Shown in pieces: positions 1 to 50,005 of a stretch of 50,005 nucleotides of DNA. The stretch comes from Promethearchaeota archaeon (GTDB lineage: Archaea > Asgardarchaeota > Lokiarchaeia > Sigyniarchaeales > SOKP01), in assembly GCA_011364925.1 (NCBI GenBank), contig RDOA01000023.1, positions 1-50,005 on the forward strand, written 5' to 3'. Within the stretch, counting starts at the first letter, position 1, and the number at the start of each line of letters is the position of its first letter. The position numbers and the translations under genes are program-made. The notes below the pieces were generated by a model that was not told the DNA's origin, made no database searches, and saw nothing but the letters and a program-made list of their open reading frames with translations.

Positions 1-325
1 ATCCAATATTAATATCTGGATCTGAAATGAGAGTGAGTACGCCTTTTGGCCCGCAACTCGATGCAAAAATCTTACCCCCTGAAAATTCTGATGTAACTAT
101 CTCCAAGTCTCCTAATTCTAGGTTCTTTCCTTGTTCCTCCGACGCACAGAATACCGCACTCGCTATTGCACCAATCCCATCAACATCAGCTGGGAAATAG
201 GAAAATTTGGAAACGCTTGCAATAGTTAATCCCGTTCTATCGACGAGGATGACCTTTTTAATCCCGCTCTCAGATTTTATAATCTTGGAGAGGATATTGT
301 CAAAACTTTTTGTATCAATCGACAA
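1..325 (-). CDS. Roadblock/LC7 domain protein, C-terminus cut by the window edge
   Basis: About 108 codons are visible; the 3' end lies outside the window. The reading frame is closed by a TAA two codons before the only sensible start, a TTG at 325-323, giving MSIDTKSFDNILSK. The body alternates an amphipathic helix, a strand reading KKVILVDRTGLTIASVS, a second helix (DGIGAIASAVFCASEE) and strands around GGKIFASSCGPKGVLTLIS. That order and the 'DRTGLTIAS' turn match the roadblock/LC7 fold. Known family members act as small-GTPase regulators or scaffolds (MglB, Ragulator and dynein light chain types), and Asgard genomes carry many. A GTPase partner is not adjacent; a roadblock-GTPase fusion lies about 30 kb away. 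The fold assignment is fairly secure. The partner and role are unknown. Confidence 0.75.
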   Translation of the reverse strand, partial: MSIDTKSFDNILSKIIKSESGIKKVILVDRTGLTIASVSKFSYFPADVDGIGAIASAVFCASEEQGKNLELGDLEIVTSEFSGGKIFASSCGPKGVLTLISDPDINIG

Positions 326-509
326 TTCTTACACCACTCTGGTTTTTATAACCTTTAGTATAATATTAGATTTTTAGATTTAAAATTGTTATTATTATTA
401 AAAAAGAATATATATATAAAAATATGTTTTTCCTTCAGATTCCTACTGGCAGAATTTGTCTGAGAAATGTTTTTATTTCCACTTGACCTATTTTATGTGA
501 ATCAATCTG
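326..509. promoter_or_regulatory. Divergent intergenic region with a TATA-like tract
   Basis: This non-coding stretch separates the minus-strand roadblock gene from the plus-strand gene at 510. It is strongly AT-rich, with an ATATATATAAA tract at about 410-421 that could serve as an archaeal TATA box for the rightward gene. Its distance to the start codon, about 85 bases, implies a leader of some 60 bases. No other structure is seen. Confidence 0.35.
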
Positions 510-1382
510 ATGAAGAGGCAAGTATTCGTAAAATTATGCTTAATTGTTTTCATCATAGGTATAAATGGATCTTATGTTAGATATGGATTTTCTAACCCTG
601 CGCCCATTCAACTCTTGAATTATGCGGGAGGATTTATTCCAAATGAAGATGTGAATATCACTCTTTTAGATGCTAGCGTTTTTATTGATGCGAATACAGA
701 GGATTTCAATGCCCTTGGGGAAATAAGTTTCAATGGAAATTACACCATTTTTAATTATGATAACACGACAAATATTACTATTGCCGCTCCATTCCATTTT
801 TATCCAACTAATAATTGCATCATTACGGTAAACGGATCAATTACTCCCTACATTCTATATAATTATTGGGAGGATGAAGCTGAAATATGGAACGAGTATT
901 TGATTAATAGAACTGAAATTCCCGTTTATCGTTGTTTTTGGCTTTTATTTAACATAACTATCCCGAAAAGTCAATTTTTGAAAATTTCATATGAATTTTA
1001 TACTCCTAGCGATATATATTACCCAAAGTGGGGGTACTATTATCTAATTTATGATGTAGGTACCTCAAGAATTTGGAATGGGAATATTACTGAAAAAGTC
1101 CGTATAAACATTCACGGAAATCTACCTGATATTATTTATAATGAGGAAGCTTGTACAATTCAAGATTGTTATGATGGTAAAATTTACACATGGAATTGGA
1201 CTAATGAGTGCATTGATATTGACTATGTTGGAGTTTCTTATTATTTTGGATCATCTCCTACTTATAATCCAGATATATTTTCATTAATCATTTTGAGCTT
1301 GGTTCTCATAGGTATCATTGGAATACCAATATTCATTTTTTGGTATTCAATCCATACTAAAAGAAGGAATAAACTTGAGTAA
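510..1382 (+). CDS. Secreted, C-terminally membrane-anchored protein of unknown function
   Basis: This 290-residue protein is not recognised. The N-terminus (MKRQVFVKLCLIVFIIGING, residues 1-20) is a classic signal peptide or anchor. Residues 30-255 are rich in aromatic residues, Asn and predicted beta strands, with many N-x-S/T sequons, as expected of an extracellular N-glycosylated beta domain. Four cysteines (near residues 103, 142, 215 and 220) could form disulfides. A single membrane helix follows at about 259-282, then the basic tail HTKRRNKLE. The topology therefore suggests a large outside domain with a short cytoplasmic tail. The layout loosely recalls DUF4424-like exported proteins, but that is only an impression. 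It stands alone, with 127 bases upstream of the start of no special character. Confidence 0.7.
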   Translation: MKRQVFVKLCLIVFIIGINGSYVRYGFSNPAPIQLLNYAGGFIPNEDVNITLLDASVFIDANTEDFNALGEISFNGNYTIFNYDNTTNITIAAPFHFYPTNNCIITVNGSITPYILYNYWEDEAEIWNEYLINRTEIPVYRCFWLLFNITIPKSQFLKISYEFYTPSDIYYPKWGYYYLIYDVGTSRIWNGNITEKVRINIHGNLPDIIYNEEACTIQDCYDGKIYTWNWTNECIDIDYVGVSYYFGSSPTYNPDIFSLIILSLVLIGIIGIPIFIFWYSIHTKRRNKLE

Positions 1383-1654
1383 TTTTAATGCTAATTACTC
1401 AGTTAGATTGTTTTAATTTTTCCTTCTAAAAAGACTTTAACAGGGTAATTATCTATATCAATTGATAATGCTTTGTATGCGTATCAATAATTTCATTGCT
1501 TTCAGTTGAGATATGGAGATTAATCCTATTTTTAGTAACAAGTGAACTGTAAGGTTAATAGATGTGTCGAAATATAAATCAAAACCACATTCTTTATAAT
1601 CGTAAAAACGCTAACATTTTATAATACCATCTTAAAACAGACAAGTTAACAACA

Positions 1655-2374
1655 ATGCTACTTCAGAGCGCCTTTACTCAAAGAATTATCTTTGCGTTAC
1701 TTGCTCAAACTTGGCCGATCATCTATAGCTCTTATTTCACTTACAAGTTGCTTAAGCGAGCCAGAAATAGGGCAACTTATACACTGACTTGCTTCTTTAT
1801 TTTGTTTGCTCTTACAGATATCCTTGCTAATCTTTCAATTTTGTTGCTAAATACTCCCTTAGCATACTTTTTTTATATATTAGCCATGTATTTTTTCTTT
1901 TTCGATCACTGTTTCTTTATTATTTTTAGTTGGGTGCTTGTAAAACTTGAAGAAAAAATCCCTAATTGGAAGTTTAGTTTAACGATTATCATTTATGGAT
2001 TCATATCCACTTACGTTTTCTGGATAGGGTTTTACTTCAATGGGATAAAGTATGATGCGACTACAGGGTGGATTCCTAACTATAGCTGGTTTTTTGTTAT
2101 ACTTAGTTGGACTTTTTTAGTGGCTTTTCTAATTATACCCCAAAGTTATTTTTCGTTCAAGCTTTTAAAAACATTTGAAGGACTTATCCTAAAACGTAGA
2201 ATTAAGATGTTTATAATTAGCACATTTTTCCAACTCGGAGTGGTTTTTGCATTCTTTTTGTATCATTTTTTAGTTGGAAACCAAATATACCGCACAGCCT
2301 ATATGGTGACAGCGCTAATAATATCTACGTTAGCAGGATTTTTAATCTACAAGAGTTTTGTTAAGGAGTTATGA
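1655..2374 (+). CDS. Seven-transmembrane-helix integral membrane protein
   Basis: At 239 residues this protein is almost entirely hydrophobic, with about seven membrane-spanning segments separated by short charged loops (for example KLLKRARNRAT near residue 32 and LKRRIKM near 180). Size and helix spacing resemble the membrane halves of the two 7-TM fusion proteins at 34.9-37.3 kb. This copy ends right after the last helix (FLIYKSFVKEL) and lacks any cytoplasmic domain. No catalytic motif or transport signature is visible. It could be a stand-alone sensor or receptor-like membrane module; that is inference from architecture alone. The gene is monocistronic, preceded by about 270 bases in which I see no gene, and converges on the coiled-coil gene downstream. 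Confidence 0.65.
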   Translation: MLLQSAFTQRIIFALLAQTWPIIYSSYFTYKLLKRARNRATYTLTCFFILFALTDILANLSILLLNTPLAYFFYILAMYFFFFDHCFFIIFSWVLVKLEEKIPNWKFSLTIIIYGFISTYVFWIGFYFNGIKYDATTGWIPNYSWFFVILSWTFLVAFLIIPQSYFSFKLLKTFEGLILKRRIKMFIISTFFQLGVVFAFFLYHFLVGNQIYRTAYMVTALIISTLAGFLIYKSFVKEL

Positions 2375-2492
2375 GTTTTACAAAAAAGTACAATCAATTT
2401 TTTATTATTTATATTTATTGCTGACTACAATTTAAAATCTGAAAACAAAATTAGGAACATTTGATAGTAAGACCGTTAAAATTGTCATTTTT

Positions 2493-3710
2493 TTATAGAA
2501 GGTTATTCTTTTTTACAATTTCTCTGTAGTGATCTCGTTCCCTTCTTAGAACTTTTATTTCCTTTTTAAGGTCAAAAATTTGGTCTCTAATGGACTCGGT
2601 TTCTTTTTCTTTCGTTGACACGCTTGCTTTAGTGTCTTTAACCTCTAACTTTAAGTTCGTAATAGAATCGAGATGGATGGTAATTTGGCTTTTTAACCGA
2701 CTGATTTCGTTTTTAAGGTTGCGGTTTACATTCTCGAGTTTTTCAATTTCTGAGTTTAAGTTAAGATTAATATTTTTCAGATTTTCCTTTTCGGTAGTGA
2801 CTCGTTTGGTCTCTTCTTCAATATCTTTAGTTCCAGTTACTTTCTTAGAAAGTTCTTCGAGTTGTTTTTCTTTTTCTTTTAAGAAGTCGTCCCGTTCGCT
2901 TACTTCTTGGTTTAAAACCTTGATCTCGTCCATTAATTTAGAGTTATGCTGATTTAGGTCCGCCATCTGTTGACTCCATTTCTCGAGTTTTATGTATTGT
3001 TCGCTAAGTTCCTTCTTTAACGACTCTATTTCTTCAGATTTTTTGGTGCTTTCTGAATCAAGTTCGGTGTACTTTCTGGTTAATTCTCTTATTTTGCTCC
3101 TTTTTTCGTCTAAGAGGTTTTGAAGCTCTTTAACTTTTGCGCTTACATCTTCTTCTTCTATCAGATCAAGGTTAGGTTCTTCTACTACCTTCTCTTCTGG
3201 CTGGTCGATCACTTTTTCTTCCTTTTCCACTTCTTCCACCTGGGGTTCCTCTACTTTTTTAGCTTCAATTACGCTCGTTTCGCCTTCAACGATCTCTTCC
3301 CAGTATGGCGTCAATCCTTTATTTTTCAACATTTCATAGTATTGGCCAAGGATATCGTCAAAATTCAGCGCTTCCCTCTTAGGTAACAATTCGTGTGCGA
3401 TTCTCCTTAACATTCCTTCAAATTCGCTTGAAAGAACATCGTCTTGAGACAAAAAGACGCAAATTGCGAAATTAGGGTTGCCAACATAGTGTCTGAACGA
3501 AAAACCCGAATAAAAACTCGCTACGCGAACTTCCGTTCCAAAAGTTAATTCAACGTAATTTGGCTCCATTTTTTTTTTCATATGTTGCTCTACTAAGTCC
3601 TTTAATGATTCTATGGTTACACCTAAGAACTCGCATATATTACTTGGAAACTGGGTGTCGATGCTAGTTTCCGAGTCCGCTTCAAATCCTAAAATAATTA
3701 TACCCTTCAC
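2493..3710 (-). CDS. Coiled-coil protein with an N-terminal longin/roadblock-like domain
   Basis: This 405-residue protein has three parts. Residues 1-135 form an alpha/beta domain opening with the strand MKGIIILGFEADSET and containing a central strand (NPNFAICVFLSQDD) followed by an amphipathic helix (FEGMLRRIAHELLPKRE). The pattern is like longin or roadblock-type GTPase-regulator domains, although I cannot prove the family. Residues 140-185 are an acidic, proline-containing linker. Residues 190-400 are a continuous heptad-rich coiled coil (ELQNLLDEKRSKIRELTRKY onward). The start is a GTG; no ATG lies upstream in frame. It is the last gene of a minus-strand run, separated by 170 bases from the amidohydrolase. 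The layout suggests a cytoskeletal or membrane-tethering factor in an Asgard cell. That role is inferred. Confidence 0.7.
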   Translation of the reverse strand: MKGIIILGFEADSETSIDTQFPSNICEFLGVTIESLKDLVEQHMKKKMEPNYVELTFGTEVRVASFYSGFSFRHYVGNPNFAICVFLSQDDVLSSEFEGMLRRIAHELLPKREALNFDDILGQYYEMLKNKGLTPYWEEIVEGETSVIEAKKVEEPQVEEVEKEEKVIDQPEEKVVEEPNLDLIEEEDVSAKVKELQNLLDEKRSKIRELTRKYTELDSESTKKSEEIESLKKELSEQYIKLEKWSQQMADLNQHNSKLMDEIKVLNQEVSERDDFLKEKEKQLEELSKKVTGTKDIEEETKRVTTEKENLKNINLNLNSEIEKLENVNRNLKNEISRLKSQITIHLDSITNLKLEVKDTKASVSTKEKETESIRDQIFDLKKEIKVLRRERDHYREIVKKNNLL

Positions 3711-3880
3711 TTTATCGCAACTTAATAGCGTAATTTTTAGGAAATTATTCGATCAAATAAATAATAATTTTTCAAGCTTTATGTATTTTATAAGCAATTA
3801 TATTGATATAAATATTAGACCTTTAGTTATAGGAATAGAACAAGAGAGAAAGCTTGAAAACTTTTCTCATTTCACGATTT

Positions 3881-5434
3881 TTAGTAAATTTGCGCTAAAC
3901 AGTCGCTTACTTGTTTTTCTTCTGTGGTTAAGTAGTTCTGTCTAAATATCAACGAAAAGAACTGCCGATCTCTTGGATTGAAATATTTATAACCGAATTT
4001 GTTCCAGGGGATTTCTTTAGTTAATGGAGCAATCAAGGAAATTCGATCTTTCACAATTTTAGTAAGCATGATTAAAATTTCTTCGTTTGTTGAGCGCTTT
4101 AAAGTGGTAAGGAGTACATCGTCAATAAATTGGTTCCAGTTTTCCTTGAATTGAATGCAGAATCGTTTGATATCGATCTTGTTGTCCACAATTAGTTTAG
4201 CAAGTACTTTTATCGCGATTTCGAAAGAGTTGACATTACCGTTTTGTACGCTTGAAATTATTGTACTCGGTATTGCTGGACCGTCTTTTCTTACTTGTGG
4301 TATGTTATATTCCGGTAAAACCCTTATTTGGTTCAATCCTAAAATATTCCTTACATCGTTTAAAGTTCCACCTGTTTCGAAAAATCGCTTGTTGATAATG
4401 TATTTCAGAAGCTTTTGAGCGTGAACGTCTCCAAAATAGGGGTAATCAGAAGCGTATAGAAGATATTCTGACCAATCTCGATTATCGACTGTTATCTTGT
4501 TGTTGGATTTGAACCACCTGCGAAAATCCTCGAAAAAGTTGCCTGCGCCCTCCCCATGGAGCATGGATAAATCTCCGTATGTGTTAGGTTGAACTACTGC
4601 GTTGTATACCTCGTGATCCCCGATGTTTCCTTGAGCAAAATGAGCAATTATCACTTTAAAGTGGGGTAATAACTCTGGATACTGTTGAGATAACACGGCT
4701 CGCGTTGATTTTATTAGTTCTGCTATGTCTAATATGGAACCTCTACCTCGCGTGTCAAATATTACGGGTAAGGAATGTTTCGCCGCCTCAACCAATACGT
4801 TAAGCGGTTTACCAGACTTAATATCGTCGATCCATCTTTCCGAACGGGGGTGTAATTTTAAACCACGAAGCCCTAACACTTCTCGCGCATATGCTACCTC
4901 TCTTACTGCTTTCTCGCCTTCCATAGGATCGCAACGTCCGTAACCGATAAGTTTCATGGAAAATGGGAAACGAGTCGTGAATCTTGAAACATTAATGTTA
5001 CTTGCTCGATATCGAGCTTCCGGATGTTTGTCTCTAAATACATCTTGGAATGGAAAAACGACTCCTTGATCGATAAACGAATAAAATTTAGATTTTTCTT
5101 TTAAATCAGAATGGCGATTGCCTATCGATTCTAAAGCGACATATAATTTATCTGTAAAAGGGTAAGGATTAAAAGACCAACTAATTTTCGCAAATTTCCC
5201 ATCGATGGTGGTTGAAAAGGATTGTTCCCCCGTTTTCATCCAATCGGCTTGTACTCTCCCTTGAACATTCCCCCAGAAATCAAACGTTCCCGTGCCAGGT
5301 GCAAGGGGATTCATCATAGTCGCTCCATCGACATCTTCTCCTAAATGTGAATGAGCATCTATTACAAACATATTTTCTACTCGAATTTTTCCGTCCTGCT
5401 CTATTGTAGCTGTTAGCATTTTTCTGCCATCCAA
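3881..5434 (-). CDS. Amidohydrolase-superfamily metal-dependent hydrolase
   Basis: This 517-residue protein opens with the metal-binding HxH of the amidohydrolase superfamily (VIDAHSHLG, His28 and His30). It continues with the strand-5-like LRGLKLHPRSERW, a histidine in IIAHFAQGNIGDHE, and the late catalytic/metal aspartate in YASDYPYFG near residue 328. These match the amidohydrolase-2 (TIM-barrel hydrolase) branch. The last 130 residues are a helical extension not typical of the family. The first codon here is TTG; an in-frame ATG at 5419 is an alternative start. It lies 22 bases downstream of the GCS2-type ligase, very likely in one operon, so it may hydrolyse or remodel an amide made by that ligase. 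Class confident, substrate unknown. Confidence 0.8.
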   Translation of the reverse strand: MDGRKMLTATIEQDGKIRVENMFVIDAHSHLGEDVDGATMMNPLAPGTGTFDFWGNVQGRVQADWMKTGEQSFSTTIDGKFAKISWSFNPYPFTDKLYVALESIGNRHSDLKEKSKFYSFIDQGVVFPFQDVFRDKHPEARYRASNINVSRFTTRFPFSMKLIGYGRCDPMEGEKAVREVAYAREVLGLRGLKLHPRSERWIDDIKSGKPLNVLVEAAKHSLPVIFDTRGRGSILDIAELIKSTRAVLSQQYPELLPHFKVIIAHFAQGNIGDHEVYNAVVQPNTYGDLSMLHGEGAGNFFEDFRRWFKSNNKITVDNRDWSEYLLYASDYPYFGDVHAQKLLKYIINKRFFETGGTLNDVRNILGLNQIRVLPEYNIPQVRKDGPAIPSTIISSVQNGNVNSFEIAIKVLAKLIVDNKIDIKRFCIQFKENWNQFIDDVLLTTLKRSTNEEILIMLTKIVKDRISLIAPLTKEIPWNKFGYKYFNPRDRQFFSLIFRQNYLTTEEKQVSDCLAQIY

Positions 5435-5456
5435 ATTTAATTAATATTTATAACGT

Positions 5457-7163
5457 TTAATCTCGCATTTCTTTTGGGAGAGTTAAGACTCCCGTTAAGG
5501 GATTATTAATAGGATCTTTACAATATTCAATGGTAAAGTAAATTAAATCGTAAAGTATGTTGGGATTTTCGTTATTATCCAATTTGTATTGATATAAGCT
5601 TAATTGATACTCCGCCTCGGTTATGGGGGGTTCTGCGTAACTTACGCTACCAAACACAGATTGAAGGAGTGGTTTCAAGAAAGGTGAATAGAGAAATCCA
5701 AGTTCTTTCAAGACATCCTTCAAATAAAAGAACATTCTTTGACATGCTTGCATCATATATCTTACTGGTTGATTAGGAGGTCCTAAATATTGGTCGGCAA
5801 AGTCAGGATCATATTGTATAAGGTGTTCTCGCGTAAGATTTTGAGGTCGAAACAACGAAATTAAACCTCGTTCAATAGAGGTTTTTCGATTATAAGCAAT
5901 GGTTTCACTTCCGGCATCAGGTACCCATACTCCTCTTTGCAGTAATTGTCGAGTTTTATAGCACATTGCTTGCAGTAAAAGTGCGATTCCTATTCGACGA
6001 CATATTGAGATCTGAGCGTCTGAAACTCGAATTTCTATCGTTCCCCAATCTGTGTAAGGAAAGACATCTTGGAAGCGTCCATCTTCCAGACTGGCCTTCT
6101 GGATTACTTGAAGGAAATAAGTCATCGTCGCTTCATCGTTAGAGGTGATGTAGGGGATGAAATGCTTCGGGTCGTTGTTACTGAGCATCGTAGTATTATT
6201 TTTTAACCTTAGAGAACGAACGCAGTTAGGGGCTGTAATTCTTTTATTCACAATTTTTACGACATCTGTGGGCTTGTTATTTAATATTGGCGAATTACAA
6301 GTCAAAGCGATAATATGCGGAATGAAGTTTCTTATCATACAGTAAGCCTGGATTTTCTCTAAATCATTATAAAAGGAACCGATGTGAGAGTGATCAGCTT
6401 GAGTTAGACCGCGCATATACTCTTTAGCAGCTGGATTTATAGCAGAAGCGATTATGTGTAAATCGTTAGGTAAAGTAGTTTTTGCGAGTAGAAACAATGT
6501 GCTTGCCCAATAAGCCAATTCCTCAGCATATTCACAAGGTGGGGTTACAAGCTCAAGGATATAAGTTACTGCTGTAACATTGCCATCTCGAGCAAATGTG
6601 TCTATGTCCACTTCTCCTCCATCTGGTAAGCGATACCGAATATCCATGGCGTATCCTTTTTCTATATCGTCTCGACCATAAGGTCGCGCAGTAACTTTTT
6701 CTCGAATATAATCAGGCACGGGTAGAAAGTCTTGTCTACCTTCATATAGGACTTGATCCATTATTCTGATAGCGTCTTTTACGATTTCTTTCATTCGAAA
6801 CACCATTTCGTCGCCAGGAGGATAATTTCCATTATCATCAGCTATAATTAGTTCCATTTCGATTCCATGTGTGAACGGTAAAATAGTCCAATGCTCTACA
6901 TCAACTAAAATTTCGGCCCACGATCTATCTGGAATTAGTATTTCTCTATAATCAGAACCAAGAAATAATTTATCGGTAGATCTATCAATCGAGGCACCTA
7001 AGTGTATACCCGATGGGAGTCCACTTACTTTCTTTTCTTTTGGTGCCTTGCCTTTTTCCTTACCTTTTTCTTTACTCATAAATGGAGCGAAGGTATCATA
7101 ATCATCATTACTAGATCCTTTCTTCTTCTTCTTTTTCTTGTCTTTTGCCATGGAAATTTTCAC
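5457..7163 (-). CDS. GCS2-family carboxylate-amine ligase (glutamate-cysteine ligase-like)
   Basis: This protein has 568 residues from a GTG start; an in-frame ATG at 7151 (MAKDKKKKKKKG) is the more conventional start. Residues 1-45 are an unusual lysine-rich tail. The enzyme core begins with FTHGIEMELIIAD (97-109), the Glu-containing ATP/metal strand of the GCS2 fold. It continues with HIIASAINPAAKEYMRGLTQ and HSHIGSFYND, typical of the family, and the later strand GTIEIRVSDAQ. The family uses ATP to couple an amino acid's carboxylate to an amine, as in gamma-glutamylcysteine synthesis. It lies between an Ig-like/helical-repeat protein (15 bases upstream) and an amidohydrolase (22 bases downstream), so it may make an unusual amide conjugate. 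Family assignment is good, substrate unknown. Confidence 0.75.
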   Translation of the reverse strand: MKISMAKDKKKKKKKGSSNDDYDTFAPFMSKEKGKEKGKAPKEKKVSGLPSGIHLGASIDRSTDKLFLGSDYREILIPDRSWAEILVDVEHWTILPFTHGIEMELIIADDNGNYPPGDEMVFRMKEIVKDAIRIMDQVLYEGRQDFLPVPDYIREKVTARPYGRDDIEKGYAMDIRYRLPDGGEVDIDTFARDGNVTAVTYILELVTPPCEYAEELAYWASTLFLLAKTTLPNDLHIIASAINPAAKEYMRGLTQADHSHIGSFYNDLEKIQAYCMIRNFIPHIIALTCNSPILNNKPTDVVKIVNKRITAPNCVRSLRLKNNTTMLSNNDPKHFIPYITSNDEATMTYFLQVIQKASLEDGRFQDVFPYTDWGTIEIRVSDAQISICRRIGIALLLQAMCYKTRQLLQRGVWVPDAGSETIAYNRKTSIERGLISLFRPQNLTREHLIQYDPDFADQYLGPPNQPVRYMMQACQRMFFYLKDVLKELGFLYSPFLKPLLQSVFGSVSYAEPPITEAEYQLSLYQYKLDNNENPNILYDLIYFTIEYCKDPINNPLTGVLTLPKEMRD

Positions 7164-7178
7164 AACATGATTTTAAAT

Positions 7179-9038
7179 TCACATTATTGATTGGATAAAA
7201 GTTTTGAATATTTCGTAATCGTTAATAAATTCGTAGGAGAGAACCATATTAACGATGTTGAAATTATTACCATAAAATATACTACTTAAGTTCTCAACCG
7301 ACTTTCCGCCTTTAAATAAGTCGTTATCTACCATCACATCGACTCGGTCTCCAAAGGTTTTTACGATTCTCGATTGAATTCCGCTTACATCTTCGGTTAT
7401 GGAGGAAAGGATAACGGATGGTTTTCCTAAATAAGGAATAAAGTCTAAATTGTAAATTGTCACTCGATTTCTAATGCTTTCGGGCTTGAAAAATCGTTTG
7501 AGGGTCGCTTGAATGATTTTTAATTCGTCTTGATTGTGTTCACTTATTGAAGGAAAAATATAATACGCGAAAGATTTTTTTGAATTATAGCTTAATTCTG
7601 AATAAACTCTATCGATAATAGGAAAGATACTAAAATTAAAACTAAATAAGGATATAAGTGCGATATTATAATTATAATTACCCATTAGGATGTTGTTACT
7701 TGCATTACCTCCTATTAAGGAGAATTCTTTTACTTCATTAGTGATTTGTGACGTGTACATATTTAGTAGATAAAACTGAGAGAATTCTCCAATAGGTTCT
7801 ACCTTAGTTTTCTTTTCTTCAACCATCTTATAAATTTCATTGTATAAATCCTTTGCAACCTTATTTTTAAGTTCTTCTAAACTTAATCCTTGAATAAGTT
7901 TATCTGCTGCCGCGGGACTATCTAATTCTGCTAGAATACACACAGCATCTTTGAAATATTCGTAATTAGGATTCTTAAAGTTTTGATCAGATAAATCAAT
8001 TCTATTGGAACTGAGACTAGTTTGAATAATTTGGTTTATGATACTCAGGATCGGTTGGGATTGATTGTTACTATGTAGGTTTTTGGCTAAATTATATAAC
8101 ACTTTAATCTTAACAATATCATCTTTAATAAGTTCTGCAAACTTCAACGCAAGGCTAGCGTTTTTTTCAAGAGAAACAGAAATAACTTCTAACACTGCAT
8201 TTTGCTTGATAGGATCATCTTCAATAAGAGATAGTATCTTGTTGACTTGTTCTGGATCGATTTTTACATAATCAACTGCAATATTATTAATAATGAGGTT
8301 TTTTTTATTAATATCGTTTAGATCTCTTATGGCTTGTAATGTACTTTCAAGATTAAGAGTTGCGTTGGCTCTAATGAGGTTATAATATAATTCTGTTTTT
8401 TCTTTTTCATTAGTCAACTTTAACGAGTTTTCTAACGCTTTGTAGAATTCGCCAATTGAGAGATAAGACTTTGCCAGTATTTTCGTCTTTTCCTCAATCT
8501 CTCTCTTTGATTTATTAGCTGATTTGTTGTTGTTTTGTGCCTCGTTAGTACTAGTTGAGATTTCAGTAATCTGTTTTTCAATCTTTTTAACTTCGCTCTT
8601 ACTAGAGGTAATGACGAAGTTTTTTACGTCAAACCCATCATCTTTTATGGATGGGAGAAACTGTTTCTTTTTCAGTATTTGGTTAATTTTACTTAGTGGA
8701 ATTTTCTCTCTAATCTTTTGAACATTAACTATATATTCGACTATTCTCATCCAGTAAGCATTTACCGTCAACTTACCGAATCCGCTATTGGTAGGATTTA
8801 AATTTAGCTTAATCGCTTTAGTTTCTCCTGGTTTAAAAAGAACTTCTTCTAAAAATTCAACGGGTTTAACATCAATCTCGAGATTTTCACCTTCGAACAC
8901 AAATTTAAAGTGTTCTTCCTTAGTGGACTGATTACTTACTTGAAAGGAAACAGAGTTGTCAATACCCGGAATTAGGAGGTTTTGGGGAAATTGCGTTACA
9001 TTAATCGATATCACATGGTTCGGATCTGCGGTTGGCAT
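7179..9038 (-). CDS. Large protein with N-terminal Ig-like domain and helical-repeat middle
   Basis: I do not recognise this 619-residue protein. Residues 1-105 look like an Ig-like beta sandwich: alternating strands, and the phrase FKPGETKAIKLNLNPTNSG, typical of CARDB/adaptin-ear-like folds. Residues 150-185 are a low-complexity Ser/Asn/Lys linker. Residues 185-400 are helix-turn-helix repeats of TPR or other alpha-solenoid type (AKSYLSIGEFYKALENSLKL and similar units). Residues 400-619 form a mixed alpha/beta C-terminal domain ending in EIFKTFIQSIM. No signal peptide is present, so it is cytoplasmic. It leads a tight run with the ligase (15-base gap) and amidohydrolase and may be a scaffold or substrate adaptor for them. 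Beta-sandwich plus solenoid is reminiscent of vesicle-coat adaptors, but that is only an architectural analogy. Confidence 0.6.
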   Translation of the reverse strand: MPTADPNHVISINVTQFPQNLLIPGIDNSVSFQVSNQSTKEEHFKFVFEGENLEIDVKPVEFLEEVLFKPGETKAIKLNLNPTNSGFGKLTVNAYWMRIVEYIVNVQKIREKIPLSKINQILKKKQFLPSIKDDGFDVKNFVITSSKSEVKKIEKQITEISTSTNEAQNNNKSANKSKREIEEKTKILAKSYLSIGEFYKALENSLKLTNEKEKTELYYNLIRANATLNLESTLQAIRDLNDINKKNLIINNIAVDYVKIDPEQVNKILSLIEDDPIKQNAVLEVISVSLEKNASLALKFAELIKDDIVKIKVLYNLAKNLHSNNQSQPILSIINQIIQTSLSSNRIDLSDQNFKNPNYEYFKDAVCILAELDSPAAADKLIQGLSLEELKNKVAKDLYNEIYKMVEEKKTKVEPIGEFSQFYLLNMYTSQITNEVKEFSLIGGNASNNILMGNYNYNIALISLFSFNFSIFPIIDRVYSELSYNSKKSFAYYIFPSISEHNQDELKIIQATLKRFFKPESIRNRVTIYNLDFIPYLGKPSVILSSITEDVSGIQSRIVKTFGDRVDVMVDNDLFKGGKSVENLSSIFYGNNFNIVNMVLSYEFINDYEIFKTFIQSIM

Positions 9039-9195
9039 GATTGAAAAGATATTTGGTTTTAGTAGTATATTTAATTGCGCAAAAAAGATATTATTTATGA
9101 TTTATAAGAAGGTAAAAAATGTGAACGACTGCTAAATTACCTTAATATCATCAATATAAAAGTTATTGATTTTAAATATTTACTAATAAAAAAGG

Positions 9196-9951
9196 TCACT
9201 TCCCCTTTCTTCTATTTCTTTTTACATAATCGAGCAAATCTTCAATTACCATCTCCCTACTGTAATCCGGCCATAAATCTGATCGAAATTTAAATTCGGC
9301 GTATGATGCGTCCCACAATAAGAATCCCGATATTCTTGCGCCATCTTCCATTCCTGTTCTTATGATAAAGTCGACTTCAGGAAAGTTTCGAGTGTAAAGG
9401 TGATTTTTTATTATTGTTCGATCTATATCTTCCTCTTTCACTCCACTTTTAATGATTTCTTTCACAGCATCGACGATTTCTTCCTGTCCATCATACATTA
9501 TACATAAATTAATGAAATTTTTATCGTTATCTTTTGTAAATTCGATCAGTTCGTTCACTTTATCTCTTACTACTTTTGGTAACAAATAAACCCTTCCTAT
9601 TACGTTAAAATTAACTTTTTCTTCTTTAACAGTCGCTTCTTTTACTACGGCATCAACTGCGTCTAAAATAATTCCAAAAATATATTTAATCTCCTCTTCA
9701 CTTCTCTTTTTTAAATTCTCGAGCGATAAGGCGTAAATACTTAGATAATGGATACCAGCTTCAAAAAAATCAAACAATCTCTCTTTTAAGTTCCGGTATC
9801 CAATTAGATGGCCTACATTCGCACCAAGCAGATTTTTGCTTGCCCAACGACGGTTAACGGTTAAAAGTGGTGATCACTAATAAATTCCGTCCAAAATTAA
9901 TCCAACATGTTTAGGCAATTTATTCTCTGCTATATCGTTTAATTCATCCAA
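9196..9951 (-). CDS. uppS: cis-Prenyltransferase (UPP synthase/DHDDS family) interrupted by a 30-nt BHB-type intron
   Basis: This enzyme condenses isopentenyl diphosphate onto an allylic diphosphate to make the polyprenyl carrier for glycosylation. The contiguous ORF (9196-9777, TTG) lacks the catalytic N-terminus. That is found upstream in another exon: exon 1 (9951-9885) encodes LPKHVGLILDG and exon 2 (9854-9196) resumes with RRWASKNLLGANVGH. Joining 9885 to 9854 gives D21-G-N-R-R-W, the hallmark motif with catalytic Asp21, and a 241-residue protein of normal family length. Later motifs also fit: SIYALSLENLKKR, IIRTGMEDGARISGFLLW and LWPDYS. The TTG at 9951 is my preferred start; a TATA-like TTTATAAT at about 10017-10010 would place transcription near 9986. 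Reading straight through the insert meets UAG. The alternative, a recent 30-base insertion pseudogene, is less likely given the perfect fold and splice. Confidence 0.85.
9855..9884 (-). other. Putative 30-nt archaeal mRNA intron (bulge-helix-bulge)
   Basis: On the transcribed strand, exon 1 ends GGACGGAA and exon 2 starts ACCGUCG. The 4-bp central helix pairs exon ACGG with intron CCGU. Each side then has a 3-nt bulge (AAU at the 5' site, UAA at the 3' site). The inner stem pairs UUA with UAA, passes two U-U mismatches, then closes AGUG with CACU around the loop AUCAC. Cutting after the second base of each bulge releases exactly 30 nt and restores GAC GGA AAC CGU CGU UGG. The outer helix is weak (GG:CC plus a U-G pair), a relaxed BHB. 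Substrate of the tRNA splicing endonuclease by inference. Confidence 0.8.
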
Positions 9952-10076
9952 ACTGATGTGGCTCTTTTCGAGATTTATGTAAATATTGCAGTTATTTCGA
10001 TTCTTATGATTATAAATGTCGTTAATAGCATATTAGAATTTTGATTTCTACCTCCTTTAGTTGGATTATTGAGACC

Positions 10077-10114
10077 AATCTGAAAAAATCAAACCATGAA
10101 TAAAAATTCAGATT
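10077..10114. repeat. Inverted repeat AATCTGAA / TTCAGATT in the divergent promoter region
   Basis: Two perfect 8-base arms (10077-10084 and 10107-10114) are separated by 22 bases, in the middle of the divergent intergenic region. They could be half-sites of a dimeric regulator controlling the isoprenoid genes, or a leader hairpin. In such AT-rich DNA an 8-bp match can also be chance. Confidence 0.35.
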
Positions 10115-10270
10115 TTTACTTATGGGTAAATGTATTCACACCTTTAATAGTATTAAACATCAACAACTTATGATAGTAGTAATCCAATAGGAATTTTTAA
10201 ATAACCACATACCCTAGTATGTTTAATATTTAATTAGATAACTTTTTGAGTAAAGAAGAATTTACTTATC

Positions 10271-10280
10271 AAATATAAAA
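10271..10280 (+). promoter_or_regulatory. TATA-like element for the mevalonate operon
   Basis: AAATATAAAA lies 71 bases before the HMG-CoA synthase start codon. With the usual archaeal spacing of about 25 bases, transcription would begin near 10300 and leave a leader of about 50 bases. Assigned by eye only. Confidence 0.4.
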
Positions 10281-10351
10281 ACAAGTAATAAAATCTTATC
10301 TACATTGATTTAAGATAATCATTTTGAACAAAACTTCAAAGAGAATAGCGT

Positions 10352-11980
10352 ATGATTGGTAACGAGTATTTGTTTGGTGACATAGGCATTGATAGTGTAG
10401 GATTCCACGCACCAAAGTATTACATTAAGTTGGATGACTTAGCACAAAAGCGAGAGGTCGATCCAGGGAAATTTAGTAAAGGTTTAATGGTCCATGAAAT
10501 GAGAGTCCCAGAAGTTAATGAAGACATCATCTCTCTTGGTTTGAAAGCAGGATATCAAGCTTTAATAAAAGGAGGAATCTCTCCTAAAAGTATCGACGCG
10601 TTATTTGTAGGAACTGAGACTATTACGTACGCTGTAAAGTCTGTATCGAACATTTTCGCCGAGCTTTTGGAGATTTCGCCGAATGCCTTGACAATGGATT
10701 CGTACAATGCGTGTGCTGGAGGTACGCTCGCACTTTTGAACGCCATCGCGTTGATTGAAAAAGAAATTATAAAAAATGCTCTTGTGATTAGTGCCGACAT
10801 ATCGTCCTATCACTTGGGCAGCCCGAGCGAGGCAACCCAAGGTTCGGGAGCGGTAGCTTTGGTTGTTTCAAAAAATCCCAGAATAGCAACATTTAGTGAT
10901 AAATTTGGAAAAATCTCAGGAAATGTTGACGATTTTTTCCGAGCAGCGAATGAAAAACACGCTAAAGCGTTTGGACATTATTCGGTAAAGACATATCTAG
11001 ATTTTCAATTAAAGGCATATGATGATTTAATTAATCAAATTGGAGATTTCCAAGCTGATTATTATACGTTCCATGCACCATTCGCTAAGTTGCCAATTAA
11101 GTGTATGCAAGAGATTATCCAAAAACGCTGGATAAAACATATTAACGAGCTCCCAAAGTTAGAGAAAAATCACATCAGATCTTCAATACTTAAGAAACTT
11201 AATGCTTTCATGCACGATGTGACCGTCTTACCTGAATGGTTATATTTAAAATTAAAGGAGAGAGGCTATTCCTCTGAAGCTCTCGAAGATGTTTCGCATA
11301 AACTCATTGGAAATTTTATAGGAAAAGTGCTTCCCCAATTACGAGTTCCATCCCATTTTGGAAATATGTATAACGCTTCAATTTGGGCTCAGATTATTTA
11401 TATCCTTGAGAATTATGGTCGACCAGACGATACTATTTATTTTGGTTCCTATGGCTCAGGAGCAACATGTATATCAGGATTATTAAAGATAAAGGATACT
11501 TTCAAAAAGGTTGTAGATAAAGGCCCTCAAATTAACGATTTTATCAAGGATAAAGAACTCAAAACGATTCAAGAGTACGAGCAAATTAAGAAAGGCGATT
11601 TCTCGCAAAAGTCATATTTAGGTCAAATTGTTGAGCATGAAAAGAACAATAAGAGGGGGTTTACGCTTCACTTCTGTGACGAAGGGTGTATTCTTCCTAA
11701 CATTAAGGGATTAAATCACTGTCCAAAGGGACATTCTGGGTTCCACGAAAAATTCTTTCCTCTCTATGCAGTATTAAAATCAGAACCTATAGAAAATCCA
11801 AACGAAGATAACCTTAATTATCTTTACAATGGTCTAGTAAGAATTGCGAAAAATGTAAAACCGGGTTCCTGCTTAGAATACGAGATTAGGCGCTTAGTGA
11901 ATAGAAGAGAAACAAACTTTAATGCGATTGGATTATTAAATTGGAGCCCAATGTACTATCCCGTTGAAAATATTTATTAA
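10352..11980 (+). CDS. HMG-CoA synthase, enlarged form with Cys/His-rich C-terminal extension
   Basis: The enzyme joins acetyl-CoA and acetoacetyl-CoA to HMG-CoA, the committed entry to the mevalonate pathway. Catalytic residues are visible: Glu89 in VGTETITYAVKS, Cys121 in YNACAGGT and His241 in TFHAPFAKLP, with GSYGSGATCISGLLKI near the end of the thiolase fold. At 542 residues it is far longer than usual archaeal enzymes (about 350). It has a helical insert at about 255-335 and a C-terminal extension from about 425 carrying CDEGC, HCPKGHSGFH and further strands, possibly a zinc-binding module. Other archaea use a separate DUF35 zinc-ribbon/OB protein next to thiolase and HMG-CoA synthase, and none is present here. 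First gene of the plus-strand isoprenoid cluster; 119 bases follow before the reductase. Confidence 0.9.
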   Translation: MIGNEYLFGDIGIDSVGFHAPKYYIKLDDLAQKREVDPGKFSKGLMVHEMRVPEVNEDIISLGLKAGYQALIKGGISPKSIDALFVGTETITYAVKSVSNIFAELLEISPNALTMDSYNACAGGTLALLNAIALIEKEIIKNALVISADISSYHLGSPSEATQGSGAVALVVSKNPRIATFSDKFGKISGNVDDFFRAANEKHAKAFGHYSVKTYLDFQLKAYDDLINQIGDFQADYYTFHAPFAKLPIKCMQEIIQKRWIKHINELPKLEKNHIRSSILKKLNAFMHDVTVLPEWLYLKLKERGYSSEALEDVSHKLIGNFIGKVLPQLRVPSHFGNMYNASIWAQIIYILENYGRPDDTIYFGSYGSGATCISGLLKIKDTFKKVVDKGPQINDFIKDKELKTIQEYEQIKKGDFSQKSYLGQIVEHEKNNKRGFTLHFCDEGCILPNIKGLNHCPKGHSGFHEKFFPLYAVLKSEPIENPNEDNLNYLYNGLVRIAKNVKPGSCLEYEIRRLVNRRETNFNAIGLLNWSPMYYPVENIY

Positions 11981-12099
11981 ATCTTTAGTTTACACAATAT
12001 AAATTCTCTTTTTACGCTTTTGACTAATTAATTGTAGAACTAATAATTGTTATAAGATGCTACAAATTGAATTAAACTATAAAAGATGCGAGTACTAAG

Positions 12100-13380
12100 A
12101 TGAGTAAATTTTATTCGAATATTTCAGGATTTTATAAATTATCTCTAGAAGAAAGGCAACAACAACTAGCAGAGTTATCAAAGCTAAACATAGAAGAGAC
12201 AAAACTGTTAGAAAACCTAGGGTATTTATCACGTGATCAAATTGATACTTTTATAGAGAATGTTGTAGGAAGCTATCAATTACCGATGGGTGTTGCTCTT
12301 AATTTTAAAGTAAATGGAAAAGACTACATAATTCCTATGGTTATCGAAGAGCCCTCAGTTGTAGCAGCTGCTTCAAACATGGCTAAAGTTGCTAGAAAAT
12401 TAGGCGGATTTCAGTCAGAAGAAGTCAAATCCATTATGATTTCCCAGATTCAGTTAACCAATATTCGCGATATCAACGACGCGAAAGAGAAGTTACAAAG
12501 AAATAAGGACAAAATCCTAGAATTAGCTAACGAGCAAGATCCATACTTAAATAAATTGGGCGGTGGTGCTATTGACTTGGAAATAAGAGAACTCGATACA
12601 AGGAAAGGAAAAATGGTAATCGTTCACCTTTTCGTTGATGTATTAGATGCGATGGGAGCAAACATAGTTAACACGATGGCTGAGGCCATAAGCTCTTACA
12701 TAGAAACTCTGTGTGGGGCAAAGATTTATTTACGCATTGTTTCCAACTTAGCGACCCAAAGACTTGCTAAATGTAAGGCGGTGTTTGATAAAGAATTATT
12801 AGGCGGCGAAGAAATAGTGGAGGGCATTCTAAACGCTTACGAATTTGCACTTGCCGATCCTTATAGAGCAACAACTCATAACAAAGGAATAATGAATGGA
12901 ATTGTTGCCCTTGCATTGGCAACGGGAAATGATACTCGTGCTCTCGAGGCTGGAGCTCACTCATATGCATCCTTAGAGGGTCGATATAAACCATTAACAA
13001 AGTTTGAATTGGATTCTGAAGGAAATTTAGTAGGGGAAATTGAATTACCTCTCGCTTTTGGTATTATAGGAGGGATCACACAATCTCATCCGATGGCGCG
13101 TTTAGCTTTAAAAATCCTTAATGTGGAAAGTGCTAGCGAGCTCTCGCAAATAGCGGCAGCAGTTGGACTCGCTCAAAATGTGGGTGCTTTAAGAGCTTTA
13201 GCTGCGGAGGGCATCCAGAAAGGACACATGACGCTACATTCCCGCAATATTGCAAAATTAGCTGGTGTTCCGGATAATTTAGTAGAAGAAGTAGCGCGAA
13301 AAATAGTAGAAGATCATAAAATAAGAGTAGATTACGCTAAAGAAGTGTTAAAGAAAATAATTAAGAACAAAAAGGTTTAG
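12100..13380 (+). CDS. HMG-CoA reductase, class II type
   Basis: This enzyme reduces HMG-CoA to mevalonate. The 426-residue sequence has class II hallmarks, like the Pseudomonas mevalonii enzyme: an N-terminus rich in ISGFYKLSLEERQQQLAELS, EEPSVVAAASNMAK with the catalytic Glu near 83, DAMGANIVNTMAEA, HNKGIMNGI with the active-site Lys, and GIQKGHMTLHSRNIA with the catalytic His. There is no membrane anchor. Most archaea carry class I; class II is known from bacteria and some archaeal groups such as Archaeoglobales and Thermoplasmatales, so this copy probably has a bacterial-type origin somewhere in its history (inference). The flanking genes are standard archaeal mevalonate genes. Cofactor preference (NADH or NADPH) cannot be read from sequence here. 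Confidence 0.93.
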   Translation: MSKFYSNISGFYKLSLEERQQQLAELSKLNIEETKLLENLGYLSRDQIDTFIENVVGSYQLPMGVALNFKVNGKDYIIPMVIEEPSVVAAASNMAKVARKLGGFQSEEVKSIMISQIQLTNIRDINDAKEKLQRNKDKILELANEQDPYLNKLGGGAIDLEIRELDTRKGKMVIVHLFVDVLDAMGANIVNTMAEAISSYIETLCGAKIYLRIVSNLATQRLAKCKAVFDKELLGGEEIVEGILNAYEFALADPYRATTHNKGIMNGIVALALATGNDTRALEAGAHSYASLEGRYKPLTKFELDSEGNLVGEIELPLAFGIIGGITQSHPMARLALKILNVESASELSQIAAAVGLAQNVGALRALAAEGIQKGHMTLHSRNIAKLAGVPDNLVEEVARKIVEDHKIRVDYAKEVLKKIIKNKKV

Positions 13381-13462
13381 TTTTATAAAAAGTGCTTCAC
13401 AAATGTTTTTAATGAAATTTAATAAAAATGTAAATTCATGGCATAGAAATTAATAATTCGAG

Positions 13463-14779
13463 ATGGGTTTTATGGGATTTAGAGAATATTTAGATGATAT
13501 TGACAATAAAGGATTGTTAAAAAAAGTTGATATTGAAGTTTCGAAGAAACTAGAAATTGCAGGGATTCTTAAGCAGATGGAGCCGACTCCCATAATTTTT
13601 AACAATGCGAAAGAATCTGAATTCCGAGTTGCTGGAAATCTGTTTTGTACGAAAAATGTAATTGCTTCATATTTTAAAGTAGATCCAAATGATCTTATTC
13701 CAATGCTTTCAAATGCAATTTTAAATAGCTCTGAGCCGGAAATTATTAAGAACGCCCCTTGTCAAGAGATAATTGAGCAAAATGTAGATTTAGATAAATT
13801 ACCAATACTATTTCATTGTGAAAAAGACGGTGGGAATTACATTAGTTCTGCCGTAGTTGTTACGAGAGATCCTGATTATGGACAGAATTTGGATTTTCAT
13901 CGAGCTATGCAATTTTCTAAAAGTAAATTTTCTACCCGAATCGTGCGGGGTCGCAATTTTCATACATTTTTAGAGAAAAATGATGAGTTAGATGTTGCTT
14001 TTTGTGTAGGAAACACCCCAAACATAATGATTGCAGCAGCAACTTCAGTTGAGATAGGATTTGATGAATTAATGATTGCGAATGCGTTAGAACCAATAAA
14101 AGTTGTAAAAGCAAATTCTGTTGATTTAATGGTTCCTGCTGAAGCTGAATTTATTTTAGAAGGGCGAGTGTTTAAAGACGAGAAGCACGCCGAAGGGCCT
14201 TTTGTAGACTTAACAGAAACCTACGACACGATACGAGAAGAACCGGTATTTGAAGTCAAGAAAATAACTCATCGAAAGAACGCGATATGGCAAGCATTGT
14301 TACCAGGAGCTTTAGAGCATAAAATACTAATGGGAATGCCGCGAGAACCCACTATTTTCAATAAGGTGAACGAAACGGGTGTTAAATGCTTAGATGTTAA
14401 CGTCAATCCAGGAGGCTGCTCTTGGTTACATGCGATAGTGCAAATTGATAAAAAAACTGAAGAAGATGGGAAAAAAGCTATATATGGAGCGTTTGCAGGG
14501 CACAGCAGTTGCAAGCATATTTTTATCGTAGATAAGGACATCAATATCTACGATCCATTATCTGTCGAATGGGCCATGGCAACTCGATTTCAAGGTGATA
14601 CTCGAATGGTTGTAAAAGAAAAAGAACCGGGAAGTAGCCTGGATCCAAGCGCAGAACCAGGCACAAAAATGACAACTAAGATTGGATTTGATTTAACAAA
14701 ACCTTTAGTTGCGAAAGGTAAAAGTTTTGAAATTGCAGAATTCCCTAAAGTAGATATTAAAAAGTATTTCAATGAATAA
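13463..14779 (+). CDS. UbiD-family trans-anhydromevalonate 5-phosphate decarboxylase
   Basis: A 438-residue UbiD-type decarboxylase, recognised by YISSAVVVTRDPDYGQNL, RIVRGRNFHTFLE, AEGPFVDLTETYD, ALLPGALEHKILMGMPRE and the C-terminal DPSAEPG segment. UbiD enzymes use prenylated FMN made by UbiX, and a UbiX gene lies in the same cluster. Placed directly before the phosphomevalonate dehydratase subunits (12-base gap), it fits the step converting trans-anhydromevalonate 5-phosphate to isopentenyl phosphate in the modified archaeal mevalonate pathway, rather than ubiquinone or aromatic-acid metabolism. The Glu/Arg/Glu catalytic triad is plausible from the Glu-rich motifs but was not aligned. ATG start; a second in-frame ATG follows three codons later. 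Confidence 0.85.
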   Translation: MGFMGFREYLDDIDNKGLLKKVDIEVSKKLEIAGILKQMEPTPIIFNNAKESEFRVAGNLFCTKNVIASYFKVDPNDLIPMLSNAILNSSEPEIIKNAPCQEIIEQNVDLDKLPILFHCEKDGGNYISSAVVVTRDPDYGQNLDFHRAMQFSKSKFSTRIVRGRNFHTFLEKNDELDVAFCVGNTPNIMIAAATSVEIGFDELMIANALEPIKVVKANSVDLMVPAEAEFILEGRVFKDEKHAEGPFVDLTETYDTIREEPVFEVKKITHRKNAIWQALLPGALEHKILMGMPREPTIFNKVNETGVKCLDVNVNPGGCSWLHAIVQIDKKTEEDGKKAIYGAFAGHSSCKHIFIVDKDINIYDPLSVEWAMATRFQGDTRMVVKEKEPGSSLDPSAEPGTKMTTKIGFDLTKPLVAKGKSFEIAEFPKVDIKKYFNE

Positions 14780-14791
14780 AAGTGTTATAAA

Positions 14792-15985
14792 ATGAATCTA
14801 AGTCAAGAAGACCGTGATATGTTGGAAGGAAAGCATGGAAAAGCCGTCCAAAAGTCCATGGAAATCCTAACTACGCTTGGAGAAATTTTTAATGCCGAAG
14901 GTATGATTACTATCCACAGCGTTCAAGTAGCAGGTGTTTCTTATGCAAATCTGGGTGAAGCAGGTTTAGAGTTTCTAAATGAAATGGCCGAAGATGGAAA
15001 GGTTCGCGTATTAACCACTCTAAATCCGGCTGGAATGGATCGTGAAAATTGGAAAGTATTAGGAATAGATGAAGAATTCGCCAAAAACCAAAATCGAGCG
15101 ATAAACGCATTTGCCAAAATGGGTATAATAACCACTTGCTCTTGTACTCCTTATTTAATTGGTAACTCTCCACATTTTGGGCAACATATTGCTTGGGCTG
15201 AAAGCAGTGCTGTTTGTTTTGCTAATTCAGTAATTGGAGCACGTACGAATAGAGAAGGTGGACCAAGCGCATTAGCCGCGGCGCTCACTGGGAAGACACC
15301 AAACTACGGTTATCATCTTGATCAAAATCGTCGTGGTCAGGTATTAGTCAAAGTGAATGTTCCTTTGAAAGGTACTGACGAATTTGGTGTATTGGGAAAA
15401 ATTATTGGGGATAAATTAGTGGCTCTTGGGAAAGTAATACCGTTTATAGTGGGTATACCTTCTGCAACTGTAGAAGAACTCAAATCATTCTGTGCCTCCA
15501 TAGCAACATATGGAGGGGTGGCATTATTTCATATGGAGGGAATTACTCCAGAGTATAACAATTATCCAAAACCGAAGGATATAGAATTTGATGTAAATCA
15601 AAATGATATGGAAAAAGCTCGTACAGAACTTATTGACGATAACCTTGAGATAGATTTCGTTAGTATAGGGTGTCCCCACGCTTCAATTCACGAAATTGCA
15701 ATATTAGCGGATTTATTAAAAGGAAAAAAAGTAAATAAGGAATTTTGGATAACCACTGCTCGCCCGACGAAGAAAATAGCAGACCAAGCTGGATATACCA
15801 AAACAATCGAAGATGCGGGGGCAAAATTTGCAGCAGATACCTGCTGTGTGGTTGCTCCTATAAAGGGACGCTTCAAAGGGATAATGGTAGATTCGGCAAA
15901 AGCGTGTTACTACGGACGAGCTAAAAATAAGTTCAAAGTTAAAATTGGAACGATTGAAGATTGCGTAGCAGAGGCGATAAGATGA
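14792..15985 (+). CDS. Phosphomevalonate dehydratase large subunit (aconitase X type)
   Basis: This 397-residue protein of the AcnX large-subunit/DUF521 family dehydrates mevalonate 5-phosphate to trans-anhydromevalonate 5-phosphate together with the small subunit. Likely iron-sulfur ligands are in TTCSCTPYLIGNSP (Cys116, Cys118), SIGCPHASIHE and ADTCCVVAPI. Other family motifs are ESSAVCFANSVIGARTNREG (substrate region) and KACYYGRAK near the end. The start ATG is 12 bases after the UbiD-type gene, and the stop overlaps the small-subunit start as ATGA, so the subunits are translationally coupled. No mevalonate-5-phosphate kinase or diphosphomevalonate decarboxylase is present, consistent with this route. 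Confidence 0.92.
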   Translation: MNLSQEDRDMLEGKHGKAVQKSMEILTTLGEIFNAEGMITIHSVQVAGVSYANLGEAGLEFLNEMAEDGKVRVLTTLNPAGMDRENWKVLGIDEEFAKNQNRAINAFAKMGIITTCSCTPYLIGNSPHFGQHIAWAESSAVCFANSVIGARTNREGGPSALAAALTGKTPNYGYHLDQNRRGQVLVKVNVPLKGTDEFGVLGKIIGDKLVALGKVIPFIVGIPSATVEELKSFCASIATYGGVALFHMEGITPEYNNYPKPKDIEFDVNQNDMEKARTELIDDNLEIDFVSIGCPHASIHEIAILADLLKGKKVNKEFWITTARPTKKIADQAGYTKTIEDAGAKFAADTCCVVAPIKGRFKGIMVDSAKACYYGRAKNKFKVKIGTIEDCVAEAIR

Positions 15986-16371
15986 AATTAACTGGAAGAA
16001 AAATATATAAAGGAATAGGTGAAGGAGAGGCTATCGTCACTAACGATGGAATCTCATTTTACGGAGGTGTCGATCCAGATACTGGTAAAGTTGTAGAAGT
16101 AGGACACGAACTCGAAGGTCAATCAATCATGGGAAAAGTTTTAGTTTTTCCGACGGGGAAAGGATCTACTGTAGGATCATATACAATGTATAGGATGAAA
16201 AAGAACAATACTGCTCCAGTGGCAATCGTAAATAAAGAAATTGACACAATAATCGCAGTTGGATGCATAATTAGTGAAATTCCTTGCGTCGATAAAATAG
16301 ACATTAACAATATCAAAACTGGACAGCAACTTATCGTAAACGGCTCAGAAGGGACTGTGGAGGTTAAATAG
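15982..16371 (+). CDS. Phosphomevalonate dehydratase small subunit (AcnX small, DUF126)
   Basis: This 129-residue partner of the large subunit corresponds to the aconitase swivel domain. The key motif is PTGKGSTVGSY at 57-67, whose Ser is the conserved active-site residue of the family. The ATG at 15982 is preferred over any upstream codon because it sits in the ATGA overlap with the large-subunit stop, and MKLTGRKIYKGIGEGEA matches the family's N-terminus. The TAG stop is followed immediately by the GTG of mevalonate kinase, so the operon continues without a gap. Confidence 0.92.
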   Translation: MKLTGRKIYKGIGEGEAIVTNDGISFYGGVDPDTGKVVEVGHELEGQSIMGKVLVFPTGKGSTVGSYTMYRMKKNNTAPVAIVNKEIDTIIAVGCIISEIPCVDKIDINNIKTGQQLIVNGSEGTVEVK

Positions 16372-17307
16372 GTGGGAACAGGAAAAGGATACGGTAAGAC
16401 AATCCTATTTGGTGAACACTTTGTTGTGTACGGATTACCTGCTATTGCTTCTGCGTTGAGTTCCTACACTTCAGCAGACCTCCAAATTGAAGATGGGAAA
16501 GGTTGGGAAGTCATTGATAACCGTCCTGCAACTCCAGGCTATAAAGAGAAAAAGTATGACGAAGCGATGCAATCAATTAAAAATGTTATCGAATTCACGA
16601 ACATAGATGTTGGGTGTCAGAAACTTAAAATTACCTTTTCTGGTGATCTAATTGCTGCGAGTGGCGTTGGTGCTTCTGCAGCGCAAGCTACTTCTTTAGC
16701 ACGAGCTATCAACGATACATTTACACTCATGCTTAGCGATGAAAAAATTAATGAAGCCGCTTATGAAGGCGAAAAAGCGTATCATGGAACGCCGTCAGGA
16801 ATTGATAATACAGCCTCTACGTACGGTGGACTCATATGGTTTGAAAAAAACTTAAACGGCGGTAAAAATAAAATAGAAATGGTAAAATCGGGAAATAAGA
16901 TTCCATTAATAATAGCTAATACGGGGATTACAGCCTCCACAGCGGAAGTCGTTGTTGATGTGCGAAAACTTAAAGAAGCTAATCCCTTAAAGTTCGAAAA
17001 GATTTTTAGCGACTATCATAACTTGGCAATAGATGCTAAAATAGCATTGCTTGAGGGGGATATGAAAACTATTGGAAGATTAATGACGGAAAACCACAAA
17101 TTGCTTCAACAAATTACGGTTTCTGCTGAAGTTAACGATAAATTGGTTGATTTAGCTATTAAAAATGGAGCTTTGGGGGCAAAATTAACCGGAACTGGGA
17201 GAGGTGGATTGGTAATTGCGCTTGCCGAATCTGAGGAAATTCAACGAAACATCGCAGATATCATAGAAAAGGAAGGCTTTGAAGTTTGGAAAACAATGAT
17301 AGGATGA
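16372..17307 (+). CDS. mvk: Mevalonate kinase (GHMP kinase family)
   Basis: The enzyme phosphorylates mevalonate to mevalonate 5-phosphate using ATP. The 311 residues carry the three GHMP motifs: GKTILFGEHFVVYGLPAIA (about 8-26), the phosphate-binding SGVGASAAQATSLA (about 101-114) and the C-terminal LTGTGRGGLVIAL. HGTPSGIDNTASTYGG contains the expected catalytic Asp. The start is GTG immediately after the preceding stop. Diphosphomevalonate decarboxylase and phosphomevalonate kinase share the fold, but the GEH and PSGIDN motifs fit mevalonate kinase best. The product feeds the dehydratase encoded just upstream. Confidence 0.92.
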   Translation: MGTGKGYGKTILFGEHFVVYGLPAIASALSSYTSADLQIEDGKGWEVIDNRPATPGYKEKKYDEAMQSIKNVIEFTNIDVGCQKLKITFSGDLIAASGVGASAAQATSLARAINDTFTLMLSDEKINEAAYEGEKAYHGTPSGIDNTASTYGGLIWFEKNLNGGKNKIEMVKSGNKIPLIIANTGITASTAEVVVDVRKLKEANPLKFEKIFSDYHNLAIDAKIALLEGDMKTIGRLMTENHKLLQQITVSAEVNDKLVDLAIKNGALGAKLTGTGRGGLVIALAESEEIQRNIADIIEKEGFEVWKTMIG

Positions 17308-17320
17308 GTGTAGAACAATT

Positions 17321-18136
17321 TTGAAAGCCAATAAGAATCTTAGTCTGCTAAAACTTGGTGGAGGTTTACTTACAGATAAAAATCAACCTTATTCTCTGAG
17401 AAAAGATATCATTAGAAGCTCAGTTCGTCAAATTATTGAAGCGGATGAAAAAATTATTTTAATTCATGGCGGAGGTTCTTTTGGTCACCCTTTAGCGAAA
17501 AAGTATAAAGTTTCGGGAGGATTAGATAAATCAATTCCTAATCAAGTACTGGGCGTAGCTGAAACGCATCACTCTATGATTAAGTTCAATAATCACATTA
17601 TTAACAATTTTTTAGAATCAAATTACCCCGTTTTATCAATTCAACCTTCTAGTGTTTTTATTAGGGATTCTCAAGTTACTTATACCAATTCTCTGGATGT
17701 TATCAAAACCGCTTTAGACCTCAATATAATCCCAATCCTTTACGGTGATATTATACTTGATAGGCAAGGTTCCTTCTCGATTATATCGGGAGATCAAATT
17801 ATTCTAGAGTTATGCAATAATTTCACTGGTTATCATATCTCGAAAGTTATTTTTGCCATGGAATCAGATGGATTGTATATTGTTGACGAAATTGAGAGTG
17901 AGAATTGTAAACTAGTAACTGAATGTTATGCTGACGAGTTAGACACACTAAATTTAGCAGATCTAGGTCAGAAAATAGATGTTACGGGAGGGATTAAGAG
18001 TAAATTGGATATTATTAAATCCGTATGTAAAACCAAAATTCCTGTTCAATTAATCAACGGCTTAATCGAAGGTAATATTTATAAATCACTAAAGAATCAA
18101 AATATAAATTGTACAAATATATTAATTAATGAATGA
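17321..18136 (+). CDS. ipk: Isopentenyl phosphate kinase (amino-acid-kinase fold)
   Basis: The enzyme converts isopentenyl phosphate to isopentenyl diphosphate, the last step of the modified mevalonate pathway. The 271 residues begin with the nucleotide-binding KLGGGLLTDK (11-20). They contain HGGGSFGHP at 49-57 with the His (56) that distinguishes this kinase within the family, ILYGDIILDRQGSFSIISGDQ, and the late DVTGGIKSKLD. TTG is the start codon (ATG is absent in frame nearby), 13 bases after the mevalonate kinase stop. Ten bases separate it from the isomerase gene. Confidence 0.92.
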   Translation: MKANKNLSLLKLGGGLLTDKNQPYSLRKDIIRSSVRQIIEADEKIILIHGGGSFGHPLAKKYKVSGGLDKSIPNQVLGVAETHHSMIKFNNHIINNFLESNYPVLSIQPSSVFIRDSQVTYTNSLDVIKTALDLNIIPILYGDIILDRQGSFSIISGDQIILELCNNFTGYHISKVIFAMESDGLYIVDEIESENCKLVTECYADELDTLNLADLGQKIDVTGGIKSKLDIIKSVCKTKIPVQLINGLIEGNIYKSLKNQNINCTNILINE

Positions 18137-18145
18137 ATTTTCAAT

Positions 18146-19270
18146 ATGACACGCAGCAAATTTGAGAAAGAAGATATGCCAGACACAGAAAAAAATAGAG
18201 AAATTTTCAACAGAAAGGAGGAACATTTAAAAATTCCTCTTGAATACGATGTGCAACATTCTATCAACTATTTTGACGATATCAAACTAATTCACCATGC
18301 AATTCCAGAAAATGACCTTGAAAGAGTTGATCTTAAATTTAAATTCTTTAACAAGGAGATTTCCGCTCCTATTTGTATTTCAGCTATAACTGGTGGACAT
18401 CCCGTCTCAAAGGAAATTAATAAAATTCTTGCTAAAGCTGCTGAACAAGAAAATATAATTATGAGCGTTGGAAGTCAAAGAATAGGTCTAGAAGATCCCT
18501 CTACAATAGACTCTTTTAAAGTCGTGCGTGAGTTTGCCCCTACAATACCGGTTATAGGAAACCTAGGATTGGGTCAGGTAGGTTCGACTTATTTCAAGGA
18601 AGATGATTTAACTAATTGTATTGATATGGTAAACGCTGATGTAATGGCGATTCATCTGAATGCGTTGCATGAACTCGTTCAATTTAAAGGTAATGTCTCG
18701 TACAGAAATTTTAAAGCTAATTTTAAGAAGATTCGAGAACATACTAGTATTCCTCTTATTGCAAAGGAAGTTGGAAGCGGACTTAATAAAGAAATCGCCT
18801 TATCGCTTGATGAGTTAGGTTTTGATGGATTTGACGTAGGAGGTGCTGGTGGTACGAGTTTTGCTGCAATTGAATCAAAGCGTAATAACTTCGACAATGA
18901 TATGTATTCTAGAAATCCAGCAGATGTATTTAGAGAATGGGGAATTCCCACACCAGTTAGCATTGTAAATGTTCGTTGTGTTTCTAAAAAAGTAATAATT
19001 GCTACTGGGGGGTTAAGGACTGGAATTGATATCGCTAAATCCATAGTATTAGGCGCAGATATAGGTGGATTTGCTTACAAATTTCTAAAATCTTCATGGC
19101 AGGATAGGAAAAACGATACAATATCAAATACCGTTAAAGAAATAAAAACGTTAAAAAATGAATTACGCTCAAGCTTATGGTTAATGAACTTAGAGAATTT
19201 GAGCGAGTTAAAAAATAAGAGAGAAAAATGCGTCTTACTTGGTGATTTATACCTCTGGTTAAATCAATGA
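18146..19270 (+). CDS. fni: Type 2 isopentenyl-diphosphate isomerase (FMN-dependent)
   Basis: The enzyme interconverts IPP and dimethylallyl diphosphate using reduced FMN and Mg. The 374-residue TIM barrel has the type 2 signatures FNRKEEHLKIPLE, ICISAITGGHP, MSVGSQRIGLEDP, VIGNLGLGQVG, KEVGSGLNKE, GFDVGGAGGTSFAAIE and TGGLRTGIDIAKSIVLGAD. It ends the plus-strand run. The next genes (UbiX, GGPP synthase, geranylgeranyl reductase) run the other way and converge with it 13 bases downstream. Its substrate comes from the kinase just upstream. Confidence 0.95.
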   Translation: MTRSKFEKEDMPDTEKNREIFNRKEEHLKIPLEYDVQHSINYFDDIKLIHHAIPENDLERVDLKFKFFNKEISAPICISAITGGHPVSKEINKILAKAAEQENIIMSVGSQRIGLEDPSTIDSFKVVREFAPTIPVIGNLGLGQVGSTYFKEDDLTNCIDMVNADVMAIHLNALHELVQFKGNVSYRNFKANFKKIREHTSIPLIAKEVGSGLNKEIALSLDELGFDGFDVGGAGGTSFAAIESKRNNFDNDMYSRNPADVFREWGIPTPVSIVNVRCVSKKVIIATGGLRTGIDIAKSIVLGADIGGFAYKFLKSSWQDRKNDTISNTVKEIKTLKNELRSSLWLMNLENLSELKNKREKCVLLGDLYLWLNQ

Positions 19271-19283
19271 AAGCGATCGTTAA

Positions 19284-19841
19284 TTATTCTTGATTTCCCC
19301 ATCTTTTTATCCCACTTTCAATCCCAAGGTGTTCAAGAATTCTCCCAACAAAGTATTTATTAAGTTCTTTGATGGTTTTCGGCTTGATGTAATAGGAAGG
19401 AATGGGCGGTGCTATAATAACTCCCAATCTTGAAAGTTTAAGCATATTTTCTAAGTGAATTGCACTAAAAGGACTTTCTCTTACCACTAAAATAAGTTTT
19501 CTATTTTCTTTTATTGTTACGTCTGCAGCTCTAGTAATCAAATTATCTGCGTAGCCGTTAGCAATTGACGCTAAAGTTTTCATTGAGCACGGAATGACAA
19601 TCATAGCATCGTTTTTGTAAGAACCGCTTGCAGGACCTGCGGTTAAATCACTGACCTCATAATATTTATCAGACAATTCAATAATGTCATTAATTGTTTT
19701 GTCAGTTTCGATTTCAATAATCTTCTCAGCTACTTTTGAAATAATTAATCCAATCTGGATGCCTTTTTCTCTCAATTGTTTCAACAAAATTATAGCTAGG
19801 TTAACTCCACTAGCCCCAGTAATTGCAACGAGAATTTTCAA
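19284..19841 (-). CDS. ubiX: UbiX flavin prenyltransferase
   Basis: The enzyme prenylates reduced FMN with dimethylallyl phosphate to make prFMN, the cofactor of UbiD decarboxylases. The 185-residue flavoprotein opens with VAITGASGVNLAI (5-17). It has IVIPCSMKTLASIANGYADN with the conserved Ser/Cys-Ser-Met region, LILVVRESPFSAIHLENMLKL and APPIPSYY near the end. TTG at 19841 is a well-supported start because an AAGGTGAT Shine-Dalgarno lies six bases upstream. Its placement next to the mevalonate genes explains how the UbiD-type decarboxylase at 13.5 kb gets its cofactor. It is probably cotranscribed with GGPP synthase, 35 bases upstream. Confidence 0.93.
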   Translation of the reverse strand: MKILVAITGASGVNLAIILLKQLREKGIQIGLIISKVAEKIIEIETDKTINDIIELSDKYYEVSDLTAGPASGSYKNDAMIVIPCSMKTLASIANGYADNLITRAADVTIKENRKLILVVRESPFSAIHLENMLKLSRLGVIIAPPIPSYYIKPKTIKELNKYFVGRILEHLGIESGIKRWGNQE

Positions 19842-19847
19842 GATGTT

Positions 19848-19855
19848 ATCACCTT
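19848..19855 (-). promoter_or_regulatory. Shine-Dalgarno site deciding the TTG start of ubiX
   Basis: On the minus strand AAGGTGAT, complementary to the archaeal 16S 3' end, lies six bases before the TTG at 19841. This fixes an otherwise uncertain non-ATG start. Confidence 0.75.
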
Positions 19856-19876
19856 GTAAAGAAGAATTAATAATAA

Positions 19877-20860
19877 CTAAAATTTTCTTTCTAATACAAA
19901 TTTTAATAAATTTTCAAAAAATTCTGCTTCAGATTCATTTAAAATCTGCTTCAATTTTTCTAAAGATTCGCTTGCCTCATTATAGTATGTCGTAGCAATA
20001 CTTTTGCACGTGTTAACCACATCCGCTTCTATAAATAACTCTTTAACTTGTTCGATATCTTCGGCATCAATTTCTGTTTTAGAGAAAAGATTTATGAGCT
20101 CTTCTTGCTTTGTTCCTTCTAATGTGTTTATCGCTTCGATTAACAAACTAGTACGCTTTCCCTCCCGAATATCTCCATCTGTAGGTTTTCCAGTTATTTT
20201 TTCGTCTCCAAAAGTTCCCAAAATGTCGTCTATTATCTGAAAAATAATCCCCAAATTTATGCCATATGTTGAAAGATAAGGGATGAATTCTTTTCCAACT
20301 TGAGCGTAATTTGCGCCAATTAAGATTGCCTTTTCTATAAGAGCCCCCGTCTTAAGTGAAACCATCTTTATATACTCATCTATAGACTGACTCTTCCTGT
20401 TAACCATATCGAATTCTATTAATACTCCGTGAATTACTTCGGTAAATGCCTGTCTGTAATATCGGATCGAATTAAGATTCAAATCTCGCGAAAAGTCTTC
20501 ATTAAAGTACGCCTCTGCTCCCATAATAAATGTAGTATCTCCACCTATGATACCTATACTAGTCCCAAAATCTACAGCGTCAAATTTTGTAAACTGATTT
20601 TTTAAGTGATATTGTTTAAACCTATAATGAAACGCTGGGTTCCCTCGGCGAAAGTCGTCCTTATCGATTATATCGTCGTGTATCAAAGTAGCGTTATGTA
20701 AAAATTCGATGCCTACGCTAGGGTGAACAATTTCCTCTGCTACTTTATGACTGATCCCATTATATGTTGCGATTGTGAGCAATGGTCTGATCCTTTTTCC
20801 CCCGGCTAACATGTAATCTTTAATTTCTGAGTAATAGTCTTTAAGGAAATTATGGCTCAT
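19877..20860 (-). CDS. Geranylgeranyl/polyprenyl diphosphate synthase (trans-type)
   Basis: The enzyme extends dimethylallyl diphosphate with IPP units to C20 (or nearby) for archaeal ether lipids. The 327 residues contain GGKRIRPLL (20-28), the first Asp-rich motif HDDIIDKDDFRRGNP (61-75) and the second Asp-rich region IFQIIDDILGTFGD, followed by KRTSL. The bulky residues before the first Asp-rich motif set chain length and suggest a C20 product, but this is not proven. It starts with ATG at 20860. The gene is followed by UbiX (35-base gap) and preceded by geranylgeranyl reductase on the same strand (94-base gap). Confidence 0.92.
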   Translation of the reverse strand: MSHNFLKDYYSEIKDYMLAGGKRIRPLLTIATYNGISHKVAEEIVHPSVGIEFLHNATLIHDDIIDKDDFRRGNPAFHYRFKQYHLKNQFTKFDAVDFGTSIGIIGGDTTFIMGAEAYFNEDFSRDLNLNSIRYYRQAFTEVIHGVLIEFDMVNRKSQSIDEYIKMVSLKTGALIEKAILIGANYAQVGKEFIPYLSTYGINLGIIFQIIDDILGTFGDEKITGKPTDGDIREGKRTSLLIEAINTLEGTKQEELINLFSKTEIDAEDIEQVKELFIEADVVNTCKSIATTYYNEASESLEKLKQILNESEAEFFENLLKFVLERKF

Positions 20861-20954
20861 GTCATTTATTCTTTGGTTAAAAATAGAAGCTATGACAGAA
20901 TTTATCTTAGGAACATATAATCTGGAGTACGTAATAAATTTAATAAGATTTCAC

Positions 20955-22064
20955 CTAATCCATTAATTTCTTCATAACTATTTCAGAACTGCGGTGGCTT
21001 TCCCATAGTCTTAAAAATTTCTTCAAGCTTTCCTCGTCTTGATAAATTTTATCTCGAGTAAATCGTTTTGCTACTAACACTTTTAAGAACCTTCGATCTA
21101 AGGATCTTCCATAAGTAATCCCTAATTTGTCAAGCTTATCTCTATTTTCGCACGTTTTTATAGATTCAATTGCGATTTGGCCCGACATCATAGCATAAGG
21201 AATACCTTTTCCTGAGATAGGGTCAACAATTCCACCTGCATCCCCAACAGCAAAAACATTATCTTCATAAAGTTTAGATCTTAATCCTACTGGAATTAGA
21301 TGAGGTTTAAAGATTTCTAACGTTGAGTTTTTTAGTGCCTGTTTGACGAAAGAGAGTGCTGTAAATTTTTTAAATTCCTCTCTAGAATTACTTACCAAAT
21401 TGATTTGATTACCCCACCCTACAGTTATTGTATCTGCTTTGGGGAATAACCAAGCGTAACCAACAGTGATTAGATTTTTTATGCCAAAGAATAAATGAAC
21501 AGCATCAGATCCCAAATGCGTATCTATATTGGATGTGGCGGTTTTTCGCTCTTCTGTAATTGTAAGAACGAGGTTATCTTTCGCAAAAGGTGGCCATTTT
21601 AACAACTTTAGAGTAAGAGAATTGACTCCATCAGCAGCGATTACATATTTAGCAGTATATTTATCTCGGTCAGTAGATATTTCGTATAACCCATCTTGTT
21701 TTTCAACATTAATCATTGGCTCTTTTTCTTTTAGAAGCGCTCCAGCGTCAACTGCCATATCAGTTAGGTATTTATCAAACGTACTCCTCCAAACCACGCC
21801 CCCTTTACCTTTTTTACTAAAGGTTTCCCCATCAACATGGTGTAATTCTAAAGACTCAATAACTCTACTGATTTTCTCTTCTGGAAAGCCAATTTCTTCC
21901 ACCAATTCCCATGCTAACGCACCGCCACACGCCTTATATCTACCTTTATCTCCCAGTTCTTCTTTTTCGAGGATGCAAGCAGAATAACCATTTTCAGCAG
22001 CAGCTTTTGCCGCAAACGACCCCCCGGGTCCCGCTCCTATAATTACAATATCAAAGTTTTTCAT
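20955..22064 (-). CDS. Geranylgeranyl reductase (digeranylgeranylglycerophospholipid reductase family)
   Basis: This FAD-dependent enzyme saturates geranylgeranyl chains of archaeal lipids. The 369 residues start with the dinucleotide-binding motif VIIGAGPGGSFAAKAA (7-22). They contain CILEKEELGDKGRYKACGGALAW with the conserved KACGG-type substrate/flavin segment, and the second FAD motif NVFAVGDAGGIVDPISGKGIPYAMMSG. Length and order fit the GGR family. Chlorophyll-type reductases are homologous but do not fit the context. It lies upstream of GGPP synthase on the same strand. Confidence 0.92.
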   Translation of the reverse strand: MKNFDIVIIGAGPGGSFAAKAAAENGYSACILEKEELGDKGRYKACGGALAWELVEEIGFPEEKISRVIESLELHHVDGETFSKKGKGGVVWRSTFDKYLTDMAVDAGALLKEKEPMINVEKQDGLYEISTDRDKYTAKYVIAADGVNSLTLKLLKWPPFAKDNLVLTITEERKTATSNIDTHLGSDAVHLFFGIKNLITVGYAWLFPKADTITVGWGNQINLVSNSREEFKKFTALSFVKQALKNSTLEIFKPHLIPVGLRSKLYEDNVFAVGDAGGIVDPISGKGIPYAMMSGQIAIESIKTCENRDKLDKLGITYGRSLDRRFLKVLVAKRFTRDKIYQDEESLKKFLRLWESHRSSEIVMKKLMD

Positions 22065-22216
22065 AATGTCTCAAAATTCTTACAACGAAGTTTCTTGTAG
22101 TAAAGTTAGCTAGAATAAAAATCGTTTCACATAATCAATAATATTAATTATATAATACACAAAATTAGACATTGAGAAAGGATTACAAAGAAAAGATATA
22201 CTTTTTCAACTAATAT

Positions 22217-22807
22217 TTACAATAGATTAAAATTATCAGTCTGCTGAGATAAATCCTTTAAGAAGTATTCCATTTCCGATTTCCTTTTTTCACAGATTTT
22301 TTTTGCCTCTGTTGTAATTATTTTTGATGGGAGATCATCATAGAATTTCTGTATAAGTTTAATTGCACTTTTTAAGTCAGGAGTCCAATCTTCTTTTCCC
22401 ACTATTGCAAGTAATCGTGTAATTCCAATTGTTCCCATAAAATCTAATGTGTCTGCATCATGAAATAAAATAGATTCCACATTTTCAGAAGGATTAATAT
22501 TAAACATATGGGTTCGGATTATATCTTTTACTTTGAAAATTTTCTCTGAAGGAAACCCAATTCTCTGAAGGATATCATCACATTGTTCCATAGCGACTTC
22601 TGAATGATTTCTTCCCTTTTTTTTGTAAGGATGAAAAGCACCTATATCATGTAAATATGCAGCAGCAAAAATTGCATCTTCATCTATTTTAATCTGTTGA
22701 GATTTTGCTAAATCTAACGTTAAATTATTAACTCTCTTAAAATGTGAAAAACCCCAAGCAGGATGTTTAAAAGCTGCTGCAAATTTAATAAGTTCATCTC
22801 TCCACAT
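22217..22807 (-). CDS. HD-domain metal-dependent phosphohydrolase
   Basis: This 196-residue HD-fold protein has likely metal ligands His22 (GFSHFKRV), His53-Asp54 in YLHDIGAFHP, a further His in RNHSEVA and RTHMF, and Asp in LFHDADTLDFMG. This order is typical of the small HD phosphohydrolases, which act on nucleotides or other phosphates. There is no sign of a nucleotide-second-messenger sensor domain. It lies between the GH38 gene (41 bases upstream) and the reductase gene (152 bases downstream) on the same strand. Substrate unknown. Confidence 0.85.
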   Translation of the reverse strand: MWRDELIKFAAAFKHPAWGFSHFKRVNNLTLDLAKSQQIKIDEDAIFAAAYLHDIGAFHPYKKKGRNHSEVAMEQCDDILQRIGFPSEKIFKVKDIIRTHMFNINPSENVESILFHDADTLDFMGTIGITRLLAIVGKEDWTPDLKSAIKLIQKFYDDLPSKIITTEAKKICEKRKSEMEYFLKDLSQQTDNFNLL

Positions 22808-22848
22808 GATTATTATCAGTAAAATGTTTTTAGGATATTAGAATTGTT

Positions 22849-25650
22849 TTATATCTTTTTTTTAAATTTTAATTTTAAAGTAGCTATCACATGAGGATTA
22901 ATAGTTATATTAATTATATTATCTTGGAGGAAATTTATCGACGCTTTTATTGGATTTATAGGAGCTTCCTCCAGTAAATTAACTATTTTTGCTTCAAAAA
23001 TATGTAATTTCTCATAAAACTTAAATTCTGTTGTCTGGGACTCTGGACTTATGTTGTACACTCTAATTATGACATAATCTTCCTCTTCCGATTTTTTCAA
23101 AGCACTTAAGATAACTTTTGCATTATCTATTTCAAGAAAACTAAGTTCAGTCGGTAAGAATGTTTCTAATTCTAATTTTCTTGTTCCGGATACGAATACA
23201 GTTTCATATGATATTATCCCGAAAGGGATTAATATTACCCTATCTGAAACCCTTAATGAACTTCTAGCCATTGAAGGGAAGATTAGTTTTAATGGATTGT
23301 TAAATTCTTTTCCTCTTTTATGAATAGCAGCTTCAATCCAATTTGACTTGTCTTCTATGACAACTGATAAATTAAAAGTGTGTTTTCCTAAACACTGAGC
23401 CTCAGGAGTATTTAAGTCCGGTCCCGCATTAGATTTACGAGTAGCAAAATCATGTCTTGATAACCATTCTACACTTCTGAGTAACGTGATAGCTAAGGTT
23501 AAAGTGTTGTCATCATTTTTGATTGCCTCATATTCAGGTAAACCTTTATTTAACACAGCAAAAGTTGTCTTTTCATCAGTTACTGAAATGAAATCTTTCT
23601 GATGATTAGTTGGCAATGGTCTTTGCGCCCAATTTTCTGCTACAGGTAGATCGATATCCCTTGATATGACATAAAAATGACCATCACATTTTACAGTATT
23701 TGTGATAAGTTTTGATGGAAATAAGACTCTTATTCTATGATCCTTACTATTATTATCCAATTCTATTTTAAAATCAATCCTTTTGATATTGTTATAAAGG
23801 CTGATATATATATTAATTGGATTTGAAAGTAAATAATTTTCTCTACTATATCTATCCTCAGTCAGCGAAGCAGGTAAATTTAAATTGCCTCGAATAACTA
23901 ATGTTTTCTGAGTTGGACCATCTATGTAAGGTAATATTTCTAGAATATTTAGATCTTCAGTAGTAAATTTTAAGTCAGTTTGATTCTCATTAGGTCCAGA
24001 AAAATCATATTCATCTCCCCAATCCCCAACATCTTCAAAATAACATACATTTTCATACCAATTTCCACCTTTTTTATCATAGATACTAATTATTCCTTGT
24101 AATGACACTTTTATTAGGTAAAATTGATTTTCTAAGCCCCTAAATTTCATACTAAAGGTATCAGTTGAGATTGGAGGTTCAGTCATCGTTTCATTTGGCA
24201 CAATATAAAAAACTTTATATCCGCAAGCAGGGATATCTGCTAAGAAAGTATATAAATAACTTTTCCCTTCCACTTGAGTATATCGTGGATTCTCTTTGAT
24301 GGGAAGATATTGGTAACTTATTTCAGTATCATCAGAATCAATTACTTTAAATAATCCTTTTAATTTACTTCCAAACATTTTAGGGTTAACAATATTATTA
24401 AATTGGACGATATCAGTTCTTCTCCATGGAAGTGGATTGAATACAATAAAAGGGACATAATTGTTTACTTCTTTAAACTTAATGAGGCTCGACAAGTGAA
24501 TTATAGCATCCTTAACAATCTCATTTCCAATTTGTTCTGCCCAATCAAATCTAGTTGCCATTTCTCTATGTACTTGGTCTATCGAACAACCACAGATCGA
24601 GTCATGAGGTGAGTTGCGAAGAAGCCATTTCAATCCTACGAGGATATAAGCTTTTGGGTATTCATATTCTTCATCCTTATCAAGAATCCATGTAATAGTA
24701 GATAATGGTTCGGTATATTTTTCATATAAATATTCAATTTCAGTATTTCTCTGCTTAATCCACATCCTTGCCGATAATACTCCTGATAATAAATGTGCAT
24801 ATTTTCCCCCTCTTAATTCACCTTGAAACGATTTTAATTTAGGATTATAACTTAATATTTTATTAATATAATATTCAAAGTCACTTTGTTCCATTTTTTG
24901 ATCTGGAAAAAGTTCATTCCACTGAGAGACAATTTCAGGAATTTCAGCCCGAGCCTCGTGATGGTCTGTACCGCTATTAAGAAGTACAAACGGAGTTGCT
25001 GTATATCTCTCGAATTTTTTTATAGTTCTCTTCATTTTATGTAAAGCTGATTTATATTTCCCATCCTTTTTTGACATTCTAATATCTGCTATAGAACTAT
25101 AACTCAAGATAAGATGAATGGCTATTATAGATGCTGCATTGCCTGGTGCGTTCCACTTAAATTCCATATTTAAATTATTTTCCTCAAATTCATTTCCGAA
25201 GCCTCTCCAAAAGAGAACTGCTGGCAATTCGAACCCACTAAGAATTTGTGGTAATTGTGCTATATGACCAAAAGGATCGGGGATATATCCGACCTTCATG
25301 ACCCTTCCAAATTTTCTGGATATCTGATGTCCAATCAATAGATTTCGAATTGTAGATTCTCCGCTAACTAAGAATTCATCAGGAAGGATATACATTGGAC
25401 CAATAGATAATCTACCCTCACTCACATACTTCTTTAATTTTTCTTTTCTATTTGGTCTTACTTCTAAATAGTCTTCTAAAGGGATAGTTTGACCATCCAA
25501 TGTGAAGTTTGTATAATCTTGATCGTTCTTTAAAATATCTAATAATTTATCCATCAATATTACTAACCTTGCTCGATATTCTTGGAAAGGGAGATACCAC
25601 TCGCGGTCCCAGTGTGTTTCTGGGACAATAATAATATGATTAGCTTTCAT
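22849..25650 (-). CDS. Glycoside hydrolase family 38 alpha-mannosidase-like enzyme
   Basis: This 933-residue protein is of GH38 layout. The N-terminal catalytic domain has the zinc-binding ETHWDREWY (11-19), LPDEFLVSG and the nucleophile-type Asp125 in GYIPDPFGHIAQLP. SGTDHHEARAEI and NSPHDSICGCSIDQVHREM supply further zinc or substrate ligands. The middle three-helix bundle and large beta-sandwich C-terminal domains follow (from about 430). Family members remove alpha-linked mannose from N-glycans or other glycans. No signal peptide is present, so it is cytoplasmic, like bacterial MngB-type enzymes and the ER/cytosolic class. It is followed by an HD hydrolase and preceded by an AlkP-superfamily phosphodiesterase on the same strand. 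Substrate not determined. Confidence 0.88.
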   Translation of the reverse strand: MKANHIIIVPETHWDREWYLPFQEYRARLVILMDKLLDILKNDQDYTNFTLDGQTIPLEDYLEVRPNRKEKLKKYVSEGRLSIGPMYILPDEFLVSGESTIRNLLIGHQISRKFGRVMKVGYIPDPFGHIAQLPQILSGFELPAVLFWRGFGNEFEENNLNMEFKWNAPGNAASIIAIHLILSYSSIADIRMSKKDGKYKSALHKMKRTIKKFERYTATPFVLLNSGTDHHEARAEIPEIVSQWNELFPDQKMEQSDFEYYINKILSYNPKLKSFQGELRGGKYAHLLSGVLSARMWIKQRNTEIEYLYEKYTEPLSTITWILDKDEEYEYPKAYILVGLKWLLRNSPHDSICGCSIDQVHREMATRFDWAEQIGNEIVKDAIIHLSSLIKFKEVNNYVPFIVFNPLPWRRTDIVQFNNIVNPKMFGSKLKGLFKVIDSDDTEISYQYLPIKENPRYTQVEGKSYLYTFLADIPACGYKVFYIVPNETMTEPPISTDTFSMKFRGLENQFYLIKVSLQGIISIYDKKGGNWYENVCYFEDVGDWGDEYDFSGPNENQTDLKFTTEDLNILEILPYIDGPTQKTLVIRGNLNLPASLTEDRYSRENYLLSNPINIYISLYNNIKRIDFKIELDNNSKDHRIRVLFPSKLITNTVKCDGHFYVISRDIDLPVAENWAQRPLPTNHQKDFISVTDEKTTFAVLNKGLPEYEAIKNDDNTLTLAITLLRSVEWLSRHDFATRKSNAGPDLNTPEAQCLGKHTFNLSVVIEDKSNWIEAAIHKRGKEFNNPLKLIFPSMARSSLRVSDRVILIPFGIISYETVFVSGTRKLELETFLPTELSFLEIDNAKVILSALKKSEEEDYVIIRVYNISPESQTTEFKFYEKLHIFEAKIVNLLEEAPINPIKASINFLQDNIINITINPHVIATLKLKFKKKI

Positions 25651-25735
25651 TTTATAATCTAATAAAAAATTTATTTTGTCTACCTAATTATATACAAAAA
25701 AGAATGAAAATTTTAAATCCTTATTAAATTCCAAT

Positions 25736-27256
25736 TTAATAATTTAAAACCGATTTTCCAACGACGCTGAAATGAGGTTTTTCACCTAACATACCCAAAA
25801 GCGATGGGACCATATCAGTAGTTTTGCAATACGACAGTTCCATTTTAGGGATATTCGGAGATCCTCCAATAATAAAAGGAACTGTCATAGATTTTTTAAG
25901 CCCAATATCGTGTGAATACGGTTGGAATGACTTCGTTTGCCCGTGTTCGTATCCAAATGCGTATTCATCAAGCGTAGAAATCACAATATCACTCGAGCGG
26001 GGATTTTTAAGATAACGTGGGACTTGATCTACTACTATCGGGAAATCTATTTGATTAGTCGCTTCAAGCCATTCATCGATTGTATGCCCCTTATTATCGA
26101 GAAGGCGAGCGGATTTTTCGTTTTCGCTATATTTATAGAAATCTTCGCTATCAGGGATGTATTTCGTCTTCTGCTTTATTCCATGTCCCTCGTACTCAAT
26201 TATATCTTTCAATAATTTACCAGTTTCTTTATTTCGATGTTCAAGATAAATAACTCCATTATCGGGAGTATTACTGTCGTCACGATAGTACATCAATTTT
26301 ACGCCAGGAATATTCCATAAGGTTTCGAATAAATTCAATTTCCTCCTACTTGGACTACTTGGAGTAAATTCTTGTAATTGGCTATAGGTGGGGTGATGGA
26401 ACCAGTCATCCCCCCGGAAGTTAAAGAATCCAACGCTCCCAATCGTAACATCGAAATCTCCCGTACCCTTTCTTGGATCATATTGTTTCAACCCTTTTTC
26501 GGCAAAATATGGCGCTAAATCGTGAACTTTTTCTGCTTTATAATTTCCGTGGTCAGAAATTATACCTATTGCGGTGAATTCGAGATGTCCCGTATTTCTT
26601 AAAGTCTCGATAAGTGTTCCAATAGATGTATCGAATTTAATTAGCTCGTTAATATACTCTGGATGGTCAAATCCTTTATTATGCATTAAATCGTCGGTTT
26701 TAGGGATATACGCAACAGTTACTTTGGGCACACTATTATCCTCAAAGAGGCTTTTTGGATTTTTAAAAACGTCTTCGACTCCCCTTAATATCGACTGAGT
26801 TGTGTATTCTTTGGGAGGTATTAACACTGATCCTCGATTTATAAGGTTTAATGAGCTTAAGAAATTGCCTTTTCCCGCTTGTTCAAAAATCGTCTGGCAA
26901 TTTGAACCTAAGTCGCTATTAATTTTTAAAAGATGGTTCCCCTTACCGTAATTTCTAATGATTGGAAATCTTTTCCCCGCTACTGGAGGGTCTGATCTTC
27001 CCACCCAATGATACTCCGGTATTCCACTTCCCTCTATGGGAAAATATCCCGAGTATGAACCGATAACTATGTTACTGTAGCAAGGATATGTAATGCTCGG
27101 GTAGGATGTAATGCAATTTTGCGATTGTATACCGCTTTCGGCAAGTTTGGCGATATTAGGGAGTTTTCCCTTTCCTATAAGATCGAAGAATTGAGAAGAT
27201 CGAACATCATCGACTAAAATTAATATGACTTGATCTACTATAATATTTCTGGTCAT
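25736..27256 (-). CDS. Alkaline phosphatase superfamily phosphodiesterase/nucleotide pyrophosphatase
   Basis: This 506-residue enzyme has the type I phosphodiesterase layout. QVILILVDDVRSSQF supplies the first metal Asp. SYPSITYPCYSNIVIGSYSG carries the nucleophile-type Thr region. YIPKTDDLMHNKGFDHPEY and GIISDHGNYKAEKVHD supply the further Asp and His ligands. No signal peptide is evident, suggesting a cytoplasmic enzyme. It might act on phospholipid head groups, nucleotide sugars or glycerophosphodiesters. Its position upstream of the GH38 gene (85 bases, same strand) hints at glycan or glycolipid turnover. That link is inferred. Confidence 0.85.
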   Translation of the reverse strand: MTRNIIVDQVILILVDDVRSSQFFDLIGKGKLPNIAKLAESGIQSQNCITSYPSITYPCYSNIVIGSYSGYFPIEGSGIPEYHWVGRSDPPVAGKRFPIIRNYGKGNHLLKINSDLGSNCQTIFEQAGKGNFLSSLNLINRGSVLIPPKEYTTQSILRGVEDVFKNPKSLFEDNSVPKVTVAYIPKTDDLMHNKGFDHPEYINELIKFDTSIGTLIETLRNTGHLEFTAIGIISDHGNYKAEKVHDLAPYFAEKGLKQYDPRKGTGDFDVTIGSVGFFNFRGDDWFHHPTYSQLQEFTPSSPSRRKLNLFETLWNIPGVKLMYYRDDSNTPDNGVIYLEHRNKETGKLLKDIIEYEGHGIKQKTKYIPDSEDFYKYSENEKSARLLDNKGHTIDEWLEATNQIDFPIVVDQVPRYLKNPRSSDIVISTLDEYAFGYEHGQTKSFQPYSHDIGLKKSMTVPFIIGGSPNIPKMELSYCKTTDMVPSLLGMLGEKPHFSVVGKSVLNY

Positions 27257-27384
27257 AATTAAATTAAATTTATTTAGAATTTAAATTCGTATTGGGATAA
27301 GAACTTTATTTGGAAATTTCATATTTTTAAACTTTAAATCGACTATCGAAAAGTTTTTGTTTAATATTATATTTCATAAGCCAT

Positions 27385-28485
27385 ATGAGTGAAGTAGTGG
27401 AAAAAAACTTCATAGTGGGAATCTTAGGGGATAACTTTAACATAAACAATTTAATAGGACAATCACTAGGTTCTCCGGGAACAAGATCAGATATTCTTTT
27501 TTATAATAGGTTAGATCTCAACTTAAATCACGTTTTTTGTGGCCTTACACCACTAGATTATCCCGAAAAAATTAAACCTCTTTTACAGACATTAGTTATT
27601 TCCAATATCCACATTCTTGTTATAGATCTAAATACAGGATTGAACGCTTCAATTGGCGAAATATTAGTTGGTATGGACTTATTTCACCAATTATTTAAAA
27701 CTAAGACTTTAATCGTAATAGCGGGAATCAATTCCAAAACAGAATGGAAATTGGACGAAACAAGGAAGAAGATTGAAAAAGTCTTAGAAAGTACAAATTT
27801 GAAAAATTCTGTTATTTTCGAGCTTAGAACAAAGGAAGATTACGAAAATTTAAAGAAACAGATTATTCAGTTAGGGTCTGAACTCTTAGAAAGCAAGCCC
27901 AATGATGAGCTAATAACTAAAATACTAATCGATCATGTTTTTCCTGTTAAAGGCATTGGTACAGTGATACTAGGTATAGTTAAACAAGGTAAGGTTGAAA
28001 GTGGTCAATTATTAGAAATTACAGGTTATGAATCTGCAGTAAAAAAAGTGATAATTCGGAGCATTCAGAAGCATGATCGAAACTTTAAGGTTGCATACGA
28101 GGGAGATAGAGTCGGTCTTGCATTAAAAGGGAATATTTCTCCTCAAGACATTAGCCGAGACAATATTCTAGTTAGTCCTGGAGTTTTTAAACCGTTGAGA
28201 GAAATAGAAGCTCAAGTTTTTATCAACCAATATTATTCACCAAAAGGAGGTGTAATTAAACCAGGTGACGGAACGCAATACTTTGGTTTAGTTGGATTAA
28301 AATTATCTCCGTTCAAATTTATAGAAGGTGAAAATTTACTTCCTGGTAAGAGTGGAACTGCCAAACTACAATTTGATAAATCTGTTTTGTATGATGGTGC
28401 GGAGATCAAGGGAATCATAACTGAGCAAAATCGATTTACCAATAAACTACGCATAGTTGGATATTTTTCGCAAACTAAAGACTAA
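27385..28485 (+). CDS. SelB-like translation-factor paralog with degenerate GTPase domain
   Basis: This 366-residue protein has the EF-Tu/SelB domain order. Residues 8-185 hold the G-domain position, but the P-loop is missing: where GxxxxGK(S/T) should be, the sequence reads GILGDNFNINNLIG. The NKxD site is replaced by GINSKTE. Residues 190-280 form a beta-barrel domain 2 (FPVKGIGTVILGIVKQGKV, with VAYEGDRVGLALKG). Residues 285-366 resemble domain 3. It therefore probably does not hydrolyse GTP. Archaea are known to carry SelB-like proteins without GTPase motifs, and their role is unsettled; Lokiarchaeia are reported to use selenocysteine. No tRNA-Sec or SECIS is seen nearby. It starts at ATG after an AT-rich divergent promoter region. 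Confidence 0.7.
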   Translation: MSEVVEKNFIVGILGDNFNINNLIGQSLGSPGTRSDILFYNRLDLNLNHVFCGLTPLDYPEKIKPLLQTLVISNIHILVIDLNTGLNASIGEILVGMDLFHQLFKTKTLIVIAGINSKTEWKLDETRKKIEKVLESTNLKNSVIFELRTKEDYENLKKQIIQLGSELLESKPNDELITKILIDHVFPVKGIGTVILGIVKQGKVESGQLLEITGYESAVKKVIIRSIQKHDRNFKVAYEGDRVGLALKGNISPQDISRDNILVSPGVFKPLREIEAQVFINQYYSPKGGVIKPGDGTQYFGLVGLKLSPFKFIEGENLLPGKSGTAKLQFDKSVLYDGAEIKGIITEQNRFTNKLRIVGYFSQTKD

Positions 28486-28548
28486 AAACATATATAAGTT
28501 CTGAGAGCTAATTATAAATAATCAAATCGATTTGCCGTTAATCCGATT

Positions 28549-29607
28549 ATGGAGACTGTCCATAAAATTTTTTTTAAGAAATCTTCGCGAATGAATGAAA
28601 TCGAATCAGATTCAATTGATTTAATCGTAACCTCACCCCCTTATCCCATGATTGAAATGTGGGATTCATTATTCTCAAACTTAAACAAGAACATCCAAAC
28701 AGCCCTTCAAGAAAGTGGATTTAAAGCATATAACCTTATGCACGCGGAATTAGAAAAAGTTTGGTGTGAAGTCGTTAGAGTCGTTAAGCCCGGTGGAACT
28801 GTATGTATTAATATAGGAGACACTACGAGAACTATTAACGATAATTTCCAATTATTTCCTAATCATATCAAAATACTATCTTTCTTTCAGGATCGTGACT
28901 TTGTTGTTTTACCAAGCATCTTGTGGCGAAAACCCACAAATAGTCCTAACAAATTCTTAGGTTCAGGAATGTTGCCACCGAACGCATATGTTAGCCTTGA
29001 ACACGAATACATCTTAATTTTACGGAAAGGAAATGAGAAAAGGGAACTTCCTCCTGCGTTTAAGCCTAGGTACCAGAGTGCATATTTTTGGGAAGAAAGA
29101 AACAAATGGTTTTCGGATGTCTGGCTAGATCTCGCCGGGGTAACCCAAAAAATCAATGTTCAGAATGAAAATCGTAGCAAACTCAGAGAGAGGTCTGCTG
29201 CCTTTCCCTTAAACCTACCCTACAGGCTTATCAATATGTTTTCTATTTACGGGGATACGATATTAGATCCCTTTTGGGGAACAGGTACTACTACTATCGC
29301 AGCGATGTTATCTGGGAGAAACTCTATCGGTTATGAAATTAACTCAGAATTCTTAGATAATTTTAGAGTCGAACTCAAGTCTCTAAAAAACACCTCTCAG
29401 TCCATCAATAACAAACGGATTAACGAGCACATTGAATTCATAAACAATTATAAGAAGAAAGGGAAAACTCCTAAATATAATGCTAGCAATTATGGTTTTC
29501 CAGTTATAACTAAACAAGAGACTGAAATTCTTTTATATTCTATTCAAGATTACCGAGAAAAAGAAGCTAAATTTACTGTATCGTACAAAAAATTTGAAAT
29601 TGAATAG
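28549..29607 (+). CDS. DNA methyltransferase, likely N4-cytosine (beta-type), orphan
   Basis: This 352-residue protein carries the catalytic motif IV as TSPPYP (residues 28-33). SPPY is typical of N4-cytosine methyltransferases. The SAM motif I lies late as LDPFWGTGTTTIAA (about 241-254), followed by SIGYEIN. Motif order IV then I defines the beta class. The region between (about 100-235) would carry target recognition. No restriction endonuclease gene is adjacent: the next gene is an unassigned protein on the other strand. It may be a solitary regulatory methylase or the remains of a system. It follows the SelB-like gene by 63 bases. Confidence 0.85.
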   Translation: METVHKIFFKKSSRMNEIESDSIDLIVTSPPYPMIEMWDSLFSNLNKNIQTALQESGFKAYNLMHAELEKVWCEVVRVVKPGGTVCINIGDTTRTINDNFQLFPNHIKILSFFQDRDFVVLPSILWRKPTNSPNKFLGSGMLPPNAYVSLEHEYILILRKGNEKRELPPAFKPRYQSAYFWEERNKWFSDVWLDLAGVTQKINVQNENRSKLRERSAAFPLNLPYRLINMFSIYGDTILDPFWGTGTTTIAAMLSGRNSIGYEINSEFLDNFRVELKSLKNTSQSINNKRINEHIEFINNYKKKGKTPKYNASNYGFPVITKQETEILLYSIQDYREKEAKFTVSYKKFEIE

Positions 29608-29705
29608 AATAGCGAATTATATTAATTGATTAAATCCCGACTCTCACAGAGTTTTCATCAAATTTCTTCCTTATTGGTTTTTAAATTTGAATCATCAGTT
29701 CGGAT

Positions 29706-30572
29706 TTAATCGTTACAATCAACTGATTTTTGGTAACTTAATTTCAAAAACGCTTCCTCTTGTTTGTTTCGTTGTTCTGATTTTACTGATCTATTTACTT
29801 GGGACAAAAATTTTATAGCGTTATGTTTACCTTCTTTTATATTTTCAATTAGTTCCTCTTTACTTAAGGCTCCAGAGATGGTAAGTGCTGTCTGAAACGA
29901 TTGATCAGGCTCTAAAGTTTTAAATTCAATTTGTAAAGCAGACAAAATTTCTCCAGGTTCATGATGTAACGTATTTGATAGATTCAAGTTTTCATTATCA
30001 ATGTTGAAATCTTTAGTCAAACAGGTTTCGTAATATGTTGATCGAGATATGGGAGAAAATCCAGCGTATAAATTTGTATAATCGTATTGGTAAAGTATAT
30101 CGTTTTCAGCATCGTATCCAGATAAATCGTTATCAAATCCTTCTAATCCGTTAATATCGAAATCAAAAACAAAGTACATTGAGAAATCGTTCAAGTTATA
30201 ATCAGAAATGTTTTTTAATGTGAAGTAAGTATTGATGTAAGGAACTTTTGGAGGATTAAAAACATCAACGTACAATCGAATCAATGAGCTCTGGTTTTTA
30301 AAATTGATTGGTTGGAGTTTACGCTCGTCTATTAGAATTTTTAAATACTCGTTGATGTCGAAATCAAGCGTAACACGGTTAATCGTTGTTCCAGTTCTGC
30401 TGTTTACCATTTTGTATATAGGCGTTGGTTCTATATTTTTTAATAGTACGGGAATGGTTCCTAATGTTTTCCCTTTAAGCTTAAAACTGAACCAAGGTCC
30501 AGAATACTCGTGTTTAGTGAGGAATAAGAGATATCTACCCATATAAGTCACTTCTTTTATCGAAAAGCCCAT
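29706..30572 (-). CDS. Unassigned, mostly beta-strand cytoplasmic protein
   Basis: I do not recognise this 288-residue protein. After 10 residues (a second ATG at 30542, MGRYLLFLTKHEYSG, may be the true start) it reads as long beta strands: PYINTYFTLKNISDYNLNDF resembles an Ig-like or adaptin-ear strand pair, and FKTLEPDQSFQTALTISGA a later one. The last 60 residues are helical and charged (SKEELIENIKEGKHNAIKFL). It has no signal peptide, membrane segment or cysteine cluster. It converges on the DNA methyltransferase, but nothing ties it to that gene, and there is no nuclease PD-(D/E)xK or HNH motif visible. Function unknown. Confidence 0.6.
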   Translation of the reverse strand: MGFSIKEVTYMGRYLLFLTKHEYSGPWFSFKLKGKTLGTIPVLLKNIEPTPIYKMVNSRTGTTINRVTLDFDINEYLKILIDERKLQPINFKNQSSLIRLYVDVFNPPKVPYINTYFTLKNISDYNLNDFSMYFVFDFDINGLEGFDNDLSGYDAENDILYQYDYTNLYAGFSPISRSTYYETCLTKDFNIDNENLNLSNTLHHEPGEILSALQIEFKTLEPDQSFQTALTISGALSKEELIENIKEGKHNAIKFLSQVNRSVKSEQRNKQEEAFLKLSYQKSVDCND

Positions 30573-30740
30573 AAGATACCCGGATTGATTTCAAGCAGCC
30601 AAAACATCGTTGAATAAAACTCTTAATACTATTTTACAATAACCTCCATTAAATTTTTTTCAATTTTACTTAGCAATTATAATTGATGTAATACAAGTGT
30701 AAGAATAAGCTAGGAATTTAAAAAGTTTTTATTCCTTAAA

Positions 30741-31727
30741 TTACGCTTTTTCAATAAATCTATAGGCAATGTAAAGGAAAGCCTCGTTTACATTTTCTCC
30801 CGTTAACGCGGATGTTAAGATATAATGAAATCCTAACTGCTTAGCGACTACTTTTATCTGTTCTTCGTTAATTTCTAACTCTTTTGTCAGATCGGACTTG
30901 TTTCCAACAAGAACAATAGGAATATTTCTCGGAACGGAATCCAAAATTTCCTTATGCCACCGATTTACGCTTTCGAGATTATCTCCACGAGTTCTGTCTA
31001 TTACTATAAACGCAGCACTAGCGCCTTCGTAAAATCTATGCCTATATGGTGCCATGGTACTGATTTGCCCTCCTATATCCCACAAAACGAAACGAACTTC
31101 CGTATCCTCGTCTAAAACTACTGTCTTCTTCGAAATTTCAACCCCTATAGTGGAAATGTAACTCTCCCGGAATAGATTTTCGACAAACCTTTTGATAAGG
31201 GAAGTTTTTCCTACCTTAAAATCCCCAGTGAGAATGAGTTTTGCAGTGAAATTTCCTTTAGGTAGCTTGCCTTCTCTTCTCGTCGATAAGACTCTAATGA
31301 TTTCCGGTATCTCTGTTGAGACTTTATCCAAACCGTCAAGAACAAGCTCAACTTTTCCGGCGATATACTCAGAATAAATCCGTAACTCCAAGTCTGAAGT
31401 CGAAGGAACTGCTATCGTCGTTAAAATTGAACGCGGTCCCATCGAACAGTAAGCAAACTTTTTATCTTGCATCGAGGTAATGTTGAAAAAATTGCTCTGC
31501 GTTTGGAACTCACTCTTTATTCGATCGATGTAAATGTCCAAAAACGCTGATATCGCGCCCATAACTGAATCGGAGTCTTTACCTTCTTTCTCTTTGCTTT
31601 CTGATGCAATGATAAAACCGTCTCTATCGACTATTGCAACTGCTATCGCACCGTCCACATCAAACATATAGTTTGAAAGTAAAGCCTGAAGTAAATCAAT
31701 GTGAGGTAAACCTTCCATAGGATTCAA
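30741..31727 (-). CDS. Roadblock/LC7-Ras-like small GTPase fusion
   Basis: This 328-residue two-domain protein has residues 8-135 as a roadblock/LC7 domain (GAIAVAIVDRDGFIIASES, then the helix around VMGAISAFLDIYIDRIKSEF). Residues 160-328 are a Ras/Rab-like GTPase: P-loop GDFKVGKTS (168-176), switch I Thr193 in YISTIGVE, G3 as WDIGGQ (216-221), G4 NKSD (276-279) and G5 TSALTG (305-310). There is no C-terminal prenylation cysteine. In other systems roadblock proteins activate or scaffold GTPases in trans; here regulator and GTPase are one chain. The first codon is TTG; ATG at 31718 is the more likely start. Divergent from the small-protein gene at 31869. Confidence 0.9.
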   Translation of the reverse strand: MNPMEGLPHIDLLQALLSNYMFDVDGAIAVAIVDRDGFIIASESKEKEGKDSDSVMGAISAFLDIYIDRIKSEFQTQSNFFNITSMQDKKFAYCSMGPRSILTTIAVPSTSDLELRIYSEYIAGKVELVLDGLDKVSTEIPEIIRVLSTRREGKLPKGNFTAKLILTGDFKVGKTSLIKRFVENLFRESYISTIGVEISKKTVVLDEDTEVRFVLWDIGGQISTMAPYRHRFYEGASAAFIVIDRTRGDNLESVNRWHKEILDSVPRNIPIVLVGNKSDLTKELEINEEQIKVVAKQLGFHYILTSALTGENVNEAFLYIAYRFIEKA

Positions 31728-31868
31728 CTTTGTTCCTATTTTTTTACAAATATTATATATTTCAAAAATATAAATATAGCTAAAAAGTAAGATCTAAGCG
31801 TTATATCACTTCTGGATATCTCCATAACACACACACATAAATTCCAAAGTAATTATCGATTTTATAAC

Positions 31869-32018
31869 ATGGAAGACGTCTTATCAAAACACGAGGAAAA
31901 CATCGCAAAAATTCTGGACCGAGTAGTGTCCTTCTGCAAACAAGCCAATCTTATAGATCTGGCTAAAAAAGGAGAAGATGTTCTAAAAAGCTACCAAAAC
32001 GCAAAAAAATTGCGATAA
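31869..32018 (+). CDS. Small helical protein, first of a tandem paralogous pair
   Basis: A 49-residue ORF starting ATG (MEDVLSKHEENIAKILDR) and ending QNAKKLR. It is predicted to be two amphipathic helices without a membrane segment. Its last 34 residues align without gaps to the next small ORF at 32147: VSFCKQANLIDLAKKGEDVL here against VNLFKKTGLTDLAEKWDKIL there. Conservation between two neighbouring short ORFs supports both being real genes. It is divergent from the roadblock-GTPase fusion with about 140 bases between, so a link to that GTPase is possible. Function unknown. Confidence 0.7.
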   Translation: MEDVLSKHEENIAKILDRVVSFCKQANLIDLAKKGEDVLKSYQNAKKLR

Positions 32019-32083
32019 GTTGTAATCGATTGACCAGCAATTTGTATGAGAAATAAAACACTACACTAACCGTTCTAATTTAG

Positions 32084-32093
32084 TTATATAAAT
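32084..32093 (+). promoter_or_regulatory. TATA-like element before the second small-protein gene
   Basis: TTATATAAAT lies 54 bases before the ATG at 32147. Normal spacing would start transcription near 32115 and leave a leader of roughly 30 bases. It suggests that the second small gene has its own promoter. By eye only. Confidence 0.4.
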
Positions 32094-32146
32094 ATTATAT
32101 CACCGTATTATTCTCTTTTTTATTCCAATCTTTTTTACTTTCATCT

Positions 32147-32311
32147 ATGATGGAAAATACACCTCTTAGAAAAGATGTATTAGAAGATAAACAAATAGAA
32201 GAAATTTTGTTCCGAGCTGTTAACCTATTTAAGAAAACGGGATTAACAGATCTGGCTGAAAAATGGGATAAAATTTTAAAAATGTACGTCGGGAAAAAGC
32301 AATTAACTTAA
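32147..32311 (+). CDS. Small helical protein, second of a tandem paralogous pair
   Basis: A 54-residue ORF (MMENTPLRKDVLEDKQIEEI onward, ending GKKQLT); the second ATG at 32150 is equally possible. It shares the pattern I-L-x-R-x-V-x-x-x-x-K-x-x-x-L-x-D-L-A-x-K-x-x-x-x-L-K with the ORF at 31869. No membrane helix or metal motif is present. Its stop overlaps by four bases the end of the convergent DNA methyltransferase gene. It looks like an adaptor-sized helical hairpin; role unknown. Confidence 0.7.
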   Translation: MMENTPLRKDVLEDKQIEEILFRAVNLFKKTGLTDLAEKWDKILKMYVGKKQLT

Positions 32312-34209
32312 AGTCTCTTTTTCTGACTAAGATCGGGTAAAGTTTTCATTATGTGATTATTCATTTCTTCATTAATGAGATAAAGCTTATTTACAAGGTA
32401 ATCGATTTGATTTTGCTCTTGAAAAAGTTGATTCTTATTTTTTGGTTTGAAATAAATTATTTTCTTAACATTTTCTTTAATAAGTTTAGACAATTCTCTT
32501 TCATTTTGAGTTAAAGGCACTTTAATTGGAAGGGTTTTTAATTTTTCTATCAAGATTCTTGGAAATAACAATTTGTACGAGCCGAAAGTTTTTAAGAAGT
32601 AGTACGATAATAGTCGAGAGTTTAAGAGTCCCAAAATATAGAAATGGTTAAATTCTTCAATAGTTGATTTGTGAATCTTAACATTATATACAGACTGAGA
32701 ACTTAATGCTTTTTCTTCGTAGGCGGCACATATATGATTCTTTTGGCTTAATTGTCTTATGACTATTCGATTGAGATAATTGTTTAAGTCTTTATAGTTT
32801 ATTCCCTCCACATTCATTTTTATATACTTATATTCTTTAACGGAATATCTATTTAGCGAGTATATGAATAGTTCGTAAGTACCTTCGGAGTCCTCAGGAA
32901 GAGTATCAACTATAATTTTATCAATATTCTTAGAATTCAATCTTGCTCCACATTTAATACAAATCAAATTAGATTTCGGGAGTGGAAAGTATTTGTTACA
33001 GTGATTACAGAAAATTATTTTTCCGTCTTTTCCTAACTCAACTCCTCTATTTATGGAAATGCTAAATTTTGAATCATCCATTAGACTTTTTAATTTGGGA
33101 AATTTTGAATTAAGATGTTTTAAGATATTTCTATCCATTTGATTTAGATGAATTAAGTATTTGTAATCCCATTCTGGTATATCTTTTTGCAGTAGTAGAG
33201 TTTCCCCTCGATTATTTTCAAGAGTTCCTTTTATCAATATCTTATTGTTTAATCGTTTTTCTTCGATCACCTCCTTTTGAAGAACGATTATAACACTAGA
33301 AACAACTGGATCCTTAAATCCTGAGCCTACTAATACTATTTCTTTAATCATTGTGTTAGAAAAAATATATTTTCTTAACGATTTCCGATTTGAAAGCGCT
33401 AAAAGAGAATCTGGAACTATATATCCTAATTTCCTTTGTTTTTTCAAAATCTTAATACCAATTTCAATAAAAATTTGGTAGTAATCATATTGGCCCTTAT
33501 TTGTTATTAATGGGAGTTCTTCGATTAACTTCCTGCGTTCTGCTGGAATGGCGCGAATAAACAAATAGGGAGGATTTCCCACAACAAAATCGTATTTTTC
33601 ATTAATTTCGAATTTGAATGCATCTTCGTTGAAAATATTGAATAAAGGAATTGTATATGATTTATCGTGTTCAAAGATGATATTGAAATGATTAAGGAGT
33701 ATAAAGTAGATGTTGATTTGGCATAATACGCAGGCAATCGGATTTATATCGATTCCAAAAATGTTAGTTTTAATTTTCTCGATAATTTCTTTCGCTTTTT
33801 CACATGTTAGTTTTGAATGAGTGTTTAATTTATCTGATAAAACTTCTGCGGCTTTAACTAAAAAACTACCCGAACCACAGCTTAAATCAATTAATTTCTT
33901 ATCGTTGATATCATTCTGAGTTGTATAACCTACACTTTTTAGTATAGAATTCACAATCTTTACCGGTGTAAAGAATTCCCCCATAATTTTTCTTTGTGAA
34001 TGTGGTACAATTTTTTCGTATGTCTTAGCAAAATTATCCAGATCAAATTTATCTGCTAATTTTTTGTCTTCTGGCTCAAGATCAGAGATTTTTTCAACTA
34101 GTTCAATAAGAAAATCGTTAATTTCGTTATTTTCAGAATTTATTCCATAATGCTTCGTTAAATTCGAAATTATTGCCCTATCAATCAAAAACGATTTAAA
34201 TTTACTCAT
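32308..34209 (-). CDS. N6-adenine DNA methyltransferase with zinc ribbon and TaqI-like C-terminal specificity region
   Basis: This 633-residue protein has GEFFTPVKIV (78-87), SAM motif I LIDLSCGSGSFLVKAAE (106-122), FGIDINPIA (151-159) and catalytic NPPY (212-215), the gamma-type order of N6-adenine methylases of the Eco57I/TaqI kind. Residues about 390-420 insert a CxxC...CxxC zinc ribbon (FCNHCNKYFPLP, LICIKCGAR). The C-terminal 200 residues (FYILGLLNSRLLSYYFLKTF) match the TaqI-like recognition domain. The N-terminal 75 residues are helical and show no PD-(D/E)xK nuclease motif, so it is probably a methylase only. No restriction gene is adjacent. Convergent with the small ORF at 32147. Confidence 0.85.
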   Translation of the reverse strand: MSKFKSFLIDRAIISNLTKHYGINSENNEINDFLIELVEKISDLEPEDKKLADKFDLDNFAKTYEKIVPHSQRKIMGEFFTPVKIVNSILKSVGYTTQNDINDKKLIDLSCGSGSFLVKAAEVLSDKLNTHSKLTCEKAKEIIEKIKTNIFGIDINPIACVLCQINIYFILLNHFNIIFEHDKSYTIPLFNIFNEDAFKFEINEKYDFVVGNPPYLFIRAIPAERRKLIEELPLITNKGQYDYYQIFIEIGIKILKKQRKLGYIVPDSLLALSNRKSLRKYIFSNTMIKEIVLVGSGFKDPVVSSVIIVLQKEVIEEKRLNNKILIKGTLENNRGETLLLQKDIPEWDYKYLIHLNQMDRNILKHLNSKFPKLKSLMDDSKFSISINRGVELGKDGKIIFCNHCNKYFPLPKSNLICIKCGARLNSKNIDKIIVDTLPEDSEGTYELFIYSLNRYSVKEYKYIKMNVEGINYKDLNNYLNRIVIRQLSQKNHICAAYEEKALSSQSVYNVKIHKSTIEEFNHFYILGLLNSRLLSYYFLKTFGSYKLLFPRILIEKLKTLPIKVPLTQNERELSKLIKENVKKIIYFKPKNKNQLFQEQNQIDYLVNKLYLINEEMNNHIMKTLPDLSQKKRL

Positions 34210-34312
34210 AAATCGTAGCTTAAAATCCTCTCAATTATATTCCATATTAATTATTAATATTTTTATCTAACCAGAATAAAGTTTTATATTTAATTAAGAG
34301 TTCTTTAAGTTT

Positions 34313-34819
34313 ATGGAGATCAGTAAAAGAGAGCTTATTAGCTTTAAAGAGAGAAAATTCCCGGAGGATATTTGTTTTCGCCCAATCGGGATAGTACATT
34401 CTCCATTTGAAGGCTTAACGGGAATACCTATTCAACCAAGTATGTCAAATGCGAACGGAAAAATTGAAATCTTTAAACAATATCAAGACGCTTTAAAAAA
34501 CTTGGATGGGTTCTCTCACATCTTCTGTCTATTTTTTTTCGACATGGTAAAACTACCTGTTCCACTTCAATCGAAACCGTTCTTAAAAGACGAAATTATG
34601 GGAGTGTTTGCAATACGTACGCCCTTTAGACCAAATCCCATCGGTTTATCAGTATTAGAGCTTATAGAAGTTAGAGATAACCTTTTGTTTGTTAATAACC
34701 TTGATATTTTAGATAAAACACCCGTGATAGATATCAAACCTTACGTACCTCAGTTTGACAATCGAGAGTCTACCAAAATTGGATGGTTAGCAGGTAGTAT
34801 AAGGCATAAAATAAGTTAA
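34313..34819 (+). CDS. trmO: TrmO-type tRNA m6t6A37 methyltransferase (TsaA/YaeB family)
   Basis: This 168-residue SAM-dependent enzyme of the TsaA fold adds a methyl group to N6-threonylcarbamoyladenosine at tRNA position 37. Family motifs are FRPIGIVHSPFE (near the N-terminus), the LDGFSHIFCLFFF strand, GVFAIRTPFRPNPIGLSVLE with the diagnostic R-x-P-x-R-P-N-P-I-G-L-S, and the later DILDKTPVIDIKPYVPQFD. The C-terminus ends after KIGWLAGS, so the longer C-terminal domain of the E. coli enzyme is absent, as in short archaeal forms. It starts ATG at 34313, divergent from the methyltransferase gene. Confidence 0.93.
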   Translation: MEISKRELISFKERKFPEDICFRPIGIVHSPFEGLTGIPIQPSMSNANGKIEIFKQYQDALKNLDGFSHIFCLFFFDMVKLPVPLQSKPFLKDEIMGVFAIRTPFRPNPIGLSVLELIEVRDNLLFVNNLDILDKTPVIDIKPYVPQFDNRESTKIGWLAGSIRHKIS

Positions 34820-34958
34820 TCGACCAAATTGTCTATAAACTATTACATAAAACTTCTTATGCGGTGCTAGACCAATATATATTTATATCATTCTTTCTTC
34901 AATCAATTTTGACAAGAAAGAAAACGAAATTCATCAACTTTAGAATCCAATAATAGTA

Positions 34959-36059
34959 ATGATTGCAAGCATATTTGTCAGCATTTATGTTACATTCATA
35001 ATAGCTGGTTTAATTTATGTAATATTTAAAAGAGAGAAATATTTAATCGAGAAAGGATTTCTTATAATAATTCTAATATATTTCTTAAGCGAAATCACCT
35101 ACTTTACATTATTCAATTTATCAGCGGAGAATTTTTTTGAAATCCCTATTGCATTACTTCTATGGTATATTTCAATTATAGCAAGAATCATTTCAATAGG
35201 AATGTTTGCGGCAATACACAATCTTGAGTTAAACAAAGATAGTAGGGTGCGACTTTTTCCTGCGCTTCTTTATATCTTTCTGGGAGGTATTTTTCTGAGT
35301 TTCTTGTTTATGACAGATTCTTTTACAGTGATCTCGATAAGGAACGAGTATTATTATTTTTTTACCAATTATGGATTACTAATATCAATTAATCTATATT
35401 GCATAAGTATTGTCTTCATTACTTGGTTAATTCAAATTAAAGAGTATAATAATTATGCTGATAAGAAATTAGGTAGATATTATGATGTGTTTATCATATT
35501 TTTCAGCTTAAACATAATCTTTTACTGTCTATTTATTATTTCCCCGAATTTTTCATTTAAAATACTTCACTCCGTCTTTTATCTTTTAGGATTTGGCTAC
35601 TATGTTTATATTGTAATAAACAAGCCCAATTTATTCGCAGTTTTTACAAATAAAATTTACGATTTTATCATATTCCATAGATCAGGTATTCTACTTTATT
35701 CATATAACTTTCAAACAAGAGAAGAAATCGATGAAAGCCTTTTGAAAGGAAGTATTTTGATTGGAATTGGCCATATATTAGCTAATTTATCGAATCTAAA
35801 AGCTCAAGTAACTCACATAAAAATGGAGAAACTAGCAGTCGTTTTTAACTTCAACACTCAATTAGGTTATGTGATCTTACTAATAGCTAAACATAAGAAT
35901 AAAATTCTAGAAAATTCAATTGAATCTTTTGATAAAGAATTTTCTGTTCTTAACATGGACAGTTTAAAAAATTTAAGTGGATTAATAGATGTGTCGCAAT
36001 TTAAAAATGCTAAAGCGTTAATTCAACAGTATTTTCGTCACTTCATTACTGAGAAATAA
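34959..36059 (+). CDS. 7-TM protein with cytoplasmic longin/roadblock-like domain (copy 1)
   Basis: This 366-residue protein has about seven membrane helices in residues 1-222, with short loops. A soluble domain at 225-366 begins NKIYDFIIFHRSGILLYSYN, a strand-turn-strand like that of longin or roadblock domains. A helix follows (GSILIGIGHILANLSN), then strands (KLAVVFNFNTQLGYVILLIA) and a final helix (KILENSIESFDKEF). It is a clear paralog of the next gene, with the same hinge (KPNLFAVFTNKIYDF versus KPEIFYTLPNRIYSI). The architecture suggests a membrane receptor that signals to small GTPases or tethers them at the membrane; this is inferred from domain type only. A TATA-like tract lies near 34876-34889. 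Confidence 0.75.
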   Translation: MIASIFVSIYVTFIIAGLIYVIFKREKYLIEKGFLIIILIYFLSEITYFTLFNLSAENFFEIPIALLLWYISIIARIISIGMFAAIHNLELNKDSRVRLFPALLYIFLGGIFLSFLFMTDSFTVISIRNEYYYFFTNYGLLISINLYCISIVFITWLIQIKEYNNYADKKLGRYYDVFIIFFSLNIIFYCLFIISPNFSFKILHSVFYLLGFGYYVYIVINKPNLFAVFTNKIYDFIIFHRSGILLYSYNFQTREEIDESLLKGSILIGIGHILANLSNLKAQVTHIKMEKLAVVFNFNTQLGYVILLIAKHKNKILENSIESFDKEFSVLNMDSLKNLSGLIDVSQFKNAKALIQQYFRHFITEK

Positions 36060-36144
36060 TTAAAAACAAAAGTATCTTCTATTTAAAAGGAAAGGTAATA
36101 TTTGAACCCCAAATAATTGAGTATATTATAAAAATTATAGAAAC

Positions 36145-37308
36145 ATGAATTATACAGCAACCATATCAATTCTTTCTGGTTATTTTTTCATAGTTTCCTT
36201 AAGTTTAATAGTAACAACCCATGTTATTAGAAATCGAAAGAAATACGGAACTCCATTTATGGGTTTATTAATTGCGGCTGTAGCTTTTTTAATTGGATGT
36301 GTTCATGCGACTTTATACACCTTTTCTATAGTACTTTTCATATCAGAACAGATTAATGTATTCTTATGGAAATTATCAATGCTAGTATGGTTTGTAATAC
36401 TAGTAATTACTTCAAGCCTTTTCTCGTCCTTTAGAGAGTATAAAAAGGTAAAATTGTTTCCTTTTCTATTCTACACTCTATTTTTCGGCTCTTTAATTGG
36501 TGTATTGTTGATTCCTGATTCAATAACTTTAACTCTTACCATCTCTCATCCCTCGTCGATTACTTTCATTGATCCATTTATAATTAAGTATAGTTATAAT
36601 TTTGTAGCTGGAGTAATAACGATCCTTTTCCAAGTTTTAGTCATTTTTCATTTTCTTTATATAACGATTTTAATCAATGTTCGTTCAAAAAAAAAAGAAG
36701 AAACTTTACCGTTAATTATGAACGCAATAATTTTCTCAATTCCGATTATCTTGAATGTTCTTTATATACTATTCCATCAAACCCCCTTTCAACAATTCTT
36801 TATAAGGGATTTATTCATAATTATTCTCTGGATTTCATACCTCGGCGTTAGTATATTGATTTTTAAAAAGCCCGAAATATTTTACACTTTGCCTAATAGA
36901 ATTTATTCTATCAACATTTATCATAAATCAGGGATACTCTTATATTCTTATGAATTTGGACAACAACCTTCTTCTAAAACTGACTCCAAAATCTGGAGTA
37001 ATATTCTTATTGGCTTAAACCATATTCTCAGTGAGTTTCTGGATAAAAAAGACAAAATAAATGTTATTCAGACTAGAGACGCCGATGTAGTAGTTCAATA
37101 CGAGGAAGGTAGTGGATACGCTCTAATTGCGATTACAAGTAGAAAAAACAGCATCATCGAAGGACTTTTGAAGAATTTTTCACTGGAGTTTAAGCAAAAG
37201 TATAAAGATAATCTAAATGAAATTCTCGACATAAATAAGATCATAAATGTCTCGGAATTCAGCGACCTAAAGGAGTTAATTGAAAAAAACTTCGAGCTGT
37301 ATCTATAG
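36145..37308 (+). CDS. 7-TM protein with cytoplasmic longin/roadblock-like domain (copy 2)
   Basis: A 387-residue paralog of the preceding gene, 85 bases downstream on the same strand. Membrane helices span residues 1-245 with a longer basic loop (NVRSKKKEETL). The soluble domain at 248-387 opens NRIYSINIYHKSGILLYSYE and continues with WSNILIGLNHILSEFLD, then strands (DVVVQYEEGSGYALIAITS) and a helix (SIIEGLLKNFSLEFKQKY). The shared 'H(R/K)SGILLYSY' turn and spacing define a common family. No kinase, cyclase or G-protein-coupled-receptor motif is visible. Tandem duplication with sequence drift suggests two receptors with different inputs. Function unknown. Confidence 0.75.
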   Translation: MNYTATISILSGYFFIVSLSLIVTTHVIRNRKKYGTPFMGLLIAAVAFLIGCVHATLYTFSIVLFISEQINVFLWKLSMLVWFVILVITSSLFSSFREYKKVKLFPFLFYTLFFGSLIGVLLIPDSITLTLTISHPSSITFIDPFIIKYSYNFVAGVITILFQVLVIFHFLYITILINVRSKKKEETLPLIMNAIIFSIPIILNVLYILFHQTPFQQFFIRDLFIIILWISYLGVSILIFKKPEIFYTLPNRIYSINIYHKSGILLYSYEFGQQPSSKTDSKIWSNILIGLNHILSEFLDKKDKINVIQTRDADVVVQYEEGSGYALIAITSRKNSIIEGLLKNFSLEFKQKYKDNLNEILDINKIINVSEFSDLKELIEKNFELYL

Positions 37309-37359
37309 TTTTCAATCTTTGTTAAAATTACTAAATCCTAGATATCTAAACATTTTTTA

Positions 37360-37599
37360 ATGAGTGTCACCTTAGGATTTCATAAGATGGAGCAAATTGA
37401 AATTCATGATGAGGAGTGGGAGAAGGATTGGAAGTGCATTGTAAATATTTTCAATACTATTGATCACCTCGAAAATTTGTTTACAAGTCTAGATGTGTCC
37501 TACTTAAGAGAAATCCAGCAAAAAGTATTGCTTTTAAACCTTGAAAAATATGCTTGGTCACTCCAAAATTATATCATTGAAAAATATTCTCGAGCATAG
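37360..37599 (+). CDS. Small acidic helical protein downstream of the 7-TM pair
   Basis: A 79-residue ORF; an internal ATG at 37387 (MEQIEIHDEEWEKDWKC) is an alternative start giving 70 residues. The sequence is acidic at the start and then amphipathic helical (SYLREIQQKVLLLNLEKYAW). It has no membrane helix or known motif. It sits 51 bases after the second 7-TM gene on the same strand and is followed by a terminator-like hairpin, so it is probably the last gene of that transcription unit and may be the soluble partner of the receptors. That pairing is inference. Confidence 0.6.
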   Translation: MSVTLGFHKMEQIEIHDEEWEKDWKCIVNIFNTIDHLENLFTSLDVSYLREIQQKVLLLNLEKYAWSLQNYIIEKYSRA

Positions 37600-37608
37600 T
37601 TGAAAATC

Positions 37609-37634
37609 AATCGATTTCTCAATCGATTTTTTTT
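37609..37634 (+). terminator. Hairpin plus T-run, probable terminator
   Basis: The palindrome AATCGATT occurs twice (37609-37616 and 37621-37628) around the 4-base loop TCTC, making an 8-bp stem followed directly by a run of eight T (37627-37634). It lies 10 bases after the stop at 37599 and 90 bases before the next gene. Archaeal termination uses T-rich tracts, so the T-run may matter more than the hairpin. Confidence 0.6.
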
Positions 37635-37713
37635 ACTCTTCCTAGCGAACAGTTTAATCAATTTAAAATAGTACTAAAAATTTAATTTTCTATTATATTC
37701 TAATTTAGAAATT

Positions 37714-37720
37714 AGGTGAT
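37714..37720 (+). promoter_or_regulatory. Shine-Dalgarno site deciding the TTG start of the transporter
   Basis: AGGTGAT, a full match to the archaeal anti-Shine-Dalgarno, lies four bases before TTG at 37725. It overlaps the alternative GTG at 37716, which is therefore unlikely to be the start. Confidence 0.75.
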
Positions 37721-37724
37721 TATA

Positions 37725-39107
37725 TTGAGTTCACGATTTAGTACAGGTCAAAAATTGAGTTTTGGAATGGGTTCATTTGCCCAGTGGTTTATAAATAGCG
37801 CATTCAATATTTGGGTTTTTACTTACTATTTCACTGTAATAGGTTTAGATGTAAGATGGTATATGCTTGCAGCAGTTTTATGGACTATCTGGAATGCTTT
37901 TAACGATCCCCTAATCGGATTTCTTTCAGATCGAACAAATACTAAATTTGGTCGTAGAAAACCATTTATAATGTTAGGTTCAATCCCGATTATTATCTTG
38001 TATATAATTATTTGGTTACCTCCGCTTCCAGCTGGAGGAAATGAGATCTTTACTTTTCTATATCTCCTGTTAATGCTAATATTATACGACACATTTTATA
38101 CTATGGTTGCTCTCCCCTACGATAGCTTGTTTCCAGAATTATATACGAGTGTTAAAGAAAGATCTCAAGTCAATACTATTAGACAAATTCTTGCAGTTGT
38201 AGGGTTACTTGCTGCTGCCTTGGTACCTGGAATTGTTGTAGCAGGTGAAACAGCTCCTTTAAGCGAACAAAGGTTTTCTTATTTTTTAAACGGTGTAATA
38301 ACTGCAATTATAATCGGAGTTTCATTGCTAGTATCACTAAAATGGGGCGTAAAAGAACGTAAGGAATTTAAGTTAGACTATCAGCAACAACCTAAATTCA
38401 TCCAAAGCTTCAAATATGCAATGAAAAATAAAGGATTTGTGCTTTATACGATCATGTTTTTCCTTTATGAATATATATTGCTGCTACTTGCTACATTAAT
38501 TCAAATTTTTGGTAGAGAAATCTTAGATGCTTCTCCGTTCGAAACTTCAATATTAATGGGGATTATGTATATAGTCGGTCTAGCTTCTGTTGCATTATGG
38601 AAATGGTTAGATGTTAAAATTGGAAGTAAGAAAGGATATGCAATTGCAATAGTTGCATACTTCTTTGCCTCCTTGCCTCTCATGTTTGTAGATATTTATT
38701 TATTCGCGGTAATAATAGCAGTTTTTATGGGAATTGGATTTGGAGGAATGCTTTATTTTATCTACTTAATTATTGCTGATGTAATTGACGAAGATGAACT
38801 AAAAACTGGAATAAGACGAGAAGGTGCTTTCTTTGGAATTACTAATTTTTTTATGCGGCTATCCATGATTCTTTCTATAGTCACAATTGGGATCGTCTTT
38901 GTCCAAACGGGATGGGAAGTATATAATCCTCTCGTTGATGTAAGATTTGGCCTTCGATTATTATTTATAGTTATACCTGGAATTGCTTTAGGAATCTCTC
39001 TCATATGTTTGTATTTCTTTCCATATTCAAAATCGTATGTGCATGAAATGAAAGAAAAACTTACGGAATTACACGAAAGTAAAATGGGAAAAGTAAAATC
39101 TTCTTAA
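37725..39107 (+). CDS. GPH-family (MelB-like) MFS cation symporter
   Basis: About 460 residues with twelve membrane helices. The N-terminal half has the family signature around FAQWFINSAFNIWVFTYYF, then WNAFNDPLIGFLSDRTNTKFGRRKPFIMLG, which includes the conserved loop 2-3 R-T-x-x-x-x-GRR-K-P-F of the glycoside-pentoside-hexuronide:cation symporters. The acidic loop DVIDEDELKTGIRREGAFFG also matches the family. Known members carry sugars or glycosides with H+, Na+ or Li+, but related proteins are proposed to move other solutes. It lies upstream of the PLP-enzyme/methyltransferase cluster in the opposite sense (convergent), so the link to that module is only positional. Confidence 0.88.
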   Translation: MSSRFSTGQKLSFGMGSFAQWFINSAFNIWVFTYYFTVIGLDVRWYMLAAVLWTIWNAFNDPLIGFLSDRTNTKFGRRKPFIMLGSIPIIILYIIIWLPPLPAGGNEIFTFLYLLLMLILYDTFYTMVALPYDSLFPELYTSVKERSQVNTIRQILAVVGLLAAALVPGIVVAGETAPLSEQRFSYFLNGVITAIIIGVSLLVSLKWGVKERKEFKLDYQQQPKFIQSFKYAMKNKGFVLYTIMFFLYEYILLLLATLIQIFGREILDASPFETSILMGIMYIVGLASVALWKWLDVKIGSKKGYAIAIVAYFFASLPLMFVDIYLFAVIIAVFMGIGFGGMLYFIYLIIADVIDEDELKTGIRREGAFFGITNFFMRLSMILSIVTIGIVFVQTGWEVYNPLVDVRFGLRLLFIVIPGIALGISLICLYFFPYSKSYVHEMKEKLTELHESKMGKVKSS

Positions 39108-39120
39108 AATCTTTATTTTT

Positions 39121-40404
39121 TTATATTTTATTTAGTGCCTGTTCTAAATCCTTAATAAGATCTTGAGGATCTTCCAAACCAACAGAAAATCTAAAATGAG
39201 TGTTCGACAGGTTCATTCTACGTTTTTCCCAAGATGCTAGGTCAATTCCCGTCATAACTGAAGTATATTCAATTAAGGAAGTTGTATCACCTAAAGACAC
39301 CCCAACTTTAATCAATTTAAGCAAATCAATGAATTTATTACATTCATCAACACTTCTTAATTCAAATCCAATCATCCCTCCAAATGAGCTCATCTGTTTT
39401 TTAGCCAATTCATGGTTCGGATGAGATTTTAGTCCGGGATAAATTACACGACTTACTTTAGGGTGATCTTCAAGATATTGGGCAAGTTTCATCGCATTCG
39501 TACAATGGCGTTCCATCCTCAAGCTAAGCGTTCTACACCCTCTTAATATCAACCACGCACTGAATGGATGCATAACTGCTCCTTGGGTTTCCAACCAAAA
39601 ATACCTTATATTTAACAGTTCGTTCTTTGGACCTATTATCGCGCCACCTAATGTGTCTCCGTGGCCGTTAACGAATTTAGTAAGGCTCTCGACAACTAAA
39701 TCTGCTCCCCAACTTAAAGGTTTTTGTAGGGCTGGAGATGCGAAGGTGTTGTCAACAATACATTTGCCACCGACTTCGTGGATTAACGCAGCGCATTGCT
39801 GAATATCTAATATATCTAAATTAGGATTAGAAGGTGTTTCTAAGAATATTAATTTAGTATCTTCGTCAATCGCATTCTTTAATTGACTTAAGTCTCTCAT
39901 GTCAACAACTTTAGTCATATACCCTAATTGAGAATATATATTTGTAAAAAGACGGTATACGCCTGTATATTGATTGGTATGAATAATAATATTTGGTATA
40001 TCTTCTGGATTATTTTGTGGTAGTAAAGCGTTAATCTTCTTTGGTCGAATCCTTTCTACTCGTTTTTGAAGTATACTTGAACAAGCCAAATGGACAGCTG
40101 CCATCCCTGATGCTACAGAAACTGCCGACTCCCCTCCATGTAACGTCGATAACTTTTGATCCAAAGCGTATAAATTTGGATTTTCTGTTCGCGAATAACT
40201 ATAATGATTTTCAAGTAACTCTGAAAGAGAGGAATAAGCATAAGATTTAGTTGAATACAGAGGGATTCGCAAACTTCCAGAAGCTGTTGGATAAGGATCT
40301 TCCCCAGCTCTTCCTTGTTGAGTATCAAACTGCAGTTTATCCCATTTTTCCCTCGACTTCTTATATTTTTGATCTGGAGTTTCCGTTTTCTTTTCGCCTG
40401 TCAT
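39121..40404 (-). CDS. PLP-dependent trans-sulfuration-family enzyme (gamma-lyase/synthase type)
   Basis: This 427-residue protein is of the Cys/Met metabolism PLP family. It has SYSRTENPNLYALDQKLSTL, the SGMAAVHLA turn, LIFLETPSNPNLDILDI, IVDNTFASPALQKPLSWGAD and the PLP-binding lysine in ESLTKFVNGHGDTLGGAII. The C-terminal SLGDTTSLIEYTSVMTG fits cystathionine gamma-synthase, methionine gamma-lyase and O-acetylhomoserine sulfhydrylase alike. At the substrate-contact loop it reads NQYTGVYRLF instead of the usual YGGT or YGCT, and residues 1-45 are an extra charged tail. It starts two bases after the MttB-type gene stop, so the two are probably co-translated. The reaction cannot be fixed by eye; gamma-elimination of a methylated thioether or a homoserine derivative is possible. 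Confidence 0.85.
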   Translation of the reverse strand: MTGEKKTETPDQKYKKSREKWDKLQFDTQQGRAGEDPYPTASGSLRIPLYSTKSYAYSSLSELLENHYSYSRTENPNLYALDQKLSTLHGGESAVSVASGMAAVHLACSSILQKRVERIRPKKINALLPQNNPEDIPNIIIHTNQYTGVYRLFTNIYSQLGYMTKVVDMRDLSQLKNAIDEDTKLIFLETPSNPNLDILDIQQCAALIHEVGGKCIVDNTFASPALQKPLSWGADLVVESLTKFVNGHGDTLGGAIIGPKNELLNIRYFWLETQGAVMHPFSAWLILRGCRTLSLRMERHCTNAMKLAQYLEDHPKVSRVIYPGLKSHPNHELAKKQMSSFGGMIGFELRSVDECNKFIDLLKLIKVGVSLGDTTSLIEYTSVMTGIDLASWEKRRMNLSNTHFRFSVGLEDPQDLIKDLEQALNKI

Positions 40405-40406
40405 GT

Positions 40407-41915
40407 TTAATCCGCTCCTCCATTTACAATTTTAGGAACATTCATGTCATCCATTTCTTCAGCCTTGCGAAAATCATCGTAAGTTCGAGAAGATACGGTT
40501 TTAAAATATTGTTCGAACTTCCTTTCAACCTCCTGAGAAATTCCAGGACCCTTTTGAGTTTCAAGAATCGAATCAACCTTGGCTCTAGCTCTCTCAATTA
40601 TGTCTTTAGCTCCATTTTTCTGCCAAACACCACGGCGATCCCTATCTACTAATTTAGGAACATACAGCTCTTTTCGAGTATTTTTAGCTGTGTGTCTTAG
40701 CATCAAGTAATTTTTACCTTCTTCTGCGACTTTAGTTATTTCCTCTATAGCAATGCTCTCGTTGTCAACCCTTATGCCATTAAAACCACGCTTTACTATG
40801 TCGATTAATTCGTCATCGATAACCAACAACTCTAACGCTTCTGATAGAGAAGACTCGTACGTACCTGCACATGTTATGTAATTAATTCCTGCGTTAGCAG
40901 AACAAAATAATGTCATAAACCTCTCAAATCCGTTTTGAATGTCGAAGCATTTGGACTCGGTTACTAAGCCGGGTCCCCTTGAAGGAATGTTGTAAAAACG
41001 AGCTAGCTGGGCAGCACCAATAGTAATTAATCCCGTTTCAATCGATCCCCAAGCAACGTTACCAGTTGGTGGGTCCATTGGAGCGTTCATCGTTGAATAA
41101 AATACTGGACAACCAGGATTGATAAGTTGCGTTAGAGTAATGGACGATAATGTTTCCATGTTTGACTGAACGAGTAATCCTGCTAATGTTACCGGAGCGG
41201 TAGCGCCAGCACTCGCCGCCGGAGCAATGATCGTAGGTTGTTTGTATTTCGCAAAAACAAATAATCCGTTTAATTGAAGCTTGTTTAAAACGAGAGGACT
41301 AACGGGATTGAAAAAGCCTATCAAACGTGGCTTTTGTTTAAGCTCGTTTTCCCCACCTACTACAATCGAGGTAAGATTCATCATATCCTGTGAAGCAACG
41401 CGCCCTAAACATCCTAAACCGTACGGTTTGGTGCTATTAGTTGCCCACGCTTTTATTGCATGGTAATGCAGTTCTAAATACGGAACATCGTTAGGCCACA
41501 CATCTACATGTGAACACATAATGTTTTTCAATGTATCTACTATACGAATTTGCTTAACGGTATCTGCTAAATCTGTTTTTCGAACTCCTTTTTTCTTAGA
41601 CGGATCGTAGATCTTAACAGGAGTACCTACTGTCGCAAAATTAATAGTATTGGTATTTACTTCAAAACTAAACGAACCGTCAGATCCCCATAATGTGAAT
41701 TTATTAGGTACGTGTTTTAGTTGTTCGGATATCAATTCTTCAGGAAATTTCACAAAATAATTAGTGTCATCAACAAATGCTCCGTTCTCCTTTAAAAGAT
41801 TGCGTGCTTCTTCGGATTCAACTTTGATTCCTACTTTTTCTAAGAGTTTTAGCGATTCTCCATGTATTAATTCAATTTCGTCATTTTCTAATACTGTTAG
41901 TTTATTCAATTTCAT
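40407..41915 (-). CDS. MttB-superfamily corrinoid-dependent methyltransferase, non-pyrrolysine (copy 1)
   Basis: This 502-residue protein of the trimethylamine methyltransferase superfamily has IHGESLKLLEKVGIKVES near the start, PYGLGCLGRVASQDMMN, PTIIAPAASAGATAPVTLAG and NAGINYITCAGTYESSLSEALE. The frame has no in-frame amber codon: the region that holds pyrrolysine in true MttB reads TESKCFDIQNGFE here. It is therefore of the non-Pyl class, known members of which demethylate quaternary amines such as glycine betaine, carnitine or proline betaine. The family member transfers the methyl group to a corrinoid protein, encoded divergently 53 bases away. It is paired in one operon with the PLP enzyme downstream. 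Substrate unknown. Confidence 0.88.
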   Translation of the reverse strand: MKLNKLTVLENDEIELIHGESLKLLEKVGIKVESEEARNLLKENGAFVDDTNYFVKFPEELISEQLKHVPNKFTLWGSDGSFSFEVNTNTINFATVGTPVKIYDPSKKKGVRKTDLADTVKQIRIVDTLKNIMCSHVDVWPNDVPYLELHYHAIKAWATNSTKPYGLGCLGRVASQDMMNLTSIVVGGENELKQKPRLIGFFNPVSPLVLNKLQLNGLFVFAKYKQPTIIAPAASAGATAPVTLAGLLVQSNMETLSSITLTQLINPGCPVFYSTMNAPMDPPTGNVAWGSIETGLITIGAAQLARFYNIPSRGPGLVTESKCFDIQNGFERFMTLFCSANAGINYITCAGTYESSLSEALELLVIDDELIDIVKRGFNGIRVDNESIAIEEITKVAEEGKNYLMLRHTAKNTRKELYVPKLVDRDRRGVWQKNGAKDIIERARAKVDSILETQKGPGISQEVERKFEQYFKTVSSRTYDDFRKAEEMDDMNVPKIVNGGAD

Positions 41916-41968
41916 TGTTCTTCAATCTCAAAAATCAATAAGAGGAGTTATTCTAATCTAATAAAACA

Positions 41969-42685
41969 ATGGTTTATGAAAAACTTTTTTTTCAAATGAA
42001 TATATCATGTAACAAAAAAAAAGTTAAACAAGCTGTAAATATAGTGTCAATAAAAGAAAAAATCCAAGGACTGGTTGTAGAATGGGATACTGATGGTTTG
42101 AAGGATTACTGTCGGTCGCTTCTGAAAAATAATGAAGAATCAGCTTCTGATTTGTTAAAAATAATTGGAGATGTCATGAAATTTGTAGGGGATCAATTTG
42201 AAGAAGAAGAAATCTTTCTCCCCGAGTTAATTGGGTCTGCTGAGACTGTTAAAGCTGCTATCGATGAAGTGTTAGACCCTGCAATTCGGGCAAGCGGAGA
42301 AGAGAAAGAAACGATGGGTAAAGTCGTAATTGGAACGGTAGAAAGCGATGTTCATAGCATTGGTAAAGACCTTGTTGGTTCTTTTCTATTTTCCAACGGT
42401 TTTGAAGTGTATAATTTAGGTGTTGAAGTAACGGCTGATCAGTTCATTTCGAAAGCAGAAGAAGTAGGTGCAAATGTTATAGGATTATCTTCTCTGCTAA
42501 CAATGTCAATGGACTTCCAAAAAGAAGTTATTGAAGAACTCAAAAAACGAGGTTTAAGAGATAAATATAAAGTTATAGTGGGTGGAGCTCCTACTTCAGA
42601 AGATTGGGCGGAAAAAATAGGTGCTGACGGGTGGGCTGACGATGCGATTGAAGCTGTAGAACTAATTAAGCGAATACTAAAATAG
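41969..42685 (+). CDS. Corrinoid (B12-binding) methyltransferase protein, MttC-like
   Basis: This protein is the methyl carrier of the methyltransferase module. The 238 residues comprise a helical cap domain (about 40-110) and a Rossmann-like B12 domain. Cobalamin motifs are TVESDVHSIGKD, with the axial ligand His129 in D-x-H-x-x-G, then LSSLLTMSMDFQ and VIVGGAPTSEDWAEKIGADG. The listed ATG gives 25 extra N-terminal residues of odd composition (KKKVKQAVNI). An in-frame GTG at 42044 (VSIKEKIQGLVVEW) would give 213 residues, the usual family length, and may be the real start. The stop codon TAG overlaps the Shine-Dalgarno of the next gene. Confidence 0.9.
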   Translation: MVYEKLFFQMNISCNKKKVKQAVNIVSIKEKIQGLVVEWDTDGLKDYCRSLLKNNEESASDLLKIIGDVMKFVGDQFEEEEIFLPELIGSAETVKAAIDEVLDPAIRASGEEKETMGKVVIGTVESDVHSIGKDLVGSFLFSNGFEVYNLGVEVTADQFISKAEEVGANVIGLSSLLTMSMDFQKEVIEELKKRGLRDKYKVIVGGAPTSEDWAEKIGADGWADDAIEAVELIKRILK

Positions 42686-42688
42686 GTG
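42684..42688 (+). promoter_or_regulatory. Shine-Dalgarno AGGTG for the second MttB-type gene
   Basis: AGGTG overlaps the stop of the corrinoid gene and lies nine bases before ATG 42698. It favours that ATG over the GTG at 42686, as does alignment with the N-terminus of the paralog (MKLNK/MKLKK). Confidence 0.6.
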
Positions 42689-42697
42689 TCAAAAACC

Positions 42698-44224
42698 ATG
42701 AAATTGAAAAAAGTTGAAGTTTTTACAAAAGACGAATTAGAAGCAATTCACGATGCTTCGATGACACTCTTATCTGAAGTTGGGATTAAAATCGATGCTC
42801 AAGAAGCAAGGGATATTCTAAAGGAGAACGGAGCAATCGTTGATGACACTAATTATTTTGTGAAATTTCCGGAATCTATGGTAAAAGAAAAGCTAAAAAC
42901 GGTCCCAGACTCGTTCAAACTTTATGGTCCAGACGGATCGTTTAGTTTTGAAGTAAACACGCAGCAAACTCAATTTGGAACGATTGGTACGCCGGTTAAG
43001 ATCTACGACCCATCTGAAAAGAAGGGAGTTCGAAAGACTATGATGGAAGATACGATACAACAGATTAAAGTCGTTGATTGTTTGGAGAACATCGTGTGTT
43101 CTCATATAGATGTGTGGCCTAACGATGTTTCCTATATTACAATTCACTCCGAATGCATATACCAGTGGGTTAAAAACACTAAAAAACCTTACGGTTTGGG
43201 CTGCCTTGGCAGATTAGCTTCCCAAGATATGATGAATATGGCATCTATTATTGTAGGGGATGACGACGAACTAATTAAAAAACCGAGGTTTATCGGGTTT
43301 ATGAACCCTACTAGCCCTCTTCATCTACCGGTGTTAATGACGAATGGTTTCGAGATTTTCGCAAAATATAAGCAACCTACAATTATTGCTCCTGAAGCAC
43401 TAGCAGGAGCTTCTGCTCCTGTTACACTTGCAGGATTATTGACCCAAACAAACGCAGAAATTATAGGTAGCGCAGTGTTATCTCAAGTCTTCAACCCTGG
43501 TACCCCCATCTTTTTTGGAACTGTTTCGCACATTACAGACATGAGAACGGGGAATTCGGCTATGGGTTCGGTGGAAATGGGATTAATCACCGCAGGAATC
43601 GCACAACTCGCAAGACATTATAACATTCCCTCTCGAGGTCCAGGCGCAGGAACTGATTCAAAACTCTTGGATCTGCAAAATGGTTATGAACGCTTACAGA
43701 CTCTTATGCTAGCAGCTCAAGCTGGAGTGAATTATATCACTTGCGCTGGAACCTATGAAGCTACGTTAGTAGAAGCGTTAGAGTTGTTAGTAATTGACGA
43801 CGATTTAGCAGGAATGGTAAAAAGAGCAATCGAAGGCATTACTGTTAATGAGGATACGATCGGATTAGATGTAATTAAGAAGGTAGCGACAAGCGATGTT
43901 AAAGGAGTTAACTTTCTTGCTGAAAATCACACGCGTAAACACATGAAATCCGAGCTTTACATGCCTCGATTAGCAAATAGAGCGAGAAGATCAACGTGGA
44001 TTAAAAAGGGTGGAATAGATATCGTTCAAATGGCGAGAGAAAAAGTCAACCAGATTCTAAATGAGCATCAACCAAATGAATTAGATACTCAAATGGAAGC
44101 ACAACTTAAAGATTATATGAAGAAAGTAAGAGAAAGGTCCTTTGACGATTATAGAAAAGCTGAAGGACTAATGGTTGATAGTGTAACTCTACCAGATGGA
44201 ATTGAGATACGAGAAGACAAATAA
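42698..44224 (+). CDS. MttB-superfamily corrinoid-dependent methyltransferase, non-pyrrolysine (copy 2)
   Basis: A 508-residue protein starting MKLKKVEVFTKDELEAIHDA, homologous over its whole length to the MttB-type protein at 40.4 kb (shared motifs KKGVRKT, SHVDVWPNDV/SHIDVWPNDV, KPYGLGCLGR, KYKQPTIIAP, NIPSRGPG, NYITCAGTYE). Again there is no in-frame amber; the pyrrolysine region reads TDSKLLDLQNGYE. It is directly downstream of the corrinoid gene and very likely co-translated with it. Two diverged MttB proteins sharing one corrinoid protein suggest two related substrates or two methyl groups of one. A methyl-corrinoid:tetrahydrofolate/methanopterin methyltransferase is needed to complete the cycle and is not in the window. 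Confidence 0.9.
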   Translation: MKLKKVEVFTKDELEAIHDASMTLLSEVGIKIDAQEARDILKENGAIVDDTNYFVKFPESMVKEKLKTVPDSFKLYGPDGSFSFEVNTQQTQFGTIGTPVKIYDPSEKKGVRKTMMEDTIQQIKVVDCLENIVCSHIDVWPNDVSYITIHSECIYQWVKNTKKPYGLGCLGRLASQDMMNMASIIVGDDDELIKKPRFIGFMNPTSPLHLPVLMTNGFEIFAKYKQPTIIAPEALAGASAPVTLAGLLTQTNAEIIGSAVLSQVFNPGTPIFFGTVSHITDMRTGNSAMGSVEMGLITAGIAQLARHYNIPSRGPGAGTDSKLLDLQNGYERLQTLMLAAQAGVNYITCAGTYEATLVEALELLVIDDDLAGMVKRAIEGITVNEDTIGLDVIKKVATSDVKGVNFLAENHTRKHMKSELYMPRLANRARRSTWIKKGGIDIVQMAREKVNQILNEHQPNELDTQMEAQLKDYMKKVRERSFDDYRKAEGLMVDSVTLPDGIEIREDK

Positions 44225-44241
44225 AAGTCCATACTATAATT

Positions 44242-44949
44242 TCACTTTCTTTTTTTAAATGTTTTTTTGAAGAGTTCTATAAAATCTATTTTTACCAATA
44301 AATACATGAGAATTAAGATTAAATAGAGAGAAATGATGCTTAAAATCCAATTTTCACCTCCTAGAAGGCTACAAATACTAAAAAGATTATAAGCAAAGAT
44401 AAGCATTAAGCTTAATTTTCCCAACCAGCACCAAAAAACAGTTTTAGCAAAACTGTATTTAATGATACCTAAAGGAATCGTTATGAAATCATCGTTTAGA
44501 GGAGTAGCAGCAAAAATATAAATTAAAATCGGTGCTGTTTTTGGATGATCTATTAAGAACAATTGGTATTTATTCAAATTCTGGGTTCGTTCTTCAGATA
44601 TGAATGCTGAAGCGCCTCTTCCTACAATGTAACCACCCATCTCCCCAATCACGCATCCTAAACTGGCAATAAACGCCACAACGATAGGAATAAACGGATT
44701 CATTTGCAAGAAGGGTAAAGAACTATAACATACAACAAATGTATAAGGAGTAGGTATAGGTAAAACATTTCCAATCAGACAAACAAAGAAAGTGATTATC
44801 AATCCCGAAGCTAAGTTTTGGAATTGGGGGTATTTTGATATGTCCTCAATAACATCTCTGTGAGATTTGTTGAGAATGAAATCGATAGAGATAATAGTGA
44901 TTACTATAAGCAAGACAAGAAATATTAGATCAATTCTCTTAAGTTTCAT
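44242..44949 (-). CDS. DedA/VTT-domain (SNARE-associated Golgi-type) membrane protein
   Basis: This 235-residue membrane protein has one N-terminal helix (7-26) and a VTT core: FVCLIGNVLPIPTPYTFVVCYSS, VVAFIASLGCVIGEMGGYIVGRGA with the G-x-x-x-G-x-x-x-G-R motif, and IYIFAATPLNDDFITIPLGIIKYS in place of the typical F-x-P-x-(R)...G. Family members (DedA, TMEM41B, VMP1) act as lipid scramblases or proton-linked transporters. It is the last of three same-strand genes: the gelsolin-like gene, a small TM protein (31 bases upstream) and this one. An operonic link suggests a membrane-remodelling function shared with the gelsolin-like protein (inference). Confidence 0.8.
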   Translation of the reverse strand: MKLKRIDLIFLVLLIVITIISIDFILNKSHRDVIEDISKYPQFQNLASGLIITFFVCLIGNVLPIPTPYTFVVCYSSLPFLQMNPFIPIVVAFIASLGCVIGEMGGYIVGRGASAFISEERTQNLNKYQLFLIDHPKTAPILIYIFAATPLNDDFITIPLGIIKYSFAKTVFWCWLGKLSLMLIFAYNLFSICSLLGGENWILSIISLYLILILMYLLVKIDFIELFKKTFKKRK

Positions 44950-44980
44950 CTAAACCAGAATACTAAATATTTATATTCAT

Positions 44981-45139
44981 TTAAGTAAACGGTAAGGTCA
45001 AAATCACCAAAAAGACACTCACTACGACACTCCCAAACAATATACTAATTAAAATAACACCATTTCTTGAGAGTCTCTTTTTCTTTTTCTTATTATAAGT
45101 CATTCTTTTTTGACTTTGTCTCGATCTCGTTGCATTCAT
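44981..45139 (-). CDS. 52-residue single-pass membrane protein coupled to the gelsolin-like gene
   Basis: This short gene starts ATG at 45139, overlapping the gelsolin-like gene's TGA stop as ATGA. Residues 1-26 are strongly basic (RSRQSQKRMTYNKKKKKRLS). Residues 28-50 form one membrane helix (VILISILFGSVVVSVFLVIL). The topology is thus a cytoplasmic basic tail with a C-terminal anchor. The basic tail could bind acidic lipids or the acidic tail of the gelsolin-like partner. It is too short to show family relationships. The stop overlap and membrane helix make it likely real. Confidence 0.75.
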   Translation of the reverse strand: MNATRSRQSQKRMTYNKKKKKRLSRNGVILISILFGSVVVSVFLVILTLPFT

Positions 45140-45909
45140 TTTAACGCATCTAAATCTTTAGCTGATTCTTTTACAATTTTATCGTTCTTTTTTTCTTCCC
45201 TAACGTCGCTTTCTTCTCCCCCGTTCCCTCCAGATCCTTCCATTTTTTCCAGTAATTCGGTGAGAACTACTTTATTATACGAAAGAATCATACGAGAAAC
45301 ATAATTTTCAGCTAGATAATTCCCGTCTTTAATTTCTTCTTTTAACGGAAACAGTTGTTTTTCTTTTATAACAGAGCCTAAATAGTTACGGTCGTATTCA
45401 CGGTAGCCGAAAATATCATTTTTAACTATGACCATTTTTCGTTCGTATCCTGCGGGAATTCCCGCTTTCTCTAAAATTAAGAGTATTTTTTCTCTGGATA
45501 ACTCCTCAAGAAGTTCAAGATCTTTAGCTGTTCCCTCATACGCTGGTCCAGTTTGTTTTAGATCGTAATCAATTTCTTTTTCTAATCCTAGCATGACTAA
45601 AAAAGCGTGAGATTCGTTGTCTTGGTCAACAGCAGTTATTTTAAACGCAATTCCATGCTTATCTCTTATGGGTGGAGCCATTTTTGCTGCAATAAACTTC
45701 ATTCTCGTCGTAGTATTGTACCCGTGCCATAACCATACTCTAAAATGTTGTGGATCTACGAACAGAAGAACAAAATCATCATCTAAAAGGTCTTTTAATT
45801 CAACATCTGGATCTATTATTAACTCTTCGAAATCACCAATCTCATCGTTAAACTGATAAACAATAATCGGTTGGCTTTGTCTACCAATATCCTCTTCTTG
45901 TTTTACCAT
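45136..45909 (-). CDS. Gelsolin-like domain protein
   Basis: This 257-residue protein has the gelsolin/villin/ADF-H-like pattern at residues 38-110: an acidic lead, strands DDFVLLFVDPQHFRVWLWHGY, the helix TTRMKFIAAKMAPPIRDKHG, then FKITAVDQDNESHAFLVMLG. In actin-binding gelsolins the matching strand reads D-x-x-(I/V)-x-x-W-x-G-K. The basic K is missing here (WLWHGYN). The middle (130-220) is helical, with a conserved-looking VIVKNDIFGYREYDRNYLG segment. Residues 225-257 are an acidic/glycine-rich tail. Asgard archaea encode actin-regulating gelsolins; here a single gelsolin repeat is fused to an unrecognised region. It starts ATG at 45909 and is translationally coupled to a small membrane protein. 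Confidence 0.75.
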   Translation of the reverse strand: MVKQEEDIGRQSQPIIVYQFNDEIGDFEELIIDPDVELKDLLDDDFVLLFVDPQHFRVWLWHGYNTTTRMKFIAAKMAPPIRDKHGIAFKITAVDQDNESHAFLVMLGLEKEIDYDLKQTGPAYEGTAKDLELLEELSREKILLILEKAGIPAGYERKMVIVKNDIFGYREYDRNYLGSVIKEKQLFPLKEEIKDGNYLAENYVSRMILSYNKVVLTELLEKMEGSGGNGGEESDVREEKKNDKIVKESAKDLDALK

Positions 45910-45998
45910 TTTTTTTTCATCACAGTTGCTATTATACTATATTAAATAGCTAGGACTAATAAATTATTATTATTTTTGAAATAAAATTGATTTAACCT

Positions 45999-46793
45999 TC
46001 AAATTAGAAATTCAATTATAGTTCTTAGGACCAAATCTGGTTCTTCTACAAATGGAGCGTGTGCGCTTTCAGGAAATACTTTTAATTGGGAACGAGGTAT
46101 TAGTTCGGCTAGGATGTATGCGTTTTGAGGTGGTACTAATATATCTATCATTCCATGTAAAACCAGCGTAGGGATTTCTAAATTTCTTAACCTATCGGAT
46201 GAATCAAACGATTCTATTGCCTTCGTTTGTCGAATAAAACTTGCTGGATCGATTGGTGATTTTACCATATTCTGAATCGCAAAATTAATGAGTTTTGGAT
46301 TTTTTTCCATGAATTCGTTTGAATAGAAGAGCTTTAAATTATCCTCGGCAATTTCTTCAGGGTCTCTACCATTTCTAGGTTTTTCTAATATTTTCACCAC
46401 TTCAGGAGATGCTACGATCGATTTATTTCCTCCGCAACTCGACGAACACAGTATAAGCTTCTTTACTCCTGTATAATTCAAAGCGTACTCCTGTGCAATG
46501 TATCCACCCATTGAATGTCCAAAAATATAAACATCATCGATGTTTAAAAAATCCAATAAAGCCTTCGCATCCTCTGCTAATGTGCTTATTAAGTAATCTT
46601 CTTTTGGCTCCTCTGATTTTCCTGTGCCTCTGTTATCAAACGCTATGACTTTGAAATGATTCGCTAACTCAGTTAGAAAGTATTTTCCCCACCAACTAAT
46701 GTTTGCCCCAATTCCTAAAATCATCAATAAAGGAAAGCCATCCCCGTAAATTTCATAATATAAATCAAAGTTTTTTATTCTAACTTTAGGCAT
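45999..46793 (-). CDS. Alpha/beta-hydrolase fold enzyme
   Basis: This 264-residue hydrolase carries the oxyanion segment LILG-like MILGIGANISWWG, DNRGTGKSEEP, the nucleophile elbow GHSMGGYIAQ (Ser94), an acid Asp in LHGMIDILVPPQNA (about 217) and His in PESAHAPFVEEPDLV (about 245). This is the full Ser-Asp-His triad. Size and motifs match small esterases/lipases and 3-oxoadipate-enol-lactonase-like proteins, so substrate assignment is impossible. It is the first of four genes on this strand but separated from the gelsolin-like gene by 89 bases. Confidence 0.9.
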   Translation of the reverse strand: MPKVRIKNFDLYYEIYGDGFPLLMILGIGANISWWGKYFLTELANHFKVIAFDNRGTGKSEEPKEDYLISTLAEDAKALLDFLNIDDVYIFGHSMGGYIAQEYALNYTGVKKLILCSSSCGGNKSIVASPEVVKILEKPRNGRDPEEIAEDNLKLFYSNEFMEKNPKLINFAIQNMVKSPIDPASFIRQTKAIESFDSSDRLRNLEIPTLVLHGMIDILVPPQNAYILAELIPRSQLKVFPESAHAPFVEEPDLVLRTIIEFLI

Positions 46794-46867
46794 ATAATTT
46801 CTTTATCAAAATTAATATATCAATTTTATTTAAAATCTTAATTTTACCTACTGAAAAGTGCAAAAGA

Positions 46868-46875
46868 TATAAAAA
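46868..46875 (+). promoter_or_regulatory. TATA-like element upstream of tRNA-Leu
   Basis: TATAAAAA lies 69 bases before the mature tRNA 5' end. Transcription from about 46900 would make a pre-tRNA leader of about 45 bases, trimmed by RNase P. The orientation also allows it to be unrelated AT-rich sequence. Confidence 0.35.
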
Positions 46876-46943
46876 TTTCGAGCAATTATATTCTTCAAGC
46901 TAAACCTTTATGAGAATCGATTGTTTTTAATAATTTTTTAAAC

Positions 46944-47028
46944 GCGGGAATTGCCAAGTTTGGTCAAAGGCGCTGGACTCAGAATCCAGTCCCGTAGGGG
47001 TTCGGGAGTTCGAATCTCCCTTCCCGCA
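46944..47028 (+). tRNA. tRNA-Leu (anticodon CAG)
   Basis: An 85-base cloverleaf. The 7-bp acceptor stem GCGGGAA pairs with TTCCCGC, with discriminator A at 47028. The anticodon stem is CTGGA/TCCAG with loop CTCAGAA, so the anticodon is CAG. A long variable arm (TCCCGTAGGGGTTCGGGA region) and the T-arm GTTCGAATC follow; the long arm and discriminator A identify leucine. It reads CUG codons. No intron is present at the 37/38 position and CCA is not encoded. Confidence 0.95.
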
Positions 47029-47179
47029 TTTAGTTTCTACACCTCAATTTACAGAATATCAATTAACTAGGTCAATCAAATCGTAGTTAATTTAAAGAAG
47101 GATAATTCTTAAAATTCTAAAAATTGTCGGTCAGTTTTTTCTTTTATATTAACTTATTCGTTCTATATTGTGATTTTTC

Positions 47180-47296
47180 ATGTGGTGGAAAAAAGTAAGA
47201 TTTCCCAAATTTAGGAAAAATAAAAAGAAACCTCAAGAACGAGACGATTATGAGAGAGTATTGTGGCGTCCTACCAATCCGTGGCCATTGCCTTAA
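47180..47296 (+). CDS. Small basic/aromatic ORF downstream of tRNA-Leu
   Basis: A 38-residue ORF (MWWKKVRFPKFRKNKKKPQE, ending NPWPLP) with five Trp and many Lys/Arg. Its length and distinctive composition, with WW at the start and P-W-P at the end, are unusual for chance sequence in AT-rich DNA, but no homolog or Shine-Dalgarno is evident. It sits between the tRNA and the convergent metal ATPase. It may be a small membrane-surface or nucleic-acid-binding peptide. Low certainty. Confidence 0.4.
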   Translation: MWWKKVRFPKFRKNKKKPQERDDYERVLWRPTNPWPLP

Positions 47297-47315
47297 GAAG
47301 AAATAAATCGAAAAT

Positions 47316-49469
47316 TTACACAACTTCTAATTGATTTTCGCATTTGGGGCAAAATAAGGGTAATTCTTCTTCGCATGGCTCTAATTCGTCGCTATTTAGT
47401 AGCTTTCTCCAGCAGACTAATTTACCTTCTTTTTCGATCATGTCTCGACCATGGTGTTGAGGTATGATATTTTTTGTATGGCAAGAATTACAAATAATAA
47501 TTTTTGCATCGCTTTCCAGATCATCTATCGGTATATCTTTATATTTCATTCTGTACCTAAAAATTGTCATTCCGTTGATTAATACGAGGAGAGATACTCC
47601 CATATCCCCAATTCCTACGGCAAGCCAGAGTGTCATCAAACCTATGACAGTTAACACTGCAAATGCTACCTTGATAATTATTGAAGTCCAAATGTTCTGT
47701 CTTATGGTTCTATTAGTCTTTTTAGAGATATCAAAGAATGTGATAATCTTTTTTAAATCATCGCTCATGACAATAACATCTGCTGTTTCTAAGGTTATAT
47801 CTGTAGCAGAAGCTCCGATCGCAATCCCTAAGTCTGATAACGCTAGTGCGGGAGCGTCGTTTATTCCGTCTCCTACCATCGCTACTCCTTTATGTTTTTG
47901 TTTGAGTTCTTTTATTTCCTCCAATTTCTGGTCTGGGAGCAATTCACCATATGAAGCATCTATATCTAGACAGGCACCAATCGTATTGCATACTAATTGA
48001 TTATCTCCCGAGATCATGGCAGATTTGAACCCTCGTTTTTTCAATCCATCAACCAATAGCGGTGCTGATACTCTTAACACATCTCGAATTGTAATGACGC
48101 CTAAGACTATATTATTTGTTCCAAGTAATATTGGAATTGTTCCCGTTTGTTCGATATCTCCAAAGATTCCCTCGGGTAGATTAAATTCTAGATCTTCAAA
48201 ATACTTTTTACTGCCAACATGGTAAACTTGACCGTGAATTTCACCTTTTATTCCTTTACCCTTAATAATGTTAAAAGAATCGACATTATACAACGATAAA
48301 TCCATTTGTTTAGCTTGGTGAACTATAGCTTTTCCGATTGGGTGTTCCGAGAGAACTTCTAAACTTGCAGCTAATTTCATTATTTCCTGTTTATCAAGAG
48401 AGTATTCAAATATATCAAAAACTTTCAGGTTTCCTTCGGTTAAAGTTCCAGTCTTGTCAAATGCTATTAATTCTATTGATTTCGCTTTTTCTATAAATTT
48501 GTTTCCTTTAACGAGGATTCCTTCTTTTGCCATCTTTGTAAGAGCCGCTATGTTTGCTAACGGAGTTGATAATGTGAGAGCACAAGGACACGATACGACA
48601 AGTAAAACTAATCCTCTATAAAACCATGTATTAAAATCTAATCTGAATAATAAAGGAGGTAAGATCATGACGAGAAGTGAACTAATTAATATAATTGGGG
48701 TGTAATATCGAGCAAACTTCTCAATAAACCGTTCACTATTACTCTTATTTTGTTGAGCTAATTTGATACTTTCTGCTATCTTAGCGACAACAGTATTCGA
48801 GCTTTCTCTAATTACTTCTATATCAATAAAACTATCGCTGTTCATGCTTGCTGCAAATACTTCATCAGTTATGCTTTTAAAAACCGGCACTGACTCCCCC
48901 GTTATTGCGCTTTCGTCGAAATAAGATTCTCCTTTTACAATTTTACCATCAATTGGTACTTTCATACCGGGTTTAATACCAACAATATCACCTACTTTCA
49001 CTTCTCGGGTGGGTACAAACTTGTATCCATCTTCAGTTTTAAGAAGTGCTTCATCTGGAGCTAGCTCAAGCAACTCTTTTATGGCATGGCGTGATTTATC
49101 TGTAGTTAATTCCTCTAAATGTTCTGCGATAGCATATAACAATATTGCTGTAGCTCCTTCTTGACCGTGAAAAATAAAAAAGGACGCTATTCCCGCAACC
49201 AGCATAAGAATGTTGGCAGTAATCCTTTTTCCAAGAATATCTTCTATAGCTTCTTTTAAAATGCCATAACAGGAAAGTAGGATCGATGTTACTGCGAAGA
49301 ACTGGCTAAGTATTATTGCTTGGGTTAAAAATTCTATCAAAATTGCGATTCCAAGCAATATCGCAGACGGAATGATGAAGTACCAAAACTTTTTTTCGAA
49401 AAACGATTCTTTGTCCTCTTTTTCTTCAAGATCTCCGACCAAGCACAGTTCATTAGAACATTGCGTCAT
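47316..49469 (-). CDS. P1B-type heavy-metal-transporting ATPase (Zn/Cd/Co-like) with zinc-ribbon tail
   Basis: About 717 residues; residue positions below are counted from the upstream GTG at 49481. Motifs: TGES actuator (194-197), the metal-binding membrane motif SCPCALTLSTP (297-307), DKTGT phosphorylation site (342-346), SEHPIGKAI, and MVGDGINDAPAL. The last membrane helix region reads VGIGDMGVSLLVLINGM. The Asp-x-Gly there, together with C-P-C, fits the Zn/Cd/Pb (P1B-2) subtype rather than Cu. There is no N-terminal HMA domain, only a Cys-containing leader (TQCSNELC). The C-terminus carries an uncommon zinc ribbon (CNSCHTKN, VCWRK, FCPKCENQ). ATG 49469 is preferred to the upstream GTG because a GGTGAT lies four bases before it. 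Exports metal ions at the cytoplasmic membrane. Confidence 0.93.
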   Translation of the reverse strand: MTQCSNELCLVGDLEEKEDKESFFEKKFWYFIIPSAILLGIAILIEFLTQAIILSQFFAVTSILLSCYGILKEAIEDILGKRITANILMLVAGIASFFIFHGQEGATAILLYAIAEHLEELTTDKSRHAIKELLELAPDEALLKTEDGYKFVPTREVKVGDIVGIKPGMKVPIDGKIVKGESYFDESAITGESVPVFKSITDEVFAASMNSDSFIDIEVIRESSNTVVAKIAESIKLAQQNKSNSERFIEKFARYYTPIILISSLLVMILPPLLFRLDFNTWFYRGLVLLVVSCPCALTLSTPLANIAALTKMAKEGILVKGNKFIEKAKSIELIAFDKTGTLTEGNLKVFDIFEYSLDKQEIMKLAASLEVLSEHPIGKAIVHQAKQMDLSLYNVDSFNIIKGKGIKGEIHGQVYHVGSKKYFEDLEFNLPEGIFGDIEQTGTIPILLGTNNIVLGVITIRDVLRVSAPLLVDGLKKRGFKSAMISGDNQLVCNTIGACLDIDASYGELLPDQKLEEIKELKQKHKGVAMVGDGINDAPALALSDLGIAIGASATDITLETADVIVMSDDLKKIITFFDISKKTNRTIRQNIWTSIIIKVAFAVLTVIGLMTLWLAVGIGDMGVSLLVLINGMTIFRYRMKYKDIPIDDLESDAKIIICNSCHTKNIIPQHHGRDMIEKEGKLVCWRKLLNSDELEPCEEELPLFCPKCENQLEVV

Positions 49470-49473
49470 ATGT

Positions 49474-49479
49474 ATCACC
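49474..49479 (-). promoter_or_regulatory. Shine-Dalgarno site of the metal ATPase
   Basis: GGTGAT on the minus strand, four bases before ATG 49469. It supports this start over the GTG at 49481, which lies upstream of the site. Confidence 0.65.
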
Positions 49480-49628
49480 ACTTAATGTAAATTAGTCAAG
49501 TCTAAAAAGCTTTATATTATATATTAAAAAGAAGCTACAGCAAGCCGAGGTGAGATTAAACTTAAGCTCTTTATCTCTTTATTAATTATAAGTTATTTTC
49601 ATAAATCTCTACTAGTAAGGAGTAAGGA

Positions 49629-50005
49629 TTATTTAATAACGTAAACCAACTTTTGACCTTCCTCCTCCTTCAATCCTAACTCGCTTCGTATTGCGTTCCT
49701 AATCAGATAACCCCCTACATGAAGTATCGAATCTTTCAAAATTGTATCTTGATCCATCGATGCATTACATGGATAAGAATGATGTGCTTTACTAATTCTT
49801 TCGTTTAAACTCACTTCCCCTTTATCTATGTATTTAGCTTTCAATTGTTGACAAACAAAATAAGAACTTCCGCAAGGAGCACACTGAAGAACACATGAAT
49901 CTACGATTGATTTTCCATCTTCTGATAATAGGAATGAAATAATTGGAACTCCAATCTTGAAATAATCAATAAATTCAATAATGTAACTTCGATTTTTAGT
50001 AATGT
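49629..50005 (-). CDS. DUF166-like protein, C-terminal part only (gene runs off the window)
   Basis: An open frame of 125 codons reaches the window end without a start codon, so only the C-terminal part is visible; a TTG at 49844 is internal. It contains LQCAPCGSSYFVCQQLK, AHHSYPCNASMDQD and the end ILHVGGYLIRNAIRSEL. These resemble the C-terminal Cys-rich block of the archaeal DUF166 (proposed thymidylate-synthase-like) family as I recall it. Four or more cysteines could bind an iron-sulfur cluster or zinc. The gene is followed by about 140 non-coding bases before the ATPase. Family call tentative. Confidence 0.55.
   Translation of the reverse strand, partial: ITKNRSYIIEFIDYFKIGVPIISFLLSEDGKSIVDSCVLQCAPCGSSYFVCQQLKAKYIDKGEVSLNERISKAHHSYPCNASMDQDTILKDSILHVGGYLIRNAIRSELGLKEEEGQKLVYVIK

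Follow-up and report, generated by a model that had tools for sequence, protein, structure and literature searches.

The closest described system is the intron in the pre-mRNA of cbf5, the gene for an RNA pseudouridine synthase, in the crenarchaeal orders Desulfurococcales and Sulfolobales (PMC2738675). The cbf5 introns are 16–44 nt long, interrupt a catalytic codon and mostly adopt an unconventional (relaxed) form of the bulge-helix-bulge (BHB) motif (PMC2738675). A report from 2020 (PMC7714728) listed cbf5 of Crenarchaeota as the one earlier BHB intron in archaeal mRNA and added a new case, HVO_1309 of Haloferax volcanii, in which the intron sits in the 5′ UTR. Putative introns of 12 bp in an archaeal virus are mentioned in PMC2738675, where Peng et al. 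are cited for them.

Here, a 30-nt insert in a cis-prenyltransferase (CPT) gene from Lokiarchaeia was analysed. The CPT product makes a lipid carrier for sugars, and Lokiarchaea are relatives of eukaryotes. The window, that is, the whole stretch of DNA that was analysed, comprises 50,005 nt of contig RDOA01000023.1 (assembly GCA_011364925.1). A first-pass annotation of this DNA had proposed a 30-nt BHB intron inside the DGNRRW motif of CPT. This proposal is now supported by ten insert-bearing sequences, by the presence of the splicing machinery and by the testing of rival explanations, and the full explanation developed below, with cutting by the endonuclease EndA, joining by RtcB and a single gain of the intron, is very probably correct.

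Results

The CPT gene lies on the minus strand of the window (9951–9196), with a TTG start codon at 9951 and a stop codon that ends at 9196. Exon 1 (9885–9951, minus strand) begins with this TTG and reads MDELNDIAENKLPKHVGLILDG plus the first base of an Asn codon; its start position (TTG or GTG, then GAA or GAT) is common to most relatives. The insert (9855–9884, minus strand; TTTATTAGTGATCACCACTTTTAACCGTTA) consists of 30 bases in the catalytic DGNRRW motif and contains two in-frame stops, and the unspliced frame reads LPKHVGLILDG-IY-stop-stop-SPLLTV-NRRWASKN. Exon 2 (9196–9854, minus strand) runs from NRRWASKN to the stop codon and matches the Pfam family PF01255 on its own, from profile position 5–6 to 219. 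Removal of 9884–9855 gives a 241-residue CPT that covers PF01255 positions 1–219 (E 1.3e-57) and also matches solved bacterial undecaprenyl and decaprenyl diphosphate synthases; the predicted joined protein spans the splice junction with the peptide LPKHVGLILDGNRR. In the mechanical ORF list for the window, CPT is shown only as a truncated protein of 193 aa.

Genes for HMG-CoA synthase, HMG-CoA reductase and a UbiD-family decarboxylase adjoin CPT divergently (10352–14779, plus strand), an isoprenoid neighbourhood. Downstream of CPT lie two large ORFs without a Pfam match (7179–9038, minus strand, 619 aa; 5457–7163, minus strand, 568 aa). An apparent ortholog of the 619-aa ORF follows CPT in at least two relatives (L041, L042).

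Related genomes (58) were searched for PF01255, and genes were found in 50 of them. Ten distinct insert-bearing sequences were obtained, from eight G-numbered carrier genomes (that of the window included) and the named MAG CSMAG_2237; one genome, G007, holds two insert-bearing copies, possibly from two strains. The ten inserts are orthologous: each is 30 nt long, enters at the same base and contains a stop. All intronless relatives with a contig over the site read DGNRR unbroken; the truncated genes L041 and L042 stop short of the insert site and give no information. All carriers fall into one clade (support 95/92 for the protein tree; 97/97 for the nucleotide tree, built from close relatives). 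One gain suffices, and no loss of the intron was seen inside the carrier clade. The alignment of the gene across related Asgard genomes, which the first-pass annotation had proposed as a check, places all ten carriers in a single clade with intronless sisters that read through. Two genomes of the same genus, G014 and G011, gave no CPT match at about 92% completeness, which reflects either assembly gaps or real absence.

The BHB of the window (all positions on the minus strand) has an outer helix of GG (9891–9892) with CC (9852–9853) and a central helix of ACGG in exon 1 (9887–9890) with CCGU in the intron (9857–9860). The 5′ bulge is AAU (9884–9886), with a predicted cut between 9885 and 9884, and the 3′ bulge is UAA (9854–9856), with a predicted cut between 9855 and 9854. 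In the inner hairpin (9861–9883), UUA (9883–9881) pairs with UAA (9863–9861) and AGUG (9878–9875) with CACU (9869–9866). In the window, LDGNRRWA is regained with three pairs of cuts, of which only one has a BHB; when both bulges are cut after their second base, DGNRRW reappears in all ten sequences. All removals of 30 nt that give back LDGNRRWA were compared, and in every sequence the BHB register is the one that has conserved core pairs, a long inner helix and outer pairs together. Six relatives also allow a rival register with 4/4 central pairs, but it has only 2 inner and 0–2 outer pairs there and does not exist in the window.

Most of the first-pass description was confirmed by these data: the intron at 9855–9884 and the junction 9885/9854, the two 3-nt bulges with an inner stem-loop, the predicted cut after the second base of each bulge, the agreement of fold and splice point, and a normal 241-residue enzyme once the insert is taken out. 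Two details needed correction. The frame was said to run into UAG, and a stop is indeed there, but it is the first of two consecutive stops, TAG TGA. The 4-bp central helix ACGG:CCGU is intact in the window, but the relatives keep only two or three of its four pairs.

The central helix is thus complete only in the window; 3/4 pairs are formed in L037, L038 and L060, in which the 3′ strand reads ACGU, and 2/4 in the six others (ACGG), a shortfall in six of the ten sequences that counts against the BHB reading. In these six, the ends of the central helix would be G·A and A·G oppositions. The CG:CG core of the helix is invariant, as is the whole exon strand, and the central helix shows no covariation. 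The outer helix, only 2–3 bp long, is GC in all ten sequences and, being invariant, gives no covariation evidence. The inner stem has 9 bp in most relatives and is 94% paired. One clear compensatory pair (columns 29/35, GC in six sequences and AU in four) and one partial pair were found in it; the covariation score was reached by 5 of 500 shuffles, a test that is inflated by the kinship of the sequences. The most variable column is the first intron base, which is the unpaired third base of the 5′ bulge (four states, at least six changes).

When the insert was subjected to mononucleotide shuffling, 0.07% of the shuffles gave a 4/4 central helix with at least three inner pairs at the exact place. 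The general folding energy in the window is ordinary (z −0.90), and in several relatives the BHB is predicted to be less stable than a competing fold; the fold stands above chance because it is conserved in ten sequences. The structural case, good in the window, is moderate across the clade, whose pattern fits a relaxed BHB that is canonical only in the species of the window.

Two EndA paralogues and one RtcB are encoded in the source genome, and matches to EndA alpha, EndA beta and RtcB were found in every G-numbered carrier. EndA alpha aligns end to end with EndA of Aeropyrum pernix, including the catalytic His and Lys, and its K58-P59-R60 aligns opposite K44-P45-R46 of the Aeropyrum loop, the crenarchaeal motif. 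The catalytic and K-P-R motifs are present in all 23 EndA alpha subunits examined in the genus. Mutation of P45 or R46 sharply lowered EndA cleavage, and such loops have been linked to broad substrate use (PMC12397907). In the second EndA subunit no catalytic His was seen on inspection, which agrees with a structural role as beta. ARAGORN with default settings missed intron-containing tRNAs; with its intron options, introns of about 10–60 nt were called in many tRNAs of the source genome. The clearest of these, 31 nt long, interrupts tRNA-Gly(GCC) and forms 4/4 central and 9 inner pairs. Many tRNA genes of this genome (L094–L106) are about 100 nt or longer with introns, some apparently at unusual positions.

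With these enzymes, the insert would be removed as a BHB intron from the mRNA of the sole CPT. Exon and intron bases at both ends would fold into the BHB, capped by the intron hairpin, in canonical form in the window and in relaxed form in the relatives. The two-subunit EndA is predicted to cut after the second base of each bulge, that is, after 9885 and after 9855, and RtcB would join the exons, whereby the Asn codon of D-G-N-R-R-W and an active 241-residue enzyme would be restored. A single gain of the intron, in the common ancestor of one clade within a Lokiarchaeial genus, is probable, and this clade has kept it since.

Bypassing, pseudogene decay and readthrough were weighed against splicing, and all three fit worse. 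The bypass element of T4 gene 60 consists of a stop after a GGA codon, a short hairpin and a landing site downstream. In CPT, a ribosome would leave the uncut RNA at GGA and, having passed over the hairpin, resume 30 nt further on. The CPT insert resembles the T4 element in its short, conserved hairpin and in a stop shortly after GGA in all ten sequences, and five of them (L033–L036, L039) have a second GGA codon at the landing site, 30 nt away. The landing codon is, however, GTT in the window, L038 and L060, GTA in L037 and GGT in L032; unlike in T4, take-off and landing codons fail to match in four or more of the ten sequences, the window among them. Bypassing would moreover leave the BHB register and the type of EndA as coincidences, and we know of no archaeal precedent. 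It has little chance of being correct.

An equally improbable explanation is that the insert inactivated CPT and that the copies are decaying. It draws on CSMAG_2237, in which L060 is interrupted by an additional nonsense codon in its exon 1, and an intronless second CPT (L074) is found on a contig of similar coverage. The nonsense codon of L060 (TTG GAA TAA, upstream of LPKHVG) lies three codons into the exon, and this copy may be in decay or may start elsewhere. Against decay, no stop interrupts exon 2 anywhere in the ten sequences, the exons are under purifying constraint (pN/pS 0.26 in exon 1 and 0.11 in exon 2), and the insert is 30 nt long throughout the clade. Between species, divergence of the insert (0.21) is below that of third codon positions of exon 2 (0.36), which indicates that the insert is constrained too. 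A second intact CPT, which the first-pass annotation had regarded as fatal to its reading, is not among the PF01255 matches of the source genome (3.9 Mb searched), CPT being the only one, and no intronless PF01255 match was found in any of the eight G-numbered carrier genomes. Judged from the sequences, the constraint on CPT and its presence as a single copy conflict with decay, L060 being the possible exception.

Less probable still is readthrough of the stop codons, by which the enzyme would gain ten residues. It would suit the length of the insert, 30 being a multiple of three, and the single stop in the inserts of L035, L036, L038, L039 and L060. The stops, however, differ by species (TAA, TAG, TGA), with two in tandem in the window, so that no single recoding tRNA would serve, and the ten residues would split a DGN motif that is intact in every intronless relative. 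A sequencing or assembly artefact, another objection foreseen in the first-pass annotation, has a negligible probability: all carriers are MAGs, but the insert recurs with natural variation in many independent assemblies, the named carriers being Lokiarchaeia MAGs from different projects and assemblers.

Two further candidates were rejected. Internal initiation would lose the catalytic D-G, and no start codon between insert and motif is common to the ten sequences. A group I or group II intron is precluded by the length of 30 nt, which is too short, and no match to an Rfam family was found in 9100–10350 at E values up to 1.

Other canonical BHB introns in coding sequence were sought in 1.39 Mb (about 36%) of the source genome. 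CPT ranked third of 53 candidates, and 21 others viewed by eye resemble antisense ORFs or ordinary gene borders. A looser scan was discarded, as it gave too many chance matches. A covariance model of the insert, run against the 58 relatives and the genus, found no copies outside the CPT gene; its sole weak extra match (E 0.03, in G023) is an intronless CPT site.

Discussion

A possible origin of the intron is indicated by a direct repeat. On either side of a 23-nt hairpin, L035 and L039 carry ACGGAAA as a perfect 7-base repeat, which leaves the exact cut in these two sequences unreadable from DNA. The repeat is conserved at 6/7 positions in four other carriers and at 3/7 in the window, which suggests an insertion with target duplication that later decayed. 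Tentatively, and with the odds rather against it, the birth of an archaeal mRNA intron can be pictured as follows: a 23-nt hairpin was inserted with a 7-bp target duplication (ACGGAAA...ACGGAAA), was tolerated at once through a broad-specificity EndA able to cut a relaxed motif, and then drifted towards a canonical BHB, completed only in the lineage of the window. This scenario is offered as a hypothesis only, because parsimony leaves the direction of the changes ambiguous: column 47, in the central helix, changed at least three times, being only ever G or T, and its root state is ambiguous. The carrier clade and its intronless sisters form a natural series for the study of intron origin.

If the CPT insert is spliced as proposed, the sole PF01255-family enzyme of the organism would depend on the tRNA splicing enzymes EndA and RtcB, and mRNA introns of the tRNA system would have arisen more than once, here in an unrelated single-copy enzyme gene of an Asgard archaeon. 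A practical warning also follows, as gene finders split genes with such introns.

In the literature searched, which was incomplete for subscription papers and preprints, no intron was reported in an archaeal CPT or in Asgard mRNA. The kind of intron is already known from cbf5; new would be the host gene, CPT, and the occurrence in Asgard mRNA. The best reading is that the CPT insert is about the second BHB intron in coding sequence in Archaea and, within that literature, the first in Asgard.

The archaeal tRNA introns, present in the source genome too, share the fold and size class of the CPT insert; the CPT host differs in being a protein gene, without a tRNA body as scaffold. The HVO_1309 intron, as the CPT intron would, makes an mRNA, neither tRNA nor rRNA, a substrate of EndA, but it is located in the 5′ UTR and leaves the coding sequence uninterrupted. 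The 12-bp inserts of the archaeal virus, as far as they are described in the citing paper, are likewise very short, in-frame and proposed as introns in archaeal protein genes; they are putative there and need not break the protein, whereas the CPT insert does. The closest parallel is cbf5. It differs in gene and phylum, and its splicing was proved by cDNA and in vitro cleavage, whereas we infer that of CPT from sequence. In both genes the BHB is often relaxed, the intron is restricted to a clade and the codon of a catalytic residue is broken, and the hosts of both have a two-subunit EndA; the heteromeric enzyme with a broad-specificity K-P-R loop, a trait of the cbf5 type, is found in the genus of the CPT carriers as well.
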